The notes below the pieces were generated by a model that worked only from the letters and a program-made list of their open reading frames with translations, did no database searches and was not told the origin of the DNA. DNA of 64,000 bases from Owenia fusiformis. Its lineage: Eukaryota; Annelida; Polychaeta; Sabellida; Oweniidae. The DNA is taken from the NCBI GenBank assembly GCA_903813345.2, contig CAIIXF020000012.1, positions 1,777,318-1,841,317 of the forward strand, written 5' to 3'. Of the stretch, positions 1 to 64,000 are shown in pieces (position 1 is the stretch's first letter; every line of letters begins with the position of its first letter). Both the position numbers and the translations under genes were made by a program.

Positions 1-113
1 CACTGTCAAGTTTTCATGTATGTATGATTATTACTTAACATTTATGGTTGCTATGGTAACCATGATGATGGTGACACGGTCCATATCATTTTTAAAGAGA
101 AAACAAGTAATAT

Positions 114-925
114 ATCGGGTGTCCCAAAAATTAGACACTTTTGGCCAAGTACTTTCTTGGCAACTGATAAACCAAATTCACTGAAAATTTGTACAGAGTA
201 GCCAAAGGGTATAATCAGTAGGATGTAAAAATATAAAAAAGATCAAGCAAATATTCCATGAGAACTAATAAATTCAACATGGTATGTAAAAAATCCCCAT
301 ACCGGAGCTCTACGCGAGACCTCTAGTGTTTGTACCAGCTATCAGGTGGTAGCATTTGTTAATCAGTCAAAATAGCTTGTCTGTGTATCATGTCTACTTA
401 ATTCATTTCATTATTCCCAAATATCCAAAATCCATTCATTCTCAAAATTCATTGGAGGTGCTATTGTTAGAATAAATACGGAAATGTGTTTTGCTTGGAA
501 ATGGATTAATAAGTGACTTTTACATTGATATTGGTTATTATGACGTACGATCTTCAATTCATACACACATAATATGAAACCAATCCCTCACATATTCATA
601 GGACTAGCAAAAATACCCTAAAGTGCTTCAAGTAAAGTTTTCAAATAATTTGACTCATCTATTGCTGAGAAATTACTTGTCAATTGCTTCCCATTTTTGG
701 CACAAGCGCTATGAAATTCTCATTGCATTGCGCCGGTATGGAGTATTTTGACATGCTATCTGAAATTTCTTAGTACTCACAAACCATTTACCTAATCTTT
801 TTCATATTTTTGTACCTTGCTAACGATACTCCTGGGCTATTTTGTACAAATTTTCCTAACATTTGGTTAATCTGTTGCGGAGAAAATACTTGTCAAAAAG
901 TGTCTCGTTTTTGGGACACCCGATA
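114..925. mobile_element. mariner-type non-autonomous element (CGGGTGTCCC ends)
   Basis: The left end reads CGGGTGTCCCAAAAA and the right end is its inverse, TTTTTGGGACACCCG. Both are flanked by TA-rich bases (TATAT/ATATA). Ends of this kind and a TA target are typical of the Tc1/mariner (IS630) group. About 810 bp lie between the ends and hold no transposase frame, so it is a non-autonomous copy. The inverted repeats are imperfect beyond the first 40 or so bases. Confidence 0.6.
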
Positions 926-1516
926 TAAACCACAATTTCACTAAACATACCCAAATTTACTGTCAACTTTTTAAGCAATATCTAGTATTGTTCTCTTGGC
1001 AAAAATGAATCATAATTTTATTTTGGGGGGACCTACATTACTTCTACACCGGCTTAAACTAAACTACTTAATTTCAAATAAAATTATTTAAGTGTAGTGT
1101 CAGGATTTCACAAATAAGGAAAAACAATTGTCAGTTCAATATTTTTTCTCGGCTCTATTATCTTAACATCAGTCTATCTGAACATTGGGGTATGGGGATT
1201 TTTCAAGATTTCAAAACGTCCAATTATAGAATTTAAACCGGAAGTCGGATTTCAATTTTGATTTCAGAATTATGGACCGTTTCGGTAACAATTTTAATGG
1301 AATGAAGCACCAGTGATAATAATGACATATATTATGAAAAGGTCGCGATCTGAGATATTCCTGCTAGAGAGATAAAGCAGGCATATATTTAAAGTCACGT
1401 GGGTTTTTAATATACCTCGATTCATTCCATTTCATTAACTTATATCTACACGCAACCTTAAAATCAAAACCATAATAATCACTTATGGGGAAATGATAAC
1501 CAAATTATATGTGATT

Positions 1517-1840
1517 TTAAAAGGTGCAACAATTAGTGCAGGGGACCATTCAACGATCATCGACCAGTGTCAAAATATATTTAAGTTTGGATATTTCATC
1601 AAGACAAACATATATTTTCATTATCCACAAAGAAACCCCCTGGGTGAACATTATTTCAGCTGATATTCCTCTTGAAACGAGGTGGATCTTAAAAATCTAA
1701 AAGTGGGACTCCCTTTATAGAAGCTTTGAACTGAATTTACACTTCTTAATGCTGAAATTGATAGTTTATACATACATTTTAAAAAACAGGTATGTCAAAG
1801 AAGGTATTAAGTCAAATATTGACCCTTGTTGCCCCTTTAA
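1517..1840. mobile_element. TTAA-flanked MITE, copy 1
   Basis: TTAA is followed by AAGGTGCAAC, and the right end reads GTTGCCCCTT then TTAA. The body is closely related, in inverted orientation, to the element at 35618-35980, and the ends match the short copy at 10270-10359. TTAA target duplication is the hallmark of piggyBac-like (also Kolobok) transposons. No transposase is present, so mobility would depend on another copy. Confidence 0.7.
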
Positions 1841-2612
1841 GCATTGTTTTATTTGTTTCATTTGTTGGTTGGTAAAAGTCGTTAAAAGGTCAGGGACGTT
1901 GCCAGCTTTCAGTCAGGGGGGGGGGGGGGATCGTCAAATAATTTCGGCTTTCATTCGGGGGGGGGGGGGGTGCGATCGTGGAATAAGCAGCCCAAAAATA
2001 AGATTTGTTTTGAATTTTACAAAGATTGGTCCAACTTCTTCCAGAGTTTTCAGCTTTTTAAGCTCTTTTCTTCTATCTATTTTTATTGGTTACAGGGGGA
2101 GGGGTGCACCCCCTGGTTAAATCTTTGAAGGTTGTTAACCTTTATAAGTGTACCATTTTGAAAACAAGTCACGGTACAAAAAATTCGGTTAAGATTTGTT
2201 GAAAATGGTGGGTTGGTGATAATATGATAACGCGAATGGTCATTGTGAAAATTTGAGATTACCCCTTAAAGGTTTATATTAGCAGATGTAAACGAGTGTA
2301 GTGTTTGATAATGCGCTTTACATATAAACAGATAACAATTCCCATTAAAACTCCCAGATGAGGATCCATTCAATGGGTAATGTGCGTGTAAATGAATGAA
2401 TAGTCATTAAAATCATAGGTGCCATTACTTCTAACGATACATCATAAATAGTATTAGCAAAATAGTTTTACATTATACCTGCGTTAGTCTCAGATGACAC
2501 AATCGATAGATTTAACACAACCAGGCTTGCTCTACAAAACACAGTTTTCTTGTATCAACAACCTTTATTATTTGAAATCACAAAAAGTTTCGAATCCTAT
2601 CTGGATCCTTTA

Positions 2613-4039
2613 AGGTACGTTCACACCAACGGCGAATGCCACGCTTTAAATCGGCGAGCAAAGCGCCGTCATTTTTGTCATTTTTCTTCATACCAACGGC
2701 GCTTTGATGGCGCTTTAAAGCGGCTTGTAAAGCAGCACCAAAGCGTAACAAAGTTTGATTAAAGCGTCGGGGTCGTAATAGGTCGTAGAAAAGCTCAGAG
2801 TAAAACGGGATATTCGGCAAGAGCGCCAAAAAATTTTAAAATCTTAAAAAATTTTGGGCGCTCTGTTACGAATCGATTAAGCGCCGAGAGCGTATCAAAG
2901 CTTAACAAACCGTAACAAAGCTCAGAAAAACTTGATCCAAAGCGTAGGAAAGCTTAACATAGCTCTAAAAGGTTCCTCACGCTTTGATCCCGCTTTGATC
3001 AGGCTTTGTTACGCTTGAAATCACGCTTTGAAAAGCTTTGATAAGCATTATTACGCTTTGATGCGATTATGACGCTTTAAATCAGGCTCTGATACGATTG
3101 CAAAACTCTGTTGTGCATTGTTACGCTCTGTTAAGCTCTGTTACGCATTGGAAAATGTCGAGATCGCCGATTCCATGCCGCTTTTGATCCAATGACTATA
3201 TAAAGATGCAGTAGATCCATAAAACCATTGCATCTTTGACTCGAGAACACGATGGCAGAACAACGAGATCCAGAAATTCCAGATGGACCAGAGCATGACC
3301 TATCTGAAGAAGACATGACGTTTGTCGCACGGCGTGATATAGCGTGTGAAAACTTTCAAGCGTAACAAAGCCTAGCAAAGCGTTTCAATCCTTGATTAAA
3401 GCGTCTCAATTCGTTGGAAAGCTTGAGAGTCCCTCAGGAAAGTGTAACAAAGAGTGTCAGATATTGATGAAAGCGTCTGACCTCGTGTCAGATCTTCATG
3501 CCAGATCGTAGCAAATCTTGAGACATCTTAACGAAGCGTGTCAAGTGGTAACAGACCGTGAATAGACTGGGGTCCCCGCTTTGAACCAAGCTGTGTTAAG
3601 CTTTCCTACGCTTTGAGTCAAGCTTTGTTGAGCTTTGTTACGGTTTGTTAAGCTTTGATACGCTCTCGGCGCTTCAATCAATTCGTAACAGAGCGCCCAA
3701 AATTTTTAAACAGTTTAACATTTTTTGGCGCTCTTGCCGAATATCCCGCTTTACTCCGAACTTTTCTACGACCTATTACGATCCCGACGCTTTAATCAAG
3801 CTTTGTTACGCTTTGGTGCCGCTTTACAATCCACTTTAAAGCGCCATCAAAGCGCCGTTGGTGCGAACGCTTAAACAGTTTAAATTTTTTAGCGCTCTTG
3901 CCGAATATCCCGCTTTACTCCCGAGCTTTTCTACGACCTATTACGACCCCGACGCTTTAATTAAGCTTTGTTACGCTTTGGTGCCGCTTTACAAGCCGCT
4001 TTAAAGCGCCATCAAAGCGCCGTTGGTGTGAACGTACCT
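2613..4039. mobile_element. Foldback element 1 with TTA target sites and AAAGC subrepeats
   Basis: The ends are perfect inverted repeats: AGGTACGTTCACACCAACGG on the left and its complement on the right. TTA is found at 2610-2612 and again at 4040-4042. A 3-bp TTA target is typical of PIF/Harbinger, so that class is suggested but not proven. Both long arms are built of degenerate words such as AAAGCGTAAC, CAAAGCTTGA and TTAAAGCGTC, spaced 10-12 bp apart. The centre (3131-3365) differs: it holds a TATA box and a short reading frame. A second partial copy of the right end lies at 3874-4039. Confidence 0.75.
3197..3365 (+). CDS. TATA box plus 37-codon frame inside foldback element 1
   Basis: TATATAAA at 3197-3204 lies about 50 bp before an ATG at 3252. 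The frame runs to TAA at 3363-3365 and encodes an acidic peptide beginning MAEQRDPEIPDGPEHDLSEE, 37 residues long. A second, inverted copy in the neighbouring element (ATG at 4713, minus strand) keeps the TATA box and the frame with several amino-acid changes and ends in the same QA-stop. It may be the first exon of a lost transposase gene or simply its promoter remnant. No known domain is recognised, and the changes between copies are mostly replacement changes, which argues against strong protein-level constraint. Confidence 0.35.
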
Positions 4040-4593
4040 TTAAGCTACGTTCACACCAACGGCGAATGCCACGCTTTAAATCGGCGAGCAAAGCGGCACC
4101 AAAGCATGATGGCGCTTTAAAGGGACTTCTAAAGCGGCACCAAAGCGTAAGAAAGCTTGATTAAAGCGTCGGGGTCGTAATAGGTCGTAGAAAAGCTCGA
4201 AGTAAAGCGGGATGTTCGGCAAGAGCGCCAAAATTTTTTAAACTGTTTAAAAATTTTGGGCGCTCCGTTACGAATTGATTAAAGCGCCGAAAGCGTATCA
4301 AAGCTTAACAAACCGTAACAAAGCTCAGCAAAGCTTGACCCAAAGCGTAGGAAAGCTTAACAGAGCTTGGTTCAAAGCAGGGACCCCAGTCTCTTCACGG
4401 TCTGTTACCACTTGACACGCTTCGTTTAGATGTCTCAAGCTTTGCTACGATCTGGCATGAAAATCTGACACGCGGTCAGACGCTTTCATCAATATCTGAC
4501 ACTCTTTGTTACGCTTTCATGAAGGACTCTCAAGCTCTTTAACGAATTGAGACGCTATAATCAAGGATTGAAACGCTTTATTAAGCTTTGTTA

Positions 4594-4766
4594 CGCTTGA
4601 CAAGCTTCCGCACGCTTTCTCACGCCCTTTTTACGCCGTGCGACAAACATGTCTTCTTCAGATAGGTCATGATCTGGTCCATCTGGAAATTCTGGATCTT
4701 GTTGTTCTGTCATCGTCTTCTCGAGTCACAGATGCAATGGTTTTATGGATCTACTGCATCTTTATA
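4594..4766 (-). CDS. Second copy of the element-borne TATA box and short frame
   Basis: On the minus strand, TATAAA at 4761-4766 is followed by ATG at 4711-4713 and a 40-codon frame starting MTEQQDPEFPDGPDHDLSEE and ending CQA-stop. Compared with the copy at 3252 it has one codon fewer after the second Met and a longer basic stretch (RRKKGVRKR). It is probably the 5' remnant of a transposon gene. Expression is unknown. Confidence 0.3.
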
Positions 4767-4856
4767 CAGCCATTTGATCAAAAGCGTCATGATAAAGGCG
4801 ATCTCGAAAATGCACAACAGAGCTTGGCAATCGTATCAGAGCCTGATTTAACCCCC

Positions 4857-5644
4857 CTATCACACCAAACTCGTTCTTACCCGTTCTTGCCAGTCCTACG
4901 AAAACGTCGTAAAACGGGCTCAATCTGGCTGTGGTCGGGAAATATGTCTGAAATAATTAGCTTCTTCGTTCTTAAACAGTCTTCAATACGTCCTTCTCGT
5001 TCGCAGTTCGTTCAGGTCGCACCACGTCGGTGTGCAACGTAGTAGAACGCGTCCCTTAGTCTAGAAGGTCAACATGACCTGATTACAGAACGTTATGGTC
5101 GCCATCGAATTTTGAATCGATTCAAAATTCTAAAATCACATTCCCGTCTGAGAACGTTCATAAAGTTCGTAAATAGACCTTAGAAAGTTGCGGCTACGTT
5201 CATTCCGTTCGCACACAGTTTTGAAGAACGCAGTGGCAACTTGTTTGGTGTGATAGCTATATTTTTGCTAACTCGTTCATAAGCAGTGTTAAATACGTTC
5301 TCAATCAGTTTAAACCCGTTTGCAATTAGTTCTACCTCGTTCTCAACACGTCCTCAGACAATTCAACTCGTTGTTAAAACGTCCCTAGTAGGATTGAAGT
5401 ACGACGGTTCCGTTCGTAGTACGTCCAGCTCGTCGTTAGTACGTTGTCACTCGTTCTAATTGTAGAACGTGACGACCACGAGAACATTTTGAGCATTGTC
5501 TAAGTTCTAGAGGACCTACCCGTTCGAGTACGTTCGATGAAGTTTGTTAATAGATCCCAAACGGTTCTTAGTAGGTCCAGTCCGTTCGTACACAGTTGAA
5601 GCCCGTTTTTGAGAACGTAGTGAGAACTAGTTTGGTGTGATAGT
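4857..5644. mobile_element. Nested foldback element with CGTTC subrepeats
   Basis: The left end reads CTATCACACCAAACTCGTTC and the right end AACTAGTTTGGTGTGATAG, an inverted match. An internal copy of the same end lies at about 5237-5257. The interior is filled with degenerate CGTTC, CGTCC and AGTACGT words at about 10-bp spacing, with no open frame. The core TCACACCAA is shared with the ends of the host element, so the two families look related. A target duplication is not clear. Confidence 0.6.
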
Positions 5645-6069
5645 AGGGTAAGCGTCATAATCGCACCAAAGCGTAATAATGCTTACCAAAGCTTATCAAA
5701 GCGTGATTTTATGCGTAACAAAGCCTGGTCGAAGCGGGATCATAGCGTGAGGAACCGTAACAAGTCGGGAAATCAGAGCGTATCAGAGCTTATTAGAGCG
5801 TAACATTACTTAGGAGATCGTGATATTTTTAGAAAAGTAAACATAAATGACAGCGCTTTGCTCGCCGATTTAAAGCGTGGCATTCGCCGTTGGTGTGAAA
5901 GTAGCATTATAAATGTTTGGCGCTCTTGCCGAATATCCCGCTTTACTCAAAGCTTTTCTACGACCTATTTCGACCCCGACGCTTTAATCAAGCTTTGTTA
6001 CGCTTTGGTGCCGCTTTACAAGCCGCTTTAAAGCGCCATCAAAGCGCCGTTGGTGTGAACGTAGCTTTA

Positions 6070-7493
6070 TCAACTGGAATAAAACTCAACTGTCCCTTTA
6101 TATTTGAACAGAAATAACATTAATTAAATTAAGGAAAGATTTCGTACAAAGCTTCCAATATGTTCTAGAAGATCAAGGGTTAATGGCTCATTCACTGAGT
6201 TTTGTTTGCGAAAACATAATGTCATTGTGACCTTGATCTAACACATTCTGATAAAGATCACTTACAGTTACAACTAAATTTAATGTGAATATAATAGACT
6301 ATAGAAGTCAGTATTGTAACATCAGTTACAAGTGAAGCAAAAAATGTAAATTCTTTCAGGATTACAAGGTCCACTCCCAAGCTTTTTACAAAAAGTTATT
6401 ACCACCTTTCATTGATTATTAAAAAGCTATATAAAAATTGTATGAAAACAGCTAACTCATAATTTTGCTCCATGAGGTACCCATTTTTTGCTAAAAGTAT
6501 AGTTTCATACGATATACAGGGTGGGCCAAAAAAACAATACCCAACTTCAAATCAGGATAAAAAATAGTTACGTTCAATATGGTACATTGACTTATACATT
6601 ATTTTAAAGGTAATTCATTTCAAACAATGTGGTATATAACACTATGTCATGAAATCAATAGTAACGTTTTATTATACTTATTTGGGAGGCCGGGTTGCTA
6701 TTTAAGGTCTCCAGATTTTAGGGAGAAAATAGTAAATCTGCGGAATTATGTCAATTTTTTATTGTTTCAGCTCATCAATGATGTTTATCGGATGCTTGTG
6801 ATTGTACCATTTCCTCGAGATGTTTCCATGTATGGTAATCAACCACATTAGCATCGGGACTGTTGAGTAACCAAGCATCGAGATCAATCAAATTGACACC
6901 TTGTTCACAAAATTCAGTGTAATCAATCCTCTTGAAAAATTACCATTCAGTGTACTTGGACCACCATCTGATGTACTTGTAACTGATGTACTTGGTCCAA
7001 TGCTTGATGTACTTGGTCCAATATCTGATGTACAGTACTTGGAACTGATGTACTTGGTCCAATTCTTTTGCAGGAAAGTATTCTTGCATTGCCTTCTTTT
7101 AGTAAACCTGGTAATTATAACAGGTCAATGACAACTCCAGTAATAATGCTGATATTTCAAGAAAATCATTCAAAATGACCGCCTTTTCATTTTTTCAAAA
7201 TTTCGTCTCCAAGTTTCTCAATAACACTGGATTGCCATGGACCACTTGCTAAAACGAAAAGAAGACAATGTTATGGTACTTTCCTAAAAAAAGCAAGGAA
7301 ATACATTAATACAGACATGCCTCCAAACTTTATTTTGTACCAGAAAATAACATGGGCAGGTTAAGCATTTTTTTCAAAAATTTTTTTTGGAAAAATAACC
7401 TTAAGGCTTGTTATATATTTGAGCATGTTGCATGTTAACCGCAATGTACTAGGAATTTTACACATTTTAATTAGCTTTTAATTTTATTTGCAG
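6070..7493. other. Intron or flank with a lone mariner end and inverted repeat copies
   Basis: No exon is recognised. TACAGGGTGGGCCAAAAAA near 6517 looks like a single mariner-type end without a visible partner. At about 6955-7060 lie inverted copies of the coding minisatellite of the exon at 7494. The last 25 bases before 7494 are a pyrimidine-rich splice acceptor ending CAG. Confidence 0.5.
6955..7060 (-). repeat. Inverted block of the PSTS minisatellite
   Basis: The plus strand reads repeated CTGATGTACTTGGTCCAAT, the exact complement of the ATTGGACCAAGTACATCAG unit that makes up the coding repeat at about 7970-8650. Four to five degenerate units are present. The block lies about 430 bp upstream of the exon start and opposite in direction to the main array. 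Confidence 0.75.
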
Positions 7494-8392
7494 GCGATAA
7501 TGAACTGGATGAATACTACACTATTTCTGACCACCGCACATCAGCAAAAGTGTTTGGATCTCTTGCAATTTTCATACTAATTGCACTGATAGGGATAATA
7601 GTCATAAGTGACATCGTGACGGCCAGGAAGCACGTGAAACGCTTAGGCTGTATGACGAACATCAGGAACGCAAGGAGGATGACTGCGAGGGAACTGTGTT
7701 ACTCATGCTGGTGTGCCAATGATAGACGTGTCAAAGTTAAAACAACAAAACGAGGTCCTAAACTTAGTTTCATTCTTAGCAAATATAGAGAGCGTCTTGG
7801 TTCAAAAGAGGGTGATTTGACGTGTGACAAGATGTTCATTATAATAGTAAAGGTGTTTTATGCAGAACTAAGGCAGATGTGCTGTGCGGTCAACAAGGTT
7901 GGTGTTATTCCAGGTCTTGATGATTTAGATAAACTAGAGACGGCAATCACGGCAGCCATTAACAAAGATACAGCAGATGTTGTTCCAAGTACATCAGGTA
8001 TTGGACCAAGTACATCAGATGTTGTTCCAAGTACATCAGGAATTGAACCAAGTACATCAGGTATTGGACCGAGTACATCAGTTCCAAGTACATCAGATGG
8101 TGGTCCAAGTACATCAGATGTTGTTCCAAGTACATCAGGAATTGAACCAAGTACATCAGGTATTGGACCAAGTACATCAGTTCCAAGTACATCAGATGGT
8201 GTTCCAAGTACATCCAATGTTTTTCCATGTACATCCAATGTTTTCCCATGTATATCAGGAGAGTTTCCAAGTGCATCAGATGTTTTTCCAAGTACACCAG
8301 ATGTTTTTCCAACTACATCAGATGATGTTCCAAATGCACCAGATGTAGATCCAAGTACATCAGGCATGTCAGGTGTTGTTCCAAGTACATAA
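7494..8392 (+). CDS. Last exon of a single-pass membrane protein with a PSTS repeat tail
   Basis: A splice acceptor (TTTGCAG) ends at 7493. The exon enters in phase 1 and is open to a TAA at 8390-8392. It begins DNELDEYYTISDHR, then has one clear membrane helix (about VFGSLAIFILIALIGIIVIS) followed by a basic stop-transfer stretch (RKHVKR), consistent with an outside-in type I protein. The cytoplasmic part holds several cysteines (CYSCWC, CDK, CC), then about 18 copies of a 7-residue unit of the form D-V-V-P-S-T-S. I do not recognise the family. The GTG at 7550 is only an internal Val codon. Earlier exons lie upstream and were not found. The repeat continues after the stop, so the tail may be truncated. 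Confidence 0.7.
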
Positions 8393-8655
8393 GATATTGT
8401 TCCAAGCAAATCGGATGGCGGTTCAAGTACATAAGATGTTACTGGTCCAAGTACATCTAATGTTCTTCCATGTATATGGGGGGGGGGGGGGAGTTCCAAG
8501 TACATCAGATGTTTTTCCAACTACATCATATGTTGTTCAAACTGCCCCAGATCTTGGACTAAGTACAACAGATATTGGACCAAGTACACCAGATGTTGTT
8601 CCAGATATATCAGATATTCCTTCCAGTATATCAGATGTAGCCCATTGTTCAACAT
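7967..8655 (+). repeat. 21-bp minisatellite, coding then past the stop
   Basis: The unit GATGTTGTTCCAAGTACATCA is 21 bp, a multiple of three, so several frames on both strands remain open. It encodes the PSTS tail up to 8392. It then continues to about 8655, interrupted by two TCA-to-TAA changes (8390 and about 8432) and a run of 14 G (8478-8491), after which another frame runs on to a TGA at 8658-8660. Confidence 0.85.
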
Positions 8656-10269
8656 TATGAATACATGCGTACCAGATGTTGGGCCATTCTTAGTAGCGTT
8701 GGTGTTAAGTGCTGTAGAAGCAGATTACAATTCATTTAAAGTATGACTTGCTCCGTGTTTGGATTGTGTAGTTTGATTGAAAACAGATGGGGAACGTTTT
8801 GTAAAATATTCAGAAGACATCATTCAAACCACAAATAGCAGATGTAGCTTCATATCCATTGAATGTGGATCCGTGTTAGTCTATTAGTCCATGGTATGAC
8901 TTCCGAACATGAAGGATCCGTAGCACACTCTAGCGCAGCAACATTTGAAGCAATATTTATGAAGGTGTACATGTCTTGATTCTTTTAAAATACAATTTGC
9001 TGAAAAAACTTCCGGCTTTCGGGTCGAAAAATGTCTTTCATCACAAGGGGTCAAAAAACGTAAATATTTTGATTCGAACTTTTATACATTTTATAAGACA
9101 CAGACCGTTAATCTAAGCATACGAACAAAAATAAATTATCATAATTTAAAAATATTCTATTTAATTTTACCGTTGATGTCGGTGATTAATTAGTGTAATT
9201 ATGCAAGTGTATTTTTCAGATTTTGTTTGATGTTTTAAATATGAGCTAAGCCGATTCAACAAAATTATGTGGAATATCTAGGTAATTTATGATTGGGAAC
9301 ATATTAGTTTTCTTACCATTTAAAACATTTTATTACCAGAATTTTTCCATATAATCGCAAGGGGTCTAACAACAAATTATTGTTCATGTTTTACAAAACA
9401 TAATACAATAACAAATAGGTAAGATTTATATCTAATTAAATGTTACAGAGATATTGGAATGTTCATATATTCCAAGGGCATGTCTAATAATCAATTAGAG
9501 TCATATGCAATCGAACGCCCTGAAATTCTTCCTCGACGTTACTTGTGGCTATCATCAAGTTTTCTGATGGCTGTTTGTTTTTTGACCTTACCGCTGGATA
9601 CAATCAAATTTTAGGAAGATAATGATAACGATTTTTCTCAATTATTCATGAATTCGATCAAGTCTTGATGGTTGTTTTCTAAGCAACTGAGCTATATCTA
9701 ACTACGGGAAATAGAATTTTAGCTGTAATCCCAATTAGTCAAGGAAGGGCAATAGGCCCGCCTTTATTGATAATTTTCACCGCTGAATAATAGTTTATAT
9801 CTCAAAACGTTTTGAGACCCCTTTTGTGAAAAACTAGCATAATCTAATCATTTGTCAATCCAATATAAAATTCATTTGTAGCATTTATCTTATTGATACC
9901 TGAGAAACAATACAAAACGTCGATACACTGATTACATATTTTTGGGTATTGATAAGAAAAATTACCTAAAACTTATAGCTTAGAAACCTAAATTATATAT
10001 TTAAAATCATTTTTTATCATTTTTTGTTGCATAGTGTACTCCCAAATTGTGAAAAATTGGGATTTTATTTTTTGGTGATTTTTTGACCTTTGTTAATGGC
10101 AGACATAATTCAGCCTAAAAGCCGGAAGTATATTGAACGGTTATGATTAAAATTATTAGGGGACATATGTAGGTATGTTAATGTAAGGTCAAATATCGCT
10201 GCGCTATAGTGTGCTACCAACTCCTTTACTAGACGTCCTAGAGATTTCATACCATGGACTATATGTTAG

Positions 10270-10359
10270 TTAAAGGTGCAACAATTAGTGCAGAGGGGCC
10301 ATTCAACTATAATGGATCAGTGTCAAAGTTTCTCTCTACAGGCCTTGTTGCCCCTTTAA
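10270..10359. mobile_element. TTAA-flanked MITE, short deleted copy
   Basis: TTAA then AGGTGCAACAATTAGTGCAG on the left, and CCTTGTTGCCCCT then TTAA on the right. These are the two ends of the 1517 element with most of the middle lost, leaving about 90 bp. Confidence 0.7.
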
Positions 10360-11604
10360 ATGTGAACTAAGGTATAACAGATGTGAACCCATAAATTGTG
10401 TATAGACTCATTCATGAAAGATGGTACAGGAAATACTGGCACTTTTGTAGCATATATGTTCTTCATACAACCAGATGTGGATCCCTATCCAGTTTTTTGA
10501 TATGGAAGAGAATTATTCAATAACTTAAAAAAATGGCACAGTATTACACTTAAGACATGACATATTAAATGAAACCATACAATTAAATTAAAAGCATGTC
10601 ACGTTTTTTATAAAAAATAAGGTTTATTATTAAAGAGAATGGTAATACATGTTTTTTTACAACATTATACTGTATGTAATGTTTGAGACCATTGTATATT
10701 AAAGAATAATTGACCTTGTGCATCAATCAGCATATCACTGTTGTCAGTTCTCAATAGGGAAGTGCTTAAATGTAGCTATATAGCTGAATAAAATTGAATA
10801 AATAGATGTCACCACTTCTTTTGGTTGGGCCAGACTACCATAGGCTTCAATGATAAAAATTTGCAATAGTCACTTAATTTAATGATTTATCAAAAAGTGT
10901 TGGTAGGAAAAACTTTAAAACTTTAATTGAAAACTATGGGATGACCCTGTTAAAGTACATATTGTGATTAATCATGGCAATTTTGGTTGTTGAATGAATA
11001 AACCAAGGTTTTAAAGAATTTTTATGTTGCATCAATAAAGATTTTGCCAACACTTTTTTTTAGAAAAGTTGAAAAAGTCATGAAAATCCTTTTAAATAAT
11101 TTAAATAACATTACTGTACTCCCTGTAAAGGAGTGGTATCGATATGGAGAACTGAATTCAACAATGTTTTTCTTTTTTTGTTTAAACCAATCATTGAAAA
11201 CATTCTGTAAAAAAACACGGTATTTTATGTAATGTTGACTGTCAACAATCTAATGCGAAAATTATTTAGAAATATTTTATATATAACTGTTTTTTTTGTG
11301 AAATTGTTTTTGCTCCTTTCTACCAATTCTTGAGAATGAAATAAAATGTCTTTCCGCCCTTGTTGGAACAAAACAGCATAATTAAAACGCACGCGAACAA
11401 TACTGAGAGTACAGTAATGTATAAATCAAACATGCATTTAAAATTAATGAAAAGCAATTCTTTAAAATCTCACGAAAGAAAAACAAGAATAAGCGAAATT
11501 TCAATGCTATATAGAAACTCCTCTATTGCAAGAGCCATGGTAATTGTTCAAATACATTTTTCCTATGTATCAGTTAAACTATTTACTAATACTGGTAACT
11601 ACAT

Positions 11605-11795
11605 ATACACTCCCCTCGATAACTTTGGCAACTGGAGGTTTTCATTAGATAGCATATCAAAGCAAAATTGTTCCAAAATTACAATGATTCCAAAATGACT
11701 GACAGATTTTTTTAAAATCCTCAAACATAAGCATCCTTCAATAAGTGATCCACAAGGGGACTTCCAGTTGTCAAATTTATGGAGTGAAGACTTCA
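11605..11795. mobile_element. Degenerate mariner-like remnant
   Basis: TACACTCCCCTCGATAACTT on the left and a matching inverse near 11768-11790 (GTCAAATTTATGGAGTGAAG) resemble the ends of the intact element at 53881-54748. It is about 190 bp long and decayed. Confidence 0.45.
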
Positions 11796-11935
11796 AGAGT
11801 TCAGTTCATCTAAGAACACAGTCTAAAATGTCTATGAGAATAATCTTATAAAACGTAAGTAGTCCCTGAGGTTATTGATACATTGACAATATGCACCTCA
11901 AGTGAATAAATGAGTTAACGCCAATGTCTTAAGTT

Positions 11936-12000
11936 CCAAGGTTTTTCCATTCGGTTGAGACTCGCTTACTTGCTTGACATCTCGCCCTTCATCAGCTTGG
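11936..12000 (-). promoter_or_regulatory. Candidate SECIS element of SELENOH
   Basis: About 80 bases downstream of the SELENOH stop, on the minus strand, ATGA (11989-11992) is followed after 13 nt by an AA-containing loop and then by GA at 11951-11952. A partial stem GAGAT/GTCTC lies between them, and outer arms CCAAG (11996-12000) and CTTGG (11936-11940) could pair. A SECIS must exist in the 3' UTR if the TGA is decoded as selenocysteine. This is the best candidate I could find by eye, but the stem is imperfect. Confidence 0.35.
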
Positions 12001-12077
12001 TGACCTCAGTCAATGAAGCAACTCAGTCACACTCAAAGGTTAAAGTCACTATGACAGGTAAACAGTTCCTCTTATAG

Positions 12078-15058
12078 CTAGGTCGACATTGCAGAATTTA
12101 CTTCTTTGATGACTTTCTCAGGTTCTGGAAACTTGAGTTTTCTTGGAGGTCCCTTTTTCAAGCCACTCCAGACACTTACTTCTAGAAAATAAACAAAAAT
12201 AGTGTTGTTGCGAGAATGACAAGACACCAAGTGTTTTCTTTATCATGTTAGTTGATGGAGTATTGATTTGTTTCGGTGTTTCAAAGACATAACAACACAT
12301 GGAAACATGTCGAACAATGAATTCCAATGCCAAACACAGATGGATGGCACCATAACAAAACATTTGGAATGTCAATCCATTTTCCATGACCCATAAATGA
12401 AGGAAACTTGACCTAGAAATTGAATTAAAGGAATAAGAAGATAGATAAAGTGTAAACTGTTGGAATAAATTGTTTCAAAAATCCTGCAAATGTTTCATTT
12501 CCAATCCCGATTTTATTTTGAGAAAAGAAAATTGAGATATCTGATCATGGGCTTTCAACTATGAAAGCCCATGATCTGATGAAGTATATAGACTTCTTAA
12601 AATGTCCAAATTTATTAGAACTGAAAAAGGGGACATCCCCTAATTTTTTGAAAGAAAAGGATTGTCCCAAAAAAAGCAAAACCGTTAATTTTTAAAAAAA
12701 ATATGGTTAAAATGTCAATAATGAAAGCAGAAATATTGTTATTTCTTTTAAACTTACTCTTAACTCATCTTTTGAGTTTAATCAGTAATAGAAACACTGC
12801 CTGCACCATCTATTCATGATCAAATACATTTCAGCATTTACAGATTTAGCAGTGCCTGATTTTTTGCACTTATCATTTAATAGTGATTACACACAATATG
12901 CTTACAATATTTACTAAACACAAAAATACTGCTGTTTAAATGTCAGTATTGGGTAAAAATAATGATATTCTATTACTTATTTAAAAATGGACATTACAGA
13001 AATTTCAGATTTTTAGAGTAATTTTTTCTACTGAGGGACAACTGAAGCTAGATCATTGATCTGTAGTCCATAGCTATTTAAAATTAATCTATTATTGTTT
13101 TCCAAGATCTACTAATGTCATTATCTTGTTCTCCTCACCAGCGCCATCCTCTTTAACTATCACACATTCAAAGCTCTTGCTTCTTGGCTTCTCCGTGTTG
13201 ATGTTGATAAGGATGTCACCAAACTCCAAGCGCAATGCATCAGACAAAGCTGCAGCATTGCGCCCATACACGCGTCAAGATTTGCTGAAAAAATAGTTTG
13301 TACATTAATCAGTACAGGAGGGAAAAAATACACATACAAAGTCACCGTAGAATGAAGATGGGAAAGATGAAGGCTGTAGTTACCAAGATGGAAATGATGA
13401 AGACAAAAACATTTAAAGGATGATGATAAGAAGATCTAAGAAGTTAAAGATGAAGGTGAGTAGAATGAAGGTAAGAAAGATGTTGATGTGAAGGATGAAT
13501 ATGGGAATAATGAATATGAAAAAGAGAAGGGTGAAGATGTGATATAAGATGAGAATGATTATGGTGAGACGAAGGATGAAAAAAATGATAAAGATGATCT
13601 GGGAAAAATTGTAATGTTGAATGTGAAAAAGATAAAGAAAAGAGTGATGAATGTGAGAAGGATGACAATGAGAAAGATGAAGATGAAAAGGAGAAGGTGG
13701 AAGATAAAGGTGAGATGGGTAAAGATGAGAAGGAGCAAGATGAAGATGGGAATGATGAAGGTTGGAATTATGAAGATGGAAACATTTAAAGGATGATGGT
13801 AAGAAGATCTAAGAAGTTAAAGATGAAGTTGAGCAGAATGAAGGTAAGAAAGATGTTGATGTGACGGATGAATATGGGAATAATGAATGTGAAATGGAGA
13901 AGGATGGAGATGTGGAAGATGAAGGTGAGAATGAAAAAGGGAATGGTGAAGGTGAGAATGATGAGTAAAAGAAAGAGGAGGGTGATAAGGAAGAACAAGG
14001 GAATGATGACGGTGAGAAGTATAGGGATTAGAAATATGAATGTGAAAGGCTGATGGTGTGACAGATGAAGGTGAGAAGGATGTGGAAATGGAAAAAAATG
14101 AATGTGATATAAGAAGAGAATGATTATGGTGAGACGAAGGATGAAAAGAATGATATTAAAAGGTGATCAGGGAAAATTGTAATGTTGAATGTGAAAAAGA
14201 TAAAGAAAGGAGTGATGAATGTGAGGAGGATGAAGATGAGAAACATGAAGGTGAGAAACATGAAGGTATGGGAGGTAAAGGTGAGAAGGATGACAATGAG
14301 AAGGATGAAGATGAAAAGGAGAAGGTGTGGAAGATAAAGGTGAGACAGGTGAAGATGAGAAAGAGCAAAATGAAGATGGGAATGATGAAGATGAGAAGGT
14401 TCACGGGCTTTTATTGAAGATGAAAAGGATGACTGTGATATGGAAGACTATGGGAATGATGAAGGTGATAAGGAAGAAGATGAGAAGGATGAATGAGTGG
14501 ATGATGACAGTGAGAAGGAGCAAGATGAAGATGGGAATGATGAAGATGAGAAAGTTCATGGGCTTTTATTGAAGATGAAAAGGATGACTGTGATATGGAA
14601 GACTATGGGAATGATGAAGGTGATAAGGAAGAAGATGAGAAGGATGAATGAGTGCGGGATGATGACGGTGAGAAGGAGCAAGATGAAGATGGGAATGATG
14701 AAGATGAGAAAGTTCATGGGCTTTTATTGAAGATGAAAAGGATGACGGTGATATGGAAGACGATGGGAATGATGAAGGTGATAAGGATGAAGATGAGAAG
14801 GAGCAAGATGAAGATGGGAAGGATGAAGGTATGAAATATAAAGGTAAGAGCATAGGCCAAGGGTAAAGTAATAGTAAGCTGTTTGGTTTGAAACGGTCTT
14901 TACCAATGCTCGATCTTGACGCTAAACTTTGCTTTCCCGGGAAATTTCTTTGCTTTCTTTGGGGAAGTCGATCCTGACTCCTCTTTTTCTTCGATTTGTT
15001 TTTCTGAAGTTTTATCTGCTTTAGCATCTGCCACTTTTCTCTTTTGCTTTGGAGCCAT
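12078..15058 (-). CDS. SELENOH: Selenoprotein H, three exons, TGA-encoded Sec
   Basis: Coding exons on the minus strand are 14904-15058, 13139-13284 and 12078-12181 (405 nt, 134 residues), with intact GT/AG borders and matching phases 2 and 1. Exon 1 starts MAPKQKRK and is Lys-rich, like the nuclear-targeting N terminus of the family, and ends KIEHC across the splice. Exon 2 opens CKS-TGA-RVYGRNAAALSDA: the CxxU redox motif, with TGA at 13275-13277 as Sec55. Exon 3 carries WSGLKKGPPRKLKFPEPEK, the diagnostic C-terminal block. SELENOH is a thioredoxin-fold nucleolar redox protein linked to oxidative-stress and DNA-damage responses. Exon 1 read alone appears to stop after IEHW, because that codon crosses the donor. 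Intron 1 holds a long CATCTTC-rich array. It sits head-to-head with STN1. Confidence 0.95.
13370..14850. repeat. Purine-rich GATGAAGATGAGAAG array in SELENOH intron 1
   Basis: About 1.5 kb of almost pure purine on the plus strand, made of GATGAAGAT/GAGAAGGAT-like words. Higher-order copies are visible: a 155-157 bp unit occurs three times (GGGCTTTTATTG at about 14405, 14561 and 14717), and larger blocks repeat at about 372 bp (13422 and 13794) and 565 bp (13541 and 14106). In SELENOH sense orientation it is a pyrimidine tract. The acidic/Lys-rich frames seen on either strand are by-products of the repeat. Confidence 0.85.
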
Positions 15059-15635
15059 CTTACTTATGCTTCGAATCAGTCCCAAGAGATGTTCTTTCTT
15101 CCTGTGCCCAAAGGCAGCACGATGTACTTGGGGTCCGAATGTCGTAAATAAAGATAATTGGACCGTCATAAAGTCGCGGTAAGTTTTAAAAGTTAAAAAC
15201 TTTACTAAAAGTTCCTAAGGAACAATTTCACGACTGTTACTATTATTATGCTAACCTGAAACAGGTTCCATGTTATACTTACTCCTTGTTTGTTATTTTC
15301 AGTTTCAAATAAGACGTTTCTGTGTCCATAAACATCGATTATCGGGAAATATTCACATATTATCGCCCACCTACAATTTATTTAATTTGACAAATTCAAA
15401 TACAAATTCTAATATCATATGAATTAAACTATTGTGTTTCTAGATGGCTTTCTATCAATACAGTATGAGTCAATGCCATTTGGATCTGACATCCAGGTAT
15501 ATAGTAGGGTACAGCAGACAGTTTTGATAATGGCAAACTCCTACACATCCATAGGACATACATGTATTTACATGTAACTGTTGAATCCTGATGAGCAGAA
15601 TGGAAGCTTCTCATGTACTATTATGATACATGAAG
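15059..15635. promoter_or_regulatory. Shared divergent promoter region, SELENOH/STN1
   Basis: The two start codons lie 577 bp apart, back to back, so both promoters and 5' UTRs must fit here unless there are upstream non-coding exons. No TATA box at a useful position was noticed. This is an inference from layout. Confidence 0.5.
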
Positions 15636-18600
15636 ATGGCAGTTCAATATCCTATCTACCCTGAGGAGTATTGGGGACTTGACCCACTATTTAGAACACC
15701 TGTGAAATTATACATCAAACATGTTTTAGAGATGCCCGAGTCACCAGCTGCAGGTATAGTGTTGTACTGTTGTACAGTAAAGCCTGTCTAAATTGACCAG
15801 CCAAAAGCCTTTCAAGTTTCTTTAATAAGTCAGTGGGATCATTACAAAATTGTGACAGCATATATGAGAAAGTGTCCACATTGAAGGGTGTTTGGATTTG
15901 AGTTGGGTAGAATGTACAGCTTTTACCATAGTGTTTAAAGTATAGCAAGTCATGTTTTAGCCACTACTTTGTACATGTATATTCTCACTAATAAACATTG
16001 ACGTGACATAAATAATAATACCAATAAAATAATTGTTTGCTAATTACAGGTGTGTTCCTATTCAAGAATCATCCTATAGTTAAGGTGGACATACAAGGAA
16101 CTGTGGTCAGCATTATCGAGAAAACAAAGTTCACATCATATGGAGGTACATGTAACATTAGTCTATTAGCCCTTTAATTGCAATGTGGGATTAGAATTGT
16201 GGGGAGCTTATATCTTCTCAAGAACTTGCTATATAGCGGTGTAATAGTTATAGATAAAGGTGGTGACATGCTCTTGTGAGATTTCTATGTAATGACACTT
16301 CTTCTTAGTGTTTTGAGCTATCGACCTTGGGGAAGATGGTCTTGATCACTACTATAGCGGTGTCTATTAACGATAGATTTCTTATTTCATTTATTCACCT
16401 ATTCAACATGTTTTAAATTATAATTGTTTGCATTTATACTACACTTTTATGTATTTCAACTATTGTAACTCTCTATTAATTAGAGGTAAATAAATATACA
16501 ATACAACAATTAGTACCACAAAGTTCCATAAAAGGAGTACAACGAGTATATCTGAATTTATCACACCTTTTATTTAACAGTCTTCCCAATTTGACCAGAC
16601 CATCCTATTTAGTAGAAAACCAATGTGTTCCTTTAACCATTAAAATAATATATTTGACATCATAAACCAATGTTTTTGGCCCTCTAAACCTGATCTTACA
16701 TTACTAGTCCTTATAAGGTTACCTTAAATTGATAAAATCTCCCCCATACATATCAATAATTCTTTATGTGCTATATTTATCCTCAGGATGGATGTTCATG
16801 TTCATCTTCATATCACCAATTGAATCTTTCAGTGGATGACAGTACAGGAGTTATCAACTGTTGCTGTTGGAATAATGCAGATGACATTACTGATTTAGAC
16901 ACTTCAGGTACATCACTAATATAACATTATTCAGACAGTTTTTAAGGAAGTCAGCTGGTCATAATTTGAGTTGAAATATTTTTTTTCTGTTAAACCCTCA
17001 TGTATATCTTTATCGTAAATATACAAACAGGCCAATGTTACATCGCACAATCACACTTTAATCTCACTCAGTAAAACTTCACATCCCACAAATTATACAT
17101 GCTAGAAAAAAACATTAAAAATTGATCAAGCTTGTAACGTAGCTGCCTTATTTTAATAAGTTTAAATCTGAGCACTCTTCTCAGTTATTATATATCTTAA
17201 CAAATACCAGGTACGTTTAAGGGGATAATCTCAATATGAAAAAGTCTTCAGTACATGTTTATTTTCAGATCCCCTGAGCAACATTCTGAGGGATTCCCTA
17301 CGTGATATACCTGGTATTTCTAACGTCAAGTTAGGCGACACACTAAATGTGAAAGGAAAATTGAAAGTGTTCAGGGACAGGAGAGAGATCAGCTCCTCTG
17401 ATTCACAATGCTGTATCCTTTTAACAATCTTGGTTGTATAAATTCTATGATTTATAGCGATTTCTTTGTGTCTGCAATGTTGCCCTTTGTGTTTTCATAA
17501 TCAGTTTAATTTGTAAATGTTGACCATGTCTGCATTTAAATAGATTTACCAACAAATGAGAATACAAATGGGGATATCAATCAATGTAAGAGATTAAACT
17601 TGTCAGTGATTATCATTTATCAGTTGTGGGTTTTTATTTCATATTTGTCCACAACTTATATTTTTCTTTATTTTTATTTCTTACATAAGAGGTATATTAA
17701 GTGGAACACCTTTGGTACCGTACCTCTAGAGTTCCACTCACTAGATGTTCCACATGTTTATTCAACATTGAGTCAGTTGGTCTTTGGACTCTGAAAAATG
17801 CTCCACTGACAGAGGTGTTCCACTTTACAGGTTTCACTGTAAACTAAGAAATTCTCCATCTAAAATGTCACTCGACTTTTTTGTGATTATGAGTCAAAGA
17901 AAGCATTCTTGAGTTTCAAATTGACTTCTGTGGTAACTTGAAACCATCTTCTAATTTATTCCACTTACCTTTTATTGTTTCTTCAAATATATTCTTTGAA
18001 AATCGGATTTTAAGGGTGTTAATCAGGGTAATTCTGTGCCATTTTATCAAAAATCTTGTTGCTATCTAGAAACGAGCAATTGTGATCTTGTTGTTACCTA
18101 GGAACGAGTAACTGTGATGTCACGTCACACTCATGTTAATTCTGGAATCACATGGCAGCCATTTTGGAAATATCAAAAAGTTCCCAATTAAAAAGGCTAA
18201 ATGCTGTTTACAAATTGGAAAACTATGGCAGAATCAACAAAGGGTTAGTGAAGATGGTTTCAAAATTATGCACATGACAATGTATGACTACTAAATGCAG
18301 GCAGGGACTTTTAATTGCCAAAAAGTCGAGTGACATTTTAGATGGAGAAATTCTTAGTATCTAAAAAGTCATATATCAATCTTTAACACATAAATAAGAT
18401 AAAGTACTAAGCTTTGATGAGGAGATCACAAGGATGCTAGAGCTCCCTCTATTGTACAAAGATGTATACCATGTGCCATTTAGGCTACCAGAACGTGTTA
18501 AAGAAGACTGGGAACAGATGCAGCTTGAGGGAGAGACAGGGGTCAAGAGCAATGTAAGTGCAATTATTGAATTAATTACATTTGACATAATTTAATGGTG

Positions 18601-21600
18601 ATCAACTTATAATGTATCTTTAAATATACATGTACTGTCTATGATAACCTTGCCCAAGTCAGTCTCTTTTACGTTATCTTGATTCCCATAGCACAGTCTG
18701 TATAGGGTACCTTATCATGTCACCAACAAGATATAGTTACAGTGTCTGTAACAGTTATAACACTTTTGTAACAAGTGCAAGTGGTAAAGTATTAGTACCA
18801 GGAAATAGAGATAAAAAAGTAAAAGAGAACAATCTAGTAGCAATGTTATCTATTTGATTATTTTCCCTTTATTGACACATCTTCGGGGTAAGCAAGAACT
18901 TAGATGCCCAATCAGATAATTAATTTTAATTTAGCATGGATAAGTTAGATATGAGATGGCCTTGGTTGACCTTTTCATGTTAAATTACCAAAATGGAACT
19001 CTTAATGAATATTTTAAATGCTACATATATTGTATACTTCAGCAAACTTTGGCTAAGGAGATCAGTGTAGCTGTCAAGTGTCACATATCTTGAATGCAAC
19101 ATATATTGTATACTTCAGCAAACTTTGGCTAAGGAGATCAGTGTAGCTGTCAAGTGTCACATATCTTGAATGCAACATATATTGTATACTTCAGCAAACT
19201 TTGGCTAAGGAGATCAGTGTAGCTGTCAAGTGTCACATATCTTGAATGCAACATATATTGTATACTTCAGCAAACTTTGGCTAAGGAGATCAGTGTAGCT
19301 GTCAAGTGTCACATATCTTGAATGCAACATATATTGTATACTTCAGCAAACTTTGGCTAAGGAGATCAGTGTAGCTGTCAAGTGTCACATATCTTAAATG
19401 CAACATATATTGTATACTTCAGCAAACCCTGGCTTAGGAGATAAGTGTAGCTGTCAAGTGTCACATATATCTTAAATGCAACATATTGTATACTTCAGCA
19501 AACCCTGGCTTAGGAGATAAGTGTAGCTATCAAGTGTCACATATCTTAAATGCAACATATTGTATACTTCAGCAATCAAACTTTGGCTAAGGAGATCAGT
19601 GTAGCTGTCAAGTGTCACATATCTTAAATGCAACATATTATATACTTCAGCAAACTTTGGCTAAGGAGATCAGTGTAGCTGTCAAGTGTCACATATCTTA
19701 AATGCAACATATTGTATACTTCAGCAAACCCTGGCTAAGGAGATAAGTGTAGCTGTCAAGTGTCACATATCTTAAATGCAACATATTGTATACTTCAGCA
19801 AACCCTGGCTAAGGAGATCAGTGTAGCTGTCAAGTGTCACATATCTTAAATGCAACATATTGTTTACATCAGCAAACCCTGGCTAAGGAGATCAGTGTAG
19901 CTGTCAAGTGTCACATATCTTAAATGCAACATATTGTATACTTCAGCAAACTTTGGCTAAGGAGATCAGTGTAGCTGTCAATTGTCACATATCTTAAATG
20001 CAACATATATTGTATACTTCAGCAAACTTTGGCTAAGGAGATCAGTGTAACTGTCAAGTATCACATATCTTAAATGCAACATATATTGTTTACTTCAGCA
20101 AACTTTGGCTAAGGAGATCAGTTTAGCTGTCAAGTATCACATATCTTAAATGTAACATATTGTATACTTCAGAAAACCCTGGCTAAGGAGATAAGTGTAG
20201 CTGTCAAGTGTCACATATCTTAAATGCAACATATATTGTATACTTCAGCAAACTTTGGCTAAGGAGATCAGTGTAGCTGTCAAGTGTCACATATCTTAAA
20301 TGCAACATATTGTATACTTCAGCAAACCCTGGCTAAGGAGATAAGTGTAGCTGTCAAGTGTCACATATCTTAAATGCAACATATTGTATACTTCAGCAAA
20401 CTTTGGCTAAGGAGATTAGTGTAGTTGTCAAGTGTCACATATCTTAAATGCAACATATTGCATACTTCAGCAAACCTTGGCTAAGGAGATTAGTGTAGCT
20501 GTCAAGTGGCATATATCCCAAGGACCTGTGAAGTACCTTCACATAGATGACATCCATAACATTGGAGCCATCAAGCAGATTTTAGAAATGGTAGAGACAT
20601 CAGCAGATGAGGTTTGTGTGTGTGCAATATTCTTTGTTTCTAAAGTAACAGGTTTATGCGTGATATTAAAATGTTCAATCAGAATCTGATGTCTGCTTGT
20701 CAAATTTTTATGGAACAAGATTGATGATGGCTTATTAAGCCATTTTTGAACAAAATGGTGTTTTAAAACAATTTTTTTGTATAATTTAGTATATAGAGAT
20801 TATCCTATATGAGGTTCAGGATATTGGGATTATCCCGAGGCCAATATAATATATCTGCCCGAGGGCCGTAGGTCCCGAGGGTAGATATATTATATTGGCA
20901 AAGGGATAACCCCAATATTCGAACCGACTATAGGATGATCTGTTTATCCCATACCAATCACATTGTTCAATTGGCCAAAGTTCAGAAACTTTGCAACCAA
21001 CCGTGGAATTATTTTAAAATATTCATGTCCAGTTTTGTATTCTTGTCCGTAGCCGTATTTTCCTGTTCAAATCTTTGATTATTAACGGGGTAAGCTCCTT
21101 CCCTTCTTTTAAGCATCAAACAGATCGCGATTGTCTGCTATTTTCTCCATTGTCGTTTTCAGTATGCGAACGTTACAAAAAAGAACCAATACGGGAACAG
21201 CGATTATGACGTAGCGGGCAGATATACTATATCTGCCCGCTCGGAGCGGGACGTAAAGCTATATCTGCCCGCTGATGAAAATATAAGTTTTTACAAACCG
21301 GCTTTATGTACCCGTAACACGTCCAAGTATGGGATAAAACTTTTTATATAAGATCTCAATAACATTGAGTAAGACTTTATGTATTATACTAGAAGTCAAA
21401 TCAGTTCAACATGTCCTTGAGGCCTTTTGGTGAAATCTCAATTTTGCATAAGCAATTTACTAGTATTTCTGATAAGAATTTAGCAAACTGCATCTTTTTT
21501 ATTGTGCCTCATTTATTTATCAAAAATAAGATTCATACATCTGATGTATTCATGATTTTGCTGTTTTAGACATCACACACTAATAACCTGGTGGAGAAGG

Positions 21601-24159
21601 CCATCAGTCTACTGGAAGAAGAAGGTCTTCTTTTCAAAATGGGAGGCCAGAGGGCTACAAGTATGCAGGTCAGTCAGTGTGGGTTTATGTTGGGGCCATG
21701 CACTCGTCAAATAAAAATACAGTGTACAACACTACAACAGTCACATAAGCATTTAGTCATGTATCTCATTTCTCTGGAGATGGATTCCTCTCAATTGGCC
21801 AGAGATGAAACTTTGTGATGGCCGTCTGCAGATTACTAGCGGTTGGTTCTTCACCTTTTGGTCCATTGGTTTCTGCAGAAATATTGCTTCAATACTAGGG
21901 TTGTTAAATAAATACCGAAAAGTAAAAATGGCTCGTGGGTACCCTCATTGACAATGTATATTTGATGAAACTTTAAAAGAACTAAGAAAATATTCATAAG
22001 AAAATATGCTTTAATCCATACAAAACCATTTTGAATAGACTAGATGCGAGGAGAGATGGGGAGATATAAAATCACAAAAAGTTAAATATCTTTTCTTGTA
22101 TTGGACAAATAACATTTTCTTTTACTAGACATATTTTAATTTGCATAACTTTTAGATAAATAGGGGTGATATGAAAATTGAACCACTAAAACAGATGAAT
22201 ATTTAGTTAAAGTGAACTTTCTACTATACTCGCCATGCTATCTGACCTGAACGAGCCATCTGGTGGTGAAACTGGTAACTACATACTCGATCTGAGTCCT
22301 TAAATTTGATTAATCTATTGCAAAAAGTACTAGTATGAAATCAGATTAATTATGTTTATGTAGCTAAACTGTCTGAGTGTTCTATAATTGTAGGTGACAG
22401 ATAATTGTTCGGATTTGGGTGTAACCATCATTGAGACACTGAGACGACAATGCTCCAAGCCTAGGTGTAAGTTGTCAACTCTCATAATTATACTACACTC
22501 TATACAGACTGTGCTATACAAAAACAAGTGGTGCGGATATCATGTGCGCAAGGTACGGATATTAACGGTCATTTTTGAATTTGATTTCATGATATTTAAC
22601 CAACTTAGGCATGTTGGGTACTCACACATGTGTATTGTGTAAAGGTTCCCTAATAAAAAGGAAATTGTATTAATAGATGTGTTAAGTATCATTCTATAAG
22701 CGACGCATCAAGCAATAATACTCTCTCCAAAGCAAATAATTTGAAATTGCAGCTTTTTCACAACGTAAACAGCATTCATTCAATATTGGTGATCGAGATG
22801 ACTTATCAATACAAATTATTTTTGCATTTTGAAAGTTGAAAGGTTTCTGTGTGATTTTATACAAAGTGGGAAAAATTAAACAAAAATGTACAACGTCTAT
22901 ATAAGCGGATCACCCTTGGATATCCGTAAAATGACAATATCCACACCGCTTATTTAGAGGTAGCACATATCCGATAAATGTTTTCAATTTTTTAAAAATT
23001 CACATACTAGAAAGTTTATGACTTTCAAAATCCAAAAATATTTTTATTGATTGGTCATCTAGATCACCAATACTGAATGAAGGCTGTAAACTGTAATAAA
23101 GCAGCAATTTCAAATTCTTTGCTATGGAGCAAGGATGAATGCTTAGTGCGTCGTTAAAGAATGAAGAATACAACTATAGACAAAATCTCCCTTTTATTAG
23201 GTATCCTCTTAATGCCTTTAAGTTCATGAAATATCACAAATTCAAATTCAAAAATGACCGTTAATATCCGCACCTTGCGCACATGACATCCGCACCGCTT
23301 GATTTCCTATACCACAGTCTGTATAGGGTACCCTATCACTATGTCACCAACAAGATATAGTCACATATAGTTATATAGTAACAGTGTCTGTAACAATTGT
23401 AACACTTTTGTAACAAGTGCAAGTGCTAACGTATTAGTACCATCAAATAGAAATATAAAAGTAAACAATAAAAGAACAATCTAGTAGCATTCAAGTACAT
23501 AAATGAAGGTGGTGACACTTTTTAACATTCCTGCCTTAAACATTAAAACATCATTTCTAAGAATATACTCAAATAACATTAAACCTCTGTAATCAATCCC
23601 TACATGTACATGTACCTCACCTATGACCAGTTAATTCTATGCATGTTTTACTGATGTAATTCCATTTATGCTATGCACTGTAGTTTTAGGGAGATAAGAT
23701 GGTAAGATATATCCTGCACCCTGATTTTGCCGTTTCCATATCCAGAACCTCAATTTCTTCAAGATATCTTCCCACTTCTGGTAATTTCACTTTAACTGTG
23801 GTGTGAAACTGTACTGGGTTTAGGATAAAGCAGTTATATATGGTTGATTTTAAAATGGGGTAAATCCTTCATTAGATATGCATATCTACCTTGATTCCCT
23901 TTGTTCCTCATTTAGATATGCATATCTCCCTCTGGGTAAACCCCATATCCAAAAAGACCCAGTACATAACCCTTAATGTTATATATGTGTTTTAGATGAG
24001 GAAACTGGACTTCACTTCCTACGCATCTTGGATGAGCTTCACAAGACTGTAACATACAACAAGCTGACATTACATGCTCTAAAGAGATGCCTTTCTAAGC
24101 TAGAGGACAATAGCGATATTATAAGAGTGACAGAGACACATTATGTTGCTTATACTTAG
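15636..24159 (+). CDS. STN1: CST complex subunit STN1, nine exons
   Basis: Coding exons: 15636-15753, 16050-16145, 16833-16907, 17269-17412, 18399-18553, 20471-20611, 21570-21668, 22394-22466 and 23996-24159 (1065 nt, 354 residues; human about 368). Every junction is GT/AG with consistent phase. Landmarks in order: EEYWGLDPLF at the N terminus, GVFLFKNHPIVKVDIQGTVV and VDDSTGVINCCCW of the OB fold, YKV then ITRMLELPLLYKDVYHVPF, then the C-terminal winged-helix region (AISLLEEEGLLF; GLHFLRILDEL) ending VTETHYVAYT. STN1 binds single-stranded telomeric DNA with CTC1 and TEN1 and recruits polymerase alpha-primase. The ATG at 15636 has the better context (A at -3, G at +4); one at 15630 would add two residues. 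Exon 5 has a weak acceptor (no pyrimidine tract). Exon 6 is preceded by 19 partial copies of its own 5' border. Confidence 0.95.
17843..18358. mobile_element. Inverted-repeat element in STN1 intron 4
   Basis: ACTAAGAAATTCTCCATCTA with about 20 further matching bases (to GTCACTCGACTTTTT) at the left is repeated in inverse at 18320-18358. It has no coding content. Its right end lies 40 bp from the exon 5 acceptor. Confidence 0.65.
18680..18835. repeat. Dispersed repeat, copy in STN1 intron 5
   Basis: CACAGTCTGTATAGGGTACC and the following 130 bases recur with small changes at 23313-23490 in intron 8 of the same gene. The other copy begins exactly at the end of the inverted-repeat element 22500-23326, so this may be a transposon end plus flank, or a related longer element. 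Confidence 0.6.
19021..20470 (+). repeat. Minisatellite of 19 exon 6 acceptor-border copies
   Basis: Units of 74-78 bp each contain the intron end (TTGTATACTTCAG) and about 40 bases of the start of exon 6 (CAAACTTTGGCTAAGGAGAT and on to GTCAAGTG), then a spacer. CAG or equivalent acceptors end at 19042, 19118, 19194, 19270, 19346, 19422, 19498, 19572, 19650, 19724, 19798, 19872, 19946, 20022, 20098, 20172, 20248, 20322 and 20396. The twentieth, at 20470, is the real exon 6 acceptor. In the exon frame each upstream copy meets TGA or TAA soon after CACATATCT, so use of a decoy with readthrough would truncate STN1. The first five spacers carry TTGAATG and later ones TTAAATG. Confidence 0.95.
20799..20940. 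repeat. Long hairpin in STN1 intron 6
   Basis: GATTATCCTATATGAGGTTC and following bases pair with the inverse ending TATAGGATGATC. The centre holds a second palindrome, CCAATATAATATATCTGCCC with its complement. A further palindrome of the same ATCTGCCCG words lies at 21214-21276. Together they suggest a foldback transposon of about 550 bp with unclear borders. Confidence 0.6.
22500..23326. mobile_element. Long-TIR element in STN1 intron 8
   Basis: The left end CTATACAGACTGTGCTATAC is matched in inverse by the right end (GTATAGGAAATC... complement ending CACAGTCTGTATAG). Similarity continues for roughly 100 bases, including GTGCGGATATCATGTGCGCA. It is 827 bp with no transposase frame. It starts 33 bp after the exon 8 donor. 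Confidence 0.75.
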
Positions 24160-24525
24160 TGACATTGCACTAATAGACACATTATGTCACTTATATATAA
24201 GTGTCATAAGATTTGATTATGTCACTTATACTTAGTGACATCAGATTAACAGAGACGCATTATGTTGTTTATACCTGGTATCATCAGAGTAACAGACACG
24301 TTATGTTGATTATAATGACGTTCCTCAAAGAAATTATAATGACATCTCTCAAAGAAACAGACACGTTATGTTGATTATAATGACATCTCTCAAAGAAACA
24401 GACACGTTATGTTAATTATAATGACATCTCTCAAAGAAACAGACACGTTATGTTGATTATAATGACATCTTTCAAAGAAACAGACACACTATGTTGCATA
24501 AACCTAGTGAGATGAGACAACATTA
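24118..24525 (+). repeat. Tandem repeat after the STN1 stop resembling its last codons
   Basis: The last coding bases of STN1 (GTGACAGAGACACATTATGT, then TGCTTATACTTAGTGACAT) recur in degraded form three to four times after the stop. They then give way to about four cleaner units of roughly 41 bp (CAGACACGTTATGTTGATTA then TAATGACATCTCTCAAAGAA) between 24291 and 24485. The array probably lies in the 3' UTR. Confidence 0.75.
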
Positions 24526-26283
24526 TTGCTACATATGTTAGTGCTCATAATATTTATTAGTGAGGTATTTACATACATATACATGTACATGTAACTCTTA
24601 CATGTTATATTATATTATATTACTGTACAACATTGTTTGGTTCATCGTTTGGTGGTCTTTGGGTTTAACATTTACTATTGCACTGTATTGGTTTATTAAA
24701 GTGGCTCTGGAGGTAAATTTCAATTCTTGATAACATTTTAGTAGTATTGAAATATTTCTTTCACGCAAAAATGCACCACAGGGGAAAAAATTATTGTAAA
24801 TGGAAATTTTAAAATGTTAGTTTTAAAAAATTTCATTTGAGAAATTGCTAATCATTTTGATACAAAATAACAATCAATAAATGAAATTCTGCATTGTCAC
24901 TTTAAGAGAGCTTCAAATTGGCTAAAATACAATGTATGAGGTATTGAATTGTAAAGGTGGAAGACTTAAAATTCAGCTTTTTGAGCAAAATTATTCTCTA
25001 TTAACAGAGTTGTGGGCCATTGGGGACTATGAAGAACAACAAAAAGAACATTGACTCTCACTTAAAGTGACATATCAACTTGTTTGTAAAATTAATATCA
25101 GTCAAAATCATAGAATATTGCATGTACATATCCTTGATAAGTGGTTCAAGAAGTTTGAAGTCCCATTCTGACTCTACCCCCCTCTCGATCTCCCCAAATT
25201 CTAGTCAATAAACTTGAATTAGATTGTTTCTCTATAACATTTGTAAAAAATTGCAAATATAATATGTTGTTGAATAATATCTTAATTGTAATGTTTACTT
25301 CAATATATACTGTTTCTCCAAGTAGAAGGGAATAAGTGATCAAAAGAGAATATCACAATTTCTTTCTTTTAATTTATCACTTCATGCCATGTTAATATTT
25401 CAAAAAACACAAGTTTTGACTATACTTTAGTATAATCCTTTAACTTGTAAGGCTATTTGACAAAAAGATTTGAAAAAGTTTAACGCTTCTATTTCAATTC
25501 TAATGAAATTGAATGTTTCTGCATTTTAAATCTTAGAACTATAATACTGTATTTCATTAAATATCTCAAATGTTTCAAAAATAAGAAAATTAGGTGAGAC
25601 CTTGGAGATATTGCTTCCAACATTTTCCACTCTATCCCTTCTACTTCCTTTAACATAATGACCATTGTATCAGTGTGGGTCTTAGGATTTTTCTGTAACT
25701 CGACAAGTGACAATTGACTTGTGTTTTTACACTCGCCAATGAAAAATTACACTCGCCACAGTGTTGCCACTGATGATAAATACATGTATACATGTAATAT
25801 GTATATTCACAGTTTTCTTGTGAATAAAAATCTTTAAAAAGAAAGTAGTATGATGAAAGTACTTTAGATTGACTTTGTTCTATAAAATTTGACTATGCCA
25901 AACTTCATGTTTTTCATGTTAGACAATGTGGCAAGGCACTTCAATTTTCACTCAAGTCTTAATATTTACATCCGCCTGGAGCTACTGTCGAGTGGATATG
26001 ACCTACAATGTTGTATGTAACAGAATGCAGCGTGTCCATAAAGTCTCTAGAATTTCAATACAAAAGTTGTATAAGGAGTCTTCATGGACACTCTGTACAT
26101 CTATTGATAACATACGTATTCACTTACAGTGCTGTGTAAGCACCTTGTTAAGCAATAACTTCAATATTAATTTCATACACTGGGGTCCATGTTCGGAACA
26201 CCCAAACTAATAATATATTAAGGATATATGAAAAATAAACTGTTCTCTTTAAATTAGATCATTACATGTACATGTTATTAACA
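24526..26283. other. STN1 3' flank to HVCN1 3' flank, no gene seen
   Basis: AT-rich sequence with ATTAAA-type hexamers near 24695 that could end the STN1 transcript. Nothing else is recognised. The short frames here have no family resemblance or splice support. Confidence 0.45.
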
Positions 26284-26928
26284 TACAGGGTGTCCCGAAA
26301 GTATGGGGCCCCCCTAGGCAGACATATACCAGTGTCGTCATAGTATGTGTCATATATCATTTTAAAGCTTATCCAAAGTTACATTGATTCACCAAGTATC
26401 ATGGTTCATCTCTCAAATGTGAACAAATTACAGGCATTTCAAAATTTAGTGTTTGGTCAAAATTAAGGTCAATTTTACACCAAATCACTAGTCAATGTGT
26501 CCTTCCGGGCCATCTTAACAGCAGCAATTCTTTTCGGGTCGGATGGATATTGAGTTGGAAAAAGAGAATGGTGAGGGTAGAAACTCTAAGGAAACTCTTC
26601 TAAAGTGCTTTAACCAGGTTTTAGGAGGGTTATAAAATTCCACACCCCTATTTGAAGGGCTTTTAAGGTCATATCTGAAAATAATTGCTGCTGATAACAT
26701 GGCCAAGGGGGGACTCATTGACTAGTAGTATGGTGTAAAATTGAAATTTATTTTGACAAAACACTAACTTTTAAAATGACTGTAACTTTTTCCCATTTGG
26801 GAGTTAAACCATGATACTTGGCAATTCAATGTAACTTTGGATAAGCTTTAAAATGATATATGGCACATACTATGAGGACACTGGAATATGTCTGCCTAGA
26901 GGGCATCATACTTTCGGGACACCCTGTA
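26284..26928. mobile_element. mariner-type MITE (CAGGGTGTCCCG ends)
   Basis: TA, then CAGGGTGTCCCGAAAGTATG, and at the right CATACTTTCGGGACACCCTG then TA. The inverted repeats run on imperfectly for about 160 bp, including a block shared by both arms (AAGTTACATTGA). It is 645 bp long with no transposase. Confidence 0.8.
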
Positions 26929-26949
26929 CATGTACACTTCGAGGTATTC

Positions 26950-27019
26950 TTGCCCAAGTTGGTCTCTTTTACTTACATTGGTCAAGATCAGATAAGTAAA
27001 AAATACCGACTTGGGCAAG
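26950..27019. repeat. Short hairpin (TTGCCCAAGT arms)
   Basis: TTGCCCAAGTTGGTCTCTTT at the left pairs with the inverse ending CCGACTTGGGCAAGG. The left-arm sequence also occurs near 18650. Confidence 0.5.
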
Positions 27020-27326
27020 GCTAATTTGGAGGCAGTTATGAGTATTTCAATGACAAAAGTATCCACTAAAAGAATATCAACATGAAAAATGAAACTAAAA
27101 AAACTGCATTGCTATGGAACAATACCCAGGCATTTATAAATACACAGGGTGTCCATGAGGTCTCTTTACACTTTACACCGACTTGTAATTGTAAAAAGAA
27201 TTTAATATGCACCCTGTATATTGTAGTGAAACAGTTCTATTGACTACATATATATATAAAAAATAAGTTAGAACCCATAATTTCCTCATCAGTTTTCTTA
27301 AATAATTCAATCTTGTGTTCATGAGT

Positions 27327-28611
27327 CTATGCTTCACTTTCGACAGCTGGTTTAGTTACAGGCACATTTTCCGATGTTACAGAGTTATTCTGTTGGGTCA
27401 CATTGGTATTTCCACTGCTTTCATTGTTCACATTCGGTTCCTTGATTTCATTGACTTCCGCTATCACATTCAGGGTTGTTTTTGAAATTGGAAGACGTTC
27501 ACTTTTCTTAAAGTTTATTTTATGTTTGGTGAGTAAGTTTTGTAAGGTCTCTATTTCTAGCTCCTGCTCAGAGCAATAAGTGCGAAATTTGGCAAGTTCC
27601 TGCTCAACAGCTTCCCGGGCTTGTTTCTCACGATTGAGTCGCTTTTCTGCTTGCGTCTTCACAGACAAAATAATACCTGGAATGGTGAAATACACATATA
27701 TGATGAGTTGGAAGTTTTATTGCAAGCCAAATATGTCGAATTTTCTAGAACTATTTTGTGGATTAAGTAATAAGGCAATTTCCATTTAGGACAGTGAGTA
27801 ACTTTATTAGAATATCAAAAATATATCTTGATAATTGATAATAACAATGTTCACGAGAATAGTAAAACATTCATTAAATGAACTTCAATACACAGACAAA
27901 GTAAGGTAGAAAAAAGTTACTTAAATTGATTCAAATGCATACACTTATTAAGATATAAAAATGAAGAGTACACATAGTGATGCTTATTAATTCTATTCAA
28001 AATTAAATAACAAGTTCCCAATATTCCAGACATTAATATTAATACTTAATCTTACCATTTAATATTCTGGTCACTCGCCAGAGCCTCAACAAAATCAGCA
28101 GTCCGATTCCGCCAGATACGGCCTCATTACCAATAAACGCAATATCCAGTGCAAACGATACAATGACCACAACTGCGTCAAACACCTCCATCTTGTGCTT
28201 GAAGAAATCAAGTCCCATGGCATACACTTTAACAATGATCTCAATCATGAACAAGCTTAGGATAGCGATACTGAGGAAATGCAGCACCTCTGCTACAACG
28301 CTTACTGTCGGGTGACGTTTTGTCACTGATGTCCCCCCTCCCTCTTCACCCTCTCCTCCTCCAGAGCGGATTTGATGATCGAAAACTCCAAGGTCAATTA
28401 ACAGCTCTGATATGACAAGCAAACAGTCAATAATCACGAGAATAATAATCGTTATTTGAAACTTGTTGCCGTGTATGATATACCTCAACTTCTCCCTGCA
28501 TGTCAACGCAGGTTTGTTGTCTTCAGAGTCTGTTGTTATGGTGCTCGTCGTGTCAGATTCAATGATCCTATCAAGATCATCCCCGACCTTCTTAAAGCCA
28601 TCCATTCTCAT
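27327..28611 (-). CDS. HVCN1: Voltage-gated proton channel Hv1, two coding exons
   Basis: Exons on the minus strand are 28056-28611 and 27327-27676 (906 nt, 301 residues; human 273). The first contains the whole voltage-sensor domain: S1 with the selectivity Asp (D62, human D112), S2 with H111, F121 and E124, S3 with D145 and D156, and S4 RLWRVTRILNG with three Arg (176, 179, 182). The second encodes the S4 extension (IILSVKTQAEKRLNREKQ), a coiled coil that should dimerise the channel, and a polar tail. Hv1 conducts protons out of cells and has no separate pore domain. The ATG at 28611 directly follows a splice acceptor (CTTCCAG), so a 5' non-coding exon is likely; another N-terminal exon cannot be ruled out. 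The S1-S2 loop is long (Gly/Glu-rich), and the second zinc-site His (human H193) is Ala. Confidence 0.93.
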
Positions 28612-29632
28612 CTGGAAGTACATAAAGAGTGTAAAGATTTGTTGTCAGCCAAATAAATAAATAAAACATAAGTTTTTTACCATGCCAAAAGGAAAATATG
28701 TGTGAGTACATTCTGTACATGAGTTTCTTATTGAAACAAGCGACTCCTTGTGACAATTCTTTCTCGGAAAACACAAAGAATATCTAAAACATGTAGATGT
28801 GCAGTAATGCATGTCATGTATTAATCTCAAGTGGGAGGGGCCTCTGTGAGGTTTTAGAAGCTCCATCCCTAAATTTCACCCTTTTAAAAAATTAGACCCA
28901 ACTTTTGAATACTTACCTAATATTGGAAACAATCTATGATCTCTGCTACTCAGTAAATACACAGTACATGTCTAATATGTCATAAGTCTTACAGATCATT
29001 CAAGTTCAATCCTTTGCACACATTTTTCTATATATAGAAGTGTGTGTATTATACAAAAGATCTGTATCCAAATTTACGCCCCCTTTAAGTCGTACACATA
29101 GGTTATAACAAAGACCAAAGTCTATGTCAAGAATACAAGGTCAGGAAGTTTGCTGAATCAATTGTCTCAAGTTACAGATAAGATACAAGTTCAAAACAAA
29201 GACAAAACTAGGTCAATTTGAGTATTTGATAAATTCAACTTCAGAAGAGTTTTTCTAGCTCTTGTCATAGAGGAAACATAAAAACAGTGTGAAAATACTT
29301 ACTTTGTATATCTGTACGTATGTAGACACATATACAGTGTAATATGAAGACCAGTTTGCCCTAAATAATAGAGTTTTAAAAGTTGTTTTTTGTTTGTAAG
29401 TTTGTTTACTAAAATGCTCAGTTCTCGTGCACTTTGACACAAAGACTTTGGTCACGTGACAATTCAATATATCTCATTTTACACCTCTCCTAGTGGTCCA
29501 TGCATGCCTATAATCCATCAAACAATTGTCATTCATAGACTCATAATGATGTATGTGTTGTTTAGATATTTGGGTGCTCAATGATATGAAAAATGTTGAA
29601 CGAGATGTTTGGAGATTTTGTACGATTTCAAG
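28612..29632. promoter_or_regulatory. Divergent promoter region, HVCN1/PRKRIP1
   Basis: HVCN1 runs left and PRKRIP1 right from this 1-kb interval. It probably holds a non-coding first exon of HVCN1, since its start codon follows a splice acceptor. No core promoter element was identified. Confidence 0.4.
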
Positions 29633-32600
29633 ATGGAGTCCAAGGAGGATGCGAATGTCGTATTAGCGAAGAAATCTTCTGATTTACAGAGGATGAAGAT
29701 TGAAAAACTCATGAAGAATCCGGTATGTACAAAATAAGAAATTATTCTGAAATAATAGACCACGAAGGTTGAATATGTACAGAAAAATAACGAGTATAGT
29801 TGAAAAAAGTAAAGTAAATTCTCATTTTCACATATTATCGCTCACTTTCAATTTGTGCCATCAAGTACAATGTCTACAATGGCAAACTGGTGCTTATTGT
29901 ACTTCTTTTTCATTTTTTATGCATTATACCTGCTATTGGAATGCTCTCAAAACCCTTCGACCTGCACCTATTTTGGGGTGTCCAAAAGGAACAGATCTAT
30001 ATTTGGTGCTATTTTTTGCCGATGTCAAAGAGCACTAGGGGCATTCTGCATGAGGTTCCATTTTTTGGTTTAAACTTTTGCGCATCCGGATGTTTTAAAG
30101 TATTCAATTCCCATGATTCAAATTGCCCTTTTATCTGTTGCAGGCTGTCACACATCCTCCGAACACAGGCCTCCAGAACTCGTACCTCCTTCTTCCTAGA
30201 CGTGGATCCACGGCTCTAGTGACTTGTTTGACTCTCGGAGTTTTGATAGGGTCACTAGAGCCGTGGATGCACCTGTATTAAAATCCTCAAACTTCAGAAA
30301 ATTAAATTTTTTTGAACCCAGCGCTACTTTGGAGTTGATTTCTTTTGATTCCCATTTGTTTTTTTTAATATATTTGTCCCAATGTAATGTTATATGATAA
30401 ACTTACCATACCATAGTTGTTATGCACGATGTAATTGCGCTGATACTATAGGAAAATCATCACTTTTTAAATTATTTCAAAATTTTCTATAGCGGCACGA
30501 GACTTCGCGAGAAGAGATAGGGAATACCCTAATGTATACGATGCCATCTATTTTACTACATAAAGTTCATATCAATCAGACTGCATAGTAAGCAATACTG
30601 TAGATTGGGTTAATTTGGCGCCCGCTTTAATTTGGCGAATTTGGCGAAATTGAAAAATTCGCCAATATAAATCTCCGCCAAAATTTAGAATGAATCCCCG
30701 GGAATCATCTAGGGTATTTCGTCCAGTGTATTTAGGTCACTTCCGGTTTATTTTTTCCAAAAATATGAAAAAATATCTCTCATAAATTGGCTCAGAACTG
30801 GTCAGTCACTCATTAATACTCAGGGAAAAGTAGCAGCATCGATTGAGGTGTAAAATGTAAAGGATGATCTCACAAAAATGTACAAACGTGGTGAATATCG
30901 CCAGTGGTCCTCAAAAGAAAAAATGAACATAGCCAAACATGCCCATTTACTTGGTAATTCGCAAACAGCACATAAGTTTAACATTCTATTAACATTTTTT
31001 TGCATATCCGCCAAATTAAATAGCCGCCAATATGCCAAAAATGGCAAAATCGCCAAATTAAGTAGCGCCAAATTAACCCAATCTACAGTATTCAACAGTG
31101 TATCCCCGGGAGTGAATCACACATGTTGAAGTTTAATTAAGGAATTCTCATTATAGACAGTGACTTTTATTATAGTTTCTAGTTTTAATAAGGAATACCA
31201 AACAGAGATAGTGACTCTTAATTGTTTAGACCATATGCAGATTCATTTAGTCATGTGACTTGTGACATCACGCATGCGCATAAATTATGTAGGTCAACTC
31301 AATTTTGAGAATTCGTTCGACTTTCACTCACCTGAAAAATACAAAGACACTTCTTGATATAATTTCCACAATAAACATGATTACAACTAGGGTCAATTTG
31401 AAGACAAACAACGTCGCTACATAGTGGTCCAAAAATTTTAAAGATTAAGGTAAGGAGCTCCGAGAAAAAGCAAAAACAACCGATCCGTTGTTTTTCAGAA
31501 TCTCAACTTGCCTAGGGTTTTTAATGCTTGGTGATGCGCCTCTGGGGCCATGACAAATCTCAGATATATAAATAAAGGCCCAGAGGCGCATGAATGCACC
31601 CACCTTCTTCCAAGAAGAAGGAAGGAACTTTGTGGATGATGTCTGGAACCCTGCGTTCGGAGGATGGCTGTCACACAATTTGCGTATTTGTCACGCATTT
31701 GCTGAAGAAATTGAAGTCATGCCTGTTTTTTTTGCATGACAGAATATGTCAAGCAAATTTTTCAAATCATTGTCAAGCAAAGATTTTTCAGTTCATGATG
31801 AAAAAAACGAATGACGAAACAAACAAACGCTGAAATAATTAAACACAGTTTGATCAGAAGTTTCATGCGAATTGCGAATATTGCATTTGCTTTGTTTTAT
31901 CTCGTCCCACCCCCCTTGTCACTGGTTTTAGGTGTTCCCTGGTTGACAGGCCTGCGGTTAGGTTTTAGTTTCTACACTGTTGGGCCCAATTGATATACAT
32001 TGTTCTGTTATAACACTTCTGTACATTCTTTTTGTTTTTGTACTAAGCAAAAATATTTCTGCAACATAAGGTAATTATGGGGAGGGACTGCTGTGAAATT
32101 TATAAATGTAAGTGATACCTACATGTATCTCAAATTAATGTTCTTATTTTAAGTATAGATGCCGCTTGCATTTTAATAATTTGAACAAATCAAATATAAA
32201 TGATTGAATGCTCGCGTGCAGTAGACCTGATTAATACATTTTCAGATAAATAAGCTTGAGTGGTTTTGCTTAAGTCACAATTTACCTGCCAAAGGCTGTT
32301 GACTGATTCTGAATAATCAGATCAGTCCAGTCTTTAAACTAGGTACATGTTAATCACAATCATTCCAGTTTATCTAGTCCCGCACGCTACTGTATGGATT
32401 TATTTACCTATGATTTATCTATCAATTGATTGTAGTCGGTTCATTGGGTCATTGACAGGTACAATGTTATCTATTTTCTAGAGTATACATATTTAGTATG
32501 CATGTCATATATTTCAGGAAAAGCCTGTATTCATACCAGAGCGGCCACAGGAGAAAGGCCCCAAAGCCACACCAGACTTTGTCAGAAATGTTTGGGGTAA

Positions 32601-35513
32601 GTACACAAAACTAAGGAAATAAACAAGTTCAAAGAGTCATGCAGATTTACAAGGTATTGAGCAATAAGGACATGCTCATATTTCAAAAATGACTTGATGT
32701 AATTGCGGGGACAAGCTTCTGTGTTATATCAAAGCTGCATGTTTGATTATGACATTTCACGATTTTGACTCGATTTCTTAATAAGTAAATTCTAGAAAAT
32801 CTCACCCGAAAAAGTCTTTCTAGGGCTGCATTTTTGAGTCACCCTGTATAATTGAAGATATCAAATAATGGTAGCCTTTCCGTGTCAAACATATGGATAA
32901 TCTACAGTATGATCATCTGATAATAACAATCAATTAACATTAGTCATAGTTTATTTATATCCATTACAGTGGTTTCATTACATCGGGCTAAATAAATGAA
33001 AACAACAGGCAAATTTAATGGAAATCGTAACTTTGAAAAGTTGAAAAGACCCTAAAAACAACAAGCAATTTTCACTGGCTGTTTTCACAAAATCAACTTT
33101 TCCATGTTAAAGTTATGATTTCGATTAATTTTGCCAGTTGTTTTCATGCTGCTAATGAAACCCCTGTATTTATTACATGAACAGGTTCTAGTGCTGGAGC
33201 TGGTAGCGGAGAATTCCATGTTTACAGAGGAATCAGACGGAGAGAATATGCCAGGCAGAAATTTCATGCAGAAAAAACTGAAGAGGTAGGTAGACCCGCT
33301 AGGCAGGTAGGCTGATGGTGGTACATTCTAGTTATTGGTCATCTAGGAATGAAGTGAAATGTGTACTCAACTGTACTGCTAGAGAAAATCCCCTTAAATT
33401 TATGATTTGGTATCATTGTTACCATTTATTCTGATACTTTTTAAGCATATTAGTCACTCTTGAAGTAGTGCTAAGTACATTGTAACCCTATTGTATGTTG
33501 AAAAGGTGTTCCAAATAAAAACAATATTTATAGCATTACTTAAAATATAGCATTGTAAGAGGAAATATTTAGATTTTCTCGAACCTCGCATCATGAACAC
33601 GTGTCATATTCCGGAACTTATGCATTATTCATTACTGTGACAACAGTCTTAAAACATTAAATTTCTCTTTCAGGATAAGAAAAATGAGGAGTATCAAGAA
33701 AAATTGGTGAAAAACAAAATAGCAGCTGATGACAGGACAGCAAAGAAACGAAATAAAAGGTATAATAAATTTTAAAACAGAGAGGTTAGGCACTCATGTT
33801 TAAGATAACTTGTGTACATAGAGAATGATGGTATTCGAGGGTTTAGTTTTTCCCTGTGAAGTAGTTTGTTGCATGATTGGGGGTACCAGGTATGTAGGTA
33901 TTATGAAAAAGGTTTCACTGAGGCCCCTGGAAAAATTAACTGAGAGGGGGATAGTAATTTCTTGGGGTCATAGTATTACATGTTCACATTATCATAAACA
34001 TTATCATAAAACATGTACAGTGAAACTTGTATATCTGAACTCCTCTTTAATCCGAACATTTCAGGATGTGAACACTTTTTCTCGATCCCAAATATTTCCC
34101 ATTGACTTACATGTTTGTAAAACCTTGAAATGTGAATACTAACTAATCTGAACATGTTTGATCAGTCTCATAGGTGTTTAGATTAGACAGGTTTTCACTG
34201 ATAATGTCAAATTAACTACAGTAGAGAAACACTAGCAGAGGTTTTAAGATGTTTTACTTGCACGGGTTTCGCCTATTATCTTTGTATTTATATTATTATC
34301 AAGGTAAAGTGTATTTGGTTTTGTAACTTGTACGTAAGCTTAACACTCATATTGAAAATTTATTAAATTTGATTTTCTTTTTTGTATCTCTAGGCTTAAA
34401 AAGAAGTGGAAACAGAAAAATAACAAGAAACAAAAGCTGGACAAAAAAGGTATGTAAATAATTATCAAGCACTCTGGAAAAAGCGATACATTTTGAAATT
34501 TTGTTCATATCTTTGACAAATGAAAGTTATGCATAACATTCAGCAACTTGAAAAATGTGTAATTTTGAATTGATATTGCAATATTCATTTATTTACTATA
34601 TAAGGAATGTACATTTACTAGATGTAATACACAGTGACACCACGAGGCATAGAATTATATACTCACAAAACTTATAGAAGTGTGTGTGAATGTGTAATAT
34701 TTCCCAATGATGCTAAGGGAGAGAGTTACTGAGACAATGAGAAGTTATGAACATGAACATTTTAACATTTCACATTTAGTTTGATAGATTTATATTCCTA
34801 TTTAAATTTAACAACCAGCAAATTACAGTCACCAACCTTGGGGAAGGTATCCTGTAATGGATCTTCCTGTGGTGATCACACAGCTGGGCCTGACTTCAAT
34901 ATTGAATAATGAATAAAACCTACCAATTAGAACACATATAAGTGGATCCTTTTTAAGTGGAATACTTTTAATTACAAGTAGAACTCTTCGTTTTCAGTTC
35001 CATTGACTCAATGTGAAACGCACCCTTATGCAAGCTTGTTCTACTAATACAGATTTTACTGTGTTCAAGATTATACAAATAAATATGCATATTCTTTTTT
35101 CAGTGGAATCTGAGTCTGAGAGTGAAGAAGAATCAGAAGATGATAATGTTGCCGAGGAAACAAACAATGATGCTGGTGACCATGGTAACAATGACACTGG
35201 TAACCAAGGTGACGATGTACAAAAACAAACCAACTCTGGTGATATATCAACAGTACAAGATATTGGTAATGATAATGAACTGAAACATGTCAAAAATGAT
35301 GACATAAATGAGACTGAGAAACAGGAGAAAGACACCAATGTTGGTGATGACAGCAATGACATGGTTTCTATTGTAAAAAGGGAGAAAATTGATAAACTGA
35401 GTAGCATTAGTGAAACAATTGAAGAGGAAGTTGTAGAGGATACCGAATCAACACATACAGAGGCTCAGATCAAACAAGAATCTGTTGAATCAGTGAATGA
35501 AAATACATCATGA
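29633..35513 (+). CDS. PRKRIP1: PRKRIP1 homologue, six exons
   Basis: Coding exons: 29633-29722, 32518-32596, 33185-33285, 33674-33759, 34394-34449 and 35104-35513 (822 nt, 273 residues), all GT/AG with matching phases. Exon 1 gives [13 protein letters not shown]. Exons 2-3 give [20 protein letters not shown] then [14 protein letters not shown], the family signature. Exon 4 gives [20 protein letters not shown], and exon 5 is almost all Lys/Arg. PRKRIP1 is a nuclear double-stranded-RNA-binding protein known as a PKR interactor and a spliceosome component. The acidic Ser/Glu/Asp-rich tail of exon 6 (about 135 residues) is much longer than in the human protein (184 residues total). An AATAAA at 35596-35601 follows the stop by about 85 bp. 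The 3' part is tandemly duplicated downstream. Confidence 0.93.
30201..30272. repeat. Hairpin with 22-bp arms in PRKRIP1 intron 1
   Basis: GTGGATCCACGGCTCTAGTG at 30201 pairs with its near-perfect inverse ending at 30272. It is probably the tip of a larger transposon, since related words (ACACATCCTCCGAACAC) appear in inverse near 31655-31675. Confidence 0.5.
30596..31090. mobile_element. pogo/Tigger-like MITE with a transposase HTH remnant
   Basis: TA then CTGTAGATTGGGTTAATTTG at the left, with the exact inverse (CAAATTAACCCAATCTACAG then TA) at the right; 495 bp. Inside, on the plus strand from about 30878, a frame reads [20 protein letters not shown] and [12 protein letters not shown]. That resembles the first helix-turn-helix of CENP-B/pogo transposases, but it breaks off after about 40 residues. 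It lies in PRKRIP1 intron 1. Confidence 0.7.
32965..33168. mobile_element. Short TA-flanked MITE next to PRKRIP1 exon 3
   Basis: TA, then CAGTGGTTTCATTA, and at the right TAATGAAACCCCTG then TA. Inner arms are also inverted (ATGAAAACAACAGGCAAAT against its complement). Total 204 bp. It ends 16 bp before the exon 3 start at 33185. Confidence 0.65.
34018..34202. mobile_element. Small inverted-repeat remnant in PRKRIP1 intron 4
   Basis: ACAGTGAAACTTGTATATCTG at the left and TTAGACAGGTTTTCACTG at the right are inverse-related over the first dozen bases. Related end sequences occur near 17828 in STN1 intron 4. It is short and decayed. Confidence 0.4.
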
Positions 35514-35617
35514 CAAAAGAAACTATGATATTATTCACATTGTCATATATATCATAGAGGCACAATTAAGAATAATAACAATAGAACTTGACTTAAATAA
35601 ACATTACTGGGATCAGC

Positions 35618-35980
35618 TTAAAAGGGCAATAAGGACTGTAGAGAAAATAGGAAATTTTCTTAATTTTTTCTGAGCTATCAAGGCAACAACATCTTCTTTG
35701 ACATACCTATTTTCTGAAAATGTATGGATAAATTATCAATTTCAGCATTAAGAAGTGTAAATTCAGTTCAAAGCTTCAAAAAGGGGACTTCCACTTTTAT
35801 AATTTTAAGATCCACCATGTTTCAAGAGGAATATCAGCTAAAATAATATTTATCTAGGGGGTTTCTTTGTAGATAATAAAAATAGATGTTAGTCTTGATG
35901 AAATATCCAAACTTAAATATATTTTGACACTGGTCCATGATCGTTGAATGACCCCTCTGCACTTATTATTGCACCTTTAA
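35618..35980. mobile_element. TTAA-flanked MITE, copy with an empty site in the duplicate
   Basis: TTAA then AAGGGCAATAAGGACTG at the left, and TTATTATTGCACCTT then TTAA at the right; 363 bp. The duplicate unit B has GATCAGC directly joined to CTAAAGTTTC at about 37318-37330, the unoccupied target with a single TTAA-like (CTAA) site. It matches the element at 1517-1840 in the opposite orientation. Confidence 0.85.
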
Positions 35981-36670
35981 AGTTTCCATATTTTGAAAAT
36001 GTTTTACAACATAGGGTATTATATCAAACATTTATGATAATCCCTGCCATCTTTCACTCCACCAGTTCCTTAGAATTTTGTGGATTAATATGGCCATATT
36101 GACATTTCACATTCTAGATCTCTAGTGCTCATATATACATGTTTTAATGTAATATAGCGTTGTATCATGTATTATACCAGTCTCAATATGTGAATAACAA
36201 TTATTAAGCCAAATAATGAAATAAACTCTAGTTGTAATTTGTAAAAGATAGAATCTTAGCAAAATGTTACTAAAGTCAACCGAATTTGTAAATTAATACT
36301 GAATTTTCATGTCATATTTATTTAATATCCATGTTTAAAAGGAAGATATCCAATGCAATTCAATAACTTAGGCATCAACTCTCTAGGGGCGTATAAATTG
36401 AATGTCGGTTATCCGATTCTATTCAATGTCTGAGAGAGGTATCCACTGTCTAGTACTGTATGATTTGAATTTTCGTTACTAGTATCCAATGTTATTTAGT
36501 GTCTGAGGACGGTTTCTGATGTTTAGAAATTGATTAAGTATCCAGTATTACTACCCAGACATTTTGATACCATGGATGAGTTTGCTTAAAGCAATGATTG
36601 GTCTCGGGGTTTTTATCTAATGGTACAGTTTCCATATAGCTTTGAAATCTCGCTAAATCTCGTTTTTGTG

Positions 36671-36885
36671 AGATTTTAAGAGATTTGCATATTAGACCTC
36701 TAATGATTTTAAGAGATTTGCATATTAGACCTCTAATGATTTAAAGAGATTTGCATATTAGACTTCTAATGATTTTAAGAGATTTGCATATAAGGCCTTT
36801 AATGATTTTAAGAGATTTGCATATTAGCCCTCTAATGACCTCTAATGATTTTAAGAGATTTGCATATGAGACCTCTAATGACTTA
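36671..36885 (+). repeat. 33-bp tandem repeat carrying ATTTGCAT octamers
   Basis: About six units of GATTTTAAGAGATTTGCATA followed by TTAGACCTCTAAT. Each contains ATTTGCAT, the POU/Oct octamer core. The fifth unit is followed by an extra partial GACCTCTAAT. It is present only in unit A of the duplication. Confidence 0.85.
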
Positions 36886-36983
36886 CTTTTTCCTCTTTCA
36901 GATTTAAATATTTGAATTCCGTGAAATGTTTCCTCAAAGAATAACTTATTGACTTATACAGTTATGTCATTTAAATACATGAC

Positions 36984-37216
36984 TGAAATATGTCAAAAAT
37001 GATGACATAAATGAGACTGACAAACAGGAAAAAGACACCAATGTTGGTGATGACAGCAAAGACATGGTTACTTTTGTAAAAATGGAGAAAATTGATAAAC
37101 TGAGTAGCATTAGAGAAACAGTTGAAGAGGAAGTTGTAGAGGATACCGAATCAACACATACAGAGGCACAGATCAAACAAGAATCTGTCGAATCAGTGAA
37201 TGAAAATACATCATGA
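36984..37216 (+). pseudogene. Duplicated end of PRKRIP1 exon 6, frame intact
   Basis: The copy reads [20 protein letters not shown] and on to [10 protein letters not shown]-stop, 78 codons without a break. It differs from the real exon end at about a dozen residues (for example S to K in the DDSND block). No good acceptor leads into it in frame: the one at about 36900 (CTCTTTCAG) meets a stop. It is most likely a non-functional partial copy. Confidence 0.7.
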
Positions 37217-38319
37217 CAAAAGAAACTGTGACATTATTCACATTGTCATCGTATATATCATAGATGCAAAATTAAGAATAATAACCATAAAACTTGACTT
37301 AAATAAACGTTACTGGGATCAGCCTAAAGTTTCTATATTTTGAAAATGTCTTACAACATAGAGTCGATATGATATCAAACATTTATGATAAACCCTGCCA
37401 TCTTTCACTCCACCAGTTCCTTAGAATTTTGTGGATTAATATGGCCATATTGACATTTCACATTCTAGATCTCTAGTGCTCATATATACATGTTCTAATG
37501 TAATATAGCGTTGTATCATGTATTATACCAGTCTCAATATGTGAATAACAATTATTAAGCCAAATAATGAAATAAACTCTAGTTGTAATTTGTAAAAGAT
37601 AGAATCTTAGCAAAATGTTACTAAAGTCAACCGAATTTGTAAATTAATACTGAATTTTCATGTCATATTTATTTAATATCCATGTTTAAAAGGAAGATAT
37701 CCAATGCAATTCAATAACTTAGGCATCAACTCTCTAGGGGCGTATAAATTGAATGTCGGTTATCCAATTCTATTCAATGTCTGAGAGAGGTATCCACTGT
37801 CTAGTACTGTACAATTTGAATATTCGTTACTAGTATACAATGTTATTCAGTGTCTGAGGACGGTCTCGGATGTGTAGAAATTGATTAAACATCCAATCTA
37901 CCAAGACATGTTGATACCACGCAAGGATTTGCTCAAAGCAAACGCATGTGACTCTATGTAACTCTGCGGTTTTGAATTCAGTTAAATGTGTTCTCAAATG
38001 ATAACTTATTGACTTATACAGTAATGTTATTTAAATCATTTTCTATTACTCTCAACTTTACCATTCAAGTTTTAGACAGATTCAACCCCCGGGATTCAAC
38101 CAACACTTTTTGATAAATCATGAAATATAGTCACTTTTTCAAGATTTAACACATATGAGTCTATGGCAATCTGGCCAAAATAAAAGTTGAATAAAAGATG
38201 GCAGCGCTAGTTTTCATTTATTTATTCAGCTATATAGAAACTATAATTTTGTATTATTTAGATGTTTAATGTAAACCATACCATGAATGTCTATACATGA
38301 TCATAGTCATTTTTATGTC

Positions 38320-38400
38320 ACCACCAGTGTTCTGCGGTTGGTGTTCGGTGTCTGTAACAAATGGCAGGTTGTGACAGTTTGCATGTTAATGGCTTGCACG
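38320..38400. repeat. Dispersed repeat flanking the C16orf89 gene (copy 1)
   Basis: GCGGTTGGTGTTCGGTGTCTG followed by TAACAAATGGCAG occurs here and, inverted, at about 46296-46342 in intron 2 of the gene. About 38 bases match with few changes. Confidence 0.6.
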
Positions 38401-38479
38401 CAACTTGTTAGAGTACTTTGTTTTTATATTTGGTAAGTTCACATATATTTATTGTTTCTTTGATTAAGTACATTAAAAG

Positions 38480-41400
38480 TTAAAAATGTCCATTGTTCTC
38501 CATGAAGTACCTTGCGTATACTCCAAGTAATCCTGTAGCCAATCCAGACTCGTGGGACAAGCAACCATCTATAATGTAAAATACATGGTTATCAGAAACA
38601 GGAGTGCTTTGGTGTTTGGGTGCGAGTGATGAAATTCCCTTGAAACTTCAAAAAATCATGCATGTACCTTGTTCTTACCCAGAGACATCGTAATATAGTT
38701 TCTAGTTAATGAAATGAAGTAGCGTATTAAAAAGTAAGCCACTAAAACAATGGAAAAGTCCTTTTCTACCACATACTGTTTCGATTGGATGATTCTTGTG
38801 ACGTCATGTCGTTGATGGATGTCATATTAAATGCGACATTTTTGCATATACATTTACTTTAAAATACAGAATACTGGTATAGTAATTGTTGAAATAATTA
38901 TTATTGTTATTATTATTATAGGCATGGTTACGCTCAATACATCAGTTTAGTGCAAATCTACCCTCAAACGTCAAGTTTTGAAAGCGAGGCAGATGCATGC
39001 AGGGGCGTAGGAAGGTGTCAATTCAACACTACGCAAATAAATATCAGAAAATTGTGTCAAATTTTCTACCTATATCAGAACACCTAGTACTATTTTATGC
39101 TTGTAAAATGTTATTTTTATTATAATCTATTCTTATAATGTTCTTTAAATGTTCAAATGTTTTTCATTATTTATAATCACGATGGAAAGCCGATCTTTGA
39201 TATGATTTAAAGAAAATGTCAAATATGTAACACGATATAACGCAGGTTTGCGAAATGAAATTCAGGTAACAGATTTCATTTGGAACGGTAGAGTGTCCTA
39301 AAATTCATAATAATCGGAAATTGAACATACGTGAGGAATAGCTGACATGAATTCCAGCCATGTTGTTATATATCCGAATTTATTGACATTAGAATTCTAC
39401 ATCGCCACAGACCTCGGAGTAGTCAGAAAAATACAACAATTTATGTAACATGTTGATAACATTTACACTAGTTCTCTACTTAATAGCATTGTTATTATTG
39501 AATTATTTCAGCATTTTGGTACATTAGAAAATACGATCCATCATATTTATTCAATTAACGTTTTTAGGCGATGTGGAATTCTAATGTCAACAAATTCGGA
39601 AATATAAAAACTATGGCCTTTTAATTAGTGCACTTAAAAGAAGTAAAATCAACCAAGCCTTATATATATTTCCCTCAGGTCATGAATTAAAAATATGACT
39701 GAAGAAAGTTGGGAAATTATTAAGGCTGCATTTTTGTACATGCTTTTTGACCGCAAGCATGATTTTAATCCTAAAATTAGCTAGATTGTGCTTATACCAC
39801 AATACCATGTTCAAAATACCACTGTGTAGAAAATTTGAATATTACACAACCGTATTTTCACTTGCACCGCGGTCGTAGGAAAATGCAACCTAAGCCTTTT
39901 TCAACACTACGCATTTTTTCGCGTACATTGTTCCTACGACACTGCATGTGTTCGACAAGAGATTGCATCTTTCTGATGAACTACGAATTCGAGTATTAAA
40001 GGAGATATACTAATATTTGATATCAAGGGCTTAGTAATACTGATTCATTGTCAGGCTGATCAAATATTTCATTAAAGCACTTTAAAATGCCACGTTGCAG
40101 GTGAAACGATCACAATTTATCTCGATCGAGTTCCTCGGGGCTTTCTACATTTTCAGTGGCGCTAATCACGGCATATGAAAAATGATCTCATTAATTTTGC
40201 GTTACGCAATTGCGTAGGTATTTTAGATTACTCTCTCGATGTCGTTCACATAACTATTCCACGTATCGCTACCATTTTTGTGTGGGGTTGTCCCAAAAGA
40301 GCTCGTTATCGTACGTCAAAAGATTTGTTTCGGGAATGTTTTTTGGGGTTTGAAAATCCAAAACTGTTTCAGAAAGGGACTTAATCATTTGTAATTATTA
40401 TGTCAAATCTCTCTCTACTCACCAAACAGAACTTTACGTTACCCTCAAGCTTTCTCTCTACTCACCAAGCAGAACTTTACGTTACCTTCAAGCTTTCTCT
40501 CTACTCACCAAAAATAACTTTACGTTACCTTTAAGCTTTCTCTCTACTCACCAAACAGAACTTTACGTTACCTTCAAGCTTTCTCTCTACTCATCAAACA
40601 GAACTTAACGTTACATTCAAGCTTCTCTCTACACACCAAGCAGAACTTTACGTTACCTTCAAGCTTTCTCTCTACTCATCAAACAGAACTTAACGTTACA
40701 TTCAAGCTTCTCTCTACACACCAAGCAGAACTTTACGTTACCTTCAAGCTTTCTCTCTACTCATCAAACAGAACTTAACGTTACATTCAAGCTTCTCTCT
40801 ACACACCAAGCAGACCTTTACGTAACCTTCAAGCTTTCTCTCTACTCATCAAACAGAACTTAACGTTACATTCAAGCTTCTCTCTACACACCAAGCAGAA
40901 CTTTACGTTACCTTCAAGCTTTCACTCTACTCACCAAGCAGAACTTTACGTTACTTTCAAGCTTTCTCTCTACTCACCAAGCAGAACTTTACGTTACCTT
41001 TAAGCTTTCTCTCTCCCCACCAAACAAAACTTTACGTTACCTTCAAGCTTTCTCTCTACTCACCAAGCAGAACTCTGCGTTACCTTTAAGCTTTTTCTCT
41101 ACTCACCAAACAAAACTTTATGTTACCTTCAAGCTTTCTCTCTACTCACCAAGCAGAACTTTACGTTACCTTCAAGCTTTCTCTCTACTAGCAAGCAGAA
41201 CTTTAAGTTACCTTCAAGCTTTCTCTTTACTCACCAAACAGAACTTTACGTTACCTTCAAGCTTTCTCTCTACTCACCAAACAGAACTTTACGTTACCTT
41301 CAAGCTTTCTCTCTACTAGCAAGCGTCTCCCAGTTGATGGATGGTTTGCCTTGAAACAGCCCGAATCATCCTGCCAGGAAAGTATAATGTCCAACCAGTC

Positions 41401-44400
41401 TTGCCTCAGGAAGTCTGTGAATCCAATCAATCCACAGAGCACACCTTTATTGAAACAAGAACATGTTGAGACTGTTGCACTTATTTTACCAAGTCTTACA
41501 TTTAAAGAGATGCTTGCGTAAAAATAGGTTTGTATTACATATTATGTTAGTATTAGTGTTTATCATTAGCTGGTAGCTCACGGTCTTTAATTAAAATGTT
41601 GGAATTACTTTTTTTATAAATGTACATGTGCACGTAGAATATTTTTTTAACGCTGTTTTGCAAAGTGAGCGGGCAATTTTCTTAACATGTATAGAATATT
41701 GCAAACATCATATATGTCAGTGTGAAAGAAAATATTTCAAATTCTCAAAACCAGGAAGATTTCCAGATGCCATCGTAAGTATTGCAAAACTAACAACTAA
41801 ATTATCCTGGCCTGTAATAGTTATTTTGTTGTAATCAACGTGAAATAGTAAAATAACAATATTCAGGAGCATAACTATATTTGGGAAACGTCCCCCGGTG
41901 CTATCACTAACGCAGTAAGATAAATTAGATTAAGCAGCAGGGTACAACGACATCAACCAAATCAGGAAACAAATAATATTTTCCGACAATAAATCACACC
42001 CACATCACGTACCTTGCTCAACGAACAGATCTCGGTCACTGATTTCCACATGGTTATTGTTGACTAAAGATGTCGCTTCTGCATATATTTTGCTGCATTG
42101 TTTCACCTCAAACTTGTCAAATTTTTCGGCTTGTCCCACTTTTGCGATGACGCTACTTTTACAACCAACCTAGAAATAATCGTATGATTGATAAGTCTGT
42201 GTTAATACACCTGTATTCTCAACCCCCAAGTTTTTCATGAGCACTTCATGTGATTGAGGGTCAAAATTGTCAAATTTGAACCCCTCCTTGATTTCTTACA
42301 ATCTGAGCCAACCTCCATTGCAAAAACAGCAAGGTCACACACCGGAATAGTCTGACAACGGTAAAATCAGACATCGTTGTCACAAATGGCGGACATAACC
42401 GTCACTTCAATTAGATTTTTATGAACTGAATGTTTAATAGAGCACCTAAACTAAATTCCTTTGGAACAACAATCAATCAAAGTGTCTTAATACTCATTGT
42501 ACAGTTAATAATGTTCTACCATCCAAATAAAGTCTTTAATTTAACCGATCAAAATGAGATACGGGAAAACGGACACGGTAAATTACCATATGCCGTTGTC
42601 TTTCTAAATTACTCAAATTCAGATTCCGTTGTCATTGACGATATCGAAGACGCTATATTGTGTCGATTCACGACCCAATTTGATCGAAATTGGGATTCCG
42701 TTTGAAGCATCATCACATGCACTGAAATAACGACGATAAAATCCCATGAAATGAGGACCAAGGGATTAAACAGTCGAAGTGACGGTTATGTCCGCCATTT
42801 GTGACAACGGTGTCTGATTTTACCGTTGTTAGGCTATTCCGGTGTGTGACCTTGCTGTTTTTGCAATGGAGGTTGGCTCAGCTTTTAAGAAATCAAGGAG
42901 GGGTTCAAATTTGACAATTTTGACCCTCAATCAAAGGTGTTGTTTTGGCACCAAAATTGTGTCATTTCGGCCACCGTAGTGTTTTTGCTCGTTTTGCACC
43001 AGGTCAAGGGCTTTCACTCACATTGAAATGCCTTTTGAAAAAAAACTAGAAGAAAAATATCTACTCAATTATGTCACTTAAAATCCCATCGTCTTGTTCC
43101 GAGTTCCATGCTGTTCGCTTATATGATTATGAGTTTTTAATGAAAAGTACGGCGCTGTATCTCTCATTAAAGAGAGATGATGTTGCGAGTGTTTTTTGAT
43201 CCAACCACACTTTTAGTTTACAAAAACTATTGTGGGCCTCTCCAAAATACCCTGTCTGAGTTAAAACTATAAAGTATATCTTTTTGTGGGGGAGGGGTTC
43301 CTTTCTCATGTCGGTGTTGGAAAGACTGTAATGTAAGTTGACATGAAATATTCTAATTGGGGACCTTATCCGACCCGAATCAAATCAAATTAGTAATTTC
43401 AATCTTTCATCCCGATAGCTGTATGAGGATCCTGTTATAATCAGTACTGTCAACATTTCCCGAGGAAATCGAGATCTGCAAGCTGGGTGTATAAACCTGT
43501 GAACCTATAATGCAAATTGACGAGTCGTTGTTACCATTGTAAAATGAAGTATACTTTCTTAGTCTATTTCGTGCGAGGACAATTAATGATAAGTTGACTT
43601 TTTACATTTTCTTGTCGGGTACTATCTAAGAAAATGATGTATTGAATTATCTGATTGGATCCTATCCTTAAATTCACTACACTCAGCTTTGGCATTGTGG
43701 GATCCACAGCCTTTACTATCCTTTTGGAATAGTTCTCTCAAAAGCGTTAGGTAAAGAGGGACTCTGATGAATCAGAATGCAGCTTTGGGATTTTAGAATT
43801 ACACGTATGCTTGCATGCTACAGGGTGCTTCAAAAGAACCCTGTAACAAAAATTGCAAGCTATATGTACATCTCAGTGATTACCCACATAATGAGCTTAT
43901 GTTCTTATATGTTTTAAAGGAAGGTCGAGCGTTTTATTGGTATAATATTAGAGTCACTCAATCCTTATACTCCTTTCTATGATGACTGCGCCAGGGTGTC
44001 TCCGGGTTACCGGGACTTTAAGAAATTTCAAGTGTTGCGTTTTTAGACCACCCTGTACGTGAGACTATGATGTATGCTAAATGAGACAAAATACATCGAG
44101 AAGTTAAAGGATTAGAATGGTGAAAGAGTACAAAATATAGGAAGCGATATTTTCAAAATCATTCCAATGTTTTCTTCACAGTCCTAGTTTACTGAAAAAA
44201 ACGAATTGAGATCACCGATCAAATATCGATCTGAGATGCAAACATGTACAAATTGCTAGATTACCGTGAAATCGAAGGATTAACCTGGCATAAACACAGA
44301 ACTATCGGGGTTTTAGTAATACGCTTAACTTAGAAAGACAAGCGCAAAAAATATTGCAAAATTGTAATTACAAACCATATAGTTCGTTTTAAAATCTGAT

Positions 44401-47400
44401 TCTACCTTTTAACATTCATTGTCGATTGCTAATGAATGACTTACTAAGAACACGGCGCTTGCAATGTTTCTCAATAATTGCTCATTACCTTATATCATCG
44501 TTTTCTTTGATTTTCGCAATCCTCTATTAAGACTAATTGCAATTATATTACAGCGTCGTCATTCAGAATTTTTTCTTCACAATCATTTAAAGATATTTAC
44601 TCGGCCGAGTCCAAAAAATCAATCGATAAATGTCTCCACAGGTAGTGTTCGCCAATTCAACTGCCGGCTGACGAACTAACCCATTATTTTATGGCCCACT
44701 CATTTAAATATGAATAGCCATTATTCAATAATTCATGTTTAATTCAAACATGACCGTGCTCTAATTGAATTTCTCAACCAATCAGAATGCAGCATAGCCA
44801 ATATAGAACGTTCTCTAATTCTCCATAGATGCACGACCGTGCTCTATCCAATCATCCGGGAATCTACGCATTGTATTTGCATTGTGACGTCACACCTTGG
44901 AATGGCGAAAATAACAGCGAGCTCGAGTTTGGTGTATCTCATGTAGCTCCAATCCCCAATTCTCTGAACAATGTTTTCATTTTTTTATATGTTTGAATCG
45001 GAATAAATAATGATAGGCCATTCAATATGGTGAAATTCAGCACTCGTTGGACAGAATGTCAGTACAAATGCACTCACCTTCGGTTCGTGCTTTGTACGAC
45101 ATTCTGTCCAACTCGTGCTGAATTTCACCATATTGAATGGCCTATCATTATTTATTCCTTAAATGAATTAGCTGTACACTTACGGAGTGGAGCGTCATAT
45201 CTGGTTAGTATCCGCGAGTATACATCTCGGCAGTGTCATAGCATCCGCGAGTTTAACTGTCGGTTGACGGTTGACGCATTAAATGAATGGCTAAACTAAA
45301 TAAATAAAACACATGATTATCTGAGAGTCGGACTTACATGTTCTGCAGCTATGAAATAGAGAAGTTGATGAGTTGTCACGTAACCCACGCCCTGATCACG
45401 TGTCATCATATCCCAGCATTCATCAGTTATCGTACATTTTTCACTGAAACAAAGATATTTTGCAAACTTATTACGCTTTTCGACTTGGCCAGGACAAAAA
45501 TGGGGATTTTTGACAGGAATGAAAAAAATCTATGGCATCTTTCTAATGACACGTAATTGGTAGATTACTTGACGTGCTTTTATTTATGATTTTTCATTAC
45601 TTATAAAAGTTAGGTATTTCGAAAAAGGAGCGTTTGTACGTGCAGTTGCGTACCGAAGAAGGATTGGCAGCCTTTATTCAAACTCGATCTTCCGTTGCCT
45701 GGCGCAGTGGGACAATTTGGTAACAATATTTCCCATACCTTGAAGATTGTACAGCCAAACAGGTTTAAATATTACTTCATACTCGTGCGCTATAGAGTCA
45801 CGTGTATGATAACCGGTCCCAAGATGAGCTTTCTAGAAATAGTATTACTAAATAGTTCCACGCCAGGAAATTGTGGCTCGAGTTCGAATACTGGCTGCCG
45901 ATCCTCATTGGTGCGTATCCTAAAACCCCACCTAATACTCTCCTAATGACATACCTTTTCTTGTCTGTTCCAAACAAATGCGAATAACAGAGATCCCCAT
46001 TTTGTTCATTGTAATTCATACGCTCTCCATACGTGGTATGACTAACTTTGACAGGCTAAAACAGGGATAGTAATAATACATTAATAGTTGATTTCACTGA
46101 TCTCTTGCATCACAATGTACACTTTCAGCCATCTTAGAACCATATATGGTGGCCGATCAATGTGAGACTGTATTCCTTAGGTGTAAGTCGAATATTAAAG
46201 ATACATTTTAAAAATGTTATCAAATCAGTTGTATATTGATTTGTATGATTACTAATATTTTCTTTGGAGTGTCAACAAGGCATTAGCACGCAACATGTCA
46301 CCGCATGCCATTTGTTACAAACACCGAACACCAACCGCCGAAAACCGTCCACAAAATATTCACAAAACTATAGCAATGTGTCACCACTTAGCGAGATATC
46401 TCGTCCTAACTTTTGGGGAATACATTGTTCGCCATACATAGCTATCACTGAAAAACCAGAACGTCATGGACGCTTTAAATTATCATTCTTTTTAGTAATG
46501 TCCTGGTGACATTAAAAGGGTCACCCTGTTCACAATGACTAGCCATATTAGAACTAGGCTTTTATGGCTCATGAAAAATTACCGGATAGAATAAATTGAA
46601 CATCATTCATAATATACTACCTTAACACGTCTTGGCTTGAACTCGATGATGTAAGGTGTATGAATGGTGTCTCTAAACTGCTCATAATAGTCAGGGTTGT
46701 TTGCAGCAATTGCGGGCTCAACTTTTGCAGCGATTGTCTTGGCGAGTGTAGCAAGTTGTGCGACGCGCTCCAAGTAGATTTGAGAAGCCTCATCCAGATT
46801 AGTGGATGAAACGTGGTTGAGGATTGTTTCAATTTGGCCTGAAATGGGATGATTTGGATGTGATTTATTTAGCAGTTATGTCCCTATCATTGAATATATG
46901 CCTGAGGTCTGTCACCAATATAGCCCGAGCTTGCGAGGGTTATATTACGACAGACCGAAGGCATATATTCAATGATACGGACATAACTGTTGTATTACAT
47001 ACTTTTATATCATGGCTACGTTATATCAATGACGCCACGTGTCTGTGTGCGAGTGTAATTAGGAAGAAATGAAACATGACGTCCCGATGACGTCATAAGA
47101 TTGTCATGGTAAAAGGTTTGGCGGCTATACAGAAATATATAGCCGACCTTCAGCTCCATTGACTTCAATACAAATGCTTCGCTGGGTATGTAATACTGTA
47201 AAATATATGATCATTTCAATTTTGCGTTGACTTGTTGTATAAGCCCTAAACGATTTGTTGTTATTGAGCTCTCAATTATTTTCACGAATTAGTATTACTC
47301 GACGGAGATGAATAAATACAATTTAAAAGCAATTTAGAATAGCTACACGCCTTACATCCTGTGAATATCAACTCCATTCTTGTAAATAAAGTATCACTGA

Positions 47401-48192
47401 AAATCAAGAGGGTTCAAAGGATGGTCAAATGAGGGGGGGGGGGCTACTACATATAGAAATAGTTGCCATTGCCAGAGTTTGAATTTGAAGTTTGAACTTC
47501 CACCTCTTTCACCAGTTCTTATTCTTTCCTATGAGTCTTCTCTTCAGTATCACGAACAAAATCCCCAATGTCACTTACTCAAAATTTATAGCCGCTTTAA
47601 ATAGGGGGCTGCAGTAACACCAAACGACACCCCCCCCCCCGGACGCCCATGTACATGTATCATGTTTTTATTTAATCTAAACTGACTTGCTTCTATAAAA
47701 TGGATATATGAATTGGTTTATTGTCTGGCTTTTTATATTACCTGACTGAAATTTACAGCAATGATACTATTCTGATTAGTTTATTTCAACAATATACAAT
47801 TATTGTATGTGTTGTATTTACTTATCAAAAGGTGAGTTCCTGTGAATAGACCTGATCTGTATTGACGTAGTTATTTTATTTCATTTGTTAGGTATCAAAA
47901 TCAAAATGACATTGAAGGTGCATTTTATTTCGCCCCAAAATTGACCTGTTTAATAAACATACGCCATACCTTGAGCAATTCGAAATCCAAAAAAGCCATC
48001 GAGGTTAATATGTTCGGCGTCTCTGTGAAAGAACTGAAAAGCCTTTTCTAAGGCTCCGATAAGTTTGTCCAAAGTGTTGAAGTTGTCTACATCGTCCTCA
48101 AAGTAACGTGACGTAATCGACTTTGATTGAGCGTCGTAATTTGTAAGTAGACATATCCAAAACACACACGTCCATAACACCTTGTATACCAT
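38480..48192 (-). CDS. C16orf89: C16orf89 (UPF0764) homologue, seven exons
   Basis: Exons on the minus strand: 47970-48192, 46621-46838, 45955-46055, 45338-45443, 42013-42169, 41298-41444 and 38480-38568 (1041 nt, 346 residues), all GT/AG and in phase. The product starts with a signal peptide (MVYKVLWTCVFWICLLTN) and then shows family landmarks: HINLDGFFGFRIAQ, ERVAQLATLAKTI, QNGDLCYSHLFGT, DECWDMMTRDQGVGYVTHQL (one Thr omitted here), DLFVEQGVLCGLIGFTDF, RQDWLDIILSWQ, and a C terminus GCLSHESGLATGLLGVYARY. The function of this secreted family is poorly known; the human gene is thyroid-enriched. AATAAA at 38448-38453 lies about 30 bp after the stop. The exon 6 donor is the first of about 21 repeats of itself. 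Confidence 0.93.
39362..39610. repeat. Inverted repeat, 43-bp arms, in C16orf89 intron 6
   Basis: TATCCGAATTTATTGACATT and AGAATTCTACATCGCC (39371-39406) pair with GGCGATGTGGAATTCTAATG to TTCGGAAATATA (39567-39603). The gap is 160 bp. It is probably a small foldback element. Confidence 0.65.
40410..41320 (-). repeat. Minisatellite of about 21 exon 6 donor-border copies
   Basis: Read in gene sense, each 42-43 bp unit carries the end of exon 6 (GAGAGAAAGCTTGAAG), the donor (GTAACG) and about 25 bases of intron (TAAAGTTCTGCTTGGTGAGT). The unit next to the exon (donor at 41297-41296) is the real border, and about 20 more follow into intron 6. Many units hold a second strong donor-like site, GGTGAGT. 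One unit (about 41188-41230) includes eight further exon bases (CTAGCAAG on the plus strand), showing that exon sequence was copied. Units 5-12 alternate 43 and 42 bp forms, a dimer-level amplification. Confidence 0.93.
42251..42934. mobile_element. Long-TIR element, copy 1 (C16orf89 intron 4)
   Basis: Arms of about 150 bp are inverted: the left begins TGATTGAGGGTCAAAATTG and the right ends with its complement. Inside, ACCGGAATAGTCTGACAACG is again inverted at 42820-42845. The inner part (42342-42842) matches the shorter element at 61821-62332. The open frame at 42430-42705 is not kept in that second copy, so it is judged non-coding. Confidence 0.8.
43819..44056. mobile_element. Short mariner-type MITE (CAGGGTG ends)
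   Basis: TA then CAGGGTGCTTCAAAA at the left, and TTTTAGACCACCCTG then TA at the right; 238 bp. It lies in C16orf89 intron 4. Confidence 0.6.
45000..45158. repeat. Near-perfect 159-bp palindrome
   Basis: GGAATAAATAATGATAGGCC and the next 40 bases are complementary to the right arm ending GGCCTATCATTATTTATTCC. Even the centre pairs in part (GTACAAATGCAC with GTGCTTTGTAC), leaving a loop of about 12-14 nt around CACCTTCGGTT. It lies in C16orf89 intron 4. Confidence 0.9.
46871..46992. repeat. Hairpin of about 120 bp in C16orf89 intron 1
   Basis: AGCAGTTATGTCCCTATCAT and GAATATATGCCTGAGGTCTG pair with the right arm (CAGACCGAAGGCATATATTC and ATGATACGGACATAACTGTT). It starts 33 bp upstream (gene sense) of exon 2. 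Confidence 0.7.
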
Positions 48193-48470
48193 TTTAATGT
48201 ATACTAGATATAAAGAATCTCTGTACTAATTGTTATGGCCTCCCATTGCACAGCTCATGCAAGCACCGCTTCTATTCTATCTCTTATCCTTTATCAGGTA
48301 GATATACCTACTATAGTTGATTATTTTGATAGCTAAACTCTATGTTGTGACTACTGTATATCACATGGTCATCAATAGGTAGACATGATGCACGTTATAT
48401 CAGCTGCTACATACGCTTAGTAGTTGTATTTCATCAATTTACAATTATAGCGACTTATAACTTATAGCGT

Positions 48471-49696
48471 CATACCTGCCAACCTACCGTATTTTTACGG
48501 GAATCTACCCTAAAATTTTCGTTTTCGTAAAAAATGACAAACTACCGTAAAAATTTCCCGTTTTTCCCGTAAAATTGATCGTAAAAAATCTACCGTAATT
48601 TTATCGAAATCAACCGTAAAATATTTTATCATAATTCGATTTTTTCTATAAGAACGGCCGTAAAATATACAGTAAATATTTGAAAATCTACCGTATTTCT
48701 GCTAGAATTAACAGTATTCTTGTTCAAACTACCGTAAAATCTGTCGTTATTATTTGGGAATTCTGAAAAATTGAATTCTTCTCGTATTACCCTTGTAATA
48801 TTCCATTACCAGCCCGAAAATAAATAGGTGTCGGCAGGTCTGTGACAGTTGTTATTGCGTACTTAGTAAGTAATTAAGTAAGCTGGCGTGTAATCAGTCA
48901 ACATACTGGGGAGTGTCGTGATGCAAAAACACAGTGTTCAACTACCACAGGTTCTACTCTGAAGTGTTCAAATTGTTAGTCTGTTTATGAAAGAGTTCCA
49001 TGCATGCTGTGTTAGAAAAACATTCTTTATTATTTATTCATTGAAGTGTGTCAAAATCTACGCAAAATCAGTTTTTTTAATCTACCGCAAAAACTACCGC
49101 ATTTTTCATAATCTTCCGCAAAACTACCGTTTTTTTCAAAAATCTACCGCAAAAACTACCGTATTTTTTCAAAATCTACTGAAAAACTACCGCATTTTAC
49201 AAAATCTTCCGCAAAACTACCGTTTTTTTCAAAAGTCTACCGCAAAAACTACCGCATTTTTCAAAACCTACCGTGACTCTACCGCATTTTTTTAAATCTT
49301 CCGCAAAACTACCGTGCAGTTTTTTTAATCTACCGCAAAAACTACCGCATTTTTTTAAAATCTACCGTAAAACTAGACTTTCAAAAGACTACTGCAAAAA
49401 CTACCGCATTTTTTCAAAAACTACCGTTTTTTTCAAAAATCTACCGCAAAAACTGCCGTATTTTTCAAAGTCTACTGAAAAACTACAGCATTTTACAAAA
49501 TCTTCGGCAAAACTAGTTTTTCAAAAGTCCACCGTAAAACTACCGCATTTTCAAAAACTTCCGATAAAGTACCATTTTTTTCAAAAATCTACCGTAAAAT
49601 TAAAATGGCGCAAAAACGCATTTTGAAAAAATCTACCGAAAAATACCGCAATTAAAAAAAACTACCGCAAATTTTGGTCTTAGGTTGGCAGGTATG
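48471..49696. mobile_element. CCG/oligo-A repeat element with inverted ends and AGCGT duplication
   Basis: CATACCTGCCAACCTA at the left and TAGGTTGGCAGGTATG at the right are perfect inverted ends. AGCGT flanks both sides (48466-48470 and 49697-49701), a 5-bp target duplication, or 8 bp (AGCGTCAT) if the first bases are counted. The 1.2-kb interior is a loose array of CTACCGTAAAA/CTACCGCAAAAACTACCGC words separated by runs of A or T. Its left part mostly uses CCGTAAAA and the right part CCGCAAAA. It has no transposase. The frames at 48987-49626 are by-products of the array. Confidence 0.8.
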
Positions 49697-49871
49697 AGCG
49701 TCATAACTGCTTCATTATTCGTTTGGAACAAATTCCCTTAAATACGAATATTAATGTAACATTTACCAGTAAAATGCCCAAATTACAAATATATGATGTA
49801 TCAAATAAACAAATAGATACTATAATCGGGTGCATTTTATGTTTGTAAGGACAAGAAATATGTGTAACTTT

Positions 49872-52800
49872 TACGGTGCTTCCGCAGGCTTAAGCCACAC
49901 GAATTTCATCGCTAAATTTTGCCCTTGGTAATAATGTTTATATTTGCTGGAATTACACCAGAAAAGCCGCTTAAAGCGCATTAGTGGAAAGTGCTTTACA
50001 AAATCGCCATCCTGATTACACCAACAATTCTAAACGGTCAAGCCAAGTAACTTAGTCAACATTCGATATTCGTATGTCCATCAATATTAACTAAGAATGG
50101 TGCCACAATTGAAGTAAACCTCTGTTTAATTATTTTCAATAAACCTATCAGCAAACGTGTAAATGATAAATTTGATGTTCTGTTACATATTGGTGAAGCA
50201 GTCTTTGGGATATGGCCTAAATTTCTGAATTTCCACTATGTCCCTGTATACCCCTACTTAAAAACATGTATGTTATTTGTCATTTTTCATTATGAATCAA
50301 CCATAATTGTATTTTTTCTTGTTTACATACAGAATGAACTTTTTGTTTTCAAATATTGAAAGATGGTACTGCATTTATTTTTTCATGATATGGAGGAAAC
50401 AAATGCGTGTCAATTTACACTGTAATATCCCACACACTTATATTTCAAGGGTAGTTTTGAAGAATAATCAAGAAAATCCATGTTTTCAAATGAATTCGTC
50501 CTTGTCAAAGAACGTAAGTGAGGATATGCGGTTTAAAAAACTAACAACATGTTTTAAGTTCTTACAATTCTTGTTTAAAACAAACATTTCGAAAGTTGTG
50601 ATTTCGAATGTAATATCCAACTCAATGAAATTTGTTGATATTTGTGAATTTTTTCTTTCGGAATGCACATTGCTGGATCACAGAACCTTGCCTTGTTCGA
50701 GATGCACAAAAGGGGTATTGTTAATACTTGACGTCGTTCGGATATTCGGATGTGATTGACGTTTTCGTTAATCTCCAACCACTGTAACTTCCAACTTAAT
50801 TTTTGAAAGCCAAATATGATAGTCATGAATCGATATTTAAGTCACACGTGGATGCATACATCATGTGTCTACATTAACTGTCGAATACATGCCGACTTTC
50901 ATTTATTTAAATATACACAGTTAACTCAAATCATCAATTCTCGAAACGGTTTATCATATAACCTGACCTGAGTTTAATGTTTCATTTAAATTTATAATTA
51001 TGGTATCGGATTTGAGTATGATTTTAGTCGAGGCTTAAACAAAGCAATAAAACTGCGTGAAACCTTTTGTGAAAATTCGAACGATTTTTCAAGAATCCTC
51101 CTTCAAAGTGTTACCACAGTGCTCCCCGGGAGTGGAACTTCCGTCTTGTGTAATCAAAATAATAGCGGGTGGTTTGAATTTTTGTTTGAGTTTAGAGCTC
51201 AGCATCTATAAATTTAAAAATGTGTCGCCTCATTGAGAGGTACATGCAGATTTTGGCGATCTATCTTTATAAAAGGCTAAATTTTGTGCAAAAACAGGAG
51301 TTGACACGCTTACATTTGGAATTGAAATTTCCTACATAATTGTCGACTCATGTTTAAAAGTCATGAAAACAAGGTTGAACACAAAATAATAACCTAGTTA
51401 CTGTCTATTTAGCATGGGATCACTGAGGGAAATATTATTAATGACTTAAATCGTTAACAGTTAAGTTGTATTCCAAGAAACTTATCAATTTAGAAATGCA
51501 AAATGTTCAATTTTGTTTTTCAATTGTAAAAATGGCACCTGTAGAGAACAACGTTTTACAAAATTATTTAAAACGGAGATATTAACTGATGTAACATTCG
51601 TTGGCATGTGTCAGGGAGTAAATAAGAAGAATATGCATTTGATTCTATATCTTGTTCCCAAAGGAGTTTGTTAAGGAGCGGTATATCTTAACGTACATTT
51701 ATCATCCCGAACTCAAATATTTCGAATCCCTATTTCGACAACGCTTTGTTGAGAATGGATTCAAGATGTACTCAAAATTAATACGTTAAAAGATGTATTA
51801 TCATCTTAATAACCACCTCACAAATTATTTTGGAAATCAAAGATGTACGATTTTTGAGATTTTTATTTTCGAATGTTGACTTAGTTACTTGGCTTGACTG
51901 TAAAGCGTCTTAGGATTTTTATTTTGGAATTACACCTGTCATTTTTAAACGCCTTTCATGCACTTTTAACTATGTAGATATGGAGAATATCCAGCAGATG
52001 TGTACATCTACAATAAATGTATTCTTTTAGCATCTAAGAGAAGACTTTTGCCAGTGATGTGACCTTACTTTCAATTTTTGCGGTATGATTTGATAATCTA
52101 TTACATCTTTTGGCTCCCATCCATCATTTCCTGCCTTTTTGCGGTGACCAAAATGTGTAGCATTCGAAATACGTCTTATTTCGTTTAGGGCAAATGGTAA
52201 AAACCCGGGTAAGGCGTTTTACAAAAACCGATCGGTATTACACTTACTCGTCGCAAGATCCTGGGGAAATCGCTTATTTTACGCCATTTTTAATATTCAT
52301 CCTTTTACCATTTCGCTGTACATTAGAGTTACATAACCTATTATATATCATTTTGAAGGGTAGCCCCTCGTCTTTTTGACTATAGCATTAAGATGTATTA
52401 GAAATCTAGCATAACGCAGCGTTCTACGGTTTTCTATGCGAAGAACCTGCAAATTAACGTTGTAATAATGTAACGTAATTCCTTGTAAAAATACCTTAAA
52501 TCATGAATATTTCGGTAAAACGTTGATCAAAATGGTCAAAAATTTGCTCCTACATTCACTGGACCATGTAAAATCATGACGTCATAACACATTGACGGTT
52601 ACAATTCAAATAGTTTGTATAGAACGCATTAGATTTCTCCGGAGAAAGTGTAAGATTTTTTGGCGTAAAACACATAGGGTAAGTTAACTGCTTCTAACTT
52701 TTTTATTACTTGACAAAAGAAAAAGATTTTTGATATGGACAATATTGTCCTGGCGAAATTAAAGAATATCTCCTCAAAATATATACTTATGGCCTTTTAC

Positions 52801-53866
52801 CCTGCGTAAAGCCAGATACAAAAAGTGGTACAAGAATGTACAAGAGCACATTTTTACATTAATTTTTGCGCATTGTCCATTTTGAGGGGTATTTTAATGG
52901 ATTTAGATATAATATTTTTAAAATTTGACTTGATTTTCAAAATATTGTCCTTTCCATATTGATGCCTGTAAATTTTCAATAAGATTAATAATTAGTAAAG
53001 CACCATACTTTAAAAATAAAAAAGTGGTACAAAAATGTACGTTCCCTATTTTACGACGTAAAGGAGATTCTTAGTCAATCTTTTGTTAAGATCGTCCTGT
53101 TGTTATCAGTCGTGTTATGACGTCATAAATGATATCCAAAACACTTGAAATGTTTATATCTTATGTTCAACAATATACTATTTTGGCTATATGTTCACTT
53201 TACTACTTATTAAAGACGGAGTGACAATGAAATATTCTGTTATCATATACAGGTTATGCTTTATACGATTACAAAACAAAAATACGTTAATTGGTCGTCA
53301 AGATATTCATCATGTTCAAGCGTTCCATATAAGGAATACACGACGCGGAACACATAATACATAGAGTTCCTGTAAAGCTGGTATTCCAAGGTTCCTAACG
53401 GTATATAGAATCCTAATACTTCAACACACTTACAATATCTTAAAAGCACAATTTGTTTTTACGTGTTGTTACTTTTGTAATTTTTTGATAGTTCTCGGGT
53501 GTTACAGGGAGTTCCCCAGGATCTTGCGACGAGTAACTACACTCCAAAAGCGCCTAATGATTTAAAGCGTTTTCTAGTGACTAGGCTTCTAGGAGTTTTG
53601 GAAAAGCGCTTTTGTAAAACCGCAATCGTGATTACACCTATTTTTCATACCTTAGGCGCCTTTCTAAAACGCATGGTGTAATTCCAGCAATTGAGGCATA
53701 AGTAATGCCTGGGTCACATTTGCTCCGATCCATCGGCCGTCGCCGAGTGTTTTGTTCAAAATCGTATTCAATTTTGAACATAATACTCAATCGGCCGGGC
53801 GCCGTAGTGAAATCGGAGCAAATGTGACCAAGGCATAAGAGTGGCTTAGGCCTGCGGAAGCAATGA
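49872..53866. mobile_element. Composite nested transposon block
   Basis: Outer inverted ends: GTGCTTCCGCAGGCTTAAGC (49877-49896) and its near inverse at 53841-53864, with GCTGGAATTACACCA (49957) against TGGTGTAATTCCAGC (53676). Inside lie two further pairs: GTCAAGCCAAGTAACTTAGT (50037) with its inverse (51869-51898), and TACTCGTCGCAAGATCCTGG (52246) with its inverse (53509-53535). No transposase could be read. The 150-codon frame at 50307 lies between the second pair and looks like chance. Confidence 0.55.
53705..53836. mobile_element. 132-bp MITE (ATGCCTTGGTCAC ends)
   Basis: ATGCCTGGGTCACATTTGCT at the left and AGCAAATGTGACCAAGGCAT at the right, around a GC-rich palindromic core (CGGCCG). 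It is inserted in the right arm of the composite block. One end recurs at 59786-59820, just ahead of the MFS gene. Confidence 0.7.
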
Positions 53867-53880
53867 ACCATTGAAATATA

Positions 53881-54748
53881 TACACTCCCCTCCATAAATT
53901 TGGCAACCTTACATGTAGCTCTCCCATTGAACTACGTGTTAAAGCCTATTTACGTTTGAATTTTTAACTACTTAACACGCGATGAAAATACTTATACGTA
54001 ACTTGGCTTTATTTCCAATATCTTCAAATTTTCTCAATTTTTTCCTCAATTAATAATACTAGTAGGTCGACTATTGATGATAAATTTGATGAATATTTGA
54101 TAATCGACATTTCCATGTTAACCAATGGGAAATGGTAGGTTTGCCGCAAGTCATTTGACAGAATATTCATCCATCCGAGTCCTTGCAAAAAATACAAGTT
54201 AGGTAAGCAATTGAATTTGCTAACTTTATTTAACAAAAAATTGATACGTTTCATCAGGTTCAACGAAGTCAAAATTATTTTTCAAAATGCCTCTCCCATT
54301 GAAATAACAAAGGAGGCGAAAAATTATTTTCAAAAATGACTTTGAAGCTCTGTAATTTTAGTATCCATCAAGTAAACTAAACACTTAGTGTACCAAAAAG
54401 TTAGACAATTCAATTTTTCATATAAAAATATTTTTTGCTGCATCTTTTACTGAATAGATATCCTGATTTCTGATTTGCCCCGAACCCACCATTTCCCATT
54501 GGTTTACTATACATGGGAATGACGATTTTCAAAAATTCATCAAATTTATCATCAATTTCTGACCTTTTGTAATTGAGAAAAAGATTGTGAAAATTTGGAG
54601 GTATTGGAAATAAAGTCAAGTTACGTTTACATCAATATTATATGTAATTTCATCGCAGGGTGAGTAAATAAAAATTCAAACGTAAAGAGGCTTTAACACG
54701 TAGTTCACTGGCGGAGCTAAGGTTGCCAAACTTATGGAGGGGAGTGTA
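53881..54748. mobile_element. Tc1/mariner-type foldback MITE
   Basis: TA, then CACTCCCCTCCATAAATTTG, and at the right its inverse (CCAAACTTATGGAGGGGAGTG) then TA. Inverted similarity continues for over 200 bp per arm, so nearly the whole 868 bp can fold back. No transposase is present. Confidence 0.8.
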
Positions 54749-55859
54749 GGTTACCTCAATACATCAAGTAAGTGAAAACCACACACAGCATGGTATAAAA
54801 ATCAGGTCATATTTGATTGCATCCAATCATTAGAGTACCTCTTGATATTTTTACAAAATTGAATGTGAATATAAATCTAAACCTCAGAAAAATGATAATT
54901 AAAAGAAAAGTACACAATTTTGGCAAAGAAATGGTACACTCTCGGAATTGCCTGAAAACATATTCTTGGGTTGATTTTATTTCAAAATAAGTGTGGAATC
55001 AGTGAGTTAATTAACACTATTACCTTTATCATTTCATAAGAATTTAACACATGTTCAATACATTGGGTCTATACCTTATTTATAGTGACACGTATAGTGA
55101 CAGGTTCTTTAATCTCTGTAATCGAGTTTCAGTAGATGAATACCAGCAGATTGTTCTATTTTTCAGAAGTTGGGACATATTTTGTAAGTAATCTATTTTA
55201 ACTTCAACAAGAACAAGTACATTTTAAATGGTTGTCTTTGAAAGGTACCATCTGGTTCCGAAAAATTACACTGGTCAAAGTAAAGATAGCAGAAATAAAT
55301 TCCGAAAGGCACAGTTAAAATCAACCGACACCGACAATCGAAAAAGAAGCCTTCCAAGAATTCCGTCCTATTCATCAACAACGACGGTTTGGACTGAGCA
55401 AACTGTCATACTGCACTATATCTAGTAATTGTAACAACCCCAAACAAAAACATAAACGTGTCCCATGTTTTGGTCTCCCTGCAAATCAAATTGTAATCAT
55501 TATCCTTAACTTTATAGTCAATGTTAGATAATTAAGTTCAAATTATCTATAAAATGGAAAGCAAAACGGGGACTTCGACGTCAACCGCTTCTGTCAGATT
55601 AAATAGTGTCAGTTCAAACCATTGTCGTTTGAGATAAGATTCACGGCCAGTTGTACGTTTCACTTAATGTGATTAGATAAGTATAGTAAGTATAAACACC
55701 CTTATCAATTACTTTAGCATTAGTATCCACTATTTGTCCCTTGTTTAATCCCAAACAAAGATAATTCATATAAACAATGATAAAATGTATGATAATTGGA
55801 TCTCTATATTTATGTGAGAGTCATTCACTCAGTAGCCCACCGAGTTGGCTTTTACCAGG
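54749..55859. other. Upstream region of the lectin-type gene
   Basis: No exon is recognised. It precedes the signal-peptide exon at 55860 and may contain its promoter. A TATTTATG-type motif near 55808 is not convincing as a TATA box. Confidence 0.4.
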
Positions 55860-58800
55860 ATGAGGACGAATGGACTAGGATTTCTAGGCGTAATTTTTGC
55901 AGTTTTTCTTGCTCAGGGTGAGTCTCTTTGCTAATAAGGGCGGCTATGTCAATCAGATTTATCATAATATCTGTGGATCTTTTTTAGCGCAAAATCTATG
56001 GTCACTACACTATGAAACCACGAGCTATATGTAATAATGCATGTAAAACCAACAAAACGTTTACGTACTATGTTTAATATTTCATATGATTGGGACGAAT
56101 TGAGTCTTGATTCTTTCTTAATTTTCCTTTTTGGAATTATGGTTGTATTCACACCAATGAAAAGGGTTCCAAAAAAATAAATGAGAGAATCCTCAAAACT
56201 TTCGATTTGAGTGGCGGGCGTAGCATCAGTTGAAGGATTTAAGACAATGGAGTCAATGTAAGATGATTTAACAACGCAGGTCTTGCTTCCAGACTTTGAA
56301 TGAATGCGAAAAAGACTTAATTGTATAAAATAACATGCAAAAGGCAGGTTATTAGGCCTACCATCCTTTCGGGATGATAGGTTTCTTTTGGCACCATTAT
56401 CAGTAAAATGACAATATCTCCAGTTCTATTTAACATTTTTACACCAAGTTTTGACAAGTTGTTCTAATGTGATAATCCTTACTAAACAATTGCAGAACAG
56501 TGATAGGATTCAAGGAAAAGGTTCGGGACATGGGTAATTTGCAGTTTTCCCCCAAAACAGCTATTACTTATCCGTCACCAGGGCCAACATTTTCCTCTTA
56601 TATTCACCAGGAAAGGGTTAAGTTGTTATTAATTGCAATTTTTAATTACTGACATACCGTTATTGAGTGTATTATTGTTAAACGTTTTTAGCCTTGAAAA
56701 CTGACTTTTATTTTTTTTAAAAGAGGATCAACGTCTTTGGATCAGACAGACAACAGCAAAGAGGTTTGTAACATGAATATTCGAATTCCCGATTTTTATT
56801 TAACAATTACATTTGCTATTGCCCTGATTTTTTTCAAAACACTGTGCGGGGTTTGGGAACCGTTCGCTTGACTTCTAGGCATACTATACTTGCGACATAA
56901 TTTGAGTTGCATGTTAAGATTTCTATTTCAGAGATATAATCTTTGTGTCTTTGTTTTTCACAAGTACAGGGTGACAAAAAGTGCCACCCACTTACCTTAG
57001 AATAACTTTCTCAATAAGGAAGAAATCTTCATTGATTTTTATGTATAGATGGAGTGTTCAATGGAAGAAAGATTGGTATGCTCACACAGCATCAACAACG
57101 GAACTTCGAAATTAAGAGATATCTAATTATTCGTGGAGGCATGCTCTGACACAGCATTACTCAAACCTTTCTTTCTTTATATGTACCCAATAAACGAGTC
57201 ATGAAGGTCATCAAATTTGACAGTTATTAAAAATGATGACAGATTGATGATAATTTATGTGAAAGCAATTTAGAAATGACTCAAATAATGGGTAAGACAG
57301 AAATCCCAATTTGAGAAAATTGAAACAAAATGACACTCGAAAAAACAGTAAAAGACACGGCAAACCTGAAGACAAGTTGAATTCCGTATCAAAATATCGC
57401 AAATGGAAGTTCCTTTACGACAGTGTAATCACCGTTTTTACGGGGGTTAAATAATTGAAAATATGATAAAATATGTTACAGTGACATCTATGAAATAGTT
57501 TAGAAACATTGCCATGTGGCCAGTCTGAGATACCAAATCGGACATCGTGTATCTAGTTTTCTGGTTATATGGATCCCTAGAAGTGATCAGATTTAGTCCA
57601 TAGATCATTATTCACTGGTGATCCACTCGATTACGCTGGTTACCGAAAACGGTTTGTTTTGGTAACAAAATGTCGGAACGTCGAAGGTACGATTTTTTTC
57701 TTTTCCTTATTTCACACTTTGTAGGCAGACTTCCCACGACATTTTTTAACACAAACGTGTGTCAGTATCATATACTTAAGAAAAAGTATATATGTGCGAA
57801 CAAATAGTTCAGAAGACAACAGAATCGTCGATTTAATTCTTCACTAAAGTTACGTAAACGGTTTTTCGAAAAACAGTTAAGATCTGCACTTTTAACCCTT
57901 ACCGTTTATGTAACTTAAGTGAGGAATTAAATCGACGATTCTGTTGTCTTCTGAGCTATTTTTTCGTAAACATGAACATTTTCTAAAACATATGGCCCGT
58001 TGGTTTTAATTTCGGGTACTTTGAAATAAACGTCCATGCGGAATAAACTGGCCTAATAAAGGGGCCCATTGGAAATGCTATTGAAATATGTAAACACAAA
58101 GAAAAAAATTCTATATATATATGCCTTTGTACAGGTAATGTGTAGGCTATATACCTTTATTGTTGTAAAGTAATTGCGGGGAATATTAAGGTACAGTACA
58201 AAAACAAGGTGTTCGTAAATATGAGAATGAAGTACAAAGCACCAACATTTTGGTTCATATAGTATAAATGTTCAGTACATACTCAAATACTAGGCGTTCA
58301 TTGTAGCCTCGTGTTGAAGTCGTTCATCTTTTTCTATTTTCATCAGACAGAGAGTTATAAAAATTGCACAAGAACACAATATTGCCATCAGGAGAAAATA
58401 CCACTTGGTACACATTTCTCCATAACAATCAGATGATTCAGTTGGACTATGTGTTTCATAGTTTAATGCAAAAAGCTTTTGAAATACGACTATCCCGATT
58501 CCATGACCCATTACAATCAGACCGCTGTTCTGCCCAAAGTATTTCAGGCCGAAATATTCTATAGTGAGTATATTGATTTGTGGGTAGAATGACCCATATG
58601 CTAGAGACATCAGTACAGAGGACAAAATCAAGCCAATGTAACTTTGGTTAAAAAATGTAAAACATAATTGACCAATACATGATATAATGCATGGAAATAA
58701 CAAAATTGAAGATTTTGGAATGTCTGGCCATTTCTGAAAGACGTAGTCTGGTATAGCCCCACCAAGAAATCGCGTCAATAATGCAGAAATTGGTATAATG

Positions 58801-61800
58801 ACTGTGAATAGTGTTGTTTTGGTATCAAACTTTGCGGATTTTACAACAGTTGTGATATTATTTGTGCATGTACCGCCAGCTCCACCTATGAGTAAGCACG
58901 TTAACCAAATGAAATAAAACTCGGGAGTTTGAATAATTTCCCAACTTTTCATATCCAATTGCTTTGTTGTTTTCTTTTGAACGAGTGTGGTTCTGTCGTT
59001 GATTTCCTCTTTTGTTTCTAATGGAAACTTGTTGAGTTCATATTCTGTTCCATAATTAGCTTGTTCTCCATTTTGATTTGTTCTGCACAGTCGGGATAGT
59101 TCAACATCACCAGGTTTATCTGTTTCCTTTTGGACTGTCTCTAGCATTACAACTGCATATAAATTTATACACGCTGAAAGTACGGCAAGCGTAATCATAA
59201 ATTCTCCCAACTTTTGATTTTCCGGATCTTCAATATGCCCTTGTATATACAATGCTTCATAGAGGGCGCTGAATATCGCTGGACTAACGCCGTATATGAT
59301 ATTAAGTAGCCCGAGAACCTTGCCTCTATGTTTTCGGTCAAAGTTTTCGCAGTTAACCACGGACGTCGCTATAATGATGAACATAGTTCCTTCTGAGGCT
59401 AAAAAGTAAATGATGCATAAAAGCCAGTTGTTCGATGAGAAGAATATCCTGTATTCTGTTGCCAACCACATAAGTGCGAAGCCCATCGTCGTGAGAATAA
59501 ATGACGCAATATTTGTAACTCTAGGCCCAAAAGTGTCGAAGAGCATACCTGGCGGGAATGATAAACACATTCCCAAGTCTCCACTTGAAGCTATGTATTC
59601 CAGTTCAGTCTGAGTGTAGTTGAATGTCTTTTTCAGGGCAATCGCATATGCATTAAATCCAAACACAATGCCTCCCATGAACCATCCAAGTATCCCGATA
59701 CTCAACGAAATATACTTCTGGAGTTGAGGATGATTTTTTATTATCATACTGTTGCGGGTGTTTTGCTCCTGAGAAATGACTAGTAATGCCTTGGTCACAT
59801 TTGCTCCGATTTTCACTACGATCATCGATCGATCAATTATCGATCAATTCTTGGACCAAGTTATTTTAGAATTTTGCCATTCAAACGTAAATCTTACAAG
59901 AGCTTGAGTCGAACATGTGTCGATATGATCTGAACATATACGAGGGTTGGTTAAAGAGTGTCAAATCTAATCTTAAAAAGTAACATTTCGATTTTTTGCC
60001 GATATTTGGTCACAGACTATCCCTACATATTCATGGTCATTTTCATTTTCTATATTTTGTGCTTTTTATAATCTCCATTTATGTAATAGTTTTCATTTCA
60101 TTTTAACAGATGCATTTCATTCACTTACAACATAACCTGTTTATCAGTGGGTTAGATATTTGTTTCAATTGTTTTTTATCTTTTGTATGTGATTTTCATT
60201 ATGAGTTCACGTCACAATATATTATTTGTTTTACATCATGCTGAGTTTCTTTATAAAGTTGATGTCCTCCATCAGTTTGTAATTACTTACAGTATGTATG
60301 TGGATTTGGGTTCGGCTTTTGCACAGTAAGTTAAGAAAAGCTAGGACGGCTTAGAATTTAGAGATTTTGAATAGATATTTTATTATCCCAAAATTTGGAT
60401 CTTGTTTATTTTATTGTCACCCACGCGTCTTCTATCCGATCACGTTACTATAGCAACGCGTCGAGCATTTTTCGATTGTTTTAAATATGATAAAAGTCAA
60501 TTAAGCAATGACAGTGTGATTAAATGATCCACCATCCGCCTCGTTAATATGACTACCAAGTATATTCTTGTTATTTACTTTAGTTGAAACTTCAATGAAG
60601 GATATAATTACACTGATATAGATAATCTGCATATGGCTTATACCAAGCTCACATAAGCTCTGATTCAGCGGCTGGCGCCAGGCCGATCGAATTTTTCATT
60701 CGATAATGAATGCAATTCTGAACATCGGCACCCGGCCGATGAATCGAAGCTAATTGATCGGGGCATAATATATGATACAGTATCAGTAAAATACACCAAT
60801 ACTATTTTCACAGTAAACAGTTTAGAACTTTTTAATCTACCCTCGTAAATGCAAACTGGTATACCATGGTACTTTCAAAGTTTCAATAAGAGGTGTTCCA
60901 TCATATGTCAAATGTCATATGTACCTTCGTATTTGAATTCAACAAGAAATTTAAAGCATGGAATGTTAAATAAAATATATTCAGATGAAATGTGTACTCG
61001 CTTTGTCCCCCTGTACAAAGGGGCTCTTTTAAAAAGGTTGAACGAGGTCTTTTGAATACATTTTTTATTGCATTCATTTTATTTTCATATTTATCAATAT
61101 ATCAAAGCGTATTTTTATATTCGCCCTTATATGTCAATGACCTTTAATAATTTATTCATTTATTTATTTATTCATTCTTTCACCAAACACCGTTCATATT
61201 GGTTGCATTCACCACAAAATGTCACCTATATTAACATCTGAAATGTTAACCGTTCTGTTAGCGTAACAATAGTGAGGAATTGTTTTGATCATTTAGGCAT
61301 TTCACGAGCTATCCATTCGTCATCATTTATACTTCCTAAAACAGAGAGATGCAAGTTTGTGCTAAAAAGTTTAACGCAATCCATTCGTTAACAGTTCAAG
61401 AACAGTGCTGCCACAGTTGAGTCAGGCTCTTTAATTATTTTCGCACATTGCAACTATTTTGCATTTTGCAGTTATTGAAGGTTAAATTATCAAAACTATA
61501 TCAACCATTAACTTAGCTTGTATTCGCAAATGCAACTAACGCCTGTCGGCTACCAGATTAATTAAATAGTAGGTTAATCCGGTAGCCGACATGCGCTAGT
61601 TTCTCTAGACTACCAACTTAAAATTATGAAATTGATTTCACTGAATCTAAACAAGCTACATGTATTATAGTGATTTCAACAATGCAGATTATTTGAAATA
61701 TTGTGTTTTTGTTTTAACATCGATATATATCAGACCTATAGCTATGTGTGAATGTCGTGAATATCACTTCACACATAGCTAGGCAAGGTTTGTCCAATTC

Positions 61801-63825
61801 CAACACTGCCCTGCAGCGCCCCGGAACAGCCTGACAACGGTAAAGTCAGATACCGTTGTCACAAATGGCGGACATAACCGTCACTTCAATTAGGTTTTCA
61901 TAAACAGTATGTTCAATAAAGCACATATTTTGACTAAATTTCCGTGGAACAACAATCAATCAAAGTCTCTTAATACTCACTGTACAGTTAATAATGTTCT
62001 ACCATCGAAATAAAGTCTTTTATTTAACTGATCAAAATGAGATACGGGACAACGGACACTGTAATTACCATATGCCGTTGTCTTTCTAAATTACTCAAAT
62101 TCAGATTCCGTTGTCATTGACGATATCGAAGTCGCTACATTGTGGCGATTCACGACCAAATTTGATCGAAATGGGATTTCATATGATACATTTATCAGCT
62201 TAATGCATGCACAGAATTGGCGACGATAAAATCCCCTGAAATGAGGACCAAGTGATTAAACAGTTGAAGCGACGGTAATGTCCGCCATTTGTGACAACGG
62301 TATCTGACTTTACCGTTGTCAGGCTATGCCGGTGTGTACAGGGCTTATTGTTATCATTTGTAGCGATACCTCGGAAGAAAACTCATTAAAATATTACGTA
62401 ATTCACTTGCACCGCAGGCATACAAAAATACAGCCTCGGGACCGAGAACAATAAGCCCTGCAGTGCAAAATTATATGCTCATACTCAACAAAAATAGCTC
62501 ATCCAAGCGCACTAACACTCAATAATTCTTATGAAAGGCATCACGTTTATTGCAATCGAACTCATGTGGTGTACTAACAACGAGCCGACGCTGTTCACAT
62601 ACACGGTTCGCCGACAAGATTGACACATCGTTATTAGCGGTGTAGTAAGTGTGCTTGGATGAGCCGTTTTTGTCGAAAACGTGCGACAATGTAAATTGCA
62701 CTGCAGTTTTTTCGTAATACTTAGGGGAAAACTTATTAAATATTATGCAATTAACTTGCACCGCGGGTAGTTCAAAAGCACAGCCTTAGATTCTAGTGAA
62801 ACAAGTTTTAACTGATAAGTTGATTTTCATATTTGAGTAAAAATCTATAAATAGTATCATAAAGAATAATAAGCCAAGTGCTAATGCAGGTCAAATGGTA
62901 AGTGTTGAATGGTTGTCAAGGTGACAACTTGACAATACAGATTGAAATTTGTACTTTGGCAACTTGACCCCATCTTGCTTCATCAATATCGAAAAAACGT
63001 AGTGATTGAGCGTGGGAACACACAAAAAAGTTTCCTCGAAAATATGTTCTTTTAGTAATTTTGTATCTTTTAGGTGATATTGTCGAACATTCTTTGCAAT
63101 GTGTGAAAAATGTAAGTTTAAGACTGAGTATTCTGGCTGATTTATTCCACTTAGGCGTTGTTTCCTAAACTTGGCACTCAATTCATCGAATTTCGTGCAA
63201 AGTTTGAAACAACACCCGGAGAAATTATAATAACTCCACAATGCACTGAATCCATGGCTTAAATCCGCATTATCATTGTTACTACAGGCTTTGGTGAGGA
63301 AGAAACAGTATGCAAGGGACAATGGGGAAATTTTTACAACGGAAGCTGCTATCTCGTTATCGAGGTTCACTGGAGTCGGAGACAAAACCACCAGGGAGCG
63401 TCCAAGCTGTGCAGTGAAATGGGGAGCAGATTGTTGTCCATTGACACTACGGAGGAGATACAACAACTGGGGGTTCATTTAAATAACACCATACAGCAAA
63501 ATGTAGGGGTTGGGAAAGAGTTTTGGATTGATACCTGGCTGGGAGGTTAGTATGTAATAAAACGTTTTGTGTATCCTGACAGTGTACAATGTACATACTG
63601 AATTGCCCAATTTGTAAAAGTTGAGTGACTTAAAAGACAATTTATTAAAAGGTAGTATATCTCAATACAAAAATATTTTTTCTTTGCTTTAAGGGAAAGC
63701 TGTTAAACCTAAACAATGCCTTATTATAAATAACTGGAACAACAGAAATGGCGACACATCAATTTATAATCGAGGAGTGAAGCCGTGTGACATGAGGCGT
63801 AACTGGATATGCAAAGGCGATATAG
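55860..63825 (+). CDS. Secreted C-type lectin-like gene, partial at the window end
   Basis: Three exons fit in phase: 55860-55917 (MRTNGLGFLGVIFAVFLAQG, a classic signal peptide, donor GTGAGT), 63288-63545 and 63694-63825. The last two form most of a C-type lectin domain: VCKGQWGNFYNGSCYLVIEV, then SKLCSEMGSRLLSIDTTEEI, FWIDTWLGG, QCLIINNWNN, and PCDMRRNWICKGD. The usual EPN/QPD and WND calcium-sugar motifs are absent, so classical sugar binding is doubtful. The gene continues past 63825 (donor GTGAGT). Joining the signal exon to the lectin exons over a 7.4-kb intron rests only on matching phase; they may be separate genes. A possible small exon at 56726-56762 does not fit the phase without another exon. 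Confidence 0.55.
57803..57960. repeat. Near-perfect 158-bp hairpin
   Basis: AATAGTTCAGAAGACAACAG and AATCGTCGATTTAATTC at the left pair with the right arm ending CTGTTGTCTTCTGAGCTATT. Each arm is about 60 bp, with a loop near 57870-57890. Confidence 0.85.
58290..59747 (-). CDS. Intronless MFS transporter, NFD4/nodulin-like type
   Basis: A single uninterrupted frame of 485 codons from ATG 59747 to the stop at 58290. It shows about 12 hydrophobic helices split by a charged central loop (around residues 225-285). The N-terminal half has the MFS signature between helices 2 and 3 (DLGMCLSFPPGMLFDTFGPR), followed later by NFDRKHRGKVLGLLNIIYGV. The C-terminal half has LLTRFLGGAIPDYVF and YFGLKYFGQNSGLIV. 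The layout resembles the NFD4/nodulin-like and monocarboxylate branches of the superfamily; the substrate is unknown. The frame is open 26 codons further to 59825, but that stretch (IVVKIGANVTKALLVIS) is a transposon end, so the later Met, at MIIKNHPQLQ, is chosen. The lack of introns suggests retroposition. Confidence 0.85.
   Translation of the reverse strand: MIIKNHPQLQKYISLSIGILGWFMGGIVFGFNAYAIALKKTFNYTQTELEYIASSGDLGMCLSFPPGMLFDTFGPRVTNIASFILTTMGFALMWLATEYRIFFSSNNWLLCIIYFLASEGTMFIIIATSVVNCENFDRKHRGKVLGLLNIIYGVSPAIFSALYEALYIQGHIEDPENQKLGEFMITLAVLSACINLYAVVMLETVQKETDKPGDVELSRLCRTNQNGEQANYGTEYELNKFPLETKEEINDRTTLVQKKTTKQLDMKSWEIIQTPEFYFIWLTCLLIGGAGGTCTNNITTVVKSAKFDTKTTLFTVIIPISALLTRFLGGAIPDYVFQKWPDIPKSSILLFPCIISCIGQLCFTFFNQSYIGLILSSVLMSLAYGSFYPQINILTIEYFGLKYFGQNSGLIVMGHGIGIVVFQKLFALNYETHSPTESSDCYGEMCTKWYFLLMAILCSCAIFITLCLMKIEKDERLQHEATMNA
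59786..59820. mobile_element. Single MITE end ahead of the MFS gene
   Basis: ATGCCTTGGTCACATTTGCT followed by CCGATTTTCACTACG matches the end of the 53705-53836 element with one extra base. No partner end was found; CGGCCGATG words near 60690-60770 may be a relic of a related copy. Confidence 0.6.
61534..61601. repeat. Palindrome with 21-bp arms
   Basis: AACTAACGCCTGTCGGCTAC pairs with GTAGCCGACATGCGCTAGTT with few mismatches; the centre also contains TTAATTAA-like bases. Confidence 0.6.
61739..61781. repeat. Perfect 14-bp hairpin
   Basis: TAGCTATGTGTGAA and TTCACACATAGCTA are exact inverse copies with a 15-nt loop. No T-run follows, and in an animal genome it is not a terminator. Confidence 0.7.
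61821..62332. mobile_element. Long-TIR element, copy 2
   Basis: CCGGAACAGCCTGACAACGG and about 45 more bases (through CACAAATGGCGGACATAACC) are inverted at 62270-62332. The interior matches 42342-42842, including CCGTTGTCATTGACGATATC. This copy lacks the outer arms found around the 42-kb copy. Confidence 0.75.
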
Positions 63826-64000
63826 GTGAGTCACAATAAATAGTTGAAATAGATGCAATGTCACAAGAATTAGTGTGTATAACACAGGCAACATAAGAAA
63901 TGATAAACGTGGGTGCAATTGTTGAATATAGTTGAACTGAATACATCTTGTGAGAACAAAAGAGAAGACGATTACCCAACTACTGCAACAAAATAGGTTG

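Follow-up and report, generated by a model that had tools for sequence, protein, structure and literature searches.

How does a cell find the right end of an intron when that end has been copied, almost letter for letter, many times over within the same intron? The STN1 gene of the annelid Owenia fusiformis raises this question, since its sixth coding exon is the last unit of a minisatellite built from the exon's own acceptor border. The locus also raises the related questions of how such an array came about, whether it serves the gene, and whether it stands alone.

The STN1 gene and the array in its fifth intron

The window, that is, the whole stretch of DNA analysed here, is 64,000 nucleotides long and corresponds to C12:1777318-1841317 of a 498,259,871-base assembly. 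The initial annotation had recognised the gene as STN1, and this identity is confirmed: the nine coding exons splice into a protein that matches the Pfam family STN1_2 (4.3e-20) and, over residues 11-355, human STN1 in the PDB (1.5e-49). The features of the gene are the following.

15630-24159, plus strand: STN1 gene, nine coding exons, spliced translation of 356 aa
15630-15753, 16050-16145, 16833-16907, 17269-17412, 18399-18553, 20471-20611, 21570-21668, 22394-22466, 23996-24159, plus strand: STN1 coding exons
19009-20517, plus strand: minisatellite of acceptor borders in intron 5 of STN1, 19 decoys followed by the real border as the 20th unit (TRF, units in register)
19011-19042, plus strand: unit 1, the first decoy, intron tail with its AG
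20365-20396, plus strand: unit 19, the last decoy, intron tail with its AG
20439-20470, plus strand: end of intron 5 with the real acceptor AG and a putative branch site (A at -24/-25) that matches the consensus only loosely
20471-20611, plus strand: STN1 exon 6, phase 0, 141 nt
24129-24520, plus strand: tandem copies of the STN1 coding end and stop codon, running into the 3' flank (TRF 24216-24300 and 24333-24496)

TRF describes the array in intron 5 with a period of 74, 20.1 copies, 94% matches and a score of 2480. It contains 20 acceptor-like AGs, at 19042 to 20470 with a spacing of 74-78 nt, of which 19 are decoys and the last (20470) is the real one, so that the earlier count of 19 decoys with the real exon as the twentieth and last unit stands. 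Each unit joins about 24-28 nt of the end of intron 5 to the start of exon 6, again as first described, although the exon share is about 50 nt and not the about 40 given then. The border usually reads CAG|CAA, with CAG|AAA in unit 16. Units 2-4 are identical over the compared stretch, and the outer parts of units 1 and 20 set these two apart from the others, a pattern of homogenised inner copies from which the edge copies are excluded. The AG is kept in 20 of 20 copies, but because the copies diverge so little this is weak evidence of anything; selection on the decoy AGs was considered and set aside, as their retention is what chance would give with so few substitutions (by estimate, not by computation).

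The array also appears to be confined to this place. A query of two units against the whole assembly, in which very common words were skipped and only the best candidates scored, returned ten matches, all ten inside the STN1 array and none at a second place, and a dispersed repeat carried by a transposon was rejected on this basis. That the unit number is wrong, or the array collapsed, would be conceivable given that tandem arrays are hard to assemble and that the first units are nearly identical. Yet substitutions and indels scattered over the remaining units tell them apart, the array measures 1.5 kb, like arrays occur at other loci, and the published Owenia genome, perhaps not the same assembly, was built with long reads according to the part of its report available to us (PMC9977687). 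An assembly or annotation artefact is accordingly most improbable.

The repeats at the coding end of STN1 reach a best local score of 45, compared with a maximum of 26 among 500 single-base shuffles. Elsewhere around the gene, the long arrays of short repeats at 7969-8638 and 13646-14811 seem on visual inspection to be coding repeats kept in frame (PSTS-type and acidic), and next to STN1 lies an open reading frame on the minus strand (28039-28644) for a putative protein resembling a voltage-gated proton channel.

Decoy sites and the choice of acceptor

Read in the phase of exon 6 (phase 0), all 19 decoys lead to a stop within 17 codons (after 16 codons in 16 of them, after 4 or 5 in the other three), and all of these early stops fall after STN1 residue 198. 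The initial annotation had predicted an early stop in each copy, correctly, and had added that the spacing is never a multiple of three, which does not hold: one spacing is 78, and six of the 19 cumulative distances from decoy to real acceptor (1428, 1200, 972, 672, 372 and 222) are divisible by three. The frame of the spacing hardly matters, because every decoy stops.

Splice sites were scored with simple acceptor and donor matrices, which are crude, giving exon 5's own acceptor -8.0 bits and one of STN1's own donors -4.9. On this scale the real acceptor scores 4.3 bits, 16 of the 19 decoys 4.1, one 5.9 and two somewhat less (3.1 and 3.4), and a loose branch-site match is found at -24 to -27 in all 20 units. 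Decoys and real site being nearly the same sequence, there is little within the acceptor that marks the real one. Only the last copy runs on into the full exon 6 with a donor 141 nt downstream, and for this reason we infer that the last acceptor is the one used, the spliceosome presumably picking it by exon definition. Use of a decoy would produce a longer exon (215 nt from unit 19, 289 nt from unit 18) with an early stop, and the transcript would probably be removed by nonsense-mediated decay. Decoys might conceivably act as cassette exons; the best of the 109 GTs in the array is weak as a donor (-1.6 bits), falling below seven of the gene's eight own donors, but the same crude matrix puts the eighth, genuine donor lower still. 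A function through RNA structure was tried and rejected, as the last units fold no better than shuffled sequences (z -0.92; 36 of 200 as good).

The protein record bears on this choice in part. The best database match to the model is an Owenia fusiformis entry of 269 aa (here P0001; 'unnamed protein product, partial'), and no other STN1 match bears the name Owenia. The cluster to which it belongs has 2 members and is recorded on one contig of 36,706,527 bases, exactly as long as the chromosome (C12) that holds the window. P0001 equals the window model at 268 of 269 residues and joins exon 5 to exon 6 in frame, without a decoy-type stop. Its sole difference is a Cys at its residue 202 in place of Trp at residue 211 of the window protein, where the codon is TGT in 17 of the 19 decoys, TAT in the other two and TGG in the window's exon 6. 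Joining one decoy to exon 6 could yield the P0001 peptide in 110 ways, and none of these joints is GT-AG. P0001 thus carries a decoy-like residue that no GT-AG joint of a single decoy with exon 6 explains, and its testimony that the last acceptor is used has to be taken with reserve; the Cys may come from another allele, from an ancestral or converted exon, or from an annotation built partly on a decoy.

With so many sites of similar quality, copy number could in principle tune STN1, as the initial annotation suggested. The decoys would then compete with the real acceptor, and the longer the array, the less STN1 would be made, or else a shortened form would arise in which the N-terminal OB fold is retained and the C-terminal part is lost. 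The match in strength between decoys and real site on a simple matrix, and the early stops that all follow residue 198, would fit such a role, and there are precedents in the available portions of two reports: more copies of a border VNTR in the human CBS gene go with lower enzyme activity (PMC5188458), and an intronic minisatellite of C. elegans is enriched near multiple alternative splicing decisions (PMC4039745). However, no truncated decoy isoform of STN1 was returned beside P0001 from a protein database clustered at 90% identity, which could hide one, and the comparable arrays of lancelets, known as mirages, are reported, in the passages available, to leave splicing undisturbed (PMC3087553, PMC3902484). 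Similar arrays in unrelated Owenia genes, described below, argue for a mutational rather than an STN1-specific cause. Tuning by copy number is, in our judgement, improbable, and that the cell ignores the decoys, the alternative also named in the initial annotation, would seem the better account, which agrees with the lancelet reports.

Origin and history of the copies

Very probably, then, the STN1 array is a mirage, a tolerated intronic minisatellite past which the last acceptor is used. It would have been founded by a tandem duplication of a 74-78 bp piece lying across the intron 5/exon 6 border and have grown to 19 extra copies through slippage or unequal exchange. Such growth would be tolerated because, after a tandem duplication across a border, a complete border still stands at the outer edge (the last acceptor or, on the other side of an exon, the first donor), the extra copies becoming intron. 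Over time, the array and the head of the real exon would exchange sequence by unequal crossing-over or conversion, with selection on the exon acting as a filter. The same geometry is found on the donor side of a C16orf89-like gene and at other loci, in support of this account. No function of the array's own is indicated, and it is most likely tolerated rather than used.

The copies themselves hold some record of this history. Over the 48-nt exon part, the variants that can be called old, being present in at least five decoys or separating the decoys from exon 6, are synonymous in six of six cases (T6C, T7C, C21A, C21T, C42T and T48C), whereas the young ones, present in one or two decoys, are synonymous in none of eight, all being nonsynonymous or nonsense; the difference (Fisher p 0.0003) comes from 14 variants that are partly linked and is indicative only. 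Under random change, six synonymous variants out of six would have a probability of 0.0001-0.0006, depending on transition bias, and none out of eight a probability of 0.07-0.14. The count leaves aside indels, an apparent Ser-Tyr change in unit 6 that reflects an AT insertion, and the real exon's Trp/Cys codon, which if counted as old and nonsynonymous would make the old share six of seven; C21T, found only in the exon and unit 19, was taken as old because it is common to both. On the simplest reading, the older variation would have gone through the coding exon and its selection, the young variation of the decoys being unscreened. That the old variants are synonymous and the young ones not suggests an exchange of sequence between the STN1 array and the coding exon, with the decoys under no present coding constraint.

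It is a further step to propose that the array acts as a sequence store for exon 6, from which unequal exchange or conversion brings in decoy variants as recurrent coding changes. The contrast between old and young variants is what such a store would leave, the one residue at which P0001 differs lies exactly where decoys and exon 6 differ in amino acid, and conversion from a border duplication into the exon has been proposed for human CBS in the portion available of that work (PMC2630376). The P0001 difference may, however, be an effect of the array on annotation, and the Cys could simply be ancestral. We hold this proposal to be a serious possibility, if somewhat short of an even chance; it is compatible with a tolerated mirage, and the odds of the two overlap.

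Border arrays in other genes and other animals

A second splice-border array lies in the same window, on the donor side of a C16orf89-like gene.

40410-41324, minus strand: minisatellite of donor borders within a C16orf89-like (DUF4735) gene, with a 43-bp unit and 21 donors, of which the first (GT at 41297-41296) is the genuine one
41298-41415, minus strand: part of the C16orf89-like exon, up to the real donor and with an undefined start; Pfam DUF4735 2.6e-12 for its ORF
38480-38568, minus strand: final C16orf89-like exon, on the far side of the array; the join reads RKLE-DGCLSHESGLATGLLG...*

The joined exons match DUF4735 at 3e-32, and the piece joined past the array matches at 5.7e-16 over profile positions 213-282 of 283, providing a proper C-terminus. 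With any of the 20 later donors the protein would gain GNVKFCLVSREKA and then end at a stop that lies ahead of the second donor. Scored with the same crude donor matrix, 12 of the 20 equal or exceed the real donor, and a further 11 sites reading TTG|GTGAGT are stronger. Unit 4 is identical to the last 27 nt of the exon. A database search with the exons of this gene returned a single weak match, at 29% identity, and no protein from Owenia, so that annotation is of no help at this locus.

The initial annotation had regarded an array whose unit is the acceptor border of an essential telomere gene as unusual, but it is no singular object in the light of the lancelet mirages, of border repeats in human CBS, and of further arrays in this genome, including the one just described. 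In the passages available, the amphioxus globin gene BflGb6 is reported to carry tandem duplications of an intron end with the 5' part of exon 2, 150-160 bp long and present as 6 and 3 units in two haplotypes, while BflGb9 has a duplicate of the 3' border of exon 2 and earlier mirage cases in Adh3 showed somatic instability; RT-PCR suggested normal splicing (PMC3087553). Mirages are also listed for Adh, TnC and PGBD5 (PMC3902484). The STN1 array is a minisatellite-like array, its unit crosses the exon-intron boundary of a real gene, and it carries splice signals with the genuine border at its edge; as a border-spanning tandem array it is like the mirages of Adh3, BflGb6, BflGb9, TnC and PGBD5 so described. 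It differs in belonging to an annelid rather than a cephalochordate, in having 19 extra copies as against the 6 and 3 units of BflGb6, and in its unit of 74-78 rather than 150-160 bp. It is described here from sequence, whereas in amphioxus splicing and length polymorphism were tested.

Two border repeats have been described in human CBS, again in the parts of the sources available. The 844ins68 variant is a 68-bp duplication of a border in which splicing strongly prefers the distal site, so that the mRNA comes out normal; the source speaks of donor sites, and its references cite Romano 2002 on 3' splice site selection (PMC2630376). Compared with STN1, it has one extra copy, is polymorphic in people and forms no array. 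The 31-bp VNTR (c.1444_1467+7) has a unit spanning the exon 13/intron 13 border, with alleles of 16-21 copies (PMC2630376, PMC5188458), and works like the C16orf89-like array in that the unit lies across an exon/intron border; it differs from STN1 in its donor side, its 31-bp unit, and the association of copy number with enzyme activity. Repeats at exon-intron boundaries that yield new introns have been reported in human duplicates, as far as the available text goes (PMC2812944). In annelids, the limited literature searched contained no report of splice-border arrays, and we claim no priority; the nearest case is that of earthworm metallothionein genes, where fourth-exon duplications are absent from the transcript and intronic repeats are classed as minisatellites, although, in contrast to STN1, the passages available do not state a unit spanning a splice border (PMC12783039). 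The STN1 array is very probably an annelid mirage, and what is added here is the presence of several border arrays within one annelid.

The wider genome was scanned with strict patterns. Three strong donors in tandem gave 514 matches genome-wide as against 204 with the pattern reversed, and three acceptors gave 294 as against 124, counts that are not independent because matches cluster in arrays and that on the acceptor side are inflated by an interspersed family. The matches listed cover C1 for donors and C1 to the start of C5 for acceptors, and one end was fetched per array. Six donor-array loci on C1 are among them, two having two clusters 1-2 kb apart. Five of the six start where an open exon ends, an acceptor-like AG lying upstream of that exon, and three have a Pfam-supported exon at the expected end (Rieske_4 3.4e-8, TUDOR 1.1e-10, NIF 4.9e-6); two of the donor-array exons had no Pfam match. 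The exon bases common to later units number 53 in L034, up to 18 in L029, 17-18 in L033, 9 in L030 and, on a strict count, 2 in L032, the last two therefore being weak as border copies. At L034 (C1:45656200-45657100), a 52-bp donor array stands where a NIF/CTD-phosphatase-like exon ends; its units share about 53 nt upstream of the donor and so are mostly exon sequence.

On the acceptor side, rows belonging to the interspersed family (10 listed places) and to short-period arrays at C1:51.06M and C3:6.49M were dropped, 20 of the 22 distinct arrays among the matches listed were fetched, and 10 peptides from these 20, chosen by eye, were compared with Pfam. Two of the 10 passed the cut-offs (zf-H2C2_2 1.7e-13, Nic96 1.6e-15) and two had matches below them (2OG-FeII_Oxy 0.0023, ANF_receptor 0.008); at these four loci, the 21-48 nt that follow the AG are common to the last unit and those before it. 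The arrays at L046 (C2:33854430-33855060) and L048 (C3:31873600-31874200) end in a C2H2 zinc-finger exon and a Nup93-like exon, respectively. Two others (L040 and L053) are exon-like without Pfam support, five (L044, L047, L049, L052 and L054) were assigned neither as exon nor as exon-free, and nine of the 20 showed no exon at the expected end.

From these sequences there are good signs that this genome holds more border arrays beyond STN1, and since neither array of the window fits the strict patterns, the class is probably larger than the scans show. A preference of minisatellites for splice borders did not emerge from the arrays counted. Two of the 30 tandem arrays in the 264 kb examined sit on a splice border; both belong to the window, and one is the STN1 array from which we started. 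None was recognised among the 23 arrays of a 200 kb sample, checked by splice-signal scoring, by reading three loci and by looking over translated flanks by eye. Random placement combined with tolerance may be enough to account for border arrays. A stronger proposal, that border minisatellites form a genome-wide class in Owenia (the real site being last on the acceptor side and first on the donor side) that feeds variants to coding exons and in some genes, STN1 among them, alters the share of correct transcripts with copy number, we consider doubtful.

Border arrays are natural experiments in splice-site choice, as they offer up to twenty near-identical sites of which only the outermost lies on a full exon, and they put exon definition and first-site-wins models directly to the test. 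Should mirages prove common in an annelid too, and not in lancelets only, the growth of minisatellites would produce border duplications in animals generally, and this would bear on annotation, on conversion of coding exons and on intron evolution.

Two other kinds of repeat deserve mention. At L019:2500-2805, a 30-bp array lies about 8 nt inside an intron, just past the donor, with no evident copy of the border; the adjoining exon is presumably chitin-synthase-like, judging by its peptide. The interspersed family, with tandem TTTTCCAGGGACAATATGATTTTTCG units at 10 places on C2, C3 and C4 among the matches listed, is probably a mobile element with built-in acceptor-like sites.
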